Source: an uncultured Clostridia bacterium (GTDB taxonomy: Bacteria; Bacillota; Clostridia; TANB77; CAG-508). Taken from it: DNA of 64,000 nucleotides. Below the pieces are notes generated by a model that saw nothing but the letters and a program-made list of their open reading frames with translations, did not search any database and was not told the DNA's origin. Within the stretch, counting starts at the first letter, position 1. Every line of letters begins with the position of its first letter. Below are positions 1 through 64,000 of this stretch, piece after piece. Location: positions 1 through 64,000 of the forward strand of contig CALXCA010000006.1 in the NCBI GenBank assembly GCA_944386685.1, written 5' to 3'. The position numbers were made by a program, and so were the translations under genes.

Positions 1-103
1 AAAGGGTGCCATAAAATTATTTTAGAAATTCTTATATTTCCGTATTGAGTCGAAAAATTTATGCAATTATTAATATAACCAAATTTTTACTGAATTATAA
101 CCA

Positions 104-1123
104 TTATTTTTCAAAATAGTCTAATTTCATTGCTTTTTTTACTTTTTTCATTGTTTCTTTTGCTGTAATTCTAGCTTTTTCTGTTCCTTTTATTAAAATT
201 TCATCAATTATTTCTGGATGTTGTTCATAATATTTTCTTTTTTCTCTAAATGGTTCTAATGTTTTATTTATATTTTGTGCTAGTTGCTTTTTACATGCTA
301 CACATCCTCTTTGACCATTTCTACATTCTTCACATATATTTTTATATTCATCTTTACTAAATAAATTATGATAATATGCAACCATACAGATATCTGGATT
401 TCCTTTATCATCTTTTCTAATTCTTCCTGGATCTGTAACTGCTGACATAACTTTTTTGTTAACTTCTTCTACAGAATCTGATAAGTAAATAGCATTTCCA
501 AGAGATTTTCCCATTTTTTCATTTCCATCTAAACCTTTTATTCTTTTTGCATCAGATAAAACTGCTTCAGGTTCTTTTAAAACATCCCCATAAATACTGT
601 TAAATTTTCTTACAATTTCTCTACATTGTTCTATTAAAGGTAATTGATCTTCACCAACAGGTACAATCGTTCCATCCATTGCTGTAATATCTGCTGCTTG
701 GCTTACAGGATATCCTAAAAATCCATATGTAACACTTTCTCCAAATAAGTCCCTTTTTTGAGCAATTTCTGTTTTAACTGTTGGATTTCTTTCTAGTCTT
801 GCAATTGTAACAAGATTTGAATAAAATACTGTTAGTTCTGCTGTTTCTGGAATTAGTGATTGTATATAAATTGTTGTTTTTTCTGGATTTATTCCAATAG
901 ATAAGTAGTCTAAAACAAGTTCTCTTACATTTTTCCTCACTTTTTCTGGATTGTTAAAATTGTCTGTTAATGCTTGAACATCTGCAATTAATATATATTG
1001 TTCATATTTATCATCTTCTTGTAATTTAACTCTATTTTTTAATGAACCAAAATAGTGTCCTATATGTAATTTTCCTGTAGGTCTATCACCTGTTACAATT
1101 CTTTTCTTTTCCATTTTTTTCAA
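104..1123 (-). CDS. trpS: Tryptophanyl-tRNA synthetase
   Basis: Class I aminoacyl-tRNA synthetase that charges tRNA-Trp in the cytoplasm. The HIGH signature is at residues 20-23 (context TGKLHIGHYFGSL) and the KMSKS loop appears as KMGKS near residue 203. The length, 339 residues, is normal for bacterial TrpS. The listed start is a TTG with AAAGGA about 6 nt upstream; an in-frame ATG three codons on (1112-1114) is too far from that ribosome binding site, so the TTG start is preferred. A clear promoter precedes it and the leader is only about 20-30 nt, so no T-box fits there, although T-box control of trpS is common in Firmicutes. Monocistronic as far as can be seen. Confidence 0.97.
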   Translation of the reverse strand: MKKMEKKRIVTGDRPTGKLHIGHYFGSLKNRVKLQEDDKYEQYILIADVQALTDNFNNPEKVRKNVRELVLDYLSIGINPEKTTIYIQSLIPETAELTVFYSNLVTIARLERNPTVKTEIAQKRDLFGESVTYGFLGYPVSQAADITAMDGTIVPVGEDQLPLIEQCREIVRKFNSIYGDVLKEPEAVLSDAKRIKGLDGNEKMGKSLGNAIYLSDSVEEVNKKVMSAVTDPGRIRKDDKGNPDICMVAYYHNLFSKDEYKNICEECRNGQRGCVACKKQLAQNINKTLEPFREKRKYYEQHPEIIDEILIKGTEKARITAKETMKKVKKAMKLDYFEK

Positions 1124-1150
1124 TCAATCCTTTCTAACTTTTACCATATT

Positions 1151-1179
1151 ATTTTATTACAAAAACAGTTTTATGTCAA
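1151..1179 (-). promoter_or_regulatory. Promoter of trpS
   Basis: On the minus strand TTGACA (1174-1179), a 17-bp spacer and TAAAAT (1151-1156). It lies just upstream of the trpS ribosome binding site. Confidence 0.7.
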
Positions 1180-1216
1180 GAACATTGAAACATTTTTGAA
1201 ACTTTAAAATTACTGT

Positions 1217-1622
1217 ATAATGGTCTTGAATGAGATAAAGAAACATTGATACTATAATATTTTAAAGCTTCGACGCTTGATTGAAAGAACAATAGCGGAC
1301 TTTTTTAGGCATTTTATATGTTTATAACGTTTTAAAGTCCGCGTTATTGTTCGCGCGCCAAATTTTACAAAGTAAAATTTGTGTGCATTCGTTTGAGCGA
1401 AGCTCTTTTCTTGAATAGGAAAAAGCGATTTTTCCTATTCAATGAAAATTAGAATTCATTTGGCTTTTGCATGAGGAATGTTCACGGTACTCGAGTTTAC
1501 GAGAGGGTCGGAGTGAAAGAGGCTCATGAAAAAGCCTTATGAATTCTTTTTGAATGGAATGAACAGGAGAACTTTAAAATATTATAGTATCAATGTTTCT
1601 TCATCTCATTCAAGACCATTAT
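1217..1622. mobile_element. MITE-like element with 51-bp terminal inverted repeats
   Basis: The whole trpS-spoIVB gap is occupied by this element. Positions 1217-1267 and 1572-1622 are inverted copies of each other over 51 nt with one mismatch. Inside are several nested hairpins: GAACAATAGCGGACTTT paired with its complement at 1334-1352; AAATTTTAC/GTAAAATTT at about 1360-1380; TTCG/CGAA at about 1388-1401; a 14-bp perfect stem at 1411-1442; and a 25-nt imperfect inverted repeat, 1451-1475 with 1523-1547. It encodes no transposase. The right end abuts the spoIVB stop codon. TA dinucleotides lie in the termini, which would fit a TA-targeting (IS630/Tc1-like) MITE, but target duplication cannot be told apart from the repeat itself. 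The alternative is a large structured RNA closed by the terminal pairing. Confidence 0.7.
1286..1443 (+). repeat. Dispersed hairpin repeat, copy A
   Basis: About 158 bp that recur with high similarity at 30270-30428, and in part, inverted, at 18967-19005. It consists of four consecutive hairpins, the last being TTGAATAGGAAAAA, loop GCGA, and its complement (1411-1442). It is more GC-rich than its surroundings. Some stems, such as GCGCGCC against GTGTGC, need G-U pairs, which hints at function as RNA. Confidence 0.8.
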
Positions 1623-2843
1623 CTAGTAACTTTTTGGATTTATCATTTGATCTGCAAAAACTGCATATCCTATTTGTGGATCATTTACCAGCACATGTGT
1701 TATTGCTCCAATTAATTTTCCATTTTGAATAATAGGAGATCCACTCATTCCTTGAATTATTCCACCAGATTTAGAAATTAAGTTTTCATCTGTAATTTTT
1801 ATAACCATACTTTTATTATCATAATTATTATTTAGATATATTTTTTCTATTTCTAATTCATATTCTTTTACCTCTCCATCTATTCCACTTAAACAAGTTG
1901 CCTTGCCTATTTCTATTTCCCCCCTTGAAGCAACTTTCATTTTTCTATTATAGTTTAAGTTTAAATTACTTTTATTTTTTACAATTCCATAAATTCCAAA
2001 TTGAGTATTATTATAAATACTTCCAATGCAAGAATTATTTTTTATTGAACCCTCAATTCTACCTGGCTCTTCTTTTTCTCCTTTAACTACAGATATTATT
2101 TCTACATCATCTATCTCTCCAGAAGATGTTTGAATAATTTCTCCTGTATCAATATCAGTAATTGCATGTCCTAATGCAACAAAAGAATTTTCCTCTTCAT
2201 TATAAAATGTCAATGTTCCTACTCCAGCTGCACTATCTCTTACCCATAGTCCTAATTTATAATTGCTTTCTTTTCCCAATATAGGAGTTATTTTTGCACT
2301 TTTTTGCTCACTCTCATGTAAATATGTTATTTCAATATCATTTCCTCCAGATTTGTTTATTTCTGTTATTAATTCTTTTGTACTATTTATAGAAACACCA
2401 TTTATTTCAATAATAGAATCTCCTTCTTGTATTCCTGTATTTTCAAATGGTTTATAAATTTTTCCGTCGTTTCCCTCAATTGATGTAGTTCCAACTACTA
2501 GTACTCCATTTGTATATAATTTTATACCTACAATTTCTCCAGACGGTATTACTTCTATTTGTTCCAAAACTTCTACATTAATGGTTTTTAATTTTATTTT
2601 ATTAAATAAATTTACTTGTAATTTTTCTTTTCCTATTTTATTAAAAGTACTTGAACTTAAATTACTAGTAGTTTCTATTATTTCATCATTTTCTTTTTCT
2701 ATATTAATTCCCCATAATGTTGGAATATCTATATTTTCACCTTGAAAAATCTTTATATTTATTGGAATATTATCAATAGAAACAATATAAGAATACATAA
2801 AAAAAAGTACAAATAATAAAACAAACTTTTTTAAGTACTTCAT
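1623..2843 (-). CDS. spoIVB: SpoIVB-like S55 serine peptidase
   Basis: Forespore-secreted serine peptidase; in Bacillus SpoIVB cleaves SpoIVFA, which releases pro-sigma-K processing in the mother cell. The N-terminus has a membrane/signal segment at residues 6-22. A PDZ domain spans about 105-180 (EGDSIIEING) and the S55 domain runs from about 190 to the end. The catalytic His lies in VALGHAITD near residue 226 and the Ser in GMSGSPII near residue 367; this spacing matches the known family. The length of 406 residues is close to the family norm. AAAGGAAAG precedes the ATG. In many clostridia spoIVB is followed by spo0A; here it is followed by the hairpin element and trpS. The stop codon touches the element's right end. 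Confidence 0.93.
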   Translation of the reverse strand: MKYLKKFVLLFVLFFMYSYIVSIDNIPINIKIFQGENIDIPTLWGINIEKENDEIIETTSNLSSSTFNKIGKEKLQVNLFNKIKLKTINVEVLEQIEVIPSGEIVGIKLYTNGVLVVGTTSIEGNDGKIYKPFENTGIQEGDSIIEINGVSINSTKELITEINKSGGNDIEITYLHESEQKSAKITPILGKESNYKLGLWVRDSAAGVGTLTFYNEEENSFVALGHAITDIDTGEIIQTSSGEIDDVEIISVVKGEKEEPGRIEGSIKNNSCIGSIYNNTQFGIYGIVKNKSNLNLNYNRKMKVASRGEIEIGKATCLSGIDGEVKEYELEIEKIYLNNNYDNKSMVIKITDENLISKSGGIIQGMSGSPIIQNGKLIGAITHVLVNDPQIGYAVFADQMINPKSY

Positions 2844-2878
2844 ATCAGTCTTTCCTTTCCCAAGGATTATATTTGTTA

Positions 2879-2937
2879 CAAATTCTTAAATATCGTATTG
2901 AACCTGAAAAATTTATGAAATATTAATATATCAACAT
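2879..2937 (-). repeat. Degenerate repeat shared with positions 25-82
   Basis: Upstream of spoIVB, this stretch resembles positions 25-82 downstream of trpS. Shared blocks are AAATTCTTA, CGTATTGA, GAAAAATTTATG and ATTAATATA, with small indels. It may be a decayed repeat or a shared sporulation-type promoter region; I could not assign sigma-factor boxes. Confidence 0.35.
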
Positions 2938-3037
2938 TCTCTATATAATAATTAAAATTATGAATTGTAACATCTATTTTTGTTTTATTATTTGTACTAT
3001 GAATTTTTTTATTCAAGTTAATTTTTTCAAACTTTTA

Positions 3038-4837
3038 TTAATTTTGTTTTTGTAAAATCATACCTGATTCATTTTGTATTAAAATTTTCAAATTATATTT
3101 TTTAACATCTTCATTAACTAGTTTGTCATAATCTCCAGCATAGTCTGTTTTAAATACAACCATATATTCTGTACTATCTTGCATAAATTTATCTAAGTTT
3201 TCAGTTAATTCTGCAGTATATGCATCAATAAAATTATTTGGATTTTTTAATATTGAATAAATCCATCTATCTCTACCATTATTTCCTTGTGTTTTACAAA
3301 AATATGTACTTTTTTCTGTTTCATCAGGATTATTAATATTTTTGTTATAATAATCTAAAATTTCTAGTTCTGCACCTGTAACCATTTCATATTTTTTATG
3401 AATTTCTATACCATTATTCATATATATATCATATACATAAAAATTCTTTTCAAAAACAATTGCAATAAAAATTCCAATTGCATAAATTGTTATTAATAAA
3501 TACATAATTATATTTATTTTTTTCTTTTTTTCTGTCATTAATTTTATTATTTCAAAACTGCTTGAAATTAATACTATAAAAAACATATAGTAAATTTTGT
3601 AAAAATAATAATCTGATACAATATTTATTTTTAGTCCAATATAAATAATTATCATAAAAATAATATTTAGGAATAGTAATTTATCATTAAATACATCTTT
3701 TTTCTTAATAAAATTATATATTAAATATATTTCTGCAAATAGTAAATATGGTAATATATTGGTAAATAAATTTTCATATATAAAGCCTTCTGTTCCAATT
3801 GCTGTAAAATAATTTATAGGTCCTGTTGTAGTTTGAAAAATTGGTAATATTATAAAATATATAAGACCAATTAATCCAGGTATAAATAAAGTTATTAATA
3901 TATCTAAAATAATTTCTAAATTTATAAATTTCTTTCCAGAAGCTTTATTATCATTTACAATTTGCCACAAAACAGCTATAAAAATGACTGGTGCAAAATA
4001 ATAATATGAAAACATTATTCCAAAATTTAGTAAAAACAATCCTATTCTTTTATAAAGTTTTGGCATATCAGATTTCATTATTATTAATATACCAATAATT
4101 ACATCAAGTCCAACTCCAAGGTAAGAAAAACCTGCAAATAAACTGTTTAATTGATATGCTAATATATAAAAAACAGAAAAAACTAATGCTAAAATTTTGT
4201 GTTTTACTTTTTTACTATTTATTGCAAGTAATGTATACATTAAAAATCCTGATAAAACCCAAATTAATATATCAAATAAAAAATATAGTTGGCAGAAATA
4301 TGTTTCACTAATAATTCCATCAAATAATTTTAAAAATATTCCATTATTAATATATGCTCCTGTCATAATGTGAGAAATTCCAATCCAGTTTATTTTATCT
4401 GAATTTTCTCTTGGTAAAAGTGTAGAATATCTATAAAAATCATCTGCTGCAAAAAAATGAGTTGTAGCATCTGTAACTGCATGTTTTATTTTTATTGGGA
4501 AACCATAATTAGCAAATATAACAGTAAATGCTAATGCAATAATTATAATAAATGCAATAACATCAATTAATTTAATATAATATTTTTGGATTTTTTTAGA
4601 TTTAATAATATTTACAATTGGTATAATTGAAAATATTAAATTACAAATAGATAAATTTAATAATGTAGATTTTATTGATATAAAATACATCACTGTACAT
4701 ATTACTATATTATATCCAATTAATAATATAGAATTAATTACAATACTAAATAATAAATTACTTTTTTCCTCTTTTTTATATACTAATAAATATGAAATAA
4801 ATAATACAATTAAAGTAAATATATATATAATATTCAT
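3038..4837 (-). CDS. Polytopic membrane protein, possible GT-C type
   Basis: I do not recognise the family. The 599 residues contain roughly 12-13 hydrophobic helices, beginning at the N-terminus, followed by a soluble C-terminal region of about 130 residues. After the early helices there is an extracytoplasmic-looking loop with acidic residues (HAVTDATTHFFAADDFYR), reminiscent of the first loop of GT-C glycosyltransferases, and a C-terminal globular tail as in that fold. This is inference only. It lies 50 bp downstream of the last pilin-like gene and so is probably the last gene of the pilus-like operon; it might glycosylate or export a surface component. AAAGG is 12 nt before the ATG. Confidence 0.6.
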   Translation of the reverse strand: MNIIYIFTLIVLFISYLLVYKKEEKSNLLFSIVINSILLIGYNIVICTVMYFISIKSTLLNLSICNLIFSIIPIVNIIKSKKIQKYYIKLIDVIAFIIIIALAFTVIFANYGFPIKIKHAVTDATTHFFAADDFYRYSTLLPRENSDKINWIGISHIMTGAYINNGIFLKLFDGIISETYFCQLYFLFDILIWVLSGFLMYTLLAINSKKVKHKILALVFSVFYILAYQLNSLFAGFSYLGVGLDVIIGILIIMKSDMPKLYKRIGLFLLNFGIMFSYYYFAPVIFIAVLWQIVNDNKASGKKFINLEIILDILITLFIPGLIGLIYFIILPIFQTTTGPINYFTAIGTEGFIYENLFTNILPYLLFAEIYLIYNFIKKKDVFNDKLLFLNIIFMIIIYIGLKINIVSDYYFYKIYYMFFIVLISSSFEIIKLMTEKKKKINIIMYLLITIYAIGIFIAIVFEKNFYVYDIYMNNGIEIHKKYEMVTGAELEILDYYNKNINNPDETEKSTYFCKTQGNNGRDRWIYSILKNPNNFIDAYTAELTENLDKFMQDSTEYMVVFKTDYAGDYDKLVNEDVKKYNLKILIQNESGMILQKQN

Positions 4838-4887
4838 TAAAATAGTTACCTTTCTATAGCTCTTAATAAATTTACATATATATTTAC

Positions 4888-5424
4888 TTATGATGTAGCT
4901 CCATTTATTGCAATTGCGCCTGACCCTGTAGCAACTATAATATGTAAATCTTCCCCTTTTATTTTATAATAAATATTTTTAATAGATTGTGATAATGTTT
5001 TACTTGTATTTCTTACAGTAACAAAAAACAAATCACCCTCTTTTAAAACTAATTTATCTGCTCCTCCTCCTACACTAGAAAGAATTTCTTCTATTTGAGA
5101 AGTATATATTGAATAATATTCATTTTCTCCAATTTGTAAGCTTTCTTGTGTATATTTTTGAGAAGCATTTCTATCTAAAATTTTAACTTCCATATCAATT
5201 TCATATGTATTTCCAGAGCCATTTAAAGTATTCATAAATCTTTGATAATTATCACTTGTAATAACTCCATTTTTTAAAACTTCATCAACAAAAGAAGCTG
5301 TTGCATTTTGAACTATTAATTGAGAAATATCATCATTTCTGTCTGATAGTAGAACAAATGGAACTAAAAACATTAATATAACAGCTACAAATATTCCAAT
5401 AAGTGAAATTGGTGTATCTTCCAT
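4888..5424 (-). CDS. Pilin-like protein with N-terminal membrane helix
   Basis: The 178-residue protein begins MEDTPISLIGIF, with a helix at about residues 7-27 followed by an extracellular-looking domain. The short polar N-terminus and immediate helix match the neighbouring MENAT proteins, but the MENATKAL sequence itself is absent and a PF pair ends the helix. AGGAGG lies 8 nt upstream of the ATG, and 18 bp separate it from the preceding gene. The C-terminal part (VATGSGAIAING) is glycine/alanine-rich. Probably a minor pilin or pseudopilin tip subunit of the Tad-like machine; the role is inferred from position. Confidence 0.7.
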   Translation of the reverse strand: MEDTPISLIGIFVAVILMFLVPFVLLSDRNDDISQLIVQNATASFVDEVLKNGVITSDNYQRFMNTLNGSGNTYEIDMEVKILDRNASQKYTQESLQIGENEYYSIYTSQIEEILSSVGGGADKLVLKEGDLFFVTVRNTSKTLSQSIKNIYYKIKGEDLHIIVATGSGAIAINGATS

Positions 5425-5442
5425 ACCATCAGCCTCCTTTTT

Positions 5443-6144
5443 TTATGGTTGATATAATTGATATGTTATAACTCTTTTTTTGGTTTTATTAACTTGTGCA
5501 ACTTGACTTTCTGGAATTTCCATTCCAGCATCTGCATCTTCTTGGTAATATTCACCTAATATTTCGACAAATTGTTTTCCTACTAAAAAGTTGTATAATC
5601 CATCTTCATAATATATTTGTCTTTTAAATTTTGTATAGAATTTTCTATCAATTTGTTGATATCTATTTCCATATAATATAAAATCCAAGTGTTTTACAGC
5701 ATCTTCTACACCACCTAAAACTTCTTCTTCTAAGTCTACAAAATTTATTTCAATTTCTTCTCCATAATCATCTTTTTCTCTAGGCAATACTGTTACACTT
5801 TCTCCATCAACTATTTCTGTTTCTTTACTACTATTTCTTGTTTTATAATATAATATTAATGGATTACCATTTTGATCTAAAAATAAAACTTTAAAATTTT
5901 CTTTATATGCTTTATACATTGTTGGTATAATAGATTCAACACCTACAATTCTATTATTGTTTTGGTCTACACCATTCCCATTTGCCTCTGTAACATATAC
6001 ATATCTTTGTGTTTTATCTTCATTTGAAATGACATTTGTAATAGCTAATGAAGCACTAGAAAAGGTGGATATACTAAGTGTTAATGCCATAACAAATATT
6101 AGTACTCCAAAACCTAATTCTAAGGCTTGTGTTGCATTTTCCAT
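5443..6144 (-). CDS. MENATQAL pilin-like protein
   Basis: The 233-residue protein starts MENATQALELGFGVLIF, so it carries the family N-terminus followed directly by a membrane helix (about residues 8-30). The remaining soluble domain is larger and has a charged middle section (EKDDYGEEIEINFVDLEEE). It lacks the FN-x2-F/Y-x2-Y block of its small paralogues, which makes it the divergent member. The ribosome binding site AAAGGGGGGA lies 7 nt upstream. The 151-bp gap before it holds two perfect hairpins, so expression may be set separately from the upstream genes. Likely a minor pilin of the Tad-like machine (inference). Confidence 0.75.
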   Translation of the reverse strand: MENATQALELGFGVLIFVMALTLSISTFSSASLAITNVISNEDKTQRYVYVTEANGNGVDQNNNRIVGVESIIPTMYKAYKENFKVLFLDQNGNPLILYYKTRNSSKETEIVDGESVTVLPREKDDYGEEIEINFVDLEEEVLGGVEDAVKHLDFILYGNRYQQIDRKFYTKFKRQIYYEDGLYNFLVGKQFVEILGEYYQEDADAGMEIPESQVAQVNKTKKRVITYQLYQP

Positions 6145-6190
6145 AATATATCCCCCCTTTAAGTAATTCTATAATTTAAATATTTATATT

Positions 6191-6263
6191 ATTAATCAAA
6201 CTTTGTTTAAAATTTGATTAATATATTTTATACAATAGGAAAGAATAACTTTCCTATTGTATA
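6191..6263. other. Two tandem perfect hairpins inside the pilin operon
   Basis: ATTAATCAAA (6191-6200) pairs with TTTGATTAAT (6213-6222). Then TATACAATAGGAAAG (6229-6243), loop AATAA, pairs with CTTTCCTATTGTATA (6249-6263), a 15-bp perfect stem. Neither has a proper U-run on the minus strand, so they may be processing or attenuation structures rather than terminators. The second is nearly repeated at 59428-59457. Confidence 0.7.
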
Positions 6264-6295
6264 AAGATTTTAATCTAATTCTTTAATTCTTATAA

Positions 6296-6700
6296 CTATT
6301 TTACTTCAGTTATTGTTATAGAAGTAACTAATCCTGAGTTTTTATCACGATTACATACTACTGAATATCTTTTTCCTGTTCCAACAGTAACTTGTTGTTC
6401 AGCATCTGCAGATAAAGAAACATCACCATCAATTGTAATTTTTCTTGTTTCATCAGATTCTGTTAAATTATGGTTAAATACTGTTTTTAAAAGAGAATTA
6501 ACTCTTGAACCAGCAACTGATGTACCTGCATAATTTTCATATGTAGAATTAAAGCTATTTATTTCTAGATCTGATAAAGCTTGTTCTCCTTGTTGCATTT
6601 GGTCATTACCCATTCCTACTACATAAACTCCTAATGATATAATAATTATTACAATTAAAACAGCTGCAGCTATTAAAAGCGCTTTGGTTGCGTTCTCCAT
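6296..6700 (-). CDS. MENATKAL pilin-like protein, short
   Basis: The 134-residue protein starts MENATKALLIAAAVLIVIII, with a helix at about residues 8-29 and no preceding leader. It is followed by the family block FNSTYENYAGTSVAGSRVNSL at about 50-70 and a C-terminal strand-rich end (GLVTSITITEVK). It is the smallest and simplest member, so it is a candidate for the major subunit if the machine builds a filament. AGAAAGGA lies 11-12 nt before the ATG. A gap of about 150 bp with hairpins follows. Confidence 0.8.
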   Translation of the reverse strand: MENATKALLIAAAVLIVIIIISLGVYVVGMGNDQMQQGEQALSDLEINSFNSTYENYAGTSVAGSRVNSLLKTVFNHNLTESDETRKITIDGDVSLSADAEQQVTVGTGKRYSVVCNRDKNSGLVTSITITEVK

Positions 6701-6784
6701 AAAATATACACATCCTTTCTTTATTTTTTTATATTAAAATTTATTTAAAATCAATATAAAATTATATTGAATTATTATAACTAA

Positions 6785-7210
6785 TTAAATTTGTTCAAAT
6801 AGAATATATTTTATTCTTCCTGTTTTATCATGATATTGAACATCAGTAGATTTAAATTTTGCATCTATAAAAAACTGTACAAATTGTTCTGTTCCTAATT
6901 TGTATATTTGCTCCATTTTATAAATATCATCACCCTCAGTAAGATAAACTTCTATTTCTATTGAATTTTCATCATTTTGTATAAAAAAATCTTTATCATC
7001 TTTTTTAATTCCATTTTTTATATTTTTATCAACAGCCTTATTTATTATTGATGCAATATCAATTCCATATATTTCTTTATTAAGGAATTGTTCAAATTCT
7101 GCATTTTCTTCTGCTACTTTTTGCTTATCTAAAGCTATTGAATTAAAATTGTATAATAAAATACATAAAACAACTATAAAAATTAATAAAATTATTATTA
7201 TTTTCTTCAT
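6785..7210 (-). CDS. Pilin-like paralogue with altered N-terminus
   Basis: The 141-residue protein has MKKIIIILLIFIVVLCILL instead of MENATKAL, so it looks like a signal anchor. After the helix it keeps the family architecture: FEQFLNKEIYGIDIASIINK aligns with the FN-Y-G-S/I block of its neighbours, and the C-terminus GRIKYILFEQI aligns with KRVYKIVFEKI of the 7286-7789 product. It is therefore a paralogue whose N-terminus was replaced. It has the same orientation and sits between other family members. The functional difference is unknown; it may not enter the same helical assembly. Confidence 0.7.
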   Translation of the reverse strand: MKKIIIILLIFIVVLCILLYNFNSIALDKQKVAEENAEFEQFLNKEIYGIDIASIINKAVDKNIKNGIKKDDKDFFIQNDENSIEIEVYLTEGDDIYKMEQIYKLGTEQFVQFFIDAKFKSTDVQYHDKTGRIKYILFEQI

Positions 7211-7285
7211 ACATTCCTCATTATAGCATTATTATATTTTGTTCGCAATATTAATTAAAAATTTTTATTATTTTAAAGTTTTTAA

Positions 7286-7789
7286 TTAAATTTTTTCAAA
7301 TACAATTTTGTATACTCTTTTTGATGTAGGGCTTATTTCAATTGTATTACATTTATATTTAAAACTATAATTATATTTAAGCCATTCTGCCATTTGTGCT
7401 GTATCTCCAACAATTCTTTCAAAGTTTTCATATAAAGCATTAACTTCTTCTTCAGATTTTGGATTTACATATCCTTTAATATCTACTTGTACATAATTTG
7501 ATGTACCATCACCTTTATAATCTTCTTCTGTTAAACCACCTGTAAAATTATTTTCATAGGCAATATTGGCAGCAGTTACAATATCTTGAAATGAAAGTTC
7601 TTCATCTCCCTCTGTTTGATAATTTAAGAATTGAGTATTAAATTTATAAATTGCATTATTTTCTATTTCATCTTGAGTTCTACTCATATAAGAACTTATT
7701 CCACCATATAAATAAACTGCAATAGATAAAATAATTATTCCAATTAATATGCCAGCTGATATAAGCAAGGCTTTGGTTGCATTTTCCAT
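7286..7789 (-). CDS. MENATKAL pilin-like protein
   Basis: The 167-residue protein starts MENATKALLISAGILIGIII, with a helix at about 8-28. The block FNTQFLNYQTEGDEELSFQD follows, then an acidic central region, and the C-terminal motif KRVYKIVFEKI. AAAGGAG is about 6 nt upstream of the ATG, and the gene lies 17 bp after the preceding family member. The N-terminus is nearly identical in protein but not in codon choice to those of its paralogues, so selection acts on the protein sequence. Presumed pilin or pseudopilin of the Tad-like machine. Confidence 0.8.
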   Translation of the reverse strand: MENATKALLISAGILIGIIILSIAVYLYGGISSYMSRTQDEIENNAIYKFNTQFLNYQTEGDEELSFQDIVTAANIAYENNFTGGLTEEDYKGDGTSNYVQVDIKGYVNPKSEEEVNALYENFERIVGDTAQMAEWLKYNYSFKYKCNTIEISPTSKRVYKIVFEKI

Positions 7790-7806
7790 TTATACTCCTT
7801 TCAATA

Positions 7807-8646
7807 TTAGTTAATTACAACATTTCCATTATCATCAGTACAAACTTCAAAACTCATTTCATTAACTCTACCTGTTACAGAATCATATTCTAATCCTGTA
7901 CATAGAAAATGTGCTCTTTTAAATTGTGTAAATTCATAATATTTTAATGTTACATCTTTAATTGTTTCAACCATTTTTACATATTCTGAAGAAGTAATAT
8001 ATGTTACATTATCATCACCACATATATTTACATTAAATATGTTTTCTAATAATTTAGCTCTTTTTCTTCTAGCATCATTCCTATTACTTATGTCATAGTC
8101 ATTTGTTGCACCACTGTTTGATTCTTCAACCATTATATTGGCAATATTTGAAGATAGTTGTTGTAAAAGAGTTTCTGTTACCTTAACAGCTCCTGATACT
8201 GACTGTAATGAACTTATCAAACCTGTTGAGGGATCATTTACTCTATTAGAAAAATCTTTTAATTTATTTTCAGTAATTTTAGTATTTGATCCACTCAAAA
8301 GATATATACTACTATCATTTATACTTTCGTAATTAAATTGTTTAAATAATTCTGTACTTTTAAAATCTACTACAAATTTCATATCTGAATATCCATATTC
8401 AAGTTCAGATGAATTATAATCATCTATTTTATTCATAATAGAAAGTAATTCATTTCCACGTATTTCTTTATTTTCATAATTTTCAAATTGTTTGTTAAAT
8501 TGAAGTCTTTGTTGTTCTTCTGTCATATTACTACTATTTTGATAAAAATCTGAAACCATATTAAATAGAAGTAAAAGTGATGATAATATGATTAATGCAA
8601 TTAAAATACCTGCTGCTATTAATAGTGCCTTTGTTGCATTTTCCAT
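7807..8646 (-). CDS. MENATKAL pilin-like protein, long
   Basis: At 279 residues this is the longest member and the first pilin-like gene of the operon, 27 bp after the TadB/C-like gene. It starts MENATKALLIAAGILIALII with a helix at about 8-29. The block FNKQFENYENKEIRGNELLS follows, then a long insertion of about 100 residues, and a C-terminal segment with a Cys pair (CTGLEY, EVCTDD) and TGRVNEMSFEV matching the family end motif. AAAGGAG lies 8-9 nt from the ATG. Size and position suggest a minor or tip subunit (inference). Confidence 0.8.
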   Translation of the reverse strand: MENATKALLIAAGILIALIILSSLLLLFNMVSDFYQNSSNMTEEQQRLQFNKQFENYENKEIRGNELLSIMNKIDDYNSSELEYGYSDMKFVVDFKSTELFKQFNYESINDSSIYLLSGSNTKITENKLKDFSNRVNDPSTGLISSLQSVSGAVKVTETLLQQLSSNIANIMVEESNSGATNDYDISNRNDARRKRAKLLENIFNVNICGDDNVTYITSSEYVKMVETIKDVTLKYYEFTQFKRAHFLCTGLEYDSVTGRVNEMSFEVCTDDNGNVVIN

Positions 8647-8673
8647 ATAATCAAACTCCTTTCATTTTTATTT

Positions 8674-10749
8674 TTATTGTAAGCCTGAGAATGCACCAGA
8701 CATACTTGTTAATCCAATAAATACTAATGGAATAATTAAATATCCTACAAATAGACAAACCATTGGAGCAAAACCTACAACTTTTCCAATAATTCCTTTT
8801 TTAGAAATAAATTGCTCATTTGTAGCTTTTCTTTTTTCTCTATGATAATCTCTATCTGCGTCTAGTTCATCAAAAGCTTCTCTAATTGGTATCTTTTCAA
8901 CTGCTGCTTGTAAACTTTCTACTATTCTAATCATTGATTGATTTGTTACTGAATTTTTTAATTCCTCAAGTGCTTCCCAAGCACCTGCTTCATAGTTATT
9001 AACACATCTTGCAATTGGCTCTTTAAATATGTTTGAATATCTTTCTAGCCACTCTAGTATCATTTCTACATTTACTCTTTCAATCTTCATTAACATTAAA
9101 ATGATTGTTTGGAATTGCATAACTTCATTATCCATTTCCATTTGTCTCATTCTTTTTTGGAACATCATTAACCATACTGGAGCCATATATCCACATATAG
9201 CAAAACCAATAGCAATTAATATTTCAAACCATTTTAATCCTTCAGAATTTACTACATTTAATTTTTCTAATATTCTTTCTGCATCTGTATCTAGATTTTC
9301 ATCTGTTTCTGTATAATATTTAGATCTTACCATTTCCCTTTTTATTTGATCTACAGTAATATCTAAATCACCTTTTAATTTATCAATAAAATAATTGTCT
9401 TGTTCTGTTAATTCTTGAGCATTCTCTAAATCTTTATCTGACATTGTTCCTAAAACCTGTGTTCTAGTAGTCGGCTCTGTATAAACATAATCTACAGCCA
9501 ATTTATGTAACTGAGTTGTAAATATTATTGTAGCAATAAATGTTACAACAAAGAAACAAATCCTATTTATATATATCCATTCCATTTTAGATTTTGATGC
9601 AGAATCTTTTAACAATTTTTGCATCTTTTTATAATCTTTAGAACCTTGTTTTGGAACAAATGAGTTTACTACCTTTCTTAAAAGAGGATTTTTATAAACT
9701 TTTTCTTGCCATGGATGTTCATTTGTTGAAGAAGTTTGAACTCCTCCATTATCCTTTAGTTTTCTAGTTAAAATATAAGAAACGACTGTTAACACAACAA
9801 TTAATACTTGTGCTATTAATCCTAATTTACCATTATAAAAACTACTTGTAAATGAGAAATTAGCAATACACCAATTTTTTAGTGGTTCAAGTAATAATAC
9901 AGGCACAATTGAAATTACAGATAAACTTTGAAATACATAATTTAATTTATCTCTTTTTAAAATTTCAATTTGCATTTCTTGTGTTATATTATCAATATTT
10001 TTTAAGTACAATGATGAATTATCATTATCTTTTCTATCTCCAAATTCTTTTGTCATATAAGATATACCAGCAAATTCTTTTAAGTAACTATTTGGAGCAA
10101 CATCATAATATTTTTCAAGTTCAGTTTCTGGGTCATCAGAAATTAGAATTTCGTATATTTTCTCTCCTTGTTTAGAAACATTTTTTTCATCATCAAGTGA
10201 AATTTGGTATATGGCTTCTTCAACCATGTTATATTCATGATAAGCATGTCTAATTTCTGCAAAGAAGTCAACTTGTTCTTTTAATAAATTATTATCAATT
10301 TTATCAACCATTCCATCTACCATTGTATCAACAATAAATAGTTCGAAAATTAATAAAATACTCATTAGTAATATATTTTGTTTTGTTAAAACAATTGTAA
10401 GTACTACTATTGGAATTAATATAATTATTGCTTTTAGTAATATTTTAGTTGCATCACGTCTTGTAGCATATTCATCATCAATATTAATAATCTCAAGTCT
10501 TCTACGTAATTTATATAAATATCTTTTTATGAAAGGTATTCTAATACAAGTAATATATGCTTTTTGAAAAAAAATCTCCATTGAAAAACTTTGTCTTTTA
10601 GTACCTTGTTGTAATTTTTTTATTTGTCTATATTCAGATTTTGCAAGTTTTTTATTCAAAATAACATATGCTATTATAATAAGCACAAATAATCCAATTG
10701 CACCAAATAATATATATTTTAGCATATCTGTACTCATTAATTCAAACAC
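8674..10749 (-). CDS. Fused TadB/TadC-like inner-membrane platform protein
   Basis: Platform protein of Tad/type II secretion-type machines, which transmits ATPase motion to pilin polymerisation. The 691 residues contain an N-terminal helix (about 12-31), a helix pair near 105-145, a first T2SSF-like helical region (FFAEIRHAYHEYNMVEEAIYQI, about 185-205), further helices, and a second T2SSF-like region near 560-650 (MILEWLERYSNIF, ESLQAAVEKIPIREAFDELD) followed by a C-terminal helix. Classical Tad loci encode TadB and TadC as two proteins of about 300 residues each; one double-length chain here is unusual. It lies 28 bp after the ATPase gene. Confidence 0.8.
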   Translation of the reverse strand: MFELMSTDMLKYILFGAIGLFVLIIIAYVILNKKLAKSEYRQIKKLQQGTKRQSFSMEIFFQKAYITCIRIPFIKRYLYKLRRRLEIINIDDEYATRRDATKILLKAIIILIPIVVLTIVLTKQNILLMSILLIFELFIVDTMVDGMVDKIDNNLLKEQVDFFAEIRHAYHEYNMVEEAIYQISLDDEKNVSKQGEKIYEILISDDPETELEKYYDVAPNSYLKEFAGISYMTKEFGDRKDNDNSSLYLKNIDNITQEMQIEILKRDKLNYVFQSLSVISIVPVLLLEPLKNWCIANFSFTSSFYNGKLGLIAQVLIVVLTVVSYILTRKLKDNGGVQTSSTNEHPWQEKVYKNPLLRKVVNSFVPKQGSKDYKKMQKLLKDSASKSKMEWIYINRICFFVVTFIATIIFTTQLHKLAVDYVYTEPTTRTQVLGTMSDKDLENAQELTEQDNYFIDKLKGDLDITVDQIKREMVRSKYYTETDENLDTDAERILEKLNVVNSEGLKWFEILIAIGFAICGYMAPVWLMMFQKRMRQMEMDNEVMQFQTIILMLMKIERVNVEMILEWLERYSNIFKEPIARCVNNYEAGAWEALEELKNSVTNQSMIRIVESLQAAVEKIPIREAFDELDADRDYHREKRKATNEQFISKKGIIGKVVGFAPMVCLFVGYLIIPLVFIGLTSMSGAFSGLQ

Positions 10750-10777
10750 CTCTCTTTCTGTTAAAAAAATTTAAAAA

Positions 10778-12688
10778 TTATTTTCTTTTTGATTTAACAG
10801 TCTTTCCCCAGTTTTCTTCTATAAATTTATCAAATTCAATAGCATCAGATTCATCCATATTAGATCTCATTTCACTAATATTTTGGTCTGAAATTTTATT
10901 TGTTAACTGATATTCTCCATCAATATATTCTAATACATTTTGATAAACATATAGTTTTTGTTCTGTAACCTTAGAAAAATATGTTGTTGCATTATCAAAA
11001 AATTTAACCCATTTATCATCCATATTTTTTTCTGTTCTATAATCATAATTATATTCAGATGTATCTTTAATTGGAATACATTCTGTTACTCTTTCTATGT
11101 ATCTTCTACCTCTAAAGTCTTTCTTTAAATGTATATCAAAATTTAATACTTGTACTACTTGTTCTTCAGCAGTTTTTTCGTTTTTAAATACTCCTGCTCT
11201 TAACATTGAGTTTCTTAATGCTGTAACTAAGTCTGGGAATGTTTTAGCATGGTGAGTAAATAATGTAAATTTAGAAGCAACCTGTGCTGATTGAATCATC
11301 CAAGATGCTACAGGGTCTGTTGCAACCTCACCTATGATATTAACAGAACCATCAGTTTTTTTCTGTACGTCCAAACACTCTTGTCCAGAAATTGTTTCTG
11401 TCTCACGCATTGATAAAATATTTCTTGTTGGATAAACTTTTCTTAAGTGTAACTCAAATGCAGTTTCTGTAATACGCAAGTTCATTGTTTCATATATATT
11501 TTCAATTAAACCCATAAGCAATGTTGTTTTACCACAACCTTGCTCACCTGTAACAGAAATAATTCTTGCTCCTTTTACAAGGTATTTTAATAATTCAATT
11601 GCTTTTTCTTTTCCTTGCATTTCTCCAGTCCATTGTTCAACTGTAGCACGTTTTACATCAAACTTTCTTACGAAAAATGCCCATGTTTCTGACATACTAG
11701 GTCTTACTACAACAACACGAGATCCATCTTTCATTTCATTAATTTTATATCCATTTGTATCAGATAACTGACCAGGGTTATTGTATTTATATATATTTTG
11801 GCAAACTCTTTTCAACTCTGATTCAGAGCCAAATGATAGAAATGCTAAACGTATAGATTTACCTTGGAAGAATATCCAAATACTATCACATGCACGAGGA
11901 ACTTTATGTTCAGTAACTTGTGCCATATAATCTGTTGTACCTGTTTGTGCAACTTGATTTAAAAAGCTTTCTGGCAAACCAGATACACCACCAGAAACAC
12001 CATCAATGTTCATATCTCTAATTTCATCAATTGAACTATATCCTTTATAATGTTGATAAATTCTTTGAACTACAATTTCTAATTTATCTCTAAAATTCAA
12101 CATTATTCTTTCTTTTTCAAAAATTTCAGAAATTTCCTCAGCAGTTATTACATAAGATGGCTTTGTTTCACCTTGCAAATATTTTAAAGTTGCAAGATTA
12201 TATCTTTTTATAAGTTCTGTTAAAGCTTCATATCCAAATTCTTTTTTATACATATATAATAAGATGTCAAATTTATCTTGTGCAGTTAGTAAAGATGGCA
12301 TATCAAAAGGAATTGCTCTAGATATATTTGTTTCATCAATACCATACTCTTTTTCTAGAATATCTAAAATTAATTCTTTTACATATTTTTTATCATTTAT
12401 ATCACCATATGTACAACCTTTTAAAGCTTTTTTTAATGCATATTTTTTGTTTTTTCTTCTTTTTAATTCTTCTTCTGATAGTCCAATATCATAAAGATTT
12501 ACTTTTGTAATTTCATCCAATCTCTTTTTTACATATTCTCTCATTTTATCAAGAGTGTATGTCTGATCATCTTGATCTACTTCTTTTTCAACTTCAGCAT
12601 TTTTATTTTTATTAATATAATAAATTACTAATAACGCACCAACTATAAAAACCAAAAGTATTAAAAGTATATTAATCAATATCATCAC
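10778..12688 (-). CDS. CpaF/TadA-like secretion ATPase with N-terminal membrane helix
   Basis: Hexameric ATPase that should power pilin assembly. The 636 residues carry Walker A GEQGCGKTT near residue 385, and the Walker B region reads NIIGEVATDPVASW where relatives usually have GEVRG. A histidine-rich box FTHHAKTFPDLV and arginines (ALRNSMLRAG) follow, as in the GspE/TadA family. Unlike typical cytoplasmic CpaF, the chain begins with a hydrophobic helix (residues 2-25, ILINILLILLVFIVGALLVI) and then a charged linker, so it may be membrane tethered. The start overlaps the preceding gene's end by 4 bp (ATGA), indicating translational coupling with the CpaE-like gene. Confidence 0.88.
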   Translation of the reverse strand: MMILINILLILLVFIVGALLVIYYINKNKNAEVEKEVDQDDQTYTLDKMREYVKKRLDEITKVNLYDIGLSEEELKRRKNKKYALKKALKGCTYGDINDKKYVKELILDILEKEYGIDETNISRAIPFDMPSLLTAQDKFDILLYMYKKEFGYEALTELIKRYNLATLKYLQGETKPSYVITAEEISEIFEKERIMLNFRDKLEIVVQRIYQHYKGYSSIDEIRDMNIDGVSGGVSGLPESFLNQVAQTGTTDYMAQVTEHKVPRACDSIWIFFQGKSIRLAFLSFGSESELKRVCQNIYKYNNPGQLSDTNGYKINEMKDGSRVVVVRPSMSETWAFFVRKFDVKRATVEQWTGEMQGKEKAIELLKYLVKGARIISVTGEQGCGKTTLLMGLIENIYETMNLRITETAFELHLRKVYPTRNILSMRETETISGQECLDVQKKTDGSVNIIGEVATDPVASWMIQSAQVASKFTLFTHHAKTFPDLVTALRNSMLRAGVFKNEKTAEEQVVQVLNFDIHLKKDFRGRRYIERVTECIPIKDTSEYNYDYRTEKNMDDKWVKFFDNATTYFSKVTEQKLYVYQNVLEYIDGEYQLTNKISDQNISEMRSNMDESDAIEFDKFIEENWGKTVKSKRK

Positions 12689-13545
12689 CCCATTCTCATT
12701 TGCAATTCTTGTAATCTATTCATTATAAAGTTTACTATTCTTTGAATTTCTTTCATAAAAATATAATTTTTATCTGTTGTATCTTTTATATTACTTAACT
12801 TTAAGAATAAATCCATAACATCTGCTTCTTCAGCTGCCTCAAAATACAATGTATTATATGGAATTACTAAAACTTCCCCTTTTTCTTCTAAATATTTAGC
12901 AAGATTCTTTTTATTATATTTAGATTCATCATCATATTTTGCTATTGCAACAGTACTTTTATATGTATTTAAATTCTTGTTGTTTTGTTTTACATCTATA
13001 TATCTTTCAATATCAGAAACTTTTTGAGTTGTAATATAAATATTCATGTCTGAAATGTCTAATATTTTATTTTTCATTTCTAAATTTAAACGTCCATCTA
13101 AATCTACAAGTACAATGTCATAATATTGATTAGCTACTTGTAATATTTTACAATAGTTTTGATAAACATCTGAATATAATTCCATATTTGGATTTGAAAA
13201 ATTGTCAGAAGAACCATTAAATCCAAATAATACTTCAAATCTTCCTTTTAATATAGGTTGAGAATAGTCTGTTATTATATCTGGTTCTAGTTTGTTACTA
13301 TAAACTAGTCTAATAAGTCCTTCAATTCCTGTTTCTACTTCTAATCCACCATTATTTTTCAACATTTTTGCTTTTGATATATTTGTTTTCCAAAAACATC
13401 TTTTTATTGTCATATCATTTACACTTGTTGAAACTAATAAAATTTTCAAATTACGTTCTATTGCCATTTTTGTTGCAATAGCAACAGCTGATAAAGTTTG
13501 ACCATTTGTTTTTTTATCACAACTCCATAAAGTTACAATTGACAT
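12685..13545 (-). CDS. CpaE/MinD-like protein with degenerate P-loop
   Basis: The 286-residue protein has the fold pattern of CpaE/TadZ and MinD: an N-terminal beta strand and loop (VTLWSCDKKTNGQTLSAVAI), then LKILLVST, later YDIVLVDLDGRL, and a strand VIPYNT. The P-loop position reads KKTNGQT where a deviant Walker A would read KGGxGKT, so the signature glycines and the second lysine are lost and ATP hydrolysis is doubtful. In Tad systems CpaE/TadZ localises the machine to a pole or site. AAAGGAG is well placed before the ATG, and the end overlaps the ATPase gene. Confidence 0.75.
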   Translation of the reverse strand: MSIVTLWSCDKKTNGQTLSAVAIATKMAIERNLKILLVSTSVNDMTIKRCFWKTNISKAKMLKNNGGLEVETGIEGLIRLVYSNKLEPDIITDYSQPILKGRFEVLFGFNGSSDNFSNPNMELYSDVYQNYCKILQVANQYYDIVLVDLDGRLNLEMKNKILDISDMNIYITTQKVSDIERYIDVKQNNKNLNTYKSTVAIAKYDDESKYNKKNLAKYLEEKGEVLVIPYNTLYFEAAEEADVMDLFLKLSNIKDTTDKNYIFMKEIQRIVNFIMNRLQELQMRMG

Positions 13546-13557
13546 ATTTTTTCTCCT

Positions 13558-14244
13558 TTATAAATCTTTCATTATATTTTTTATATTTCTAGGTCCTAAA
13601 TTTGGATCTATTTCATTCATCATAAAAGAAACATTCTCTCTAAAAATATTACTTAAGTTTTTTAATTTAATATTTTCTAGTCTTTGATTTTCTATTAATG
13701 CCGCTTGATCTCCATTTTCAAGTGGAAAGTAAAGTTTATTATCATCCCATTCAACTTTTACACCTAATGCTAGGTAATTAAAATATTCTTCTTCTTCTTT
13801 AAACATTTCTTTAGAAAAAAATAATTTTTCCATTCTAACAGGTGTCTCAAGAAAACGTAATATTTCAATTCCTTTATTTAAAGAATAGGCATCAAATGAA
13901 GTAATGTAATACAATAAATCAAATCTATATAAGTCAAAATCTTCAAAGCCTTCATAATCATCTACATCAACAAAAATAAAATCATATTCTAAACTTGCTT
14001 CTTCTTCTACTCCAATATATTGAATTACTTTTTCATAATTTTCAAATCCAACAGCAACATCTATATCTTGATAAGTTGTTATATATGATCTTGTTGGTAT
14101 TATAGATGGTACAACATATTTAGTTTTTTGGACAGATGTTCCATCAATAAATAATACTCTTTGTTGTGATTTTATTAAAATCTTAGAAAGACAAAGTATT
14201 AAATCTGTTTTATCAAAAACTCCTACAAATCCAATTTTTCTCAT
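13558..14244 (-). CDS. Second CpaE-like protein, degenerate P-loop
   Basis: The 228-residue protein starts IGFVGVFDKTDLILCLSKIL, followed by RVLFIDGT and YDFIFVDVDDYEGF, the strand order of MinD/CpaE-like NTPases. The P-loop is reduced to GVFDKTD. It lies 12 bp upstream of the other CpaE-like gene, and the two probably descend from one duplication or act as a heterodimer (inference). Two adjacent degenerate TadZ-like proteins may serve as a membrane-localising scaffold rather than an ATPase. AAAGGA precedes the ATG. Confidence 0.65.
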   Translation of the reverse strand: MRKIGFVGVFDKTDLILCLSKILIKSQQRVLFIDGTSVQKTKYVVPSIIPTRSYITTYQDIDVAVGFENYEKVIQYIGVEEEASLEYDFIFVDVDDYEGFEDFDLYRFDLLYYITSFDAYSLNKGIEILRFLETPVRMEKLFFSKEMFKEEEEYFNYLALGVKVEWDDNKLYFPLENGDQAALIENQRLENIKLKNLSNIFRENVSFMMNEIDPNLGPRNIKNIMKDL

Positions 14245-14315
14245 ATAATTATCCTTTCAGTACATTGTTTATTAAATTATCATATAGTAAGGGCATATTA
14301 TATATGCCCCACCTT

Positions 14316-15431
14316 TTACTCTACTACCGCATCAAGTGATTCAATATAGTTTCTTCTTGCTGATTGAGCATTTGTTGAACTTTCATCTAAACCTGTTTGT
14401 ACATTTGCATTGTATGATGGATCACCATTTATTGCTGATTGTAAATATTCATTTCTTGCAGTTGTTGCAGGTGCTTGATATCTTCTTCTTAATTCATTTT
14501 TAGCTTCTTCTACAACATTTGGATTTGTTATATTTCCACTTGAATCAATTCCAAGTAATGTTGTAACAGCTGAATTTGGTCTATATGTAGGAACTGCTGC
14601 ATCTTGCATTCCTGCCTCTTTATACTTAGTTGCATATAATTTAGCCCCTTGTATTCCATATGCTTCTACAATTGCACTAGACATTGTAAGAATTTCATCT
14701 TCTCTTAAGCTTAATCTTATTGTATCAGCAATATATGTTCCATCACTATTTAGAGGAATTTCTACTTCTTTTTTAGATATAACTATAAAATCTTGACCAT
14801 TTGGTGCCATTAATCTTATATCAACATAATCTCCTGTTTCTAAGCTTACAGGTAAAACAACCATATTATATTCTTGTACTCTTACATCATCTGTTATAAT
14901 TGCATCTGATTGCACTACAAGTTCTGGTGTTATAACTGTATTTGCATTCATATCTACTTTAGCTAAAACTGGTACATTATTTAATTCAATAGATTGTCTG
15001 TTACCATTTCTATCTTCTGTATAATAGTTTCCTGTTGACTCATCTGTATATACTCTTACTGTTTGATTATTTGAATCTATATAATATAATCCATCTTCAT
15101 CTGTATTTAACATTGTTCCATCTACTGTTTGTAAATACCATCCGCTTATAACATCTGCAACAGATGTTGCATTTGATGGTATTGTATTTCTGTCTACAGA
15201 CATTAATGTAAACATATCTTCTGTAAGTGCTTGACCAGATCTAACATCTTGGTTTAAAACATATACTCTAGCAAGAGCAGCTTGTGCTTCATCTTGCTCA
15301 TCTTTCATACTTTTCAAAAGGAACAATAATACTCCTATTATTAATCCTGTTATAATTAGAGTTACTAAAACTCCTGTTAAAAATGATGTTCTTGCTTTTT
15401 TTTGCATTGGATTCATTGCCATTTTTATCAC
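14316..15431 (-). CDS. CpaB/RcpC-like SAF-domain protein
   Basis: First gene of the pilus-like operon. The 371 residues have a membrane helix at about 17-37 (VLVTLIITGLIIGVLLFLL) and then an SAF/CpaB domain starting ARVYVLNQDVRSGQALTEDMF. The SAF core is interrupted by about 45 residues rich in D, N and Y, resumes at VPVLAKVDMNANTVITPELV, and is followed by the RcpC-like part MVVLPVSLETGDYVDIRL. In Gram-negatives CpaB stabilises the secretin; no secretin is expected here, so it may bind peptidoglycan or form part of the exit channel. The listed start is GTG 3 nt after AAGGAAGG; the ATG nine bases later is also possible. Confidence 0.82.
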   Translation of the reverse strand: MIKMAMNPMQKKARTSFLTGVLVTLIITGLIIGVLLFLLKSMKDEQDEAQAALARVYVLNQDVRSGQALTEDMFTLMSVDRNTIPSNATSVADVISGWYLQTVDGTMLNTDEDGLYYIDSNNQTVRVYTDESTGNYYTEDRNGNRQSIELNNVPVLAKVDMNANTVITPELVVQSDAIITDDVRVQEYNMVVLPVSLETGDYVDIRLMAPNGQDFIVISKKEVEIPLNSDGTYIADTIRLSLREDEILTMSSAIVEAYGIQGAKLYATKYKEAGMQDAAVPTYRPNSAVTTLLGIDSSGNITNPNVVEEAKNELRRRYQAPATTARNEYLQSAINGDPSYNANVQTGLDESSTNAQSARRNYIESLDAVVE

Positions 15432-15460
15432 ATTCCTTCCTTTCGTTCTTTTCTTTTTTA

Positions 15461-15489
15461 ATTTTACAATATTTTTATATAAAAATCAA
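15461..15489 (-). promoter_or_regulatory. Promoter of the pilus-like operon
   Basis: Minus strand TTGATT (15484-15489), 17-bp spacer ending TTG, and TAAAAT (15461-15466). It sits about 30 bp upstream of the CpaB-like start and should drive the roughly 12-kb operon. Confidence 0.6.
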
Positions 15490-15503
15490 CAAAATTAGTC
15501 TAT

Positions 15504-15653
15504 TGTAATATAAAATTAATACTACTGTAATATTTTTGTAATATTTATTTTTGGTTTTTATTATTTACATTATCTTCCAAAACGATATTGTTGTAATATT
15601 GATTTTCAAGTAGTCTCACTCACATTATTATTAAGCAAATACTGTTGTAATAT
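15504..15653. promoter_or_regulatory. Five copies of TGTAATAT upstream of the pilus-like operon
   Basis: TGTAATAT occurs at 15504, 15526, 15537, 15592 and 15646. The first three are spaced 22 and 11 bp, close to whole helical turns, just upstream of the operon promoter. The last lies within the end of the HAD gene. They could be regulator sites; in such AT-rich DNA chance copies are possible. Confidence 0.4.
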
Positions 15654-16499
15654 TTTTGCCACTCCATCATTATCATTACTTTCTGTTACTATATTTGCTT
15701 GTTCTTTTATATATGGTGCACTTTCTCCCATCGCTACACCTAATCCTGCATTTTGAATCATTTTTACATCATTTGCATTATCACCAATTGTAATAACTTC
15801 ATCTTTTGTAATATTTAACATTTCTATTAGCATTTCTAATGCATTCCACTTATCTACATTTTTTGATGTAATTTCTGTATAAAAATATTCTAAAGCAATT
15901 TCTTCTGTTCCCTGTTTTATTAACTTTCTTGACATGTGAGATACATCTAATATTTCTATATCTGTTATTTCTTTAATTTTTTTTAATATAGATTTAAATA
16001 CTAATTGATTATTATCACATATCATTATTTTTAAAATCTTTTCATCTTTTTCTTCTATGTAATTATATACATCTTGTACTATATTTATATGTGTTTTTTC
16101 TTTTTCTTCTTTATTTAAGTTTTCTTTATAATAATAAAGTGTATTATAATTTAAATTTTTTGTTATAATCCCATTTTCTGTATATACACTATAATATATA
16201 CTATTTTCTTCACATATTTTAATTACTTGTTGTGCTTTATTTTTACTTAAAACATTTTCATATAAAATTTTGTCATTTTTTATGTCATAAGTAATTGCTC
16301 CATTTCCTGATATAAAATAATTTTCACTGTTAATTTCTTTAGAAAAGTTTTTTACAGAGTTAATAGTTCTTCCAGAAGCAATTATAACTTCTATTCCTTT
16401 TTCTTGAACTTTTTTTATTACATCTTTTGTATTTTGTGTTATAATACCATATTTATTTAACATGGTTCCGTCTAAATCTATTGCGATTAATTTATACAT
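15606..16499 (-). CDS. Cof-type HAD-IIB phosphatase
   Basis: Cytoplasmic phosphatase of the HAD superfamily, subclass IIB, likely acting on sugar phosphates or nucleotides; the exact substrate cannot be read from sequence. Motif I is DLDGTML at residues 8-14, motif II lies in IIASGRT near 40, a lysine is in the cap-to-core region (VDKWNALEML), and motif IV is GDNANDVKMI near 240. The 297 residues are normal for the family. It has its own promoter and ends about 175 bp before the pilus-like operon start. Confidence 0.9.
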   Translation of the reverse strand: MYKLIAIDLDGTMLNKYGIITQNTKDVIKKVQEKGIEVIIASGRTINSVKNFSKEINSENYFISGNGAITYDIKNDKILYENVLSKNKAQQVIKICEENSIYYSVYTENGIITKNLNYNTLYYYKENLNKEEKEKTHINIVQDVYNYIEEKDEKILKIMICDNNQLVFKSILKKIKEITDIEILDVSHMSRKLIKQGTEEIALEYFYTEITSKNVDKWNALEMLIEMLNITKDEVITIGDNANDVKMIQNAGLGVAMGESAPYIKEQANIVTESNDNDGVAKILQQYLLNNNVSETT

Positions 16500-16520
16500 T
16501 TGTTTTTCTCCTTCTAGTAA

Positions 16521-16549
16521 ATTGTAATCAATATTAAAAAAAATTGCAA
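16521..16549 (-). promoter_or_regulatory. Promoter of the HAD phosphatase gene
   Basis: Minus strand TTGCAA (16544-16549), 17-bp spacer, TACAAT (16521-16526), just before GAAGGAG and the ATG. Confidence 0.6.
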
Positions 16550-16756
16550 TATTTTTCTACAAAATTTTTATAATTGGAAAAAAATTCTTGTTTAAATAAT
16601 TTAAATTTGCATATTCTATTTTTAGAAAAAGTTTTTACTTTTTCATAAAAAAACAGAAATGTAGTTTATTCTACAATATCTGAGTTCTATATAAAAATAT
16701 AGTATTAAAATTATATAGAAATATAAGAAGTTATATATAACGGAGGTGAATAACAG

Positions 16757-16957
16757 ATGGCAAACTCAAACAGCAATAAAAAATTAGTACCAGAAGCTAT
16801 GAGTGCTTTAGATAAATTCAAATACGAAGTTGCTTCAGAAATCGGTGTAACATTAAAAGATGGTTACAATGGAGATATATCAGCTAAAGATGCTGGTAAA
16901 ATAGGTGGAAACATGGTTAGAAAAATGATTCAACAAGTTGAAAACAACATGAAATAG
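16757..16957 (+). CDS. Alpha/beta-type small acid-soluble spore protein
   Basis: DNA-binding protein that saturates spore DNA and protects it from UV, and is degraded by the Gpr protease at germination. The 66 residues fit the family: N-terminal polar tail, LVPEAMSALDKFKYEVASEIGV containing the Gpr-cleavage region (KYEVASEIG), and the second conserved segment GYNGDISAKDAGKIGGNMVRKM. It is the only plus-strand gene in the window. The ribosome binding site GGAGGTG (16742-16748) is very strong with 8-nt spacing. Sigma-G control is expected, but I could not place its boxes. Codon use looks richer in GC than the neighbours, typical of highly expressed SASPs. Confidence 0.97.
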   Translation: MANSNSNKKLVPEAMSALDKFKYEVASEIGVTLKDGYNGDISAKDAGKIGGNMVRKMIQQVENNMK

Positions 16958-17175
16958 TTTTAGTTTATATTATTTTTATAAATTAATGCATTTTTCTATA
17001 AATGTTTGAATATAATATAATAAATCTATTTAAATTATATTATTTTAAAAATTTATTTATATTTTATTTAATAAATTTTAATAATTTGTATTATTAAATT
17101 TAATTAGATTTTATTAACTTATTAGGCAGAAGTATTATTCTTGGTTTTATTTATGTTTTAAGTTTAAGCATACAT

Positions 17176-17202
17176 AAAGGCAGGAGTTGTGCTCCTGCCT
17201 TT
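17176..17202. terminator. Terminator after the spore protein gene
   Basis: AAAGGCAGGAG, loop TTGTG, CTCCTGCCTTT followed by TACTG. An 11-bp perfect GC-containing stem. It probably ends the plus-strand spore-protein transcript. The gap between 16958 and 17175 is otherwise bare AT-rich sequence. Confidence 0.8.
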
Positions 17203-17206
17203 TACT

Positions 17207-17365
17207 GATTGGGGACAGACCCTAACCTTGATGATTGGAGACAGACCCTAACCTTGATGATTGGGGACAGATCCTAATCGTTTAAAAATAATTAAAATTT
17301 GTACTAAGTAAATAACGGTTAGGGTCTGTCCCCAATCATCAAGGTTAGGGTCTGTCCCCAATCGT
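17207..17365. repeat. Cluster of GGGGACAGACCCTAA repeats, direct and inverted
   Basis: Three forward units (near 17207, 17233, 17259) and two inverted units (17315-17337 and 17343-17364) of GATTGGGGACAGACCCTAAC around a 34-bp AT spacer. The arms can fold into a long hairpin. The last unit lies inside the 3' end of the MYG1-family gene and supplies its last five codons (I-G-D-R-P) and stop. Related GGACCGACCCTAA units occur at 19007-19070. They resemble REP-type palindromes; no transposase is nearby. Confidence 0.85.
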
Positions 17366-18364
17366 TTTTTCTGCTAATCTTATTGCGTCTTCTTTAGTTT
17401 TTGTTACACAAATAAATCTGTTTGTATGGCAAAATGTTGCTGTTTCAATTCCACTTATTTTTTGAAGTTCTTCATTTGTTAAACCTGCCCAACTTTCTGG
17501 AAATAATTTTCTTGATTCAAAGCTTCCTAATTCTTTTGGAACAGAATATATATCATATCCCCCTCTATTTGATGGAAATATGACAAACAATATATTTTTT
17601 GCTTTGTCATTATCTGTTTCTAATAAAAATTCTTTCCATGGCATAAATCTATCTAAAATTAATATTTGATTTTCTGATCTTTCAATTGCTTCTAAAACTT
17701 TGGACTTTGCTTTAATTTTAGATACTGCACTTATTATAAATCTATCAAATATTGTAGATGCAAATTCTACAGCTTTTATAAAACATTCATCTTGGTTAGA
17801 TGTTTCATCATCCCAGTTTGAATTATACATTGTAATTAAATTTGGTAATGTTATAATATCAAAATCAAATTGAGATAATTTAGCTAATTGTCCATTATCA
17901 ACTGCATCTATATTTTGAACTAGTTTATTATCAATCATTTTCCATATATCATCAATATTTTCTATATTTAAATTCTTTAAAAATTGTTTTCCAAATTGCT
18001 TCCAAACTAATCCAAAAGAAGAATATTTTATTCCATTTTCTCTTTCTCCATTTCCTCCAGGTTGATGATGGTCAAATTTTCCATGTCCTACATCATATAC
18101 AATTCCTTTTATATCTCCACTAATATTTGATGTTCTACATAATTTTAAATATTGTTTAGATTTTTCTAATACTATATCTCCAACTTGTATTAATGGTTCT
18201 TCTAAACTATAACTGCTTGCAAGTTTTAGTAAAAACACTGTACTAAACACTTCATCTGAATGAAATGTTCCATTATGTGTTATTAAATCCGCTTCTTCTA
18301 CATTTTCTGTTATTACTATTTTTTTCTTTGGTAAATCTATTAATTTTTGTTCAATTTCTGTCAT
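17345..18364 (-). CDS. MYG1-family DHH-like protein
   Basis: Member of the MYG1/UPF0160 family, related to DHH phosphoesterases; the human MYG1 protein is a 3'-5' RNA exonuclease, and the bacterial role is not established. The metal-binding motifs are visible: THNGTFHSDE at about 29-38 and FDHHQPGG near 97, with further acidic residues downstream (NIDAVDNGQL). The length is 339 residues. The C-terminus ends IGDRP, coded by an invading GGGGACAGACCC repeat, so the native tail may have been replaced by the repeat. AAAGGAG is 8 nt before the ATG, directly after the stop of a TPR gene remnant. Confidence 0.88.
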   Translation of the reverse strand: MTEIEQKLIDLPKKKIVITENVEEADLITHNGTFHSDEVFSTVFLLKLASSYSLEEPLIQVGDIVLEKSKQYLKLCRTSNISGDIKGIVYDVGHGKFDHHQPGGNGERENGIKYSSFGLVWKQFGKQFLKNLNIENIDDIWKMIDNKLVQNIDAVDNGQLAKLSQFDFDIITLPNLITMYNSNWDDETSNQDECFIKAVEFASTIFDRFIISAVSKIKAKSKVLEAIERSENQILILDRFMPWKEFLLETDNDKAKNILFVIFPSNRGGYDIYSVPKELGSFESRKLFPESWAGLTNEELQKISGIETATFCHTNRFICVTKTKEDAIRLAEKTIGDRP

Positions 18365-18377
18365 TAAAAATTCTCCT

Positions 18378-18545
18378 TTAGATATTCTTTTTTATTTCAT
18401 TTATTAATTCCATAGTTTTTATAGTTTCATCATTTTGTTCTCCAAAAATTTTTAATCTAATATCATAAACTCTTTTAGCAATTTGTAGAGCTTCTTGTTT
18501 TTTTCCTAATTCTTTTAAAGTTTTAGAAATATTAAATATGTAACA
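18378..18545 (-). pseudogene. Remnant of a tetratricopeptide-repeat protein gene
   Basis: The minus strand reads NISKTLKELGKKQEALQIAK and then RVYDIRLKIFGEQNDETIKT and ends in a stop at 18378-18380. This is the form of a kinesin-light-chain-like TPR. No start codon lies in frame; a TAA occurs just before the fragment. Only the C-terminal repeat survives, immediately before the MYG1 ribosome binding site. The upstream part was probably lost when the structured region at 18583-19070 arrived (inference). Confidence 0.7.
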
Positions 18546-18582
18546 TTATATCATATGTAGATCTAATTTAAAAGAATTAAGC

Positions 18583-18623
18583 AAAAAAACAGCCATATAA
18601 TTACAAAAATAATTATATGACTG
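18583..18623 (-). terminator. Rho-independent terminator
   Basis: Minus strand CAGTCATATAATTA, 6-nt loop, TAATTATATGGCTG, then seven Ts. 14-bp stem with one G-T mismatch. It ends the candidate RNA, or a transcript reading through from the LCP gene. Confidence 0.8.
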
Positions 18624-18870
18624 CCCCATCCTTTTCATTTTAATCCATTTTTATAATATCACCAAATTCTAAAATAAAATGTAACTTATTTTATAAATTG
18701 TAAAAATAAATTAATATATATTATAACATGTAAAAATAAATAGCCTACCATTTAACCAGATATTGCTTCGTGAATTTCTTTTTATAATTTATTCACATTC
18801 CCAAAATTATGAAAAGGATGGTACAGGCTGTTTGATTCTTCCCATTTACCTTGCTAAATAGCTTTGCAAG
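18583..18870 (-). ncRNA. Candidate structured RNA ending in a terminator
   Basis: On the minus strand there is a small hairpin CTTGC/GCAAG near 18850-18870, then CCATCCTTTTCAT-type complementarity between 18809-18821 and 18626-18638 (13 bp, perfect) enclosing about 170 nt with an inner GTGAAT/ATTCAC hairpin. It finishes with a strong terminator (18590-18623, U-run 18583-18589). No convincing open frame is present. It does not match the 6S, SRP, tmRNA or T-box features I know. The 5' end is a guess. The rest of the 18546-19070 gap is the repeats listed separately. Confidence 0.5.
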
Positions 18871-18966
18871 CACCTATTTGTAAAATTTAAAATGTTGTTT
18901 GATATTATTCTTTCATATTGCTCTTATAAAATGTTTTAAATTTTACACTTTATTAGTTTATAAAAA

Positions 18967-19005
18967 TATGTTATGAACATATAAAATGTCTAAAAAAGTC
19001 CGCTA
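18967..19005 (-). repeat. Partial copy of the dispersed hairpin repeat
   Basis: Positions 18967-19005 match the reverse complement of about 1290-1330 in copy A (shared AACATATAAAATG, CTAAAAAAGTCCGCTA). It breaks off directly into GGACCGACCCC repeat units. Confidence 0.7.
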
Positions 19006-19006
19006 A

Positions 19007-19070
19007 GGACCGACCCCAGCAAACACCCACAGCACAAAAAAGGACCGACCCTAATGAATCGACCCTAATG
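19007..19070. repeat. GGACCGACCC repeat units after the LCP gene
   Basis: GGACCGACCCC at 19007-19017, GGACCGACCCTAATGAATC from 19042, and a shorter GACCCTAATG ending at 19070. Related to the GGGGACAGACCCTAA cluster at 17207-17365. They sit at the 3' end of the LCP gene. Confidence 0.7.
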
Positions 19071-19074
19071 ATAA

Positions 19075-20130
19075 TTATTTTTTTCCTGTTTTGTTTATAA
19101 TTTCTTGACTAATTTGTTTTACAGTATCATCAACAGCATAGTCTGTTTGACCAAATACTTCTTGATGTAATTGTACTACATTACTTTCTAGTGTTACTGG
19201 AACTCCATACCATTTATCTAATGTTACTCCTTCTGTTTTATATGGCCATCCTTCACTATCTACAATTTCATAAGAAGCGATACTTGGTAATAATGATAAT
19301 ATTTCTGTTCCTGAAATATTTGTACTTATTCTAGGTAAAATAGTATCAACTAAATTATTTAATTGACCAATACTTAGAGTTTTTGCTTTTGCAAGCATTG
19401 CTTCTATTACTGTTCTCATTCTTTCTGTTCTCTTATAATCTCCACCTGCTGTATATCTAACTCTAGAATATGCTACTGCTTGAACTCCATTTAAAACTTG
19501 TGGTCCTGTTCCACTAACAAATCCAGAATCTACTCCAGAATTAGCTCTTGTATCTTTTACATAATCATTTAGTTGATACAATTCCTCTTCATTTTCAATA
19601 TCTATTGTAATTCCACCCATTGCATCTACTGCAGCAATAACTGCATCAAAATTAACAGTTACAAATTCAGATATATTTAAATCTAAATTTGTGTTTAAAG
19701 ATTTTAATGTATTTTGAGCACCACCATATGCATATGCATGTGTTATTTTATCTAATATATTATCACCTTTTTCTTCTATTTGCATATATGTATCCCTATA
19801 AATAGAAATTAGTTTTATTTCCTTTGTTTTATTATTCAAACTAGCAATAATTATACAATCACTTCTATTACCTAATCCATAATCATCTGCTCTACTGTCT
19901 ATTCCTAATAAAGCTATATTTCTAAATCCAGATAATTCATCTTTTGTTTTATCATCTATTCCAATTGCTGTTTCATCAATTTTTTCCACATTAATTTTTC
20001 CTAATTTATTACTTATATATCCTACTGCTATTCCTGCTAATATTACTATTAGTACAATTAAAATTAATAATATCCTTAAAAATATTTTTAAAACTTTATT
20101 TTTTTTCTTTGTTTCAGTATGTTTTCCCAT
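19075..20130 (-). CDS. LytR-CpsA-Psr (LCP) family protein
   Basis: LCP enzymes transfer undecaprenyl-linked polymers (capsule, teichoic acid) to peptidoglycan on the outer membrane face. A cytoplasmic Lys-rich N-terminus is followed by a membrane helix (FLRILLILIVLIVILAGIAVGYI) and the LCP domain: LLGIDSRADDYGLGNRSDCI, ISIYRDTYMQI, KITHAYAYGG, VDAMGGI, and YSRVRYTAGGDYKRTERMR with the conserved arginines. I chose the ATG at 20130 (351 residues) because AAAGGAG lies 5 nt before it; an upstream TTG at 20145 has no site. It lies after the glf operon and may attach one of the two polysaccharides. Confidence 0.95.
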   Translation of the reverse strand: MGKHTETKKKNKVLKIFLRILLILIVLIVILAGIAVGYISNKLGKINVEKIDETAIGIDDKTKDELSGFRNIALLGIDSRADDYGLGNRSDCIIIASLNNKTKEIKLISIYRDTYMQIEEKGDNILDKITHAYAYGGAQNTLKSLNTNLDLNISEFVTVNFDAVIAAVDAMGGITIDIENEEELYQLNDYVKDTRANSGVDSGFVSGTGPQVLNGVQAVAYSRVRYTAGGDYKRTERMRTVIEAMLAKAKTLSIGQLNNLVDTILPRISTNISGTEILSLLPSIASYEIVDSEGWPYKTEGVTLDKWYGVPVTLESNVVQLHQEVFGQTDYAVDDTVKQISQEIINKTGKK

Positions 20131-20229
20131 TTTCTCTCCTTTCAAAATTCACAAATTTTATAATTTAGTTTATATTTTATTATAATTTATTTACATATAT
20201 TATCTTTTAATTTGCAATTTTTTATTTAT

Positions 20230-21363
20230 TTATTTTAATTCTGCTTTTACAAATTTTAAAGCTTCAGCAATTACTTTGTCCATGTCAAAATATTTATATT
20301 GTCCTAATCTTCCTCCAAATAATACTTTAGAATCATTATCTGCAAGTTCTTTATATTTTTCATATAAAGTATTATTTTTATCATTATTTATTGGATAATA
20401 TGGTTCTTTTTCTTTGCTCCAAGCATCTGGATATTCTCTTGTAATAATTGTTTTTGTTAAAGCTTGTCCTTCTGCAATTTTTCCCAGACTTGCACCATAT
20501 TCAAAATGTTTATGCTCAATAATTCTTGTATAAGGAACTTCATATTCTGTATAATTTACAACTGCATTTCCTTGATAGTTTTCTTGTTCTAATATTTCTG
20601 TTTCAAATCTTAAGCTTCTATACTCTAATTCTCCAAATTGATAATTATAATATTTATCAATTTGTCCTGTAAATACAATCTTTTCTGCAATATTTTCTAA
20701 TTCTTTTCTATTTTCAAAGAAGTCACAATTTAATTTTACTTCTATTCCATCTAACATTTTTTCTATAATTGGTGTATAACCACCAATTGGTATACCTTGG
20801 TAAATATCATTAAAGTAATTATTATCATAAATAAATCTAACAGGAAGTCTTTTAATAATAAAACTTGGAAGTTCTGTTGCTCTTTGCCCCCATTGTTTTT
20901 CTGTATAACCTTTAACTAATTTTTCATAAATTGTTTTTCCAACTAAACTTATAGCTTGTTCTTCCAAATTTTTTGGTTCTGTTATTCCTGCTTCTTTTTT
21001 CTCTTCTTCTATTTTTGCTCTAGCTTCTTCTGGTGTAATTACTCCCCATAATTTATTAAATGTATTCATATTAAAAGGCATATTATATAATTCGTTTTTA
21101 TATCTTGCAACTGGTGAATTAGTGTAACGATTAAACTCTGCAAATTGATTAATATATTCCCATACTTCTTTATTACTTGTATGGAATATATGTGCACCAT
21201 ATTTGTGTACATTTATTCCATCAATTTTTTCAGTATAAATATTTCCTGCTATATGGTTTCTTTTGTCTATTACTAGACATTTTTTTCCTCTTTTATTTGC
21301 TTCATATGCAAATATTGTTCCAAATAGTCCAGAACCTACAATTAGATAATCGTATTTTTCCAT
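20230..21363 (-). CDS. glf: UDP-galactopyranose mutase
   Basis: Flavoenzyme converting UDP-galactopyranose to UDP-galactofuranose, so the neighbouring polymer probably contains Galf. The FAD-binding start is YLIVGSGLFGTIFA at residues 5-18, followed by GAHIFHTS near 58 (substrate-site region), YTEKQWG near 174, and the C-terminal GGRLGQYKYFDMDKVI. The 377 residues are normal for the family. It is the last gene of the 20-30 kb polysaccharide operon, 26 bp after the flippase gene. No clear terminator follows. Confidence 0.97.
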   Translation of the reverse strand: MEKYDYLIVGSGLFGTIFAYEANKRGKKCLVIDKRNHIAGNIYTEKIDGINVHKYGAHIFHTSNKEVWEYINQFAEFNRYTNSPVARYKNELYNMPFNMNTFNKLWGVITPEEARAKIEEEKKEAGITEPKNLEEQAISLVGKTIYEKLVKGYTEKQWGQRATELPSFIIKRLPVRFIYDNNYFNDIYQGIPIGGYTPIIEKMLDGIEVKLNCDFFENRKELENIAEKIVFTGQIDKYYNYQFGELEYRSLRFETEILEQENYQGNAVVNYTEYEVPYTRIIEHKHFEYGASLGKIAEGQALTKTIITREYPDAWSKEKEPYYPINNDKNNTLYEKYKELADNDSKVLFGGRLGQYKYFDMDKVIAEALKFVKAELK

Positions 21364-21389
21364 ATAATATTTCTCCTTACTTTATTTCA

Positions 21390-22838
21390 TTATATATTAT
21401 ACTTTACTCTCAATTTTTGTATAAGTTTAATTATATTTTTTTCTTTTAAATCTATCATTTGTATTATAACAAAACCTGTTGCATATATTAATACTCCAAT
21501 TATAACTTGAATTGTAACTAATAATGCATCATTTTCAATTAAATTATGTAATACTGATACTGCAAAAAACATTATGATTCCCAATACAAAGTATTTAAAA
21601 TTATCTTTTAGATATTTAAATACAGGCAATTCTTTCCTAACATCCATTATTTGATATATCATAACACTAAATTCTGCTAAAATTGTTCCTATTACTGCGC
21701 CTAATGCTTGGTATTTAGGTATTAGCAATAAATTAAATACAATATTTACAAGTGCACCAAGAGAAACTGAAATTATAAATGTTTTATCTTTCTCATTTGG
21801 AATTAAATATTGTGTTCTAATAACATTTGCTATAGCTACAAATATTGTTGTAATAGCTAAATATTGAATTATAATACCAGCATCTTTAAATTCTTCTCCA
21901 AAAAATAGTGGTGCAAAAGGTTTTGCAATAGCCATTAATCCAAATGTGAATGCAACAGAAGAAATTATTGTAAATTCCATAGATTTTTCAATATATTGTT
22001 TACTTTTTTCTTTTTCACCATTTGCCAATAAATTAGAAATTTTAGGCAACATTACAGTTCCCAAAGCTGTAATTAATGCTGTTAAAATATTTACAATTTT
22101 CTCTGAATTCTCATATAGTCCTACTTGTTCCATCGTACTCATATTACCAATCATTACTTTATCCATTATTTTATATAAACTAACAGCAATAACTGGTATA
22201 AATAAAATTAAGCATGGCTTTATATGTTTAAATATATCTTTTATAGAAATTTTTACAAATTTTACAGATTTTTTTACAAATGGCCATATCATTAATTGGC
22301 TAATTAATGTACCAATTGACATTATAAGTGTATATTTATACAAATCATCTCTTGTTTTTACAAATATAAAAACACATATTACCGTTAATATTTTTATTAT
22401 TGTATTTCTTGTAACTGTTAATTTAAATTTTTCTAATCCAAAGAAAAACCAATTTATGTCAAAAGCTGTTGATATTAAATATATAATCTGGATTATAGCA
22501 ATGTTTAAGTTTTCTTTAATAAAAAATCTCAAATAGATTATATAGCAAAAAATCATTATTGCTGATGTAATTAATTGCATACAATATATACTAATAAATG
22601 TTTTAGATAATTTATCTTTATCATCTCTGACTTTTGCAACTTGTCTATTTCCATAATTGTTTAACCCTAGCATTGCAAATAATACAAAATAATATGCAAC
22701 TGAATATGTATAAGAATAAATTCCAACACCTTCTGTTCCAAGTATTCTTGCAATATATGGAGCTGTAATTAATGGTAATATCATTACTAATATTTGATAC
22801 ATTATATTATATATAAAATTCTTTTTTACATTGCTCAT
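21390..22838 (-). CDS. Polysaccharide flippase, Wzx type
   Basis: MOP-superfamily flippase that moves undecaprenyl-linked repeat units across the membrane. About 482 residues with 12-14 helices; the N-terminal region LPLITAPYIARILGTEGVGI is diagnostic of the RfbX/Wzx family, and NDKDKTFIISVSLGALVNIV-like segments follow. The ATG at 22838 is chosen over an upstream TTG, which has AAAGG almost in contact. It belongs to the operon with ugd, glf and the polymerase fusion, so it should export that polymer. A second flippase at 37441-38985 serves the other locus. Confidence 0.93.
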   Translation of the reverse strand: MSNVKKNFIYNIMYQILVMILPLITAPYIARILGTEGVGIYSYTYSVAYYFVLFAMLGLNNYGNRQVAKVRDDKDKLSKTFISIYCMQLITSAIMIFCYIIYLRFFIKENLNIAIIQIIYLISTAFDINWFFFGLEKFKLTVTRNTIIKILTVICVFIFVKTRDDLYKYTLIMSIGTLISQLMIWPFVKKSVKFVKISIKDIFKHIKPCLILFIPVIAVSLYKIMDKVMIGNMSTMEQVGLYENSEKIVNILTALITALGTVMLPKISNLLANGEKEKSKQYIEKSMEFTIISSVAFTFGLMAIAKPFAPLFFGEEFKDAGIIIQYLAITTIFVAIANVIRTQYLIPNEKDKTFIISVSLGALVNIVFNLLLIPKYQALGAVIGTILAEFSVMIYQIMDVRKELPVFKYLKDNFKYFVLGIIMFFAVSVLHNLIENDALLVTIQVIIGVLIYATGFVIIQMIDLKEKNIIKLIQKLRVKYNI

Positions 22839-22874
22839 TTTAAAAATCAAGCCTTTCTATATTTGCTTCTTAAA

Positions 22875-23816
22875 TCACATGTCTTTATTAAAATATTTTT
22901 TTATTAAGTTTCTTTTATTTATATTATTCTTCCAAAGTTTGCCAAGTTCAAAATCATATTTATTAGGAGTAATTATTTCAAAACCATTGTCACTAGTAAA
23001 TGTCATTTCTCCAAAATAAATTTTATTATCAATATAATATAAATCTACTCTTACATGGTCAAATTCTTTGCATAACTTTGTTGCAACTTCTTTCATCAAT
23101 TGAAAGTCTTTTGGTTTTTTTATTTCTTTTTTGCTATTTTTAAATGTTATCTCAAAAGGTTGTAAATTCCAATCTAAATCATAAACATTTCTTTTATGAT
23201 TATCAAATCTATCTACATCAACCCAAACAAAATAAGGCTTTCCATTAAAACATAAAAATTTATAATCATTTATTGAACTTCCCATATATTTTTCTATTAT
23301 TATTTTCGGTTTTATATTTTTATATTGCATTTCATGTCCTTGGCAAGAGTAATTCCTTTTCAAGAAAAAATCATATTTATTTTTTAATTCTTTATAATTT
23401 ATTTTAGTCTTATCTTCACATAGTGTTGTACTGCCAGAATCATGATTACATTTTATTACAAATTTATCTGGTAATTTGTTAAAATCAATATCTTCAAATT
23501 TATCATATACTCCTAATAATGGTATTAAATATTCTTCCCCAATTTCTTTTTTTATAAAGTCTCTAACTTTATATTTATCAGTTAAATCTGTTTTTTTAGT
23601 AGTTACATCATATATTTTTGAAACATTAACTTTTTCAGTCCAACTTTGTGGATTATCCCAATTTAATTTTCTATGAAATATTTTTTCATATTCTTTGTTT
23701 ATTTCTTGCTCAATTTTTTTATAACTTTTCTTTCCTTTTATATTTAGTTTTAATAAATTATAATCACAAAGTAATTTATTCGGAATTAGTTTTTTTATTG
23801 TGCTTTTTATACTCAT
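22875..23816 (-). CDS. TupA-like ATP-grasp protein
   Basis: Member of the TupA-like ATP-grasp family, first described for teichuronopeptide synthesis, which may couple amino acids or similar groups to sugars. The 313 residues show WTEKVNVSKIYDV (about 59-71), YLIPLLGVYDKFEDIDFNKL, the nucleotide-binding strand FVIKCNHDSGST, then IIIEKYMG and late metal-binding residues KIYFGEMTF. The family often sits in capsule loci. It lies between ugd and the flippase. The ribosome binding site is weak (AAAGATTAAAG). Confidence 0.88.
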   Translation of the reverse strand: MSIKSTIKKLIPNKLLCDYNLLKLNIKGKKSYKKIEQEINKEYEKIFHRKLNWDNPQSWTEKVNVSKIYDVTTKKTDLTDKYKVRDFIKKEIGEEYLIPLLGVYDKFEDIDFNKLPDKFVIKCNHDSGSTTLCEDKTKINYKELKNKYDFFLKRNYSCQGHEMQYKNIKPKIIIEKYMGSSINDYKFLCFNGKPYFVWVDVDRFDNHKRNVYDLDWNLQPFEITFKNSKKEIKKPKDFQLMKEVATKLCKEFDHVRVDLYYIDNKIYFGEMTFTSDNGFEIITPNKYDFELGKLWKNNINKRNLIKKYFNKDM

Positions 23817-23891
23817 CTTTAATCTTTATTCAGATATAAAAATCTTACTTACCTTTCATATTATTAAATTTAATTGTGTTTTTTTAATATA

Positions 23892-25187
23892 TTATTTATT
23901 TCTTCCTATTGAATAATATTCTATATCTTTCATATCACTTAAATTGTATAAATTTCTACCATCATAAACAAGAGGTCTTTTCATTAATTTAGCATATTCT
24001 TCTGGCTTTACATTTTTTATTTGGTTCCATTCTGTAAATATAAAACATATATCTGCTTGTTTTAATGCTTCTTGTGGTGTTTTTACATATTCTATTTCTG
24101 TTGGATATATTTTTTTATAATTATCTTCTCCAATTGGATCATATGCTTTAATTTTAGCGCCTTCTTCTAATAATATTGCAATATTATCTAATGATGGAGC
24201 TTCTCTTAAATCATCTGTTCCTGGTTTAAAAGTTAAACCTAATACAGCTACATTTATGTCTTTAAAAGTTTTAAATTTATTTCTTGCTTTTTTTAATAAT
24301 ATAAGTTTTTGATTTTTATTAACTTCTATAGCTGCTTTTACTGTTTTTAATTCATATCCACCCTGTTGTGCCAAAAAATGTAGTGCTTTTGTATCTTTTG
24401 GAAAACAACTTCCTCCATAACCACATCCTGCTTTTAAGAATTTGTCTCCTATTCTATTATCATAACTCATTCCCTTTGCAACATCTTCAACATTTGCTCC
24501 AACAACTTCACACAAATTTGCAATATCATTCATATAGCTTATTTTTAATGCTAAAAAATCATTTGAAGCATATTTTATCATTTCTGCACTTCTTCTATTA
24601 GTAGAAACTATTGGTAAGTTAAAATTTTTATATAATTCTAACATTTTTTCTTCAGCACATTTGCTTTCTGTTCCAATTACAATTCTAGATGCATGTAAAG
24701 TATCTCTTACAGCTGTTCCTTGTGCTAAAAATTCAGGATTACTTGCAACTTCTATATTAACATTATGTTTTAAATTTTCTTTTATATATTGTTCAACTTC
24801 GTCATTTGTTCCTATTGGAACTGTTGATTTTACAACTACTATACAATCTTTTTCTATTGATTCTGCAATTTGTTTTGCTACATTAAATACATAGTCTAAA
24901 TTTGCAGAACCATCTTTTCTCTCAGGTGTTCCTACACCAATAAATATAAAATCTGCATCTTTATATGCTTTTTTATAATCTGTTGTATAATCTAATCTAC
25001 CTTCTTTATAATTTTTTTGCATTAATTCTTCTAAATCTTGTTCATATATTGGAGATATTCCATTCTTCATTTTATTAATTTTATTTTCATCAATGTCAAC
25101 ACAAATTACATTTTGTCCTTTTTCTGCAAAACATACACCTGCAACTAATCCTACATATCCTGTTCCTGCTACTGCTACTTTATACAT
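23892..25187 (-). CDS. ugd: UDP-glucose 6-dehydrogenase
   Basis: NAD-dependent four-electron oxidation of UDP-glucose to UDP-glucuronate, supplying an acidic sugar for the polymer. The Rossmann start VAVAGTGYVGLVAGVCFAEKG is at residues 4-24, the active-site cysteine is in GCGYGGSCFPKDTKAL near residue 260, and GLTFKPGTDDLREAPS opens the C-terminal UDP-binding domain. The 431 residues are typical. GDP-mannose dehydrogenase is a less likely relative. It lies 75 bp from the TupA-like gene and 49 bp from the GT4 gene. Confidence 0.95.
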   Translation of the reverse strand: MYKVAVAGTGYVGLVAGVCFAEKGQNVICVDIDENKINKMKNGISPIYEQDLEELMQKNYKEGRLDYTTDYKKAYKDADFIFIGVGTPERKDGSANLDYVFNVAKQIAESIEKDCIVVVKSTVPIGTNDEVEQYIKENLKHNVNIEVASNPEFLAQGTAVRDTLHASRIVIGTESKCAEEKMLELYKNFNLPIVSTNRRSAEMIKYASNDFLALKISYMNDIANLCEVVGANVEDVAKGMSYDNRIGDKFLKAGCGYGGSCFPKDTKALHFLAQQGGYELKTVKAAIEVNKNQKLILLKKARNKFKTFKDINVAVLGLTFKPGTDDLREAPSLDNIAILLEEGAKIKAYDPIGEDNYKKIYPTEIEYVKTPQEALKQADICFIFTEWNQIKNVKPEEYAKLMKRPLVYDGRNLYNLSDMKDIEYYSIGRNK

Positions 25188-25236
25188 TTTAAAAATTCCC
25201 TTTCTTTTATTATGTTAATTTAATATATTTAATTTC

Positions 25237-26397
25237 TTATTGTGCAAATATTTTATCATAAACAATTCTTATATTACTCATATTTTTTTCTGAAGAATAA
25301 TTTTCTTTTGAAAATTCTCTACCTTTTTTTGCCATATCTTTTACTATATCTTTATTATTTATTGCAAATTTAATTTTTTCTTTTAAATCTTCAGAATCTC
25401 CAGATTTATACAATAAGCCTGTATTCATATTATTAATTAATTCTGCTGTACCTGCTGTATCACTACCTATTACCAAACATCCACTTAACATTGCTTCTAT
25501 AGTTATTCTACCAAATGCTTCAGATTTAGAACATGTAAATGATATATCTGCTTCATCAAAAAATTGTTTTACATTTTTACTAAAACCTATATATTTTACA
25601 TTTTCTTTTAATTCTAGTTTTTCTATTAATTCATTTAACTCTTTTTCATTTTGTGGAGTAGAATACCCTAGTAATGTTAAATGAAAATTATTTATATTTT
25701 CCTTTTTTAATAAATTAAGTGCATATAATAATTCTTTTTGACCTTTTCCCTCTTGTATAGTTCCAGCTAAAACTAATTTTATATTATCATCTTTAAATAT
25801 TTCTTTATCTTTATTATAAAATTTTAATACATCTATTCCATTATATATCATATAAATATTATCATTTTTAATTAATTTGCTATACTTTTCATATACACTT
25901 TTTGATATTGTTATTATAGCAGTAGATTTTTCGATAAGTTTTAATGCTTTTTCTTTATGATAAAATTCAGCATTTTGGTCTTCTTCTAAAAATTCTCTTA
26001 TATGCCAAATTATTTTTATATTATTTTTTAAGGCTGCTTTTGCACCTACATATGAATAAATTGAATTTATATGTATTAAATCTACTTTTTCTTCTTTCAA
26101 AATTTTTTCTATTTTTTTAATAGCCAATATATTTAAAAAGCTTTTTATATAAAATTTTATTCCTGTAACAATTTTTTCTTTAATATTATTGCTTCTTTTT
26201 ACAACCCATGAATATGAATTAACACAATAATATTTTAAATTATTTTCTTTTATATTTTTTACTATGTCTCCTTCTCCTGGTATTATAATTATTGGGTCAT
26301 ATTTTTTTGTATCTTTTAAGGATTTAGCAAGTGCTATCATAGATAAAGTTGCTCCAGATAATTTATTATCTGTTCCTATAAATGCAATTTTTTTCAT
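25237..26397 (-). CDS. Glycosyltransferase family 4
   Basis: Retaining GT-B glycosyltransferase, cytoplasmic, adding a sugar to the lipid-linked repeat unit. The 386 residues show the N-terminal GTDNKLSGATLSMIALAKSL, the linker VLAGTIQEGKGQKELLYAL, and the C-terminal EX7E site SEAFGRITIEAM near 295 with GTAELI. Donor and acceptor cannot be read. It carries AAGGAAGGA before the ATG and follows the polymerase fusion in the operon. Confidence 0.92.
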   Translation of the reverse strand: MKKIAFIGTDNKLSGATLSMIALAKSLKDTKKYDPIIIIPGEGDIVKNIKENNLKYYCVNSYSWVVKRSNNIKEKIVTGIKFYIKSFLNILAIKKIEKILKEEKVDLIHINSIYSYVGAKAALKNNIKIIWHIREFLEEDQNAEFYHKEKALKLIEKSTAIITISKSVYEKYSKLIKNDNIYMIYNGIDVLKFYNKDKEIFKDDNIKLVLAGTIQEGKGQKELLYALNLLKKENINNFHLTLLGYSTPQNEKELNELIEKLELKENVKYIGFSKNVKQFFDEADISFTCSKSEAFGRITIEAMLSGCLVIGSDTAGTAELINNMNTGLLYKSGDSEDLKEKIKFAINNKDIVKDMAKKGREFSKENYSSEKNMSNIRIVYDKIFAQ

Positions 26398-26445
26398 TTT
26401 TTAATATCATCCTTCCTAGTCAATGAGTAAAAACACTTTTTAACC

Positions 26446-28458
26446 TTATTTTCCTTTGCAATAAACTTTTTTTATAATTCTTTCAGTTTCTTGTTTAAAA
26501 ACATTTTGTTCTGTGTTAAAAACATTTTGTTCTTTTACAATTAACTGATTTTTTTCTATCCAAACATTAAACAATCTTTCTGATAAAAATCCAAAAATTC
26601 TTTGATTATATTGGTCATAAGAAGATATGTCTATCTTCTTTTCTAACTCAAATAAAACATCAAATAACCATTCACAATATTTGTCTATTAATTCTTTTTT
26701 TGTAATAAACATATTAAATGCATAAAACCCATGTTGATTAAACACTTTATCAAAAGCTTCTATATAATCAGAATATTTTTCTTTAATAATACTTCTACAT
26801 ATATCTAAGTCTTTTTTCTCATGAATAAATTGATATTGTTCTTTTAAATTATATTTTGCAATAAATTGTTTTTTAGGTACAATTATATCATAATCTTGTA
26901 ATATGTATTCTATCAAATCTTTATTTATAGTATTTGTTAATTTTTTACTTAACATATCATTAAAGAAAAATCTTCTATAATGAACTAAACCTGTAATGTC
27001 ACTTTTATCATTCTTCCATATCCAATATAATGCTGTAAGTTCACAATAATTTTTGTTTTTTAAAGATATATTATCTCCTGTGTTATCTGTTAAATATCCT
27101 AAATCTTCTTTACCTTCAGCTCCAACTTGAATAATTTTATATTCATTATTTAAAGATAAATCTACCTTTTTATGTGTAGCAACATATATACTTATATTAT
27201 CAGATTTTATTTTATACTTATTTTTTAATATTTTACTCCATCCATATGCAATAAAATTAATTATTAAAATAGTGTAAGTTATTATACTTGTAGAAAAAAT
27301 TAATAGTAATGTTATTAAAAATGCAATTTCTTTATATTTTTTCTCTTTAATAAATATAATAGTTAAATATATAAATGGAATTAAATATATTGCAAAATTC
27401 CAAATTCCACCTTCTGCTAATATATTTGTTAATGAATTACTTTGTCCAGAAACAGCATTTCTATTTGTTAACATGTATTTTTCTACAGAATCAAAATTTT
27501 GGTAACCATTGCCTAAAATTTTGTGATCATTCCATGCTTTTATTCCAGCAATATAGTCATCCATTCTTATTGTGAAAGATGGTGAATTTAATTTATCTTT
27601 TATTGCACTTATTCCTACTATAATACAAATTACAATAATTAATATATATATTATATTTAAATATTTATTATGTTTTACCTTTAATTTAAATATTTCTAAT
27701 ATTTTTATCACACTTAATATAACAGCTACAACTATTCCTGTTGTTGATAAAGTAGAAATTATAGTTAAATATAAAATTACTTTATTTAAAATGTTTTTGT
27801 TTTTATTAATAAACAATTCATATGCTAAAGATATTAATAAAACAACAGAAAACATTGGAGCTTCACTAAATATTGCACAATTTCTTGTTACATATCTATT
27901 AGCTACAATTGTTGCTTGAGGTTCAAAATAAATCATACAATATGATTTTACATCTCTTGTTTTGCCAAAAGTTAAATTAACTGAATTTGTAGGTTTAATC
28001 CAATCTAATGTACTTCCAAATATAAAGAAAAATAGTGAAATGCTACTAATTATTACTACTAATTTTGAAAATTTGCTTAAAATTTTTTCAAATTTATTAT
28101 CTTTACAAAATGTATAAAAACAAAATAATAGTAAAAATGTAAATATCATTTTTGCAATATATACAATAATATTTCCTGTTGCACTATGTACAATTAAGTG
28201 GTATGTAATATAAATTGCTTGGTATATTATATAAATTGCAGAAAATATTAAACATTTTTTTATTCTATTTTTGTCTTTTGAATTTTTAATTATAATATAA
28301 AAAACTCTAAAAAATAGTATTATTAAAAATATCTCACTTATATATAAACTAACATTTGTTAAATTATCATACACAGATCCACAAGAAATAATTAACAAAA
28401 TTGCAAAAATGTAGTCTAATATCTCTTCTAATATATGCTTTGATTTAGCTTTTTTCAC
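26446..28458 (-). CDS. Wzy-like polymerase fused to DUF4422 glycosyltransferase
   Basis: The 670-residue chain has two parts. Residues about 1-425 are an O-antigen polymerase/ligase-like membrane region with about 12 helices and the large periplasmic loop typical of Wzy (near 290-345, GNGYQNFDSVEKYML). Residues about 430-670 are a DUF4422 domain, a capsule-type glycosyltransferase: ISIYVATHKK, YKIIQVGAEG, LGYLTDNTGDNIS, YCELTALYWIWKN, GLVHYRRFFF. DUF4422 proteins are normally separate and about 250 residues long; here the frame is continuous with a short linker (SKILKNKYKIKSDN). The fusion would tie addition of a sugar to polymerisation. It overlaps the upstream GT2 gene by 14 bp. Confidence 0.85.
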   Translation of the reverse strand: MKKAKSKHILEEILDYIFAILLIISCGSVYDNLTNVSLYISEIFLIILFFRVFYIIIKNSKDKNRIKKCLIFSAIYIIYQAIYITYHLIVHSATGNIIVYIAKMIFTFLLLFCFYTFCKDNKFEKILSKFSKLVVIISSISLFFFIFGSTLDWIKPTNSVNLTFGKTRDVKSYCMIYFEPQATIVANRYVTRNCAIFSEAPMFSVVLLISLAYELFINKNKNILNKVILYLTIISTLSTTGIVVAVILSVIKILEIFKLKVKHNKYLNIIYILIIVICIIVGISAIKDKLNSPSFTIRMDDYIAGIKAWNDHKILGNGYQNFDSVEKYMLTNRNAVSGQSNSLTNILAEGGIWNFAIYLIPFIYLTIIFIKEKKYKEIAFLITLLLIFSTSIITYTILIINFIAYGWSKILKNKYKIKSDNISIYVATHKKVDLSLNNEYKIIQVGAEGKEDLGYLTDNTGDNISLKNKNYCELTALYWIWKNDKSDITGLVHYRRFFFNDMLSKKLTNTINKDLIEYILQDYDIIVPKKQFIAKYNLKEQYQFIHEKKDLDICRSIIKEKYSDYIEAFDKVFNQHGFYAFNMFITKKELIDKYCEWLFDVLFELEKKIDISSYDQYNQRIFGFLSERLFNVWIEKNQLIVKEQNVFNTEQNVFKQETERIIKKVYCKGK

Positions 28459-29176
28459 AAGACTTCCTCCTTAAATTATACTCTTTTAAAAAAACAATTC
28501 TATTTTTTATCATTTTTGCTAATCCATAGTGTTTCATTTGAGAAACATTTGCATCATGTCTTCTGTATTCTATTAATTTTTCTTTATAAAATATACTTTT
28601 ACCGTTTTTTTCTCCTATTAAACCAATCCACTGGTCATGCATTTCTATATTATTTGGTATTGGCAATATTTTATCTTTTATTTTTGAATCAAATGCCATA
28701 CAACACCCTATATATGTATTTTTCCATATATTTTTTATAAAACCACTTCCACATTTTCTATATTCAAAAAAAGATGGTATAACAGTTTCTAATTTGCTAT
28801 TTATTACTTGTGCATCATGTGTTACAACAACACAGTTTTCTTTTTTAAATACTTGTAAAACTTTGTCTATTTTATTCTTTTTCCAAATATCATCTTGGTC
28901 TGATAAAAAAATATATTTACCTTTTGCTTTTTCTATTGCATTTGCAAAATTTCGTTTTACACCTTTATGTGGTCCTTCAATTAATTTTATTCTTTTATCT
29001 TTTTTTTGATATTCTGTAATGATTTGTTTTGTTTTATCTTTTGAACCATCATCAGAAATTATTAGTTCGTCATTTTCTTTCATGTTTATTAAAATACTAT
29101 CTATTTGTTCTTTTATGTATTGTTCTCCATTATATGTTGCCATAGCAATAGAACATCTAATATTTTGCTTATTCAT
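28445..29176 (-). CDS. Glycosyltransferase family 2
   Basis: Inverting GT-A glycosyltransferase. The 243 residues start with CSIAMATYNGEQYIKEQIDS, followed by the nucleotide-binding ISDDGSKDKT and the metal site FLSDQDDIW near 95. C-terminal parts resemble rhamnosyltransferase-like GT2 proteins (MHDQWIGLIG, YRRHDANVS). It overlaps the upstream GT2 gene by 4 bp (ATGA) and the downstream fusion gene by 14 bp, so the three are translationally coupled. Confidence 0.92.
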   Translation of the reverse strand: MNKQNIRCSIAMATYNGEQYIKEQIDSILINMKENDELIISDDGSKDKTKQIITEYQKKDKRIKLIEGPHKGVKRNFANAIEKAKGKYIFLSDQDDIWKKNKIDKVLQVFKKENCVVVTHDAQVINSKLETVIPSFFEYRKCGSGFIKNIWKNTYIGCCMAFDSKIKDKILPIPNNIEMHDQWIGLIGEKNGKSIFYKEKLIEYRRHDANVSQMKHYGLAKMIKNRIVFLKEYNLRRKSCEKS

Positions 29177-30054
29177 TTTTTATTAACATTCCTCTTTCCA
29201 AAGTGTTCTCCCATTTTTTTTGCAATTAATCTAGTAGACATATCTGGAACAAACCTTATAATTGCTTTTATGTTTTTGTCTTGGATTGCTCTTTTTAATA
29301 CATATAAAGCTAATCCGCCTCCTGCTTTGCCTACTTTATAATTGTTAAAAAATTTATTTTCTTTAAAAAATGCTCCTATATTATAATATCTATCATATAA
29401 TTGTTTTAAAGTAAGTACATGTGAATGTTCTACGACAGAATCTGCACAATATTTTACTTTATAACCATTTGTAATGATTTTATATGTAATATACATATCT
29501 TCACTTGCTGCTAAATCTTTTCCATCATATCCATTTAAATCAATAAATATATCTCTTTTTATAGCAGCTGAAGCATCAGAAGAAAAAAATACTTTTAATC
29601 CCATTTTTTCTATATCTTTTTCTGAAGTAATGAATGATTTTTCAGGATAATTTTTTTCTCTTGTATATTTTTCTATTGTTTTATTACTACATATTTGTCT
29701 ACTATATGATGCAACACATTCACCATTTTCTATGCAACCTACTAAATTATGCAGCCAATTTTCATTTAATATATGAATGTCTTGTGTTATAAAAACAAGA
29801 ATATCAGCTGTACATTTTTTTGCTGCCTTTTCTCTTGTTAAACTATGTGAAAATTCCTGTTTTTTTATAATCTCATATTTGCAATTTAATTCTTTTAATA
29901 TATTTTCCGTGTTATCTTTTGATTCTGTTAGTAAATAATTTATATTTTTAATTTCGACATTTTTTTGTTTTTTTAAAATTGCATCTAAATCTTTTATATA
30001 TTTTTCTGCATTATATAATGGACAAATTATATCTATTGTCATACTTAATTTCAT
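29173..30054 (-). CDS. Glycosyltransferase family 2, first gene of operon
   Basis: The 293 residues contain IDIICPLYNAEKYIKDLDA at the start, then LLTESKDNTENI, VFITQDIHILNENWL in place of the DXD region, and DASAAIKRDIFIDLNGYDGK and ASEDMYITYKI, the acceptor-site ED motif of rhamnosyltransferase-like GT2 proteins. Likely adds the second sugar in the 20-30 kb operon. Two in-frame ATGs (30054 and 30042) share one ribosome-binding region, so the start is uncertain by four codons. Its promoter lies about 120 bp upstream. Confidence 0.9.
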   Translation of the reverse strand: MKLSMTIDIICPLYNAEKYIKDLDAILKKQKNVEIKNINYLLTESKDNTENILKELNCKYEIIKKQEFSHSLTREKAAKKCTADILVFITQDIHILNENWLHNLVGCIENGECVASYSRQICSNKTIEKYTREKNYPEKSFITSEKDIEKMGLKVFFSSDASAAIKRDIFIDLNGYDGKDLAASEDMYITYKIITNGYKVKYCADSVVEHSHVLTLKQLYDRYYNIGAFFKENKFFNNYKVGKAGGGLALYVLKRAIQDKNIKAIIRFVPDMSTRLIAKKMGEHFGKRNVNKK

Positions 30055-30174
30055 CCTTTCCCATCCTTAGCTAATATTATTATGTCTGCATAAGTTTTAA
30101 ATGTCGTATACATTCACTTTTTATTGTTTTTTTATTATATAATATATTTTTCTACAAAATATTCTACTTTGTTA

Positions 30175-30203
30175 ATTATATATGAAAAATTGAAAATATG
30201 CAA
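30175..30203 (-). promoter_or_regulatory. Promoter of the 20-30 kb polysaccharide operon
   Basis: Minus strand TTGCAT (30198-30203), 17-bp spacer, TATAAT (30175-30180). The leader to the first glycosyltransferase is about 120 nt and shows no clear riboswitch. Confidence 0.65.
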
Positions 30204-30269
30204 TTATTTTTTAGCTTTTTTAGATTTTTTAAACATATTTTAAGCAAAATTTTATCAAATTATAGTTGT

Positions 30270-30428
30270 AGAACAATAGCGGGCTTCTTTTAACATTTTA
30301 TAAGTTTATAACATTTCAAAGTCCGCGTCATTGTTCGTGCGCCAAATTTTACTTTGTAAAATTTGTGTGCATTCGTTTGAGCGAAGCTCTTTTATTGAAT
30401 AGGAAAAAGCAATTTTTCCTATTCAATA
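30270..30428 (+). repeat. Dispersed hairpin repeat, copy B
   Basis: Same order of hairpins as 1286-1443 with scattered substitutions. The last stem is ATTGAATAGGAAAAA, loop GCAA, and its complement (30394-30427), 15 bp perfect. The long terminal inverted repeats of copy A are absent here. It fills the gap between the two polysaccharide operons, with the promoter upstream and a terminator downstream. Confidence 0.8.
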
Positions 30429-30472
30429 AAAAAACCGGTACTAATTTAGCATAAGTACTAAAAAGTATCGGT
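30428..30472 (-). terminator. Terminator of the large polysaccharide operon
   Basis: Minus strand ACCGATACT (30464-30472) pairs with AGTACCGGT (30434-30442) with one wobble and an inner AGTACTT...TAGTACC alternative; seven Ts follow (30428-30434). It lies directly after the cpsB stop. Confidence 0.8.
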
Positions 30473-30482
30473 AATTAGTTTA

Positions 30483-31202
30483 TTAGTCTATATCTTCATT
30501 ATCTAGAACTTTTTGCGGATTAATTGTTGTAAACTTCTCAATCTCCTCTTCTGATAACAATTTTTTTAATTTTTTTAAAATTTGTGGCATTTTTGTAAAT
30601 ACCTGTTCTGGTCTATGTGTATCTGTACCAAAAAAACTTATTAAATCATTTTTTAATAATTTCTTTAAAGTCTTTTTAGCTTTACTTCCATACATATCTA
30701 TAATACTTCCATAATTTGCTTGAAATAAAGCTCCCATATCTGATAATTCAAATAAATAATTTGGATCTTTTTGTATAAATGGATATCTTTCTGGATGAGC
30801 AATTATTGGAACATATCCATTTTCTATTAATCTATATATAACTTCTTTATCATTCATAGGCTTTGTTTCTGCTAAAGGAAATTCAAATAAAACATATTTT
30901 GTATCATTAATAGAAGAAGCACTATTCTCTTTTATTAAGTCAACAATATTATTTGTTATATAAATTTCGCTTCCTAAATATAAATCTATGCCATCAATGT
31001 TTTTTTGCAGATTATCTAAAAGTTCTCTTCTTTTTGCTTCATCACATTCAAAATATTCTTCCATATAATGTGATGTAGAAATAACCTTAGAAAAACCTGC
31101 TTCTTTTGCTTCTTTTAAAATTTGTATAGATTGTTCCATATTTCTAGAACCATCATCTATACCAGGTAATATATGTGAATGGAAATCTATCATATTTAAC
31201 AA
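30483..31202 (-). CDS. cpsB: CpsB/YwqE-type PHP tyrosine phosphatase
   Basis: Manganese-dependent protein tyrosine phosphatase of the PHP fold that dephosphorylates the CpsD kinase and so modulates polymer length. Metal-binding motifs are FHSHILPGIDDGS (residues 6-18), STSHY near 42, AHPERYP near 130, and GTDTHRPEQ near 197. 239 residues. The ORF opens with TTG at 31202, 8 nt after GAGG; the ATG three codons on is too distant. Last gene of the large operon, followed by a good terminator. Confidence 0.94.
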   Translation of the reverse strand: MLNMIDFHSHILPGIDDGSRNMEQSIQILKEAKEAGFSKVISTSHYMEEYFECDEAKRRELLDNLQKNIDGIDLYLGSEIYITNNIVDLIKENSASSINDTKYVLFEFPLAETKPMNDKEVIYRLIENGYVPIIAHPERYPFIQKDPNYLFELSDMGALFQANYGSIIDMYGSKAKKTLKKLLKNDLISFFGTDTHRPEQVFTKMPQILKKLKKLLSEEEIEKFTTINPQKVLDNEDID

Positions 31203-31294
31203 TTTTAAAACCTCTTTTTTCTTTATAAATATATTTAAATATTTAATTAGGATAAATATTTTTCTTAAAGTATTTACAATAATATATAGTAAAA

Positions 31295-32167
31295 TTAATT
31301 TTCACTATTTTCTTTATTTCTATCTTCATTTAAAATTTTTCGCCAATCGTCAATGTCTTCTCTGTTTGATTTTTTATTATGATGTTTAGAATCATTATTT
31401 TGTGACATTATATTTTTGGTTCTTTGTTGAATTTTTTTTCTTTCTATATCAGAATCTGATGGAACTCTTGCACCAGAAGAGCTTGAAGAATAGTAATATG
31501 CTTTTGTATATTTTCTACTTGTAATTGGAAGTTTATTATATACTACACCTATTACTCTACCACCAACATTTTTTATATCTCTTACAACTCTTTCTAAATC
31601 ATCTTTTCTAGTTTCATTATGTGCAGATACAATCATTGTTGAATCTACCATTCTAGATAAAATTATAGAGTCTGTAACAAGTTTACATGGTGTACCATCA
31701 ATTATTATTAAGTCTACCTTTCTTTTTAATTCATCTAATAAATTTCTCATTTGTCTTGTTACAAGTAATTCAGATGGATTTGGTGGTACATTTCCAGCCG
31801 GCATTATATATAAATTTTCAACTTCTGTAGGAACTACATAATCATTTAAATCTAAATGATTTGATTCATCAGAATATTTAGATAAATAATTAGAAAGTCC
31901 TGGTCTTGGTTGAACTTTAAATATAGTGTATAATCTTCCTTTTCTCATGTCTGCATCTATTAAAACTACTCTTTTTCCAGCCTGTGCAAATGTTACTGCT
32001 AAGTTTGCAGTAACCCAACTTTTCCCCTCACCAGGTACTGTTGAAGTTACTAATAATGTTCTTAGTTTTATATTAGAATTCATAAATTGTATATTTGTTC
32101 TTAATGTTCTAAATGTTTCAGAAACAGGAGATTTTGGAACTAAATGTGTAACTAATTCTTTTTTCAT
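31295..32167 (-). CDS. cpsD: CpsD/YwqD-type tyrosine autokinase
   Basis: BY-kinase that together with CpsC controls polysaccharide polymerisation and export. Walker A is VPGEGKSWVTANLA near 45-58, Walker A' VVLIDADMRKGRLY near 70-83, and Walker B LIIIDGTP near 155. The C-terminal tail has a short Tyr cluster (KAYYYSSSSS) and a long charged extension of about 60 residues ending RNKENSEN, longer than usual. It overlaps cpsC by 4 bp, which fits the two-polypeptide arrangement of Firmicutes. Confidence 0.95.
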   Translation of the reverse strand: MKKELVTHLVPKSPVSETFRTLRTNIQFMNSNIKLRTLLVTSTVPGEGKSWVTANLAVTFAQAGKRVVLIDADMRKGRLYTIFKVQPRPGLSNYLSKYSDESNHLDLNDYVVPTEVENLYIMPAGNVPPNPSELLVTRQMRNLLDELKRKVDLIIIDGTPCKLVTDSIILSRMVDSTMIVSAHNETRKDDLERVVRDIKNVGGRVIGVVYNKLPITSRKYTKAYYYSSSSSGARVPSDSDIERKKIQQRTKNIMSQNNDSKHHNKKSNREDIDDWRKILNEDRNKENSEN

Positions 32168-32889
32168 TTTCTTCTACCTCCTCTTTTCTTTTTTTTATCA
32201 TCATCTGCCATATCATATATTGGAATACTTGCTAAAACTGTAACACCTGCAACCTTTTCTATATCTTCTGCAGATTTTATTGTTGTATCTAACATATTTA
32301 ATAATAATACATATAAAACAGCAACAACTACTCCTATTCCTGCAAAAATTACAATATTTTTCATTATATTTACATTATAAGGGTTATTATCAACTTCTGC
32401 TTCATCAACAACATGAACATTGTCTAATTTATAATATTCCTGTACATTTTGTATAAATACTTTTGCTACTTCATTAGCAATTTTTTGTGCCCAAACAGGG
32501 TCTTCGTTTGTAACTGTAATTTCTAAAAATTCTGCATCAGAAACTGTTGAAACAGAAATATTTTTTCTAACAGAATCTTCTAAATTTCCATCTAAACCTA
32601 AATTAGAAAGTACAGCTCTAACTACTTTTTTGCTTTTTGCTAATGTACTATATGTAGAAACTAATTTTGAATTAAGTGTTAAATCATTTGTTGTTATACC
32701 ATTTTGTCCTGTTACATTTGCAGAATTATTTGTTGCTAAAATAAGAGATGTTGATGAACGGTATTTTGGTGTTACAAATCCAATTGTGTATACAATTCCA
32801 ATAACAACAAATACTGCAATAATTAAAATAATTTGTACAATTTTTTCACAAAATAATTGCAATAATTCTTTTAAGTCTAATTCTTCCAT
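32164..32889 (-). CDS. cpsC: CpsC/Wzz-type chain-length regulator
   Basis: Membrane adaptor that activates CpsD and sets chain length. 241 residues: an N-terminal helix (about 15-37, IVQIILIIAVFVVIGIVYTI), the Wzz signature PKYRSSTSLILA, an extracytoplasmic region, and a second helix near 175-197 (IVIFAGIGVVVAVLYVLLL), then a Lys-rich cytoplasmic end (DDDKKKKRGGRRK) that should contact the kinase. GGAGGAAG precedes the ATG. Confidence 0.95.
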   Translation of the reverse strand: MEELDLKELLQLFCEKIVQIILIIAVFVVIGIVYTIGFVTPKYRSSTSLILATNNSANVTGQNGITTNDLTLNSKLVSTYSTLAKSKKVVRAVLSNLGLDGNLEDSVRKNISVSTVSDAEFLEITVTNEDPVWAQKIANEVAKVFIQNVQEYYKLDNVHVVDEAEVDNNPYNVNIMKNIVIFAGIGVVVAVLYVLLLNMLDTTIKSAEDIEKVAGVTVLASIPIYDMADDDKKKKRGGRRK

Positions 32890-32939
32890 TTATATATTCT
32901 TCCTCCGAAATTTTTCTAATATTTTAATTAAGATATTTA

Positions 32940-33797
32940 TTATTCTTCTTTAATTTCTTCTTTTTGGTTTGTTTTTACAAAATTAATAATTGCATTTATT
33001 AAAATAACTACAATAGAAGTAATTAAAATAATAATTCCAAATTTATTTACTTTGCTTAATATATCTTGTAAAATTGTTACAATTGAACTAGAAAATACAT
33101 TATTAAATAATTTTATTGCAGATATATTTATATTTGCATTAATAAGATTAATTGCAACTAATATTGTTATAGATGAAGAAAGTAAAACTGTTCCTATATT
33201 TCCTACTAATTTAGAAATATTCTTTATATTTAATAAAATTAAACAAATTACAGCAATTATTGTTACTATAGTTACAATAGTTTGTAATTTTTCTAAAAGA
33301 TTTGTTGTTTTATTTAATATTTCATGTATTGTATTTTCATATTTTGTATTTATAATTGTATTTTTATATTCTGTACAAATTTGTTGTACAAATTTGTCTA
33401 AAGCACTTTTGTTTTGTGATGTTCTTACATCTAATTTATCTATATTTGCATTTAAATTATTCGCAATTTCTGTTGTATCTATTTCTTCATTTGTTCCATT
33501 ATAAATATTGTTTAATATAATAGCAATATCTTTTTTTACTTTTTCTTCAGTACAAATATTATTTAAAACCTCTTCTTCTAACCCAGATTGTGCTATATAA
33601 TTTTCGAAACCAGATTCTACAAGTTCATATGTTCCTGAATAAAAATTTGTTTCTTCTAATTTATTTAAAACATAATCTTTATCCATAATTGTAGATAATA
33701 CTATATTTTTGATTCCAAAAAATAGAATACACACTACGAGAATTAACATTATGATAAATTTTAATATATTTATTAGTATTTTCATAAAAAAGTTCAT
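32940..33797 (-). CDS. Membrane protein of unknown function in polysaccharide locus
   Basis: Not recognised. 285 residues with an N-terminal helix (about 8-28), an extracytoplasmic region of about 120 residues with repeated NLN/NAN and coiled-coil-like stretches, then about three helices in the second half (IVTIVTIIAVICLILL, TVLLSSSITILVAINLI, FGIIILITSIVVILINAII) and a charged tail. The start may be the ATG at 33797 or the one four codons later. It lies between the sortase and cpsC genes. The gap before it (33798-33889) carries a perfect AACTAAAA/TTTTAGTT hairpin. Confidence 0.55.
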   Translation of the reverse strand: MNFFMKILINILKFIIMLILVVCILFFGIKNIVLSTIMDKDYVLNKLEETNFYSGTYELVESGFENYIAQSGLEEEVLNNICTEEKVKKDIAIILNNIYNGTNEEIDTTEIANNLNANIDKLDVRTSQNKSALDKFVQQICTEYKNTIINTKYENTIHEILNKTTNLLEKLQTIVTIVTIIAVICLILLNIKNISKLVGNIGTVLLSSSITILVAINLINANINISAIKLFNNVFSSSIVTILQDILSKVNKFGIIILITSIVVILINAIINFVKTNQKEEIKEE

Positions 33798-33889
33798 TCC
33801 TTTCTCTAAGACTACATAGTTATGAATGCAATTTTTTTCTAACTAAAAATTATAACTTTTAGTTTAACTTAAAGCATGTTTAATATTTT

Positions 33890-34516
33890 TTATTGTTCTA
33901 ATTTAGCATATACAACAAATCTATGGTCTGCATACCCTATATTATTAAATGGATAACATGTATATACCATTAATATTTCTTCTTCTCTTTGTATTGGAAC
34001 TTTTTCTAGTTCTGTTTCTTTTATTAATTGCATATCATAAATTTTATAGTTAAATTCTCCATATGTTGTTGTTACTTTTATTTCATCACCAATTTGTAAT
34101 TCTGAAAATCTTCTAAATACTTTTTTAGAATTGTGTCCCATATAAACAATAGAACCACCTTCACCTGGAAAATAACTTCCACTTGAATGTCCTACACCTT
34201 TTTTTAGAATTTCTAGAGTATCTCCAAAATAGACTGGTAAATTTGCTCCTATTCTTGGAATTTCTATAGTTGCATATTGTGTACCATATTCTGGGTAATT
34301 TTCTAAGGTTTGTTTTTCTTCATTTAAAACTGTTGGAACTTCTTCTTTATTATCATTAAGTTCTACTGCTACTGTGTTTAATAGTAATACTGCTGTATCT
34401 ATTTCTTGCCCCAAAAATAGATATGTAGCTAAATAAATTATTCCTACAAGTAATAAAGCAACTATTATAACACTAATAGTTGCTTTACTTGCTTGTATTA
34501 TTTTCTTATTAAGCAT
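33890..34516 (-). CDS. Class D-like sortase
   Basis: Membrane transpeptidase that cleaves a C-terminal sorting motif and attaches the protein to the wall. 208 residues: N-terminal helix (about 13-33), the core IEIPRIGANLPVYFG, catalytic His in YMGHNSKK near 133, Cys in MVYTCYPF near 187, and Arg in DHRFVVYA at the end. It lacks the lid and C-terminal helix of pilin-type class C enzymes. It overlaps the upstream LAYTG-protein gene by 8 bp, so that protein is its likely substrate. Confidence 0.93.
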   Translation of the reverse strand: MLNKKIIQASKATISVIIVALLLVGIIYLATYLFLGQEIDTAVLLLNTVAVELNDNKEEVPTVLNEEKQTLENYPEYGTQYATIEIPRIGANLPVYFGDTLEILKKGVGHSSGSYFPGEGGSIVYMGHNSKKVFRRFSELQIGDEIKVTTTYGEFNYKIYDMQLIKETELEKVPIQREEEILMVYTCYPFNNIGYADHRFVVYAKLEQ

Positions 34517-35033
34517 TAGCTACTTTTCTTTTTGAAACTGCAGCTACAGCTAGGGCAATTACTGCAACAGTTGCTACAACTGCTAAAACAATATTAACGC
34601 TATTTCCTGTGTAAGCTAATTTTCCGTCATTGTTTGTAATTGTTTCAATTATTTTTCCGTCTTTTACAACTTCAACTTTTCCTGTGCTGAATACTAATTG
34701 AACATCAACGATTTCAGCAGCTTCTTTAGCTATGTTTTTAATTTCTGATTTTTGAGCTTTTGTTAAATCAAAATAATCTTTAACACCAGCTTCATTCATA
34801 ACAGCTATTGCTTCATCAGCTTTTGCTAATATTGAATTAGCTTCTTCATCTGTTACAGGATATTCTGATAAATATCTTTCGATTTTAACTTTATCTGCAG
34901 ATGTCATTCCATATGCTTGTCCTTTTTCATATAATTTGTCAGCTAATTCTGCTGATGTTGTAGCATAGCTTGCTGTTGCTAAACACATAACAGCCATTAC
35001 AACTAATAATGCAATTGTTAAAGTTCTTTTCAT
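34509..35033 (-). CDS. Secreted sortase substrate with LAYTG motif
   Basis: 174 residues: signal peptide (MKRTLTIALLVVMAVMCLAT, cleavage probably near ASYA), an all-helical domain of about 80 residues (ELADKLYEKGQAYGMTSADK) reminiscent of DUF1002-type proteins, a strand-rich link, and a C-terminal sorting signal LAYTG followed by a hydrophobic helix and KRKVANA. LAYTG is an LPxTG variant. It has its own promoter and is coupled to the sortase gene by overlap. Function on the surface is unknown. Confidence 0.88.
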   Translation of the reverse strand: MKRTLTIALLVVMAVMCLATASYATTSAELADKLYEKGQAYGMTSADKVKIERYLSEYPVTDEEANSILAKADEAIAVMNEAGVKDYFDLTKAQKSEIKNIAKEAAEIVDVQLVFSTGKVEVVKDGKIIETITNNDGKLAYTGNSVNIVLAVVATVAVIALAVAAVSKRKVANA

Positions 35034-35068
35034 GTTTATACTTCCTTTCTTAAAAATATTACATACAG

Positions 35069-35097
35069 ATTATACCATTTAATTTTTTATTATGCAA
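35069..35097 (-). promoter_or_regulatory. Promoter of the LAYTG protein-sortase pair
   Basis: Minus strand TTGCAT (35092-35097), 17-bp spacer ending TGG, TATAAT (35069-35074). Leader of about 30 nt. Confidence 0.75.
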
Positions 35098-35227
35098 TAC
35101 TTTTTTTACATTTTTTTATTAATTTTTTATTATTTTTTGTTTTTTACATTATTTTTTGCAAACACTACTGTTTGTAGGTTTTTAATTCATTTAACTTTAT
35201 TTATAAATAATATTTTTATTCTTTAGT

Positions 35228-36061
35228 TTATTCTATTTCTATTTTTTTGAATTTAATAATACTAATTATTCCAACTATTATAAATAATGCCACAATTATT
35301 TTTACACTTATTGATCCTGTTTTTGGTATAGATTCTTTTGCTGTTGTTGTGTCTGAAGTTTTTTGTTGCTCACCAGCTAAGTTTTGATTTTCTTTTCCTG
35401 GTGTTTGTTCTTTATCTATTGTTACTTGTGTTGTATTAGTAGAATTTGTAGGTTTTGTGTTTGTTTCTTGTGTTGAGTTTGTATTGTTGTTTACATCTCC
35501 TGTATTATCTGTTTCTGGATTTTCTGTAGGTTCTGTATTATTTTCATCATCTTCTGTTGGTTCTGTTGTTTGTGGTTCTTCAATTTTTATTGTTGCTTCT
35601 TTATTTGTAAATTCAAAATCGTTTGTTCCATCTGTAAATTCTTCTATCTCAAAATTTACACTTGTTGAACATGGCTCAACTCCATCTGCTAATGTAAATG
35701 TTATATTTGCAATTTCTGTGGATGCTGTTGGCTCTTTTGGGTCTACTACTATTCTTTGTGTTTCTTTTGCATATGTAGCTGTATATCCATTTAATCCTTC
35801 TACTTTTACTTCTGAAAATATTGATGTATCATATTTTAATTTGCCTTTAAAGCTTACTAAAGCTCCATCTTCTAATCCCTCTACTTTTCCATATCCTAAT
35901 TTTATTGTTACAGTTGTGGCTTCTGTTGTTGTTGTGAATTCGTTTGTCATGTTTAATGTTACATTTGGTGTTTCTCCATTATCTGCAAATACTAATCCAC
36001 ATGTTGATATCATTATTATTGTGATTATCAAACTTGTTAAAATTTTTTTCTTTTTGTTCAT
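35228..36061 (-). CDS. Wall-anchored cohesin-like surface protein
   Basis: 277 residues from the ATG at 36061, chosen because GGGAGG is 7-8 nt upstream and the promoter covers the possible earlier start. Signal peptide (ILTSLIITIIMISTCGLVFA), then a beta-rich domain at about 28-160 with cohesin-like order: VTIKLGYGKVEG, LVSFKGKLKYDTSIFSEVKV, IANITFTLADG. A long Thr/Asn/Glu-rich linker follows, then IPKTG, a hydrophobic helix and KFKKIEIE, a sortase signal. The cohesin assignment is by pattern only. If right it could hold dockerin proteins such as the 42350-45397 product on the wall. Confidence 0.7.
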   Translation of the reverse strand: MNKKKKILTSLIITIIMISTCGLVFADNGETPNVTLNMTNEFTTTTEATTVTIKLGYGKVEGLEDGALVSFKGKLKYDTSIFSEVKVEGLNGYTATYAKETQRIVVDPKEPTASTEIANITFTLADGVEPCSTSVNFEIEEFTDGTNDFEFTNKEATIKIEEPQTTEPTEDDENNTEPTENPETDNTGDVNNNTNSTQETNTKPTNSTNTTQVTIDKEQTPGKENQNLAGEQQKTSDTTTAKESIPKTGSISVKIIVALFIIVGIISIIKFKKIEIE

Positions 36062-36098
36062 TTTGCTTTCCTCCCTTGTATATACATATTTCAGTAAA

Positions 36099-36127
36099 AT
36101 TTTATCATTTTTTACTTGGTTCGACAA
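36099..36127 (-). promoter_or_regulatory. Promoter of the cohesin-like gene
   Basis: Minus strand TTGTCG (36122-36127), 17-bp spacer ending TGA, TAAAAT (36099-36104). Confidence 0.6.
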
Positions 36128-36143
36128 GGGATTTTTCTTTAAG

Positions 36144-36176
36144 TTTTTGTTACATTTTTGTTGCAGTTTTGTTACA
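36144..36176 (-). promoter_or_regulatory. Three tandem 11-bp repeats upstream of the promoter
   Basis: Minus strand TGTAACAAAAC, TGCAACAAAAA, TGTAACAAAAA, contiguous, on one face of the helix, 17 bp upstream of the -35 box. The position suits an activator binding site. Confidence 0.5.
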
Positions 36177-36265
36177 AATTATGGTGAATTGAAAAAGTAT
36201 GTGCCAAGTAACTGTATTGAAAATTTTTTATCCTTGAAATGCTATTGCTTTCAACATTTTATTTA

Positions 36266-37444
36266 TTAAATGTTATACTCTTTTTCAATTGTATTATATT
36301 TATTTCCTGAAAATCTATAAGCTACTTCTTTTATATCACTAATTAATTTATTTTTTAATTCTAGGTTATTTTCTGCTTGAATTAAATCATATACTGGAAC
36401 GGTTTGTATTTTCTTATTTTCTATTTCTATAGTTTTTAATATAGAAAATGTAGTTTTTAATTTAATATTATTGTTTTCTTTATTTATATATATATTCCAC
36501 ATAATTGAATATTCTGCCATTTTATCATATGGTTTATCATACACTCCTGCAATACCATCAAAATTTCCTAATGAATATGAAATAAGCTTATTTTCGTTTA
36601 TTTTATCAAAGACACCACCATGAACAGTGTGTTCATGATTTCCAACAATAATATCTACTCCATTTTTTATTAAATATCTGCATAATCTTTTAGTATTTTC
36701 AGTTTCTTTATTATTATATTGTCCTCCCATATGTGATAGCATAATTATTAAGTCTACATTTTTTTGATTTAAATTTTCTATATCTTTTTTTAATTTTCTT
36801 TTACAATTAAAATCAAATTCTTTTCTTTCATATACTTGGCAGTTAGAATTACACCTAAATATAAATTTATTTATTTTTCTATAAACTTTACAAAATATAT
36901 TATTATGGTAATAACAATACCTAGTTATTTTATTACTTAATTCTTGATTTTGAAATAAATTTACACAGTATTTTTCTTTACTTTTTAAGTAATTTTTATT
37001 AGAAAAAGCATTTGTTCCATATGTATAAGAAAGTAAACCTATTTTTATTCCATTTAAATTTATTTCTAAAGGTTCTGTATTTTTATTGCAAAATGTTCCT
37101 GTATGTATAATTCCAATTTCATCTAAACATTCTATTGTTTCTTTAATTCCTTCTACTCCTCTATCTAAGCAATGATTATTAGCTGTAGAAACACATTTAA
37201 TGCCAGCATCATATACACTTTTAGCAAATTCATAAGGTGAAGAAAAGCAGTATTCTTCTTTTGTTAATTTTTTTGTATTTTTAGATATTGGAGTTTCTAG
37301 ATTTCCTATAACTAAATCAGAATTGCTAAAATCTTTTTTTATTTTTTCGAAAATTTCGTGAAAATCATAATTATTTTCATTTCTAAAAGCGTTTAGCATT
37401 TCTTGTTTACACATTATATCTCCTAAAAATGTTATTTTAATCAT
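36266..37444 (-). CDS. CapA-family metallophosphatase-like protein
   Basis: Member of the CapA/PgsA family with a calcineurin-like phosphoesterase fold. The 392 residues show FLGDIMCKQ (residues 5-13), LVIGNLETPIS near 45, STANNHCLDRG near 88, LSHMGGQYN near 237, and VGNHEHTVHGG near 265, so the metal ligands are intact. There is an inserted Cys-bearing region (KVYRKINKFIFRCNSNCQVY) of unclear role. No signal peptide, so it may act in the cytoplasm, unlike membrane-anchored CapA. It overlaps the upstream flippase gene by 4 bp. Role in this locus unknown. Confidence 0.85.
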   Translation of the reverse strand: MIKITFLGDIMCKQEMLNAFRNENNYDFHEIFEKIKKDFSNSDLVIGNLETPISKNTKKLTKEEYCFSSPYEFAKSVYDAGIKCVSTANNHCLDRGVEGIKETIECLDEIGIIHTGTFCNKNTEPLEINLNGIKIGLLSYTYGTNAFSNKNYLKSKEKYCVNLFQNQELSNKITRYCYYHNNIFCKVYRKINKFIFRCNSNCQVYERKEFDFNCKRKLKKDIENLNQKNVDLIIMLSHMGGQYNNKETENTKRLCRYLIKNGVDIIVGNHEHTVHGGVFDKINENKLISYSLGNFDGIAGVYDKPYDKMAEYSIMWNIYINKENNNIKLKTTFSILKTIEIENKKIQTVPVYDLIQAENNLELKNKLISDIKEVAYRFSGNKYNTIEKEYNI

Positions 37445-38985
37445 TTGCTTTTAACTCCTATTTTATTTTTTACTTTATTAATTAAATATTTTCTTTCTTC
37501 TTTATTTAAAATTATAAATACATTAATTACAAGTCCTACAACTCCAATAATCATTGCTGATAAAATAAACGTAATCCAAGAATTTATTACAATTTTAAAT
37601 GTTAGTAAATAGCCAACAATTATTAGTACTACTGAGCATAATATAGTTTCAAATACTTGTTTATAGAAAATTCTACATTTAAATCCCATATATTTAGATG
37701 CAGCAATAATTGTAAATGTCATATTTCTTGCTAAATTGCAGAATGTACTTACTCCAGCAACTGCATAAATTCCATAATTTGTAGTCTTAATCAATAAAAT
37801 TGTTAAAGACACAGATATAATTCCAGTAATAATCATTGCTATTGAATTTTGTTTTACTTTATTTACTGTTGGAAAAACATTATATAATATTTGAGTTCCA
37901 CTAGTAAACATATATCCAAGTATTGAAAGAATTGATAAAACTTGTAATAATGAAGCATCTTGAGTTGGAACCCATAAAGAAAAGAAATCTTTTCCTAAAA
38001 CAACTATAATTGCAATTGGAATTGTCATTATTATTGAAGTTAGTTTCATTGCTCTAAGTATTCCCTTTTGTAATTCGTTTTTATTATTTATAGCATAATT
38101 TATTGTCATTTCTGGTGTAAAAGCATCTCTTATAGCTGCAGATAATTGTTGCATATAATTTGCTAAAATTTTTGATAATGAAATTACTCCCATTTGTGTT
38201 GCACCTATAAATACATTGCATACAATTAAATCCAATCCTGATAATAGCATATTTCCTACACTTGATATAGAATTCCATATTCCAGCACCAACTAGTTTTT
38301 TTATTACTTTACCAGAACATATCCATTTAGAAGGTTTAACCATTACCTTTAATTCTGGTGTTAATTTATGTGTATTAATTGCATTACAAGTAAGTTTAAA
38401 TACTGTCATTACAGTAACAGCTAATCCAACATATGAAACTTTTGGTACAAATAATGAAAATGCTATAAATAAAACTATACATTTTAAAATTGAAGATATA
38501 GCTTGTGGAATATATGACCTATCTAATCTATTTGTTACAAATGTACCACAATCCCAATTTGGTAAACCTGTTGTAATAAAGAAATTAAAAAATACAAATG
38601 TAAATAATATTTTTACATCTAAAACAATATCATTTGGAATATTTATTATATTTTCTAATTTAAATATACAAACTATTGCTGGAATAATTAGAACTCCAAC
38701 AATTATTAAATTTCCCCAAAATACGGAATTATAATACAAATTTGCTTTTTTATATTGTTTTTTCACATAAGCTATAGCTATAAATCTAGCAGCCATACTA
38801 TTTAATGCTGCAACTATTAGTTGTGCATAAGTTACAAAATTATTTGCTAAAGTAACAAAACCATTAGCTTCTACTCCTATATTTTTTACTATGTAAGGAG
38901 ATAAGAAAAAACTAACTAACACATTTGTTGCTAAAACTAATAAACTACATATAACGTTTATCATTGTTTTTGTATTTCTTCCCAT
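37441..38985 (-). CDS. Polysaccharide flippase, second copy
   Basis: MOP-superfamily exporter with about 14 helices. The 514 residues begin TMINVICSLLVLATNVLVSFFLS, with LSPYIVKNIGVEANGFVTLA typical of the family, and GGIWNSISS-like and AGATQMGVISLSK-like segments. It is more distant from the flippase at 21390-22838 than a recent duplicate would be, so each presumably serves its own polymer. ATGA overlap with capA, 14 bp from the PP-loop gene. Confidence 0.9.
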   Translation of the reverse strand: MGRNTKTMINVICSLLVLATNVLVSFFLSPYIVKNIGVEANGFVTLANNFVTYAQLIVAALNSMAARFIAIAYVKKQYKKANLYYNSVFWGNLIIVGVLIIPAIVCIFKLENIINIPNDIVLDVKILFTFVFFNFFITTGLPNWDCGTFVTNRLDRSYIPQAISSILKCIVLFIAFSLFVPKVSYVGLAVTVMTVFKLTCNAINTHKLTPELKVMVKPSKWICSGKVIKKLVGAGIWNSISSVGNMLLSGLDLIVCNVFIGATQMGVISLSKILANYMQQLSAAIRDAFTPEMTINYAINNKNELQKGILRAMKLTSIIMTIPIAIIVVLGKDFFSLWVPTQDASLLQVLSILSILGYMFTSGTQILYNVFPTVNKVKQNSIAMIITGIISVSLTILLIKTTNYGIYAVAGVSTFCNLARNMTFTIIAASKYMGFKCRIFYKQVFETILCSVVLIIVGYLLTFKIVINSWITFILSAMIIGVVGLVINVFIILNKEERKYLINKVKNKIGVKSK

Positions 38986-38999
38986 AATTATTTCTCCAA

Positions 39000-40223
39000 T
39001 TATAATTTAAAAATTTTTTTTATTTTTCTTTTTATTTTTCCTAAAATCTTATATATTTTATTACATCCTAATTTTTTTATATTAATTTTATAAAACCATC
39101 TAATTTCTTTTGGTAAATCATTAATATTGCAATTTTTCCTCATAGATGACTGTATTTCTTCATACTTTTTATAAGTAAACCTTTTATCTTGACAATATCT
39201 TATTTTTTTTAATAATTTTTTAGTATAATCAAATCCATAATTTTTTGGATCTTCTCCCTCTGCAAATAATGCTAACATTGTTCTATAACATTTTTCACAA
39301 TGGCAGCAGTTTTTTCCTCCAGTAGATTCCCAACAAACTCTCAATTCAATTTTTTTATTATTTTTTCTACAAAACTCTACTATATTATGTACTTTATCTT
39401 GTCTAGTAAATTCATATCCATCATGAATAACTTTTACATCACAAAATTTCAAATAATTATCTATTGTTGGGTCTGAAGCACATGTATATTGTCCTATATC
39501 TTTTGCAGTAAATGAAGATGCAAAATATACTGATTGTTTTTTTGTTAAAAAAGAAATTGGAGCTGCATAACTAATTACACCTATACCATGTTGAAAATCA
39601 TGCCACCATTCCTTTTTTATCAAATTTATTTTCTCATTTAACTTTTTGACATTATAAAAATCCTTTAAATTAGATTTAATTGTAATATAATCTATTTTAA
39701 AATCATTAGCCGTTTTTTCAAGATGTTTTAATACATTATTCCATCCATCATTATCATTTAATGTAAGATCAGCTCCCCACAAAGTTAATACTGTAACATT
39801 TTCTTTTAAATGATTTAATAAGGTATTAAAAGCATCCACTCCTCCACTAAAAAAGCATATTGAACCATTTGACTCACTAATTGAATTTTTCTCTAGTTTT
39901 TCTACACATACCTTACCTTTAAACTCTAAATCAGGATACATTTTTATGTATCCCTTTTTAAAATCTTCTATTGAGTTATAAAAATCTTCATCACATGATT
40001 TTATATGTACTTCTGCATTAAATAACCATATAATTGGTAATATATTACACATTAGTGGAACAATTGCAATACTTTTTGGTATATTTAAAATATTCCTGCT
40101 ATATTCAACAAAAAAACTTTCTTTCTCATTGAAAATTTCTTTTAATTCACCTTTTACTGTATATTTATAATCTATTCTATTTGATGAAATTATTACATCA
40201 TCTACTATAAATTGATTTTTCAT
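39000..40223 (-). CDS. PP-loop ATPase-like protein with Cys cluster
   Basis: 407 residues. A PP-loop SGGVDAF (near 127-133) preceded by a strand (SICFFSGG) places it in the adenine nucleotide alpha-hydrolase superfamily (asparagine synthase, QueC, ThiI relatives). Further on are LWGADLTLND and FDYITIK-like strands, then a four-Cys cluster CWESTGGKNCCHCEKC near 300-315 that may bind zinc or a cluster. I do not recognise the exact family. Such enzymes adenylate a carboxyl or similar group and add N or S. Position among glycosyltransferases suggests modification of a sugar precursor (inference). The ribosome binding site is AAGGAG. Confidence 0.65.
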   Translation of the reverse strand: MKNQFIVDDVIISSNRIDYKYTVKGELKEIFNEKESFFVEYSRNILNIPKSIAIVPLMCNILPIIWLFNAEVHIKSCDEDFYNSIEDFKKGYIKMYPDLEFKGKVCVEKLEKNSISESNGSICFFSGGVDAFNTLLNHLKENVTVLTLWGADLTLNDNDGWNNVLKHLEKTANDFKIDYITIKSNLKDFYNVKKLNEKINLIKKEWWHDFQHGIGVISYAAPISFLTKKQSVYFASSFTAKDIGQYTCASDPTIDNYLKFCDVKVIHDGYEFTRQDKVHNIVEFCRKNNKKIELRVCWESTGGKNCCHCEKCYRTMLALFAEGEDPKNYGFDYTKKLLKKIRYCQDKRFTYKKYEEIQSSMRKNCNINDLPKEIRWFYKINIKKLGCNKIYKILGKIKRKIKKIFKL

Positions 40224-40225
40224 TC

Positions 40226-41290
40226 TTAATCTCCTTGTTTATTATCATTTAATATTTCATTTTTAAGCTCATTATATAAATTTTTATCTATTTTATTGTA
40301 TTTTTTTACTTCTTTATTATATAATTTTTTTACTTTTTCTTCAATTTCTGATAGATTATCAATATATTCTATATAATCTAAATCTTTTATCCATTCATAA
40401 ACACCTTTAACTTTATGATTATAATTTCCAAGAACTATACATGGTGTTTTAGTCATTGCTGCAAAAACCATTCCATGCAATCTATCTGTAACTATTAATT
40501 TACTTTTTGCAAATTCTTGTAATTTATTATATAAAACTTCTTTTCTTTTATTAGGTTCTATAATCTCATTTATAACTGTATCTGTCCAATGTACTTTAGA
40601 ATTATATTTACAAACTATATCATGTATTTTCTCTCTATCTTCTGAATTTAATTTTGCTTCTGGATCTTTTCTTAAGCATAAAAGAATACCATCTCTTTCA
40701 AATTTTTCTCCAAATTCTTTTAAATATAATACTATATCAGGAATAAGTATTATTTTTGCCTTTTTAAAAATTTCTTTCATCATAGAATATGATTTTTTTT
40801 CTCTAGCACAAATCACCATATTTTCATGATTTTCAAATATGTTTTGAGCTCGATTTTGTGCTTCTTTTCCTTTTTCATTATTAGTAAAATAAATTGTTTG
40901 AGGAAATATAACAATTTTATTATTAGGAAATGTTTTTATAACTTCTTCTAATCTTTCTTGCTCTATACTCCACTGATTTCCTAAGAAACCTCCTCCATGT
41001 ATCATTATTATTGCTTTATCATCAATCAATTTTTTTAATGCTTTACATGAAATATCTATTTGGGGACTTATTATCTCAAAAACATTTTTTACCCCTATAT
41101 CCTCTAAGAATTTGTATTCTGCAATTGCTATCGCTTGATCTCCAATATTTCCATGAATAGGTGTACCAAATAAAATATATGAGTTTAATTTGTTTTTACT
41201 TTGATTTTTTTTGTAATTTTTATATTTATTTTTACATAAAATTATTTTGATTTTGCTTTTTACAGATTTTGGAATTACTTTTTTTATCAT
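40226..41290 (-). CDS. Polysaccharide pyruvyl transferase family protein
   Basis: Transfers pyruvate ketals from PEP to sugars, adding negative charge. 354 residues: GTPIHGNIGDQAIAIAE near 43-59, IMIHGGGFLGNQWSIEQERL near 100, IFPQTIYF near 128, and VTDRLHGMVFAAMTKTP near 270, the conserved basic DRLHG site. N-terminus Lys-rich. It is 14 bp after the GT2 gene. A second, divergent member occurs at 51401-52513. Confidence 0.9.
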   Translation of the reverse strand: MIKKVIPKSVKSKIKIILCKNKYKNYKKNQSKNKLNSYILFGTPIHGNIGDQAIAIAEYKFLEDIGVKNVFEIISPQIDISCKALKKLIDDKAIIMIHGGGFLGNQWSIEQERLEEVIKTFPNNKIVIFPQTIYFTNNEKGKEAQNRAQNIFENHENMVICAREKKSYSMMKEIFKKAKIILIPDIVLYLKEFGEKFERDGILLCLRKDPEAKLNSEDREKIHDIVCKYNSKVHWTDTVINEIIEPNKRKEVLYNKLQEFAKSKLIVTDRLHGMVFAAMTKTPCIVLGNYNHKVKGVYEWIKDLDYIEYIDNLSEIEEKVKKLYNKEVKKYNKIDKNLYNELKNEILNDNKQGD

Positions 41291-41303
41291 ATCATACTCC
41301 TTA

Positions 41304-42260
41304 TTAATATTTATTTTTCTTTATAAAATAGAATAAATTTGGTTGTATTATAAATACTATTGATTTTATTATTTCTTTAACTGATGAATTTCCAAGTTTT
41401 ATATATATTTTAAAATTTTTTCTATATTTAGTTTTTATCATTTTTTGAATTTTATTTGATTCTTCTATATATTTTTTAGTTTTTATATAATATTCTATTA
41501 ATTGATTCATATAATGTTTTACAGTTTTCATATATAATTCAATTTCATTTTTGGATTTAAAAAATTCAATTCTTTCTTCTAATGCAGCTAATAAATCAAA
41601 TCTTTTGATATTAAATTTTTTTGTAATAATACTATTATCAGTTTGTCTATAATTATATAGATAATCATTAATTAAGGCTATTTTAGGTGTATTATAAAAC
41701 AACTTGTATGTTGTGAATTCATCTTCATGTATTTTTCCTACTGGGAATCTTATATTTTTAAACAATTCTATTGCATATATTTTATTCCAAACAACAACAT
41801 TCTGTATTAAAAACTCTCCTAATATAATATTATTTTCCTTTATAGCATTTTCAATATATCCAATTTTTCCTATTATTTTATTATATTTATCAACTTTGTA
41901 TATATTACACTGAGCTATTTTGGTTTTATATTTTTTTATTGCTCTATATAGATATTCAATATAATTGTGCTCAACAAAATCATCAGAATCTATAAAAGTT
42001 ACATATTCTCCTTTTGCAATATCTAAACCTTTATTTCTTGCATCAGATAGTCCTCCATTTTCTTTATGTATCACAATAACTCTTTTATCTTTTCGAAAAT
42101 ATTCATCACATATTTCTCCACAATTATCTGGTGAACCATCATCCACAAGTATAATTTCAATATTCTTATATGTTTGATTTATTATACTTTCTATACAATT
42201 TTTTAAATACTTTTCAACATTATAAATTGGCACTATTACACTAATAAGTTCATTTTCCAT
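41304..42260 (-). CDS. Glycosyltransferase family 2
   Basis: 318 residues: ISVIVPIYNVEKYLKNCIES, LVDDGSPDNCGEI near 38, GGLSDARNKGLD near 70, FIDSDDFVE near 90. Classical EpsJ-like GT-A fold, with the terminal part helical and membrane associating (IKSIVFIIQPNLFYFI). GGAG precedes the ATG. Confidence 0.93.
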   Translation of the reverse strand: MENELISVIVPIYNVEKYLKNCIESIINQTYKNIEIILVDDGSPDNCGEICDEYFRKDKRVIVIHKENGGLSDARNKGLDIAKGEYVTFIDSDDFVEHNYIEYLYRAIKKYKTKIAQCNIYKVDKYNKIIGKIGYIENAIKENNIILGEFLIQNVVVWNKIYAIELFKNIRFPVGKIHEDEFTTYKLFYNTPKIALINDYLYNYRQTDNSIITKKFNIKRFDLLAALEERIEFFKSKNEIELYMKTVKHYMNQLIEYYIKTKKYIEESNKIQKMIKTKYRKNFKIYIKLGNSSVKEIIKSIVFIIQPNLFYFIKKNKY

Positions 42261-42349
42261 TTTCTACTCCATTCATTTTTGTTGTTTAATATAATTTTTG
42301 CATAATTAATTCTCTATATATTAAACAAATTATTCAATACTTATTTCTA

Positions 42350-45300
42350 CTATTCATTCATAAGTATTATTAACCTTATTCTTATATAATCTTTTACTCC
42401 TACTTTTTGATTATCATTATTACAATCTGCAGCTAACATTTCAATATCATCTAAATTGTTTTCCAATAGCAAATATATTCTCATTTTAATAAAATCTTTT
42501 AAATTTACTTGTCCATCTTTGTTAATATCTCCCGGAACAATAATTATATAATTATCTCCCGCTTCTGTTGTTAGTATATCACCTGTTGCAATTATATCAT
42601 CTTGTTTAAGTTCTATTTCATTTCTATATATTTTATATCCAACTGATAAATTTAATTTTTTATCAAAATCAGATTTTTTGGTATTATTTGTAACATTTTT
42701 TATATAATTTTCTTCCATTTTATAGTTTGTATCATTATTTATAAATATTTGAAAATATGTTGTTGTTGTATTTCCTGCTTTATCTATAGCTGTTAATTCA
42801 TAAAATCCTTCATCTTGAAGTGTATCTCCATTTTTATAATCAGTTACAACTTGAGAATTTAAAATTAATTTAATTTCTTTTAGATTTTCATCATTTATTT
42901 TTGGTGTTACAGGTTTTGTATACAATTTTGCTTTTTGTACTCCAGATATAGATGGTTCAACTTTATCTATATTTTGTACTGTTGCTGTTATATTTAATGC
43001 TCGTCCTTTTATTGTATATTCAAATGTAAAGGTTCCATTTTGTTCAAATGTGTGTTCTTTACTATTTGAATTGTTCGTTATCTGTATTTCAGCATTTGTC
43101 TTTATTGTAGCTTTTACATTTTGATTTGTTAATTCTGTTGTACTATATTCAATTGTTACAGGATTATTGGCTATGTATTCATCTACATAATTATCAATGT
43201 TTATTTGTGCAAATGTTTTTGACCAATCTGCTAAAAGAGAAGCATGTAAATTATTACTTATTATTAAGCCATTTTTTATATCATTCTCTTCTTCTAAACT
43301 ATTTATATATGTAGCTTTTTCATAGTGGTCTTTTGCAAAATCTAATATTTTTACTGGATATATTATTTCACATCCTTGATTATTATTTATTGTTGTTTCT
43401 GCTTCTTGCATTACTTTATTTGTTTGTTCAATTTCAGATTGTTCAACTGTTTGAGCACTTACTGTAACTAAATCTTCATAAGAATCTCCAATATCATTTA
43501 ACATATCTAACATTGAACTTACTTTTACATCTTCTACTTGTAATTTTCCATCTTTATATGCTTGTAATATTATATTACCTAATTCAAAATGATTTTTCAT
43601 TGCTTGAATTGTTGCAGAACCTACTATTTTATTTTCTACCTGTCCTACAGATTCCATATATTTTTTATTTTCTTCTATTTTGCTTGTTAATTCTGGAATT
43701 TGTGCTATTTCTCCAGCAAATTTTTCAGTAAACTCATTATATTTTTCTGTTGCCATATTTGATATTGCTTGGTAAAAATAGTTATAATCTACTTCATCTA
43801 TATATATTGGCATTTTTGTTATTACTAAGTTTCCACTTTCATCTGGTTGTATTTCTTCTCCATATAAATCTGTTGCTTTAAAATTTGCATATGGAACTGT
43901 TATATTGATTTTGCTACTACTTGACCATACAATAATTTTGGGTTTTCCGTCTTTATCATATACATGTACCTCTAAATTATCATTTTCAACACCTTCTAGG
44001 TTTTTGATTTTTCCAATATACTCTGCTCCATTAGTATTTTCCAAAAATCTTTTTAATATAAAATAAGATTCTTTTGGAATATAATCATTTGTTACAATTC
44101 CATATCTTGAAGTTCCATCCTCTTTATCTGTATCTCTAAAATCATATATATACACTTTAGAAATACCATAGTTTATGTAAGTGACCATTTGTTTTATTAT
44201 TTTCTGTATTCTGTCAATTTCTGTTATGTCATCACTACTTGTTATTCCCATTTCATTTACATAGATGTTAGTAAATCCACCTATATTATTTATTGCTTCA
44301 TTAGCATATTCTGTAACTTCTTTTAACCTTTGCATATTTTCTTGAGACGTATACATATGATAAGCAAATATACTAGATTCTTTTAAAGTACCATATTTAA
44401 CACCTATATCTGTTAAATAATTAATTGATTCTTTTTCTTCTAAATATTTTATTGCAACACTTCCAACTACAGTTCTTTTATATTTATTTGTTTCTTTTAA
44501 TTTATTATATACTTCTATCGTTGATTTTGCATACCATTCTTTTTCAGAATCATCAGTCCACCCAGCATTTGGTTCATTAAATATTTGATATTCTATTATA
44601 TCAGGATATTTATTAATAACATTTTTAACATAAGCTCCAAATTCCTGCAATTCACTTTCTGAATTTATTTGTGAATTCCATTCTCCATTTTGATTTTTAT
44701 GAGAACCTCCAACTAGAGCAAGTATATTAATATCTTTTTCAATAATACTTGGTATCCATAAATCAGGTATCTTATAATTGTACTCTCCATTAAAACCACC
44801 AACATGTTCCCAAAGTATTGTATCTCTTATATTTTTTATTCCTGAATTATACAACAAATCCAAACCTTTAGAAATACTATCCCTATTATAATTTAATCCA
44901 AAGTGAGTTGACATTCCAAAACGAGATGTTTTCTCAGCAAATTGATTTTTATATTCATTTATTACATAAAAATCATTATTTTGGGTTTTAATTAATTCTG
45001 TTTCTTTATATATATCAATTTTTAAAGTGTGTTTTCCTTCTTTATCAAAATTAATTTCAACTTCTTTACTTTTTTCTGCAAACTCAAAATTAGAAACCAT
45101 ATTACTATCACAATATATATTAATATCATAATTATTATATATTTCATTTGTATTTTGAGTTAATTTTATACTAATTTTATTTCCGATTATTACATTATCA
45201 TTATCATTAAATTCAATGCTTATATCTTCGTTTGTGTCTTTTTCACTTCTATTATCTAAAATAATATTAGAAGTATTATAAATATAATTCAAAACTTTAT

Positions 45301-45397
45301 CTCTTTTTAATAATAATAATATTATTCCACATATAATAACAAAACTAATAAAAAAATATAAAATATACTTTTTCCCTTTACTTTTGTTTTTATTCAT
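42350..45397 (-). CDS. Secreted glycoside hydrolase with C-terminal dockerin
   Basis: 1015 residues: N-terminal membrane helix (about 8-28), a beta-sandwich stretch, then a TIM-barrel glycosidase at about 155-480 with FGMSTHFGLNYN, acid/base YQIFNEPNAGW near 272 and nucleophile IYVNEMGIT near 390, in the style of GH39/clan A. Two later regions are helical (about 540-760) and Ig-like (about 780-890). The C-terminus is a type I dockerin with two calcium loops, GDINKDGQVNLKDF and ADCNNDNQKVGVKDY. In a polysaccharide locus it resembles PslG, a self-polymer endoglycosidase. It overlaps the upstream GT2 stop by one base (TAATG). Confidence 0.88.
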   Translation of the reverse strand: MNKNKSKGKKYILYFFISFVIICGIILLLLKRDKVLNYIYNTSNIILDNRSEKDTNEDISIEFNDNDNVIIGNKISIKLTQNTNEIYNNYDINIYCDSNMVSNFEFAEKSKEVEINFDKEGKHTLKIDIYKETELIKTQNNDFYVINEYKNQFAEKTSRFGMSTHFGLNYNRDSISKGLDLLYNSGIKNIRDTILWEHVGGFNGEYNYKIPDLWIPSIIEKDINILALVGGSHKNQNGEWNSQINSESELQEFGAYVKNVINKYPDIIEYQIFNEPNAGWTDDSEKEWYAKSTIEVYNKLKETNKYKRTVVGSVAIKYLEEKESINYLTDIGVKYGTLKESSIFAYHMYTSQENMQRLKEVTEYANEAINNIGGFTNIYVNEMGITSSDDITEIDRIQKIIKQMVTYINYGISKVYIYDFRDTDKEDGTSRYGIVTNDYIPKESYFILKRFLENTNGAEYIGKIKNLEGVENDNLEVHVYDKDGKPKIIVWSSSSKINITVPYANFKATDLYGEEIQPDESGNLVITKMPIYIDEVDYNYFYQAISNMATEKYNEFTEKFAGEIAQIPELTSKIEENKKYMESVGQVENKIVGSATIQAMKNHFELGNIILQAYKDGKLQVEDVKVSSMLDMLNDIGDSYEDLVTVSAQTVEQSEIEQTNKVMQEAETTINNNQGCEIIYPVKILDFAKDHYEKATYINSLEEENDIKNGLIISNNLHASLLADWSKTFAQINIDNYVDEYIANNPVTIEYSTTELTNQNVKATIKTNAEIQITNNSNSKEHTFEQNGTFTFEYTIKGRALNITATVQNIDKVEPSISGVQKAKLYTKPVTPKINDENLKEIKLILNSQVVTDYKNGDTLQDEGFYELTAIDKAGNTTTTYFQIFINNDTNYKMEENYIKNVTNNTKKSDFDKKLNLSVGYKIYRNEIELKQDDIIATGDILTTEAGDNYIIIVPGDINKDGQVNLKDFIKMRIYLLLENNLDDIEMLAADCNNDNQKVGVKDYIRIRLIILMNE

Positions 45398-46428
45398 TAT
45401 TTCCTCCTAAAGTGAAACTTTTTTAATAATACATATAATTTTAATAAACTGTATGTAAACTTTTTTTGTTTATGTCTTATTGTAAAATAAATTAATTTAT
45501 TTAAAATATTACTTTTATATTTAACTTTTTCAATATTAGTAGTTCTTCTATCATATATATAATTATTAACCTCTTCAAGTAACTTTGATTTACTATAATT
45601 TGATTTTAAAAACATCTTTTTTAGACATATAATAAATCTATTTATAAAATCCATTTTTATTAATTTCATATTATTTTCTTCTGAATTGTATTTTTTAAAT
45701 AAATGTTCAAAACTGTAATATAATTTCCAATTTGCTTCTATTTCATTTTTATTGAATTTTCTAAGCAAAGTATTTTCTGTACCATTTTGCATATAATTAT
45801 AATTACAACTTTCAAAACTTGAAACAGTATTGCTATTAAGTAAAAAGTCTATTACAAAAATTGCATCTTCACATATTTTAAGTGTTTCATCAAATTTAAT
45901 ATTATTATCAATAATAATATTTCTCTTATAAAATTTATTAAATGGACCTTGTATTAAGTAATTATTATAATAGTAACTAAAATATTTATCAAGAAATTCT
46001 TTAATTTTTATATTATTAAAATTATAAGCTTTATATTCTTTTTTATTATTTGAAATAATTGAAATATTGTTTTGACCACAAAATACAATATCACTATTAT
46101 TCCTTGATATTTTTTCAATAAATTCATGCATCATATTTTCTTCAATATAATCGTCACTGTCAACAAAGGTTATATATTCTCCACTAGATTTTAGAATACC
46201 TAAATTTCTAGCTTTACTTACCCCCTCATTACTTTTATGAAAAACTTTTATATTGTTATACCTTTTAGAATATTCATCACAAATTGCTTCACTGCCATCA
46301 GTTGAACCATCATCTATTAAAATAATTTCATAATCTTTAGTTTTTTTCTGATTAACTAAACTATTAATGCATCTTTCTAAATATTTTTTTGAATTATAAA
46401 TTGGTACAATTATACTTATTTTAATCAT
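45397..46428 (-). CDS. Glycosyltransferase family 2
   Basis: 343 residues from the ATG at 46428 (AGAGGA 5 nt upstream; an upstream TTG at 46443 is unlikely). ISIIVPIYNSKKYLERCINS, LIDDGSTDGSEAI, GVSKARNLGI and FVDSDDYIE give a standard GT-A enzyme. It overlaps the acetyltransferase gene by 8 bp and touches the glycosidase start. Confidence 0.92.
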   Translation of the reverse strand: MIKISIIVPIYNSKKYLERCINSLVNQKKTKDYEIILIDDGSTDGSEAICDEYSKRYNNIKVFHKSNEGVSKARNLGILKSSGEYITFVDSDDYIEENMMHEFIEKISRNNSDIVFCGQNNISIISNNKKEYKAYNFNNIKIKEFLDKYFSYYYNNYLIQGPFNKFYKRNIIIDNNIKFDETLKICEDAIFVIDFLLNSNTVSSFESCNYNYMQNGTENTLLRKFNKNEIEANWKLYYSFEHLFKKYNSEENNMKLIKMDFINRFIICLKKMFLKSNYSKSKLLEEVNNYIYDRRTTNIEKVKYKSNILNKLIYFTIRHKQKKFTYSLLKLYVLLKKFHFRRK

Positions 46429-47056
46429 AACATTCCTCTTCAATTTTTTTAATCAATTTATCTATATTATCTTCAGTAATATTCTCATATAATGTTTCTA
46501 AATTAAATTTACTTAATTTAGAATAGTCTAATTTTTGCAATTTATCTATAATTTCTTTATTAAATCTATATTTTACAACATTATTACCTACATATACTGA
46601 ATATGGTGGAACATCCTTTGCAACTACACTACCAGCTCCAATTACTGAACCTTGTCCAATTGTAACTCCTGACAATATAATTGATCCAAAGCCAATCCAA
46701 ACGTCATCTTTTATAGTAATTTTTCCTTTGCATATACTTTCATATTCATTAAATCCTAAAATTTTTTCTTTAAATGGATATGTTGAAATTCTTTTATAGT
46801 TATGTTCTCCACTTAATAGAAATTTTACATTTGGACCTATTGAACAAAAATTTCCAATTTCAAGAAACTCATCTTTATTACCAAAATTATAAATATACAA
46901 ATCCCCATAAGTGAATTTTCCTACAATAACTTTATCTATATTAAATTTTTTTCCGATATGTGTATAATTATGCTTATTTTTCTTTCTCCACTTGTTTTCA
47001 AACATTATTAAATTTATATCATTAAATAGACTAATCTTTTTTAATATTTCTTTCAT
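46421..47056 (-). CDS. Left-handed beta-helix O-acetyltransferase
   Basis: CatB/NeuD-type acyltransferase, probably acetylating a sugar of the repeat unit. 211 residues; hexapeptide repeats run from about 65 to 165, with LEIGNFCSIGPNVKFLLSG, the catalytic-type His region SGEHNYKRISTYPF, then IKDDVWIGFGSIILSGVTIG and GAGSVVAKDVPPYSVYVGNN. Followed by a helical tail. Confidence 0.9.
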   Translation of the reverse strand: MKEILKKISLFNDINLIMFENKWRKKNKHNYTHIGKKFNIDKVIVGKFTYGDLYIYNFGNKDEFLEIGNFCSIGPNVKFLLSGEHNYKRISTYPFKEKILGFNEYESICKGKITIKDDVWIGFGSIILSGVTIGQGSVIGAGSVVAKDVPPYSVYVGNNVVKYRFNKEIIDKLQKLDYSKLSKFNLETLYENITEDNIDKLIKKIEEECYD

Positions 47057-47122
47057 TTTTAAAAACTCATTCTTTCTTATTAGTTTAAATATAATATAAT
47101 ATTATATTGTCCTAAGATACAC

Positions 47123-47974
47123 TTAAAATTTGTTTCTTATTTTTTTATAATCATAAAACAAAAGTTTAACAACTTTAAAATAACTTTGAATTTGAAATTT
47201 TATTTTTTTCTTTTTTCTATCTTTTAAAATTTCTTTTGTTGAGCCAGCCTCTTTATGTATAATTAAAACATCTGTACTATTTTCAATTTTTAGATTAGCC
47301 TTTTCAATATAAATAGCTAATGCTAATTCTTCACAATATAAAAAAGTTTCGGGAAAAATTTGAGAATAATATTTAAAAAAATCTGGCGTTAAAATATATG
47401 CACATCCTTGTATTATATATTTATTTTTTTTTATTTCTTCTACATTAAATTTCTCATTATTTTTTTTATATTTATCTAAATTAAATATATATTTTATTAT
47501 TTGTTTTAAAATATATATTCCCATTCTTATAACATATTTCCACATTTTTGAATTATAAATTAAATATGGTTTTTGAATAACTTTTTCTATATCACAACAC
47601 ATTGGATTTATAATTGCTATTTTTTCTTCTGGTTTATATAATGATATTAATTTTTTTAATGTATTTTCGTTAAAAAGTACTGTATCCGTATTTAATACAA
47701 ATACAAAATCACTTTTTAAATTTTCCTTAGCAAATTTAATTCCAATATTATTTCCCTTTGCAAAACCTAAGTTTTCTTTATTTTCTATTATATAAATATT
47801 ATTCATATCTTTGCAAGAAGTTTTTATTTTATTTACAGATTCATTTTGTGAATTATTATCTACTACTATTATACAATAATTTGAATAGTTTTGATTCTCT
47901 ATAGATTTTATACATTCTATAGTATCATTATAATTTTTATAATTTAATAATACAATTCCAATTTTTTTTTCCAT
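47123..47974 (-). CDS. Glycosyltransferase family 2, rhamnosyltransferase-like
   Basis: 283 residues from the ATG at 47974, with GAGGG 4 nt upstream (an upstream TTG gives six more codons). IGIVLLNYKNYNDTIECIKS, VVDNNSQNESVNKI, NLGFAKGNNIGIKFA, and FVLNTDTVLF in the metal-site position are typical of the rhamnosyltransferase branch. A helical insertion with membrane-like segments lies near 150-175. Confidence 0.9.
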   Translation of the reverse strand: MEKKIGIVLLNYKNYNDTIECIKSIENQNYSNYCIIVVDNNSQNESVNKIKTSCKDMNNIYIIENKENLGFAKGNNIGIKFAKENLKSDFVFVLNTDTVLFNENTLKKLISLYKPEEKIAIINPMCCDIEKVIQKPYLIYNSKMWKYVIRMGIYILKQIIKYIFNLDKYKKNNEKFNVEEIKKNKYIIQGCAYILTPDFFKYYSQIFPETFLYCEELALAIYIEKANLKIENSTDVLIIHKEAGSTKEILKDRKKKKIKFQIQSYFKVVKLLFYDYKKIRNKF

Positions 47975-47984
47975 TTTTCCCTCT

Positions 47985-49067
47985 CTATTCAAAAAAAGTT
48001 TTATATGGTACTACACCATGCCATTCTGGTCTATAAATTGATATAATTCCCCAATAAAATAATGTGCATAACAATAATATTAACAAAATAAATCTTTTAT
48101 CTTCTTTTTTCTGTATATTGCTTATAAATTCAGGAATCCATACAATATTAAAAATATTAAAATATGTAGTTAATCTACTAAATATACTAATTTTTATAGT
48201 TGCAACAAAAAAAATAACATTTAACATTATCATAAATGCATAAAAATCTAATACAGTTCTATCCTTTTCTTTAAATTTATTTTTATTATAACAAATACCT
48301 ATCACAAAGAAAATTATTGCAACAAGTGCATTTAAAACTGATGCAAAATAATTTGAAACTGCAAATTGACTTTCCAAATATCCAGAATATGTAGTAAATA
48401 ATTTAGTAAATAAATTAAGAATTGGATTTGCAAAAACAAAAATAATACCTGAAATTATAATTGTTATAAGAAAATATTTATTTTTAAATTTTAATTTTTG
48501 TAGAAAAATTGTAACTATCATTATTATTGCTGATTGGTGAAATAAACTAGCAAAAATAATAGTAAAAAAATACTTTATTATTTTATTATTTTTAAAAAAA
48601 TATGTATATCCTAAAAGAATTATTGAGATTGCAATAGCTTGTCTCATTACATTCATATACATAGCATAACAATTTAATAAAATAAAAAGCAATGAACTTA
48701 AAATACAATCTTTTGACTCTTTATATATAAATTGTCCTACACTAAACATTATAAATAAACTAGTTACAATAATTAAAATTTGGTAATTAGTAGTAATGTA
48801 ACTTAAAAGTTTACAAAGAGTTATAAATCCTATTTCATATCTTGTACTTTCTTCTGCTTGTTCTATCGTCATTCTCGAAATTTTTTCAAATGCATCACAA
48901 AATTGAGGTGTGTCCACTCCAACTGTATAATTTCTAATTGCTGCAACAATAGCCAATATAGAAAATATTATTATAATATATATTTTTTTATTTTTTTGAT
49001 TTTTATTAGGTTTTAAACAATATCCTAATAATATCGTTAATATAATTATAATTATATAAATAGTCAT
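47985..49067 (-). CDS. epsG: EpsG-family polysaccharide polymerase
   Basis: Membrane polymerase assembling exported repeat units. 360 residues with about 10-11 helices, the EpsG signature AAIRNYTVGVDTPQFCDAFE after the second helix, then YEIGFITLCKL and MYMNVMRQAIAISIILLGYT, typical of EpsG/Wzy. This is the polymerase candidate for the large locus. Its stop is 10 bp before the next gene and its start directly abuts the GT4 gene. Confidence 0.9.
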   Translation of the reverse strand: MTIYIIIIILTILLGYCLKPNKNQKNKKIYIIIIFSILAIVAAIRNYTVGVDTPQFCDAFEKISRMTIEQAEESTRYEIGFITLCKLLSYITTNYQILIIVTSLFIMFSVGQFIYKESKDCILSSLLFILLNCYAMYMNVMRQAIAISIILLGYTYFFKNNKIIKYFFTIIFASLFHQSAIIMIVTIFLQKLKFKNKYFLITIIISGIIFVFANPILNLFTKLFTTYSGYLESQFAVSNYFASVLNALVAIIFFVIGICYNKNKFKEKDRTVLDFYAFMIMLNVIFFVATIKISIFSRLTTYFNIFNIVWIPEFISNIQKKEDKRFILLILLLCTLFYWGIISIYRPEWHGVVPYKTFFE

Positions 49068-50186
49068 TTAATTTTCCTCTTTCAAAAGCTGATTATAGTA
49101 TTCCATTAATTTTTTTGCTTCAGTTTCAATTTCATAATTATTGTCTATTAAACCATTTAAATTAGTTTTTCTATTAATTACTTTACTATTAATTATATTT
49201 TCTACCCAATTTTCAACAGTATCATTTAAAGATATTTTTTTATATAATTCAGAAATTTGAGCCTCTTCAGGAACAACATCAGAAGCCACACAAGGAAGTC
49301 CTGAAATTTGAGCTTCTAGTAATACTATTCCTAGCCCCTCATATATAGAAGGTAATACAAATACATCAAATATTTGATAAATTTTTTCAATATTATTCAT
49401 TGGTTCTAAAAATAAAATATCCTTTTCTAATGAATTTTCTTTAACAATTTTTTTTAATTCATACTCTAATGGTCCATTTCCAACAATTATTAATTTAGAA
49501 TTTTTTACTTTTTTATTTATTTCTTTAAAAATTTTTATAAGAAATTTTTGGTTTTTCTGATTACACAATCTTCCAACATTTCCTATAACAAAAGTATCTT
49601 TTTCAATTCCATAATATTTTCTTAATTCATCTCTAACATTTTGATTATATTCAAACCTTTTTCCATTAATTGCATTTTTTATTACATGAACAGCCTTGTT
49701 TATAAAAATTTTATCTCCAGCATCTTTTGAACACGCACAGTAATAGTTTGCATTTTTTATTGCATAAGGTAACAATACCTTATTTCTTATTTCATGTAAT
49801 TTTGAATCTGCTGTTTTAGTTACATGACTATGTAAAATTCTAACTTTTATTCCATATTTCTTAGCATAATGCAAATAAAATGCTCCCATATTTAAAACAT
49901 GACAATGTATTATATCATAATTTTTTGCATTTTCTTTTAAAAAAGTTTTAATTTTTTTTATTGTTTTAATACCATTTTTTATTCCAATTTTAGGAATATA
50001 AAATATTTTACTGCCACATTTTTCAATTTCATCAAAATATACACTTCTTTCATTTATTCCTATAACAAAATCTATTTGTATTTTTTCTTTATCAATATTT
50101 CTAAAATAATTCATTGCATAACTAGCAACTCCGTTACAAAGTCTTAAAGAAGGAATTATATATAAAACTCTAATTTTCTTATTCAT
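49068..50186 (-). CDS. Glycosyltransferase family 4, EpsF-like
   Basis: 372 residues: N-terminal LYIIPSLRLCNGVASYAMNY, HCHVLNMGAFYLHYAK, VIGNVGRLCNQKNQKFLIKI, and the EX7E region SIYEGLGIVLLEAQISGLP near 283. AAGGGG precedes the ATG, and it overlaps the FrhB-like stop by 8 bp. Confidence 0.94.
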   Translation of the reverse strand: MNKKIRVLYIIPSLRLCNGVASYAMNYFRNIDKEKIQIDFVIGINERSVYFDEIEKCGSKIFYIPKIGIKNGIKTIKKIKTFLKENAKNYDIIHCHVLNMGAFYLHYAKKYGIKVRILHSHVTKTADSKLHEIRNKVLLPYAIKNANYYCACSKDAGDKIFINKAVHVIKNAINGKRFEYNQNVRDELRKYYGIEKDTFVIGNVGRLCNQKNQKFLIKIFKEINKKVKNSKLIIVGNGPLEYELKKIVKENSLEKDILFLEPMNNIEKIYQIFDVFVLPSIYEGLGIVLLEAQISGLPCVASDVVPEEAQISELYKKISLNDTVENWVENIINSKVINRKTNLNGLIDNNYEIETEAKKLMEYYNQLLKEEN

Positions 50187-51384
50187 TTTTTCCCCTTTTC
50201 AAATATCTTTTATAAAATGTTTTAATATTGTTAGGCATAATATTTTTTAATATATATTTAAATTTATTTTTGTTAGATAAATATTTTTTTGCATATTTAT
50301 CAAATGAAATTTTATCTAATTCATTATATATTCCATCTCTTTTTGATGGTCTATTTTGATTGTGCTTTAAATTATCATTAAATTTAGTTACTTGTTGTTC
50401 ACTATATACTCTATATTCAACATTATCTTTTATATTTTCAAATAATTTATTTCCTTTAACTGTATTTATTATTGCTAAAGATACTCCATTTTTATCATAA
50501 AATTTATAGTCAAATTGCTCAATTCCCCATAAATCTCCTAATGTTATATCCCCTATTCTTTCCATATTTTTGTATTTGCAATAATAACAACTTTCTCTAA
50601 AAATTATTCCTTGTAGAAATGCAAAATAATATGGATCAAAATCAGCTTTTCTAAATATTACTCTATTTGTTGTATGTATTTCTGAACAATATCCCCTTCC
50701 CCAATTACTTTTATTCTTACTTCTAAAATTATAAGAAACTATTGGCTCACCAATTTTGTTCTCTAAATATTTTAAGTACTTTTTAAAAATTTTTTGACTA
50801 GGTACACCATGACAAATAATATCTATTGTATATAAATTTTCATAATCTTTTTTCAAAAACTTTTTTAAACCACCAATTTGGCAAGGAACTCCTGTATAAA
50901 GAACAATTTTTCCTTCTTCCAAATATTTTTTTACTTCTGAAAAAGTATTATTTGTATCACTTGTAACATATTTGGAACCTCTAATTTTTTGTAAATCCTC
51001 AATATTTGTTACAATTATTTGTTTTGGCATTAAATTTTCATCATAAGCACTTCCAACAACAACTCCATTTTGTTCAATTATTAGTTTTGATATAAGATAA
51101 GCAATTCCTCCTGAAGTACTTTTTTTTGCAATATCAATTTCTTTTGGCTTAATTCCCAAAAAAACTTGTTCTTTCAATTTATCTGTATTCGAATATCTTT
51201 GAATTTGACCACAAGTTTTTTTGCATAAACCACAATTTATACATTTATCTTTATTTATTTTAGGAGTTAAAAATCCCTCATCATCTTCTGTCATTGTTAT
51301 TGCACTTACTGGACAGATTTGTTCACAAGCTCTACAACCAGTACAATCTTTCTTATTTAGAATTTTAATAAATTTTTCTTCCAT
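50179..51384 (-). CDS. FrhB-like iron-sulfur protein in polysaccharide locus
   Basis: 401 residues from the ATG at 51384, five nt after GGAGG. Two [4Fe-4S] ferredoxin motifs, CTGCRACEQICPVSAI and CINCGLCKKTCG, precede the coenzyme F420 hydrogenase/dehydrogenase beta-subunit domains, with STSGGIAYLISKLI, TGVPCQIGGLKKFL, DIICHGVPSQKI, and a late Cys set CYYCKYKNMERIGDITLGDLW. The family is often paired with pyruvyl transferases in capsule loci, as here; the reaction is unknown, and no F420 pathway is visible in the window. Confidence 0.88.
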   Translation of the reverse strand: MEEKFIKILNKKDCTGCRACEQICPVSAITMTEDDEGFLTPKINKDKCINCGLCKKTCGQIQRYSNTDKLKEQVFLGIKPKEIDIAKKSTSGGIAYLISKLIIEQNGVVVGSAYDENLMPKQIIVTNIEDLQKIRGSKYVTSDTNNTFSEVKKYLEEGKIVLYTGVPCQIGGLKKFLKKDYENLYTIDIICHGVPSQKIFKKYLKYLENKIGEPIVSYNFRSKNKSNWGRGYCSEIHTTNRVIFRKADFDPYYFAFLQGIIFRESCYYCKYKNMERIGDITLGDLWGIEQFDYKFYDKNGVSLAIINTVKGNKLFENIKDNVEYRVYSEQQVTKFNDNLKHNQNRPSKRDGIYNELDKISFDKYAKKYLSNKNKFKYILKNIMPNNIKTFYKRYLKRGKNE

Positions 51385-51400
51385 ATAATCCTCCAGTTTT

Positions 51401-52513
51401 TTAATCATTTAGAGCTTTATCTAAATATTCAGATGCCTTTTCCCTTTCTTTGTTTAACACTTCATTAGCATGAGAAAAATCCATTTTTTGATTTGCAAGT
51501 TTTATATCATTATAATCTTCTACAATTCTATTTTGTAACCCTGTAACTTCTAATATACTTGCCAATCTTGTACTAAATTTCTCTGGAAATATAATCATAA
51601 ATGGAGTATTAAAATTTATAGAAAATGCTGTAGCATGAAATGAGTCTGTAACTACATAACTTGCATTAGCTATTAATGACAAGAAATCTTCTACTTTTAC
51701 ATTATATTTCATTTTTCCTTTTTTGAAAAATTCATGTAAATTATAACTAATATAATAAATATCTAATCCTTTTTCTTTTGCTAATTTTTCAACATATTTA
51801 TCTATTTTTTTATTTCTGTTTAAATTATACATTAATACATATTTTTTTCCAACATATTTATTAGATGCTATCTTTAGCCATTGGTTTTTATTTAACAATA
51901 AAGTTGGATCTAAAACATTTATTCCATCATTTCTTCCTAATTTTTTTAATATTTCTACTCCTGAAAGCTCTCTCATAGATAAATATTGATATTTATCTAT
52001 TAATCTTTTTGTTTCTGAAATTTCTTCTTCTGACAATGTTTTTTTTCCAAAACTAGCAGCATAAGATATCCTTTTTTTTCCATCAGGTACAAAATCTAAA
52101 AAGAATGGATATTCTATTTTTTCATTCCATTCACTATTCCAAACTTGATCGCTTCCTGTACAATAAATATCAGCTTTGGGAATATCTTTTTCAATATCTT
52201 CTTTTGTATAATATGTTTTTTCTGTCATTTTTATATATTTTTTTAAAAATTTTTTAAACATAGAAAAACGTTGAATATATGAAGGAAAAATTACACATTG
52301 AGCTCCAAATCTAATTATAGGATTTTTCTTAAGAATTTCCTTTTTGTTTTTTAGTCTCTTAAGCATCCCAAAAATATGTAATCTTTCAGGATAATAATCA
52401 ATTGTTTCTACTTCAAATCCTTTTTCTTTAATTTTTTCTTGTAATGCATAAGTTTGTAAAACTGAGCCATAATTTACAACTCTATGTAATGTTATAATAT
52501 CTACTTTTTTCAT
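51401..52513 (-). CDS. Polysaccharide pyruvyl transferase family protein, second
   Basis: 370 residues: IITLHRVVNYGSVLQTYALQ at the N-terminus, YCTGSDQVWNSEWN near 113, FLDFVPDGKKRISYAASFGK near 130, and VVTDSFHATAFSINFNTPF near 300. It belongs to the branch commonly adjacent to FrhB-like proteins. AAAGGTAGG precedes the ATG, and the FrhB-like gene follows 16 bp downstream. It is divergent from the member at 40226-41290 (GSDQVWN versus HGGGF). Confidence 0.88.
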   Translation of the reverse strand: MKKVDIITLHRVVNYGSVLQTYALQEKIKEKGFEVETIDYYPERLHIFGMLKRLKNKKEILKKNPIIRFGAQCVIFPSYIQRFSMFKKFLKKYIKMTEKTYYTKEDIEKDIPKADIYCTGSDQVWNSEWNEKIEYPFFLDFVPDGKKRISYAASFGKKTLSEEEISETKRLIDKYQYLSMRELSGVEILKKLGRNDGINVLDPTLLLNKNQWLKIASNKYVGKKYVLMYNLNRNKKIDKYVEKLAKEKGLDIYYISYNLHEFFKKGKMKYNVKVEDFLSLIANASYVVTDSFHATAFSINFNTPFMIIFPEKFSTRLASILEVTGLQNRIVEDYNDIKLANQKMDFSHANEVLNKEREKASEYLDKALND

Positions 52514-52519
52514 TTTTTC

Positions 52520-53590
52520 CTACCTTTTATTCTTTAAAGAATTAAATAATTTTGGAAATTTGCTTTTAAATGTTGCAAGCATTTTTCCCATAATCATTGC
52601 TAAAAAAACAGACTTTATCTTATATGGTATTAATAAAATCTTTACTTTTTTGCTTTTTGGTTTCATTTTCTTTAATTCGTCTTTTGTAATATCATCATTT
52701 AGTATTCTTTTTATTTCTTTATATTTTTCTTTTATCGACAAACTACAACTTTTATCAAAAAGTTTTTCTATACAGTCAATTGTCCTCTCAATATGTCTCC
52801 TAGCACAAAATTCTTCATAAACATTATCTGGTATACCAAATCTTCTAAAATATTCTTTAAATTCTTCATTTTCTCTCAATCTAATATCATATAAATTTGG
52901 AATATATCTACCTGTTATTGCACTTTCACTGCTTCTAATATAATGATAAAAAGCTTTTTTTGTGTTATACATATTATTTATATGTAATAAATAATTTCTA
53001 TTAAAATCTATATCTTCTCCCCAGTTATAATCTGGAAATTTTATATTATTCTCTTGTATTATATCTTTTCTGTATACTTTATTCCATATATTATATAACA
53101 AATGTTTATCCCATAATATAACAAAATCTTTTTTTATTTCTTCAATACTTGAATAATATTTTTCATTATAATTAATAATATCTATTTGTGGATTTTTTTC
53201 ATCATATACTTCAGAAAAAAATCCTGAATTTATAAGTTGAATATCATTATGATTATTTATTATATTAACATATTCTTCAAGCATATTATTTTCAATATAA
53301 TCATCAGAGTCCAAAAAGCAAATATATTTATATATAGCCTTTTCTATTCCTAAGTTTCTAGTTTGTGATACTCCTTCATTTTCTTTGTTTATAAATTTTA
53401 TTCTTGAATCTTTTTTAGCATATTCTTCACATATTTCTTTACTTTTATCTTTTGAACCATCATTAATTAAAATAAGTTCAAAATTTTTATATGTTTGATT
53501 TAAAACAGACTCAACCGTTCTTTTTAAATTTTTTTCAGCATTAAATATTGGTATTATAATTGAAAATTTTATATAATTCTTTTCTTCCAC
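52520..53590 (-). CDS. Glycosyltransferase family 2
   Basis: About 356 residues from a GTG at 53590, 9 nt after AAAGGA; a TTG at 53608 overlaps that site and is less likely. FSIIIPIFNAEKNLKRTVES, LINDGSKDKSKEI, GVSQTRNLGIEKA, FLDSDDYIE. A conserved Trp/Asp region NWGEDIDFNRNYL near 190 suits acceptor binding. C-terminal basic helix. Confidence 0.9.
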   Translation of the reverse strand: MEEKNYIKFSIIIPIFNAEKNLKRTVESVLNQTYKNFELILINDGSKDKSKEICEEYAKKDSRIKFINKENEGVSQTRNLGIEKAIYKYICFLDSDDYIENNMLEEYVNIINNHNDIQLINSGFFSEVYDEKNPQIDIINYNEKYYSSIEEIKKDFVILWDKHLLYNIWNKVYRKDIIQENNIKFPDYNWGEDIDFNRNYLLHINNMYNTKKAFYHYIRSSESAITGRYIPNLYDIRLRENEEFKEYFRRFGIPDNVYEEFCARRHIERTIDCIEKLFDKSCSLSIKEKYKEIKRILNDDITKDELKKMKPKSKKVKILLIPYKIKSVFLAMIMGKMLATFKSKFPKLFNSLKNKR

Positions 53591-53676
53591 TTTATGAAAT
53601 CCTTTCAAATTATCTTATTATTAAAAATGACTGTTAATATATAACCAAGAATTATATATCTATAAAAATTAAGTAC

Positions 53677-54366
53677 TTATATTGCTCCTTCTTTTTTTAT
53701 TACAGATTCTATTGTTTTAAAAAATACTTTCATATCCATTTTAAATGAGATATTATCTATGTAATATAATTCCATTTCCATTCTTTGTTCATATGTTGTA
53801 TTACTTCTACCATTTGCTGCCCAATACCCTGTTAGTCCAGGTGTTACACTTAAAAACTTGTCTATATTATGTCCATATTTTTTAAGTTCTTCATCTATAA
53901 CAGGTCTAGGTCCAATAATAGATAAATCTCCTTTTATTATATTTATTAATTGTGGTAATTCATCTAAACTTGTTTTTCTTATAAACTTACCCACTTTTGT
54001 TATTCTTGGGTCATTTGTTAGTTTATAATTTTCTTTATATTCTTTCATTTGCTCTGGTGTAAATTGTTTTATTAAATCTTCTGCATTTTGCACCATAGAC
54101 CTAAATTTATATATTTTTATATGTTTTCCGTTTTTTCCTATTCTTGTGTGTCCAAAAAATACTGGACCTTTTGATTCTAATTTTATTGCAATAGATATTA
54201 TAAGAAATACTGGTGAAAGTAACACAAGTGCAATTGATGATAATATAATATCCATTCCCCTTTTTAAATATAAATATGGTTGTTTATGTTTTATCCCTTG
54301 TGTTTCTCTAATTTTCAAACTTGTTTGATTGTTAATTGTTTCTTGATTAACTATATCAATATTCAT
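53677..54366 (-). CDS. Phosphoglycosyl transferase initiating polysaccharide synthesis
   Basis: Monotopic PGT (bacterial sugar transferase family) that puts the first sugar phosphate on undecaprenyl phosphate. 229 residues: membrane re-entrant helix at about 34-60 (RGMDIILSSIALVLLSPVFL), IYKFRSMV, DELPQLINIIKGDLSIIGPRP, and TPGLTGYWAANGRSNTTYEQ. It has its own promoter and AGGGGGAA ribosome site. Confidence 0.95.
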   Translation of the reverse strand: MNIDIVNQETINNQTSLKIRETQGIKHKQPYLYLKRGMDIILSSIALVLLSPVFLIISIAIKLESKGPVFFGHTRIGKNGKHIKIYKFRSMVQNAEDLIKQFTPEQMKEYKENYKLTNDPRITKVGKFIRKTSLDELPQLINIIKGDLSIIGPRPVIDEELKKYGHNIDKFLSVTPGLTGYWAANGRSNTTYEQRMEMELYYIDNISFKMDMKVFFKTIESVIKKEGAI

Positions 54367-54398
54367 TAAAAATTCCCCCTATTTATTTACTGTCTTGA

Positions 54399-54427
54399 AT
54401 TATACTATAAAGATAACATAATTTCAA
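54399..54427 (-). promoter_or_regulatory. Promoter of the 53.7-kb sugar transferase
   Basis: Minus strand TTGAAA (54422-54427), 17-bp spacer, TATAAT (54399-54404). It should also drive the genes downstream to cpsB. Confidence 0.7.
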
Positions 54428-54483
54428 GTACTTTACATATTTTTATGAATTCTTTTTACTACATATTATTTATATTTTAAATA

Positions 54484-55200
54484 TTACATAGCTCCTTCTT
54501 TTTTTAATATTTTTTCTACCGTTTTGAAAATTATTTTTACATCCATTTTTAAATTATGATTGTTATAATATTCCATATCTAAGTCTATTCTTTCATCAAA
54601 TGTACAATCATTTCTTCCACTAACTTGCCAAAGCCCTGTTAGTCCAGGTTTACAAGTCACTATGTATTGGTAGTATCCGTTCATGTCTTCTCTTTCTTTT
54701 TCCAAATATGGACGCGGACCAACTAAACTCATTTCTCCTTTTAATACATTTATAAATTGTGGAAATTCATCTATACTTGTCTTTCTTATAAATTTTCCTA
54801 CTTTGGTTACTCTTGGGTCATCTTTTAGTTTTTTATATTGCTTAAATTCTTTTCTTGCTTCTTCGTTTTCTTCCAAATACTTTTCTAGTTTGTCATCTGC
54901 TCCAACAATCATTGAACGATATTTGTACATTTTAAATATTTTGCCATTGTGTCCAATTCTGTTTTGGGTATAAAATACTGGACCTCTATCTTTACATATT
55001 AAATTGGCTATGTAAACACATATTGTTAATGGTAATAAAGCTATTATTCCAAATATACTTGCAATAATATCTATTGTTCTTTTAAAAAATTTATCTACTT
55101 TTTTAAGAGACTTTTTTTGCTCATCATTTACAGCTTCTGGTACTAGTGAAGTTATATTATTATTTATTGCATATTCTAAGCTTCCATTCTTTATTTCCAT
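54484..55200 (-). CDS. Second phosphoglycosyl transferase
   Basis: 238 residues of the same family as its neighbour: helix at about 38-60, MYKYRSMIVGADDKLEKY, DEFPQFINVLKGEMSLVGPRP, KPGLTGLWQVSGRNDCTFDE. The QVSGR version is that of WbaP/CpsE-like enzymes, whereas the neighbour has AANGRS. So the two probably prime with different sugars, which fits two polymers in the window. It has a separate promoter and ends with KKEGAM. Confidence 0.95.
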   Translation of the reverse strand: MEIKNGSLEYAINNNITSLVPEAVNDEQKKSLKKVDKFFKRTIDIIASIFGIIALLPLTICVYIANLICKDRGPVFYTQNRIGHNGKIFKMYKYRSMIVGADDKLEKYLEENEEARKEFKQYKKLKDDPRVTKVGKFIRKTSIDEFPQFINVLKGEMSLVGPRPYLEKEREDMNGYYQYIVTCKPGLTGLWQVSGRNDCTFDERIDLDMEYYNNHNLKMDVKIIFKTVEKILKKEGAM

Positions 55201-55239
55201 TTATATTCCCCCTATATAAATTTCTCTACAACATATAAT

Positions 55240-55268
55240 ATTATATTATAAAATTAGTATAAATTCAA
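55240..55268 (-). promoter_or_regulatory. Promoter of the large polysaccharide operon
   Basis: Minus strand TTGAAT (55263-55268), 17-bp spacer, TATAAT (55240-55245). It starts the first sugar transferase. The rest of the 55201-55520 gap is AT-rich sequence with a terminator. Confidence 0.7.
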
Positions 55269-55431
55269 CATATTTTTTCATTTTATGTAAATTTTTTGAA
55301 TTTTATTTAATATTTATTTAAATTCATTTATATTCTATATTATTAAAACTATAAAGTCAATCTTATAATGCAAAAAATTGTAGTTATTTATCATTTATTT
55401 AATTACCTTTGTTAATATTTTATACAACACA

Positions 55432-55469
55432 AAAATAGTATAAATATATTTCTATATCTATACTATTTT
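55432..55469. terminator. Terminator hairpin after the first giant CAP-protein gene
   Basis: AAAATAGTATA (55432-55442), 16-nt loop, TATACTATTTT (55459-55469), 11-bp perfect AT stem. The same 38-bp sequence lies at 59610-59647 and 60541-60578. Confidence 0.75.
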
Positions 55470-55520
55470 TATTTTAAAGGTTTCTATACTACTATCAGTA
55501 TTTAATCTTTATTTAATTGT

Positions 55521-57000
55521 TTAAATTGGTTTTCTTCCTTCTTTTATTCCACAATTCATATAGTGTAAGAAGTATTGTATATTGTCATTTCCATATGCTT
55601 CTCTTAAATCTGCATAGTTTGCTTTGTATTTTTTACAATTAAATTCTTTACTTCCTGCTCTTCCCTCTTTTGCTCCATATTCTACAAAGTGTTTTAACGC
55701 TTCTGTATAATCTTTTCCATATGCTTCTTTCAAGTCTGCATTATTTTCTAAATACCATTTTGCATTAAAATATATTGACCCTTGTCTTCCCTCTTTTATT
55801 CCATATTCTATAAAATGATTATATGCTTTTGTATAGTCATTTCCATATGCTTCTTTTAAGTCTTTATTATTTTCTAAATACCATTTTGCATCAAATACTA
55901 ATGATGCTTTTCTTCCATCTCTTATTCCATATTCTATCCAGTGATTTTTTGTCTTGGTTGGGTCTTTTTTATACAATTCTCTTATGTCTCCATTTGCACT
56001 TAAATATACTTCTTCATTATATAAATATTCTTCTAGTTCTGATAATTTTCTTACTTCTTTTGTTGTTCCATTTCTTCCTTCTGCTTTTCCATAACTTATA
56101 TAGTGTTTATAATATTCTTTATAGTTCGTTCCATATGCTTCTCTTAAATCTGTATAATTTTCTCTATATTGTTTTACATTAAATTCCGCACTTGCTCTTC
56201 TTCCCTCTTTTAGTCCATAATTTACAAATTGTTCTAGTGCTTTTGAGTAATTTTCTCCATATGTTTCTTTTATATCTGTGTTATTTTCTACATACCATTT
56301 TGGATTAAAGTACATTGAACCTTGTCTTCCCTCATATATTCCTACTGTTATAAAATGTTCATATGCTTTTACATAATCTTCTCCATATGCTTTCTTTAAA
56401 TCTGCATATTTATTTAGATAATATTTTGCATCAAATACTACTGATGCTATTCTTCCCTCTCTTTTTCCATCTGTTTCCCAATGGCTCTTTAATGCTCCTT
56501 CGTCATTTCCAAAGGCTCTTTTCAAATCTTTATTATCTTCTAATGTTGTATATAAGTCATAATCTAATAAATATGGTTTTATATCTATTGGTGTTAAATC
56601 TAATATATTTGTCGCTTTTCTTCCCTCTTGTCTTCCATATTCCATATAATGTTTCATTAATTTATATGATGAAAAGTCTTTTAAATCTGTATAATTTTTA
56701 TAATATTTTCCATAATATTCATTTGAACTTGCTCTTAATTCTGCATAGCCTGTTGTTATAAAATGATTATATGCTGCTTTATAATCTAATCCAAATGCAT
56801 TCATTATATCTTTATTATTATATACATAATATTTAGGGCTAAATACTGCTGATCCTTGTCTTCCTTCACTTATTCCTGTTGTTAACCAGTGATTTTTAAG
56901 TGCTGTTTCATTATATCCATATACTGCTTTTATATCTGGATAACTGTCTGCATAAAATTTATAGTCAAATATTAAATCTGCTACATCTTGTGCACTTGGT
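55521..57000 (-). repeat. Segment duplicated at 60632-62110
   Basis: The C-terminal repeat-domain coding region and about 80 bp of 3' flank are almost identical to 60632-62110 and its flank; sampled stretches such as 55861-55920 match without a difference. The two genes diverge toward their 5' ends. Fits recent tandem duplication, or gene conversion of the 3' half. Confidence 0.85.
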
Positions 57001-59351
57001 ACTTCTGACTTCATATCAAAAAAGTTTACTGTATATTTATATGTTACATTATTTAAATTTTCGTCTTGTACATTATAAATTTCTACTTGTAATTCTGTAC
57101 CTGCAGGTATTTCATAATCATAAATATCATTATTTATTTCTTTTCTTAATTCTAATGGTATTTTAAAGTTCAAAACTGGGTATCCAGATTCAGTTGATAA
57201 ATCATCTGCTTGATATCTCTTTCCTTTATATATAAAATCAACCTTTACTTCTCCAACAGCTGTACCTGTAAAATATACAGACCAGTATTCTGATAGTTTA
57301 AATTGAGTATTTGGAAAATATCCTGCTGATGGAAATGCATAAAATTGTGAACTAGTTACATCTTTTGTATCATCATAATATACTGATACTGTAGAATATT
57401 CTTCACATTGTCCAAAACTTGTTGCAGTTGCTTTTGGGTCTAACATACTTTGCCTATGCCCTGTTGCACTAAATAAACCTATATTGTTAATTTCACTTAC
57501 AAAACCATCTATGGCTTGATATAATGTCATATCCCCTTTTGATACATTTCCTGAATATGTATCTCCCTCTTCATATTTTGCACTACATCCATCATATGCT
57601 TCTTTATAAAATTCTTCGTCCATATCACTAGGTTTTGTAGGTGTATGACTCATAGTCTCATTAGCTTTACTTATTACTGCTCCTTTTTGATTTCTATCTA
57701 ATTTACTATTATTTACTCCTATCTCATCTACCCCTACTAGCCATCTATAATAATTTAGTCTGTTTATTGTATCTGTTACAACACCATCTTGTAAACTTCC
57801 TGCTTTATATGGACTTTTCCAACTTGGTGTTGTTTTATATATTGATTTATTATAATCATATTTAGGTAATGTTTCTTTATATTTTGTAATTATGTCATCT
57901 ACTGTATGTTTTGTTGTACTATCATTTGTTAAAACAATGTCTTTTGTTGTATTAATTTCACAATCATTTAAATTTATTTGTTCAATATAATATCTTGTTT
58001 TACAATATACATCAAATCTTAAAAGAATTAAATTGTTATCTATATATGAAAGATTATATAAATCTTCGTATTGTTCTAAATCTGTTTTGATATATTGATT
58101 ATATTGTAATGTCTTTTTATTTATTAAATAGATATTATTATTTGAACCTAAAACATATATTATATCTCCATTTTGACAAACATTAGGATAATATGGCGTA
58201 TATACTATGTCTAAGACTGTTGATTGAACATCTACTAAAATTTCTCTATCACATTGTATAACAGAATCTACGTCATAGTAAAATCTTGCCATTTGACCAT
58301 ATTGGTTTATTGCATAATTTCCTTCATTATCTAAAAAATGCCATATTGGATTTTCTTGATTATTATATACAGTAAATTGATCTTGAACAACAAATTTACC
58401 ATTGTCTAATTTTTGCATTCCCTCATATTCGCTAAATGCTTTTGTATTTTCTGGATTTGTTAGAAACATTACCTGAAAAAATAATATTTTATCATTTGGA
58501 CTTACTGATTTTAAATATATAAAAAGTCCATTATTTGAACCACTTGGTTCTTTATTATATATTTCTTTTCCTGTTTTATCAAAAACTTTTATTCCATCTG
58601 AATTGTATACAAAATACACCCTTTGTTGACTGTCAACTGTGAATGATGTGTAAAACTTAATTATTAAATTAAAATTATATTTTTGTTTTAAGACTATTTC
58701 ATCTGTTTTTAAATCTATTCCTAATATGTAACATGTATCATGTACTGTATTTTTTTCTTCTTGAAATTTGTAATCTGTTACATATAATACATAAAGAGTA
58801 TTATTATTAACATTTGTTGTTACAACACGAGCATTTTCACTTCTTGCATCATATATCATTGTATTTTCATTATTTCTAATATTGTGTTTATATATTTCAA
58901 AATATGATTCTGTTTCATCTTTAGATGTAATATATCTTGTTGATGTATCTATAAAATATTCATTTCCATTATATGATGCCCCTCTAACAAATGAAGCTGA
59001 ACCATCTACTGGACTTTCATATTCAATTTTCCCATTTGTTGCTAATACTGCTTTCTGTGATTTATTATTATTTTCTTCTTCTTTTTTTAATATTTCTTCT
59101 CTGTATTTTTGTATTCTTGTTTGCTCTTCTTTGTCATTTAGCAGTTCATCTAGAGTATATGCTGTATTCTCTTTATTTGAAGAATTGTTTTGCTCATTCA
59201 AGTTATCTGGTTCTTGTTTTTTTCCTTTTACTATTGAAATTTTGTTTTCTATAGTTTCTCCATTTTGTGCAAATACTTTATTTGTTTTTACCTCGACCAA
59301 AGTTATTAATACTATAAGCATAATAATTATATTGATAACTTTCCTTTTCAT
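55521..59351 (-). CDS. Giant secreted CAP-domain protein with eleven EGR repeats
   Basis: 1276 residues. Signal peptide (residues 1-28, ending NKVFA), a low-complexity link, then a beta-rich propeller-like region at about 100-480. A CAP/SCP domain follows at about 535-660 (NQKGAVISKANETMSHTPTK, SATGHRQSMLDPKATATSFG with the CAP signature HRQSML). A beta domain spans about 660-790. From about 795 to the end there are eleven ~41-residue repeats of pattern F(D/N)-K-YY-NN-DLKEAYG-DY-A--HF--YG--EGR--S. No wall-anchor motif is visible. Own consensus promoter. Near-identical C-terminus to the paralogue at 60632. Role unknown, presumably surface binding. Confidence 0.9.
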   Translation of the reverse strand: MKRKVINIIIMLIVLITLVEVKTNKVFAQNGETIENKISIVKGKKQEPDNLNEQNNSSNKENTAYTLDELLNDKEEQTRIQKYREEILKKEEENNNKSQKAVLATNGKIEYESPVDGSASFVRGASYNGNEYFIDTSTRYITSKDETESYFEIYKHNIRNNENTMIYDARSENARVVTTNVNNNTLYVLYVTDYKFQEEKNTVHDTCYILGIDLKTDEIVLKQKYNFNLIIKFYTSFTVDSQQRVYFVYNSDGIKVFDKTGKEIYNKEPSGSNNGLFIYLKSVSPNDKILFFQVMFLTNPENTKAFSEYEGMQKLDNGKFVVQDQFTVYNNQENPIWHFLDNEGNYAINQYGQMARFYYDVDSVIQCDREILVDVQSTVLDIVYTPYYPNVCQNGDIIYVLGSNNNIYLINKKTLQYNQYIKTDLEQYEDLYNLSYIDNNLILLRFDVYCKTRYYIEQINLNDCEINTTKDIVLTNDSTTKHTVDDIITKYKETLPKYDYNKSIYKTTPSWKSPYKAGSLQDGVVTDTINRLNYYRWLVGVDEIGVNNSKLDRNQKGAVISKANETMSHTPTKPSDMDEEFYKEAYDGCSAKYEEGDTYSGNVSKGDMTLYQAIDGFVSEINNIGLFSATGHRQSMLDPKATATSFGQCEEYSTVSVYYDDTKDVTSSQFYAFPSAGYFPNTQFKLSEYWSVYFTGTAVGEVKVDFIYKGKRYQADDLSTESGYPVLNFKIPLELRKEINNDIYDYEIPAGTELQVEIYNVQDENLNNVTYKYTVNFFDMKSEVPSAQDVADLIFDYKFYADSYPDIKAVYGYNETALKNHWLTTGISEGRQGSAVFSPKYYVYNNKDIMNAFGLDYKAAYNHFITTGYAELRASSNEYYGKYYKNYTDLKDFSSYKLMKHYMEYGRQEGRKATNILDLTPIDIKPYLLDYDLYTTLEDNKDLKRAFGNDEGALKSHWETDGKREGRIASVVFDAKYYLNKYADLKKAYGEDYVKAYEHFITVGIYEGRQGSMYFNPKWYVENNTDIKETYGENYSKALEQFVNYGLKEGRRASAEFNVKQYRENYTDLREAYGTNYKEYYKHYISYGKAEGRNGTTKEVRKLSELEEYLYNEEVYLSANGDIRELYKKDPTKTKNHWIEYGIRDGRKASLVFDAKWYLENNKDLKEAYGNDYTKAYNHFIEYGIKEGRQGSIYFNAKWYLENNADLKEAYGKDYTEALKHFVEYGAKEGRAGSKEFNCKKYKANYADLREAYGNDNIQYFLHYMNCGIKEGRKPI

Positions 59352-59427
59352 TTATACATTTCCCCTTTCTTTTAATTTTGAAGTCTTTTTAATTTTTTAT
59401 GATTTGAAATTTTTAGAAAAATTTAGG

Positions 59428-59457
59428 ACAATTAGGAAAGTATCACTTTCCTATTGT
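59428..59457. other. Hairpin in the 5' leader of the CAP-protein gene
   Basis: ACAATTAGGAAAG (59428-59440), loop TATCA, CTTTCCTATTGT (59446-59457). It is downstream of the promoter, so it lies in the mRNA leader. Nearly the same stem occurs at 6229-6263. Confidence 0.7.
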
Positions 59458-59500
59458 ATAAAAAAATTCTTATCGACTTCTACTAAAAATTTATAACATT

Positions 59501-59529
59501 ATTATATTTCTGTTTTACATTTTTGTCAA
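59501..59529 (-). promoter_or_regulatory. Consensus promoter of the first giant CAP-protein gene
   Basis: Minus strand TTGACA (59524-59529), 17-bp spacer, TATAAT (59501-59506), a perfect sigma-A promoter. The leader to the ATG is about 140 nt with one hairpin. Confidence 0.85.
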
Positions 59530-59609
59530 TTTATTAAATTACAATGTTATAGTATTAGATTTTAAACATTTTAATTGTATAAAACAATAGTTGTATTACT
59601 TTTTAACAA

Positions 59610-59647
59610 AAAATAGTATAAATATATTTCTATATCTATACTATTTT
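59610..59647. terminator. Terminator hairpin overlapping the PIN toxin stop codon
   Basis: Same 38-bp hairpin as at 55432-55469 and 60541-60578, with arms at 59610-59620 and 59637-59647. The gene's TAA (59646-59648) falls within it. Confidence 0.75.
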
Positions 59648-60044
59648 AATATCTTTCACAAAATTCAGCAGGTGTCATAATTTCTGGCTTATCTATGTCA
59701 ATACTTTCGAAATCTTTATCTCCTGTTATTAATATATCAACATTAGATATTATAGCAGAATATAAAATAGGAATATCTTTTATATCTCTTAAATTAAAAA
59801 GATCTTTTTCAAATATTGTATTTGGTACATATTCTAATTCATAAGGTATTTTGAATAAAAATTCTTCCATATCTTTTTTTCTGTTAGGAAATTTTCTTTC
59901 TATAACTTCTTGTAATTCTTGAATAATATAAGAATTTAATATTAACTTATGTTTCTCACATATATTTATAAGCATTGTCTTTAACTTTTGACTATTAAAT
60001 ATTACTATTGATATCAATATATTAGTATCTAGCATTATTCTCAT
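59646..60044 (-). CDS. PIN-domain toxin
   Basis: Type II toxin of the PIN_3/COG1569-type family, a metal-dependent RNase (VapC-like). 132 residues: MRIMLDTNILISIV (acidic residue D6), SYIIQELQEVIERKF near 40-55, and DIPILYSAIISNVDILITGDKDF near 97-120 with further acidic ligands. It begins one base after the antitoxin stop, so they are cotranscribed. GGAGAA within the antitoxin gene is a distant ribosome site. Placed between two tandem giant surface-protein genes. Confidence 0.9.
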   Translation of the reverse strand: MRIMLDTNILISIVIFNSQKLKTMLINICEKHKLILNSYIIQELQEVIERKFPNRKKDMEEFLFKIPYELEYVPNTIFEKDLFNLRDIKDIPILYSAIISNVDILITGDKDFESIDIDKPEIMTPAEFCERY

Positions 60045-60045
60045 A

Positions 60046-60303
60046 TTATTTATTTTTCTTCTCCTTTCTTATTTCTTTAATCATCTCTGCAACATCTTCT
60101 TCATTTTTTAGTCCAAGTCTTTCTGCCTCTCCCTCAAAAGCTTTTCTTGCTTTATCAATTGCTAAAGAAATTGGATTTATTATTATATAATTTCCATCTT
60201 TTTCTATAAATGCTACTTTATCTCCATCTTTTAGTTTAAGTTCCTTTCTTATTGATATTGGTAATGTTATTTGTCCTTTAGAAGTTATTTTGGCTAATTC
60301 CAT
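60046..60303 (-). CDS. SpoVT/AbrB-type antitoxin
   Basis: 85 residues: swapped-hairpin AbrB domain at about 3-45 (ITSKGQITLPISIRKELKL, DGDKVAFIEKDG), then a charged helix (EGEAERLGLKNEEDVAEMIK) for toxin binding. Typical of MazE/VapB-like antitoxins, which neutralise the toxin and repress their own promoter. AAAGGATG precedes the ATG. Confidence 0.93.
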   Translation of the reverse strand: MELAKITSKGQITLPISIRKELKLKDGDKVAFIEKDGNYIIINPISLAIDKARKAFEGEAERLGLKNEEDVAEMIKEIRKEKKNK

Positions 60304-60334
60304 AAAATCACATCCTTTTCTTTTTATAATATAT

Positions 60335-60348
60335 TTATAAATTTATAA
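60335..60348. promoter_or_regulatory. Palindrome upstream of the toxin-antitoxin operon
   Basis: TTATAAATTTATAA is a 14-bp perfect palindrome about 30 bp upstream of the antitoxin start. It is a candidate operator for AbrB-type autorepression. AT-richness weakens the case. The rest of the 60304-60631 gap is AT-rich and holds the terminator of the next gene. Confidence 0.4.
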
Positions 60349-60540
60349 TAAAACCTTATATACTTTCTTTTTTATTATCTTTGTTATATCATAAGATATT
60401 CATTGTTTTCCTTACTTATATTATATTCTATTTTTTTTTATTTATCAATATAATTTACTAAAAAATTTTGTATTATTAGCATTTTTCCTGAAATATAGCA
60501 ATTAATTTTTATTATAGAATTTTATTTTTTTATTGGATAA

Positions 60541-60578
60541 AAAATAGTATAAATATATTTCTATATCTATACTATTTT
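60541..60578. terminator. Terminator hairpin after the second giant CAP-protein gene
   Basis: AAAATAGTATA (60541-60551) and TATACTATTTT (60568-60578); same hairpin as at 55432 and 59610. Confidence 0.75.
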
Positions 60579-60631
60579 TATTTTAAAGCTTTCTATACTA
60601 ACTATCAGCATTTGATCTTTATTTTAATTGT

Positions 60632-63600
60632 TTAAATTGGTTTTCTTCCTTCTTTTATTCCGCAATTCATATAGTGCAAGAAGTATTGTATATTGTCATT
60701 TCCATATGCTTCTCTTAAGTCTGCATAATTTGCTTTGTATTTTTTGCAATTAAATTCTTTACTTCCTGCTCTTCCTTCTTTTGCTCCATATTCTACAAAG
60801 TGTTTTAATGCTTTTGTATAATCTTTTCCATATACTTCTTTCAAGTCTGCATTATTTTCTAAATACCATTTTGCATTAAAGTATATTGACCCTTGTCTTC
60901 CCTCTTTTATTCCATATTCTATAAAATGATTATATGCTTTTGTATAGTCATTTCCATATGCTTCTTTTAAGTCTTTATTATTTTCTAAATACCATTTTGC
61001 ATCAAATACTAATGATGCTTTTCTTCCATCTCTTATTCCATATTCTATCCAGTGATTTTTTGTCTTGGTTGGGTCTTTTTTATACAATTCTCTTATGTCT
61101 CCATTTGCACTTAAATATACTTCTTCATTATATAAATATTCTTCTAGTTCTGATAATTTTCTTACTTCTTTTGTTGTTCCATTTCTTCCTTCTGCTTTTC
61201 CATAACTTATATAGTGTTTATAATATTCTTTATAGTTCGTTCCATATGCTTCTCTTAAATCTGTATAATTTTCTCTATATTGTTTTACATTAAATTCCGC
61301 ACTTGCTCTTCTTCCCTCTTTTAGTCCATAATTTACAAATTGTTCTAGTGCTTTTGAGTAATTTTCTCCATATGTTTCTTTTATATCTGTGTTATTTTCT
61401 ACATACCATTTTGGATTAAAGTACATTGAACCTTGTCTTCCCTCATATATTCCTACTGTTATAAAATGTTCATATGCTTTTACATAGTCTTCCCCATATG
61501 ATTTCTTTAAATCTGCATATTTATTTAAATAATATTTTGCATCAAATACCACTGATGCTATTCTCCCCTCTCTTTTTCCATCTGTTTCCCAATGGTTCTT
61601 TAATGCTCCTTGGTCGTTTCCAAAAGCTCTTTTCAAATCTTTATTATCTTCTAATGTTGTATATAAATCATAATCTAATAAATATGGTTTTATATCTATT
61701 GGTGTTAAATCTAATATATTTGTTGCTTTTCTTCCCTCTTGTCTTCCATATTCCATATAATGTTTCATTAATTTATATGATGAAAAATCTTTTAAATCTG
61801 TATAATTTTTATAATATTTTCCATAATATTCATTTGAGCTTGCTCTTAATTCTGCATAACCTGTTGTTATAAAATGGTTATATGCTGCTTTATAGTCTAA
61901 TCCAAATGCATTCATTATATCTTTGTTATTATATACATAATATTTAGGGCTAAATACTGCTGATCCTTGTCTTCCTTCACTTATTCCTGTCGTTAACCAA
62001 TGATTTTTAAGTGCTGTTTCATTATATCCATATACTGCTTTTATATCTGGATAACTATCTGCATAAAATTTATAGTCAAATATTAAATCTGCTACATCTT
62101 GTGCATTTGGTACTTCTGACTTCATATCAAAAAAGTTTACTGTATATTTATATGTTACATTATTTAAATTTTCGTCTTTTAGTCCAATAACTTCTACTTG
62201 AATTTCTGTCCCTCCTGGTATGTTATCATATTCACTTCCTAAAAGAGCTTGCAATTCATCTGGCATTCTAAAACTTAATGCTGGATATCCACTTTCAAAC
62301 AATAAACCTATTCCAGCATATGTTTTCCCTTTATATGTAAAATTAACTCTTGCTGTTCCAGAAACTGCTCCTGTAAGGTATATTGACCAATATTCACTTA
62401 CTGCCATTTCTGTATTTGGAAAATATCCAGCTGATGGAAATGCATAAAATTGTGAACTAGTTACATCTTTTGCATCATCATAATATACTGATACTGTAGA
62501 ATATTCTTCACATTGCCCAAAACTTATTGCAGTTGCTTTTGGATCTAACATACTTTGTCTATGTCCTGTTGCACTTCCTAATGTTACATTATACAAGTCA
62601 CTTACAAATCCTTCGATTGCTTGATATGGTCTCCAGTCTCCATAAGATACATTTCCTGAGTATGTATCTCCCTCTTCATATTTCGCATTACATCCATCAT
62701 ATGCTTCTTCATAAAATGCATCATCCATATCACTTGGTTGAGTTGGATAGTGGCTTATTGTTTCATTTGCTTTGCTTATTACTGCTCCTTTTTGGTTTCT
62801 GTCTAATTTACTAGTATTTACACCTATTTCGTTTACTCCTACTAACCATCTATAATAATTTAGTCTGTTTATTGTATCTGTTACAACGCCATCTTGTAAA
62901 CTTCCCGCTTTATATGGATTTTTCCAGCTTGGTGTTGTTTTGTATATTGATTTATTATAATCATATTTTGGTGATGTTTGTTTATATTTTGCCACTATAT
63001 CTGATATTGTTCGTGATGTTGTTTTATTTTCTGAAATTACAATGTCTTTAATTGTTGTTACATTACTGCTATCATTTAATTTGTATTGATATATTTTTCC
63101 TTCTTTTAATACAAATATACTTTGTTCATAATAACTAATACTACGTATTTGTACATAAACATCTACACCTGTAGCAATATATTTTGTATATTTTAATGTA
63201 TTTTTATCTACAAAAAATATATTTCCTCCAGCTCCTAAAATATAAACTGTATCTCCATTTTGACATACATTAGGATGATATGGTGTTCCTGGTCCAACAT
63301 AATAACCATAATCATCTGCTGTTGATGCTAAATCTAACACTATTTCTCTATCTACTCCCATAGCAGTATTTGTTACATTATAATTAAATTTTGCAATTCT
63401 ACCATATTGGTCAACTGCATAGTTTCCTTGTTCATCTATAAAATACCATACTGGATTTTGAGACAAATTACTTGGATATGTTCTTCCATATACTGTCCAC
63501 TCATCTTTATATACAAATACACCATTATTTAATTTTTGCATTCCTTCATATATTGTTTGTGCATATGCATATGGTTCCCATGAACGATACATAACTTCAA

Positions 63601-64000
63601 AAAATAGTATTTTGTTATTTGGTGATACTCCTTTTATATAATTAAAATATTTTCCATCTGGGTCATTTATAGGTTGATGGTCATATAATAGTTTTCCTGT
63701 TTTGTCGAATATTTTTAATCCTGTATCACGATAAGGTATATAAACTCTTTGTTCTCCATCTACTGCAAAGCTTGGAAAATATCCATCATCTTGTGGGCAT
63801 GCAAAACTTTGGTTCATTACAACTTTTTCTGTTTTTAAATCTACTCCTACTACCCAACATGTTGAATATTCTGTTCCCCAATCATTATACATACTGTAAT
63901 CTTTTAAATATAATACATAAATTATATTGTCTCTAACATGATCTGTTATATAATGTCCATTTAAGCTTGTTGCATCATATATTAATTTATTTGTATTGTT
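60632..64000 (-). CDS. Second giant CAP-domain repeat protein, 5' end outside window
   Basis: The reading frame runs to the window edge without a stop; residues before the internal Met at 63892 (KLIYDATSLNGHYI) align with the paralogue (MIYDARSENARVV), so the gene is cut by the window. Visible: part of the propeller-like region, the CAP domain (SATGHRQSMLDPKATAISFG) and the same eleven EGR repeats. The N-terminal half differs clearly from the paralogue while the repeat domain is nearly identical. Transcribed toward the toxin-antitoxin pair. Confidence 0.9.
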   Translation of the reverse strand, partial: NNTNKLIYDATSLNGHYITDHVRDNIIYVLYLKDYSMYNDWGTEYSTCWVVGVDLKTEKVVMNQSFACPQDDGYFPSFAVDGEQRVYIPYRDTGLKIFDKTGKLLYDHQPINDPDGKYFNYIKGVSPNNKILFFEVMYRSWEPYAYAQTIYEGMQKLNNGVFVYKDEWTVYGRTYPSNLSQNPVWYFIDEQGNYAVDQYGRIAKFNYNVTNTAMGVDREIVLDLASTADDYGYYVGPGTPYHPNVCQNGDTVYILGAGGNIFFVDKNTLKYTKYIATGVDVYVQIRSISYYEQSIFVLKEGKIYQYKLNDSSNVTTIKDIVISENKTTSRTISDIVAKYKQTSPKYDYNKSIYKTTPSWKNPYKAGSLQDGVVTDTINRLNYYRWLVGVNEIGVNTSKLDRNQKGAVISKANETISHYPTQPSDMDDAFYEEAYDGCNAKYEEGDTYSGNVSYGDWRPYQAIEGFVSDLYNVTLGSATGHRQSMLDPKATAISFGQCEEYSTVSVYYDDAKDVTSSQFYAFPSAGYFPNTEMAVSEYWSIYLTGAVSGTARVNFTYKGKTYAGIGLLFESGYPALSFRMPDELQALLGSEYDNIPGGTEIQVEVIGLKDENLNNVTYKYTVNFFDMKSEVPNAQDVADLIFDYKFYADSYPDIKAVYGYNETALKNHWLTTGISEGRQGSAVFSPKYYVYNNKDIMNAFGLDYKAAYNHFITTGYAELRASSNEYYGKYYKNYTDLKDFSSYKLMKHYMEYGRQEGRKATNILDLTPIDIKPYLLDYDLYTTLEDNKDLKRAFGNDQGALKNHWETDGKREGRIASVVFDAKYYLNKYADLKKSYGEDYVKAYEHFITVGIYEGRQGSMYFNPKWYVENNTDIKETYGENYSKALEQFVNYGLKEGRRASAEFNVKQYRENYTDLREAYGTNYKEYYKHYISYGKAEGRNGTTKEVRKLSELEEYLYNEEVYLSANGDIRELYKKDPTKTKNHWIEYGIRDGRKASLVFDAKWYLENNKDLKEAYGNDYTKAYNHFIEYGIKEGRQGSIYFNAKWYLENNADLKEVYGKDYTKALKHFVEYGAKEGRAGSKEFNCKKYKANYADLREAYGNDNIQYFLHYMNCGIKEGRKPI

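Follow-up and report, generated by a model that had tools for sequence, protein, structure and literature searches.

A palindromic MITE and an unrelated small hairpin element nested inside it at the end of a spoIVB-like gene of an uncultured Clostridia bacterium

Introduction

Bacterial MITEs such as RUP of pneumococcus, Correia/NEMIS and ERIC are small, A+T-rich, non-coding and palindromic elements, which occur in many intergenic copies and carry terminal inverted repeats (TIRs) and target duplications (TSDs) (PMC2229807, PMC10969869). Nested insertion is known for the pneumococcal BOX, RUP and SPRITE repeats (PMC10969869), which form clusters of different small hairpin repeats lying one in another (PMC10969869, PMC3049150). 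MITE transcripts are known to form stable stem-loops, and YPAL/RU-2 of enterobacteria, a repeat of about 168 bp with internal inverted repeats, targets sites at or beside dyad symmetry with duplications of 3–26 bp (PMC2229807). REP/RAYT and IS200/IS605 elements have hairpins, a strand preference and no TSD, and in IS608 the target is paired with a guide (PMC8266576, PMC5934647).

Here we analysed a stretch of 64,000 nucleotides (the window) from an uncultured Clostridia bacterium, and our results showed that a 406-bp palindromic interval in it is a composite of a small non-coding transposon (B) and an unrelated small hairpin element (A) inside B. B shares the listed properties of RUP, Correia/NEMIS and ERIC, but it has no TA ends, its core hairpin is common across genera while its TIRs differ, and its parent element was not found. 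The nesting of A in B is like that in the BOX/RUP/SPRITE clusters, a likeness by description between different organisms. A resembles YPAL in its internal inverted repeats and its sites, but shows no duplication and prefers T-tracts after hairpins; it also has the hairpins, the strand preference and the lack of TSD of REP/RAYT and IS200/IS605, but is longer, and in its own genome the ends of the IS200 and the RAYT do not match those of A. One odd hairpin has thus led to two repeat families that Rfam does not contain and that are spread over dozens of genomes in a single uncultured gut Clostridia family. No description of either family was found in the literature, which is weak evidence of absence from few searches.

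Results and discussion

The interval holds two elements, one inside the other

The preliminary description had proposed a single element at 1217-1622, with a near-perfect TIR enclosing five or more hairpins and touching the stop of a gene which we, like that description, take to be spoIVB. The TIR is real. Its arms (1206-1267 and 1572-1633) form an inverted repeat of 62 nt with 94% complementarity, and the arm identity is 98% over 1217-1267/1572-1622. The 406-nt strand folded at −174.8 kcal/mol, whereas shuffled sequences gave −85.2 ± 5.3 (z −16.8) and none of 100 equalled it, so the inverted repeat is not due to chance. About five hairpins were seen between the arms, as proposed. The claim of one element with these ends did not hold. 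The terminal repeats of B (GTTACTRGATAATGGTC) match at 1209-1227 (+) and 1612-1630 (−), which sets the span of B at 1209-1630, slightly further out than proposed. When the own genome (G000, 1.93 Mb) was searched with the 406 bp, the 84 matches fell into two separate sets, one covering query positions 1-79 and 225-406 (B) and the other 69-232 (A). The features are collected in Table 1.

Table 1. Features of the composite element and its surroundings, in positions of the window
Feature	Position	Strand	Basis
Element B, MITE (outer), interrupted by A	1209..1630	.	TIR at both ends; copies and alignment; family TSDs
B left TIR, first letters ATTACTGTATAATGGTCTT	1209..1267	+	Inverted repeat and TIR match
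B right TIR, minus-strand first letters GTTACTAGATAATGGTCTT	1572..1630	-	Inverted repeat and TIR match
Element A inside B	1287..1442	+	Intact paralogous B copies as empty sites; covariance model, 190.4 bits; about 30 genome copies
Hairpins of A: GAACAATAGCGGAC..GTCCGCGTTATTGTTC, CAAATTTTAC..GTAAAATTTG; end hairpin TTGAATAGGAAAAA..TTTTTCCTATTCAA; gene-sense strand is minus			
B conserved core hairpin AGAATTCATTTGG..ATGAGGAATGTTCACGG..GAGTGAAAGAGGCTCATG..GAATTCT	1451..1547	+	Model R1, 151 bits
spoIVB-like gene (name assumed), final codon and stop (TAC TAG) inside B right TIR	1623..2843	-	Comparison with G167
trpS promoter-like TTGACA-17-TAAAAT, between B and trpS	1151..1179	-	By eye; conserved in G167

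The element was said merely to touch the spoIVB stop. It does lie at the gene end, but the stop codon (TAG, 1623-1625, minus strand) and the last sense codon TAC are inside the terminal repeat of B (GTTACTAG). A search for empty sites by trpS synteny within the genus failed because the gene order is not conserved. The empty junction was obtained from a sister genome (G167, uncultured Clostridia bacterium BRZ_HA__bin44, the genome of locus L112), whose trpS-spoIVB flanks are 98% and 85% identical to ours and which has neither A nor B, with a tandem array of GGGACCGACCCC repeats where the own genome has B (L286/L287). SpoIVB ends with ADQMINPKSY* in the own genome and with ADQMMN* in G167. B would therefore seem to have landed at the spoIVB end, where its TIR now appears to provide the stop (...QMINPKSY* versus ...QMMN*), and such repeat families are able to rewrite gene ends. 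Since the trpS promoter-like motif stands between B and trpS, B parts the two genes and cuts neither, so that the insertion probably did little harm. At the G167 junction about nine tandem GGGACCGACCCCAAYARCAAAA repeats were counted; in the own genome this motif flanks the RAYT gene (L251).

B is a MITE family

B is a palindromic MITE, and its family shows TIRs and target duplications of 8 bp. The TIR pattern GTTACTRGATAATGGTCTT gave 38 matches in the genome versus 5 for the reversed control. About 25 copies of B were found, including internally deleted ones; some TIR pairs bound derivatives of only 66-81 bp, and family members without A are 65-275 bp long. Only chance ORFs were seen, without coding capacity. 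An exact 8-bp TSD flanks 6 of 26 B-family elements, which exceeded shuffled pairings: GTTTTAAA and TTTTTAAC in the own genome, and AAATAGTA, AACTCTAT, AAATGTGT and GTCTTTTT in a second genome, G097. The mean TSD agreement was 4.4/8 in the own genome (3.1 when shuffled) and 5.6/8 in G097 (3.3 when shuffled, and no shuffle reached it). The window copy itself has no clear TSD, with about 4/8 bases agreeing (degenerate). The G097 relatives carry another TIR, GTTACAATTCACGGCATA, at 84 places, and despite this their core hairpin is still recognisably related.

Common TIRs, a fixed-length TSD and short, non-coding, multicopy members are what define a MITE, and the MITE alternative of the preliminary description was right for the outer element, which also has an element-free orthologous site. 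The search for other full copies and empty sites that it had suggested gave about 25 copies of B and about 30 of A in the own genome, with both kinds of empty site. The absence of other copies and of a transcript had been named as the sign of a local duplication; the own genome was found to hold dozens of copies, and many genera have more. A local duplication or foldback with no mobile history is refuted by these copies and is scarcely credible.

The own genome encodes an IS200 TnpA (contig C22) and a RAYT (C15), and both were rejected as movers, with ends unlike those of A or B. Two candidates for the parent of B were also rejected: between the TIRs of a 3-kb pair on C9 lie ordinary genes, and the gene inside a 1.1-kb pair in G097 is, by eye, no transposase. 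Among the Y1 (IS200, RAYT) elements and the TIR pairs inspected, no transposase with ends matching A or B was found. A DDE-type transposase that acts on the TIRs may have mobilised B in trans.

Other B-like sequences were also noted. Positions 1-84 (+) of the window are the 3' half of another B-family element, severed by the start of the contig (C6); the match is weak (E 0.6) and supported by eye. The repeats probably break assemblies, and the contig of the window begins inside one. At 2875-2971, just upstream of spoIVB, lies a TIR-bounded B-like derivative of about 97 bp (GTTACAAATTC..GAATTGTAAC), whose flanks agree in 6/8 bases by eye. The TIR-bounded elements at L230-L232 of G097 have modular interiors, some with GTAGGGGCGAACA..TTCGCCC hairpins replacing the B core or beside it.

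A was inserted into B

A is a hairpin repeat of about 156 bp, unrelated to B. Uninterrupted B copies read CTTGATTGAAATGAAAATTAG, while the window reads CTTGATTGAAA, then A, then TGAAAATTAG. A was inserted into B, and the intact sister copies represent the empty site. By this comparison no base of B was lost or duplicated at the junction, where a 2-bp AA duplication would be indistinguishable from none. The core, described earlier as part of one unit, is therefore partly a second, independent mobile element. For two other A copies, G167 did not provide a clean empty site.

On its gene-sense strand, A begins with TTGAATAGG and ends with TATTGTTC, and a terminator-like hairpin with a T-tract often directly precedes it. 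A strong hairpin was found upstream in 11/26 copies and downstream in 0/24 (tandem copies set aside), a post hoc count whose cut-off was picked once the data had been seen; over all copies, upstream and downstream hairpin strength did not differ significantly (p 0.12). About 20 copies are without part of the gene-sense first end, and the other end is precise. In several genomes A copies stand head to tail with zero spacing. A has hairpins at its ends and no TSD, as IS200/IS605-type elements do. In the window, A would have inserted later than B, without target duplication, at a T-rich spot on the far side of the B core hairpin (in gene-sense direction). This site resembles those of other A copies, directly after terminator hairpins and T-tracts.

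Group IIC introns insert just after terminator hairpins, in sense with the upstream gene, and A is like them in insertion position. It could thus have been placed by reverse transcription in their manner, with truncation at one end, which would agree with where it stands, behind terminator hairpins in sense orientation, and with its one precise and one ragged end. But A has only about 156 bp and no intron ends, and no intron family was matched in Rfam at E 10, which makes this route very improbable.

Some further A-like sequences were observed. A second full copy lies in the window at 30271-30426 (+) (186 bits; intergenic by coordinates only), and a weak match at 17256-17432. Another small hairpin repeat, the third seen here (TTTCACTTTGAGTTGCGTAACTTAAAGTTTCATATTG with its variants), often adjoins or breaks A copies (L017, L025, L026, L068, L304). 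At L240 (1164-1261, genome G013) an A-like copy is near an IS200 element, possibly by coincidence.

Distribution across genomes

Covariance models were used to follow both families. In the sample from the bacterial family, model R1 detected the B core in 23/117 genomes and 15/39 genera, and model R2 detected A in 40/117 genomes and 25/39 genera. A pattern scan of GTDB genomes for the B core gave at least 111 stretches, and the matches listed are from MAGs named uncultured Clostridia or Eubacteriales. One match in Erysipelotrichaceae (L183) was set aside as chance; it looks like GC-rich coding sequence and has no palindrome. The B core pattern was not found in viral contigs, nor the core in phages, nor the whole 406 bp in plasmids. 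Neither A nor B was matched by Rfam 15 at gathering score in the window and 16 relatives, and a search of the interval to E 10 likewise gave no support for a known RNA family.

Stem covariation fits DNA palindromes better than a conserved RNA

The preliminary description had considered an ornate multibranch RNA, favoured by G-U pairs in the stems, and had suggested a covariation analysis. The covariation is very strong. In 36 diverse B cores, aligned without structure, 20 of 27 pairs have changes on both sides. For A this holds for 35 of 46 pairs, and the covariation score is 0.417, whereas shuffles gave 0.116 and slid structures no more than 0.067, in an alignment which was fitted to model R2 and hence leans towards structure. 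However, the covariation runs beyond the end of A into the flanks: the base just outside A pairs with an internal base in 46/50 copies (related copies, not 50 independent cases), versus 33% by shuffling.

The composition of the stems did not bear out the RNA. Almost all pairs are Watson-Crick; G-U makes up about 2-4% of stem pairs in aligned copies, and A-C is not rare. The B core has 22 G-U versus 10 A-C among 970 pairs, and A has 26 versus 15 with one fixed wobble left out. In contrast, 35 tRNAs of the same loci have 48 G-U versus 0 A-C among 740 pairs, a generous control as ARAGORN favours pairing. The scarce G-U, the non-rare A-C and the covariation beyond the end of A together suggested that maintenance of DNA palindromes fits better than a conserved RNA. 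Strong covariation in mobile palindromes, even where it spills into the flanks of the host, can be mistaken for that of a conserved RNA, and a simple test for such false calls is whether G-U is scarce and A-C non-zero.

Several features still speak for functional structured RNAs carried by the mobile elements, with the B core and A selected as RNA read off the + strand, which for most neighbours is the antisense strand. Besides the covariation, most B cores have the invariant internal loop GAGGRATGTTCA/TGAAAGAGGCTC, A has one fixed G-U pair, the + strand gives the better fold in 28/28 A copies and most B apical loops, and the B inner stem has 11 G-U versus 2 A-C. Both families are also strand-biased: relative to co-directional neighbours, the B family is antisense 60:17 (p 9e-7) and A 19:3 (p 9e-4), and for A the counts were again 8:0 (G167) and 13:4 (other genomes). 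The fold preference for one strand and the antisense bias are unexplained by a purely double-stranded DNA view. But most copies, being antisense, are not simply part of their neighbours' transcripts, no Rfam family matches, the presence among genomes is patchy, and the G-U and flank results oppose selection as RNA. We consider it improbable.

In a few A copies flank and arm do not match. They include the window copy, which is flanked by native sequence of B, and L017, an insertion absent from G167; both would be young. In the tandems of L323 and L327, the first bases of the next A copy deviate from the consensus and match the arm of the upstream copy. We infer from these few young copies that flank-arm matching arises by correction of the palindrome in DNA after insertion. 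Template switching in the hairpin may correct the arms against each other, which would give compensatory changes without G-U intermediates, even outside the element.

The main rival to this correction step is guided target choice. A may move as single-stranded DNA, in an IS200/IS605-like (HUH) or other guide-pairing way. On the gene-sense strand it would insert 3' of TTTTN, a target recognised by an internal guide (NAAAA) next to the left hairpin of A, and the flank match would reflect the choice of target. The missing TSD, end hairpins, zero-spaced tandems, strand bias and flank-guide pairing are as expected for such movement, and target choice by such pairing occurs in IS608 (PMC5934647). 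But the two youngest-looking A copies do not match at the decisive base, conservation in the left flank of A is only loose, and the ends of the IS200 and RAYT of the genome are unrelated to A. This movement is a possible, if doubtful, account, and it agrees on the nesting of A in B. An extended form can be offered rather speculatively: A could be a new class of enzyme-less mobile hairpin whose internal guide beside the end hairpin pairs with the terminator T-tract, with duplication-free insertion in a fixed direction, and the flank-guide covariation would be a record of target choice.

We prefer palindrome correction. Very probably, the locus holds two nested non-autonomous mobile elements, of which B was mobilised in trans and A inserted later, both kept mainly as selfish DNA palindromes. 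At another locus, G167 (L291) lacks a B-type core that the own genome has (L009, 939-1023), apparently by deletion between short direct repeats (GAAATT), which is consistent with hairpins forming in DNA.
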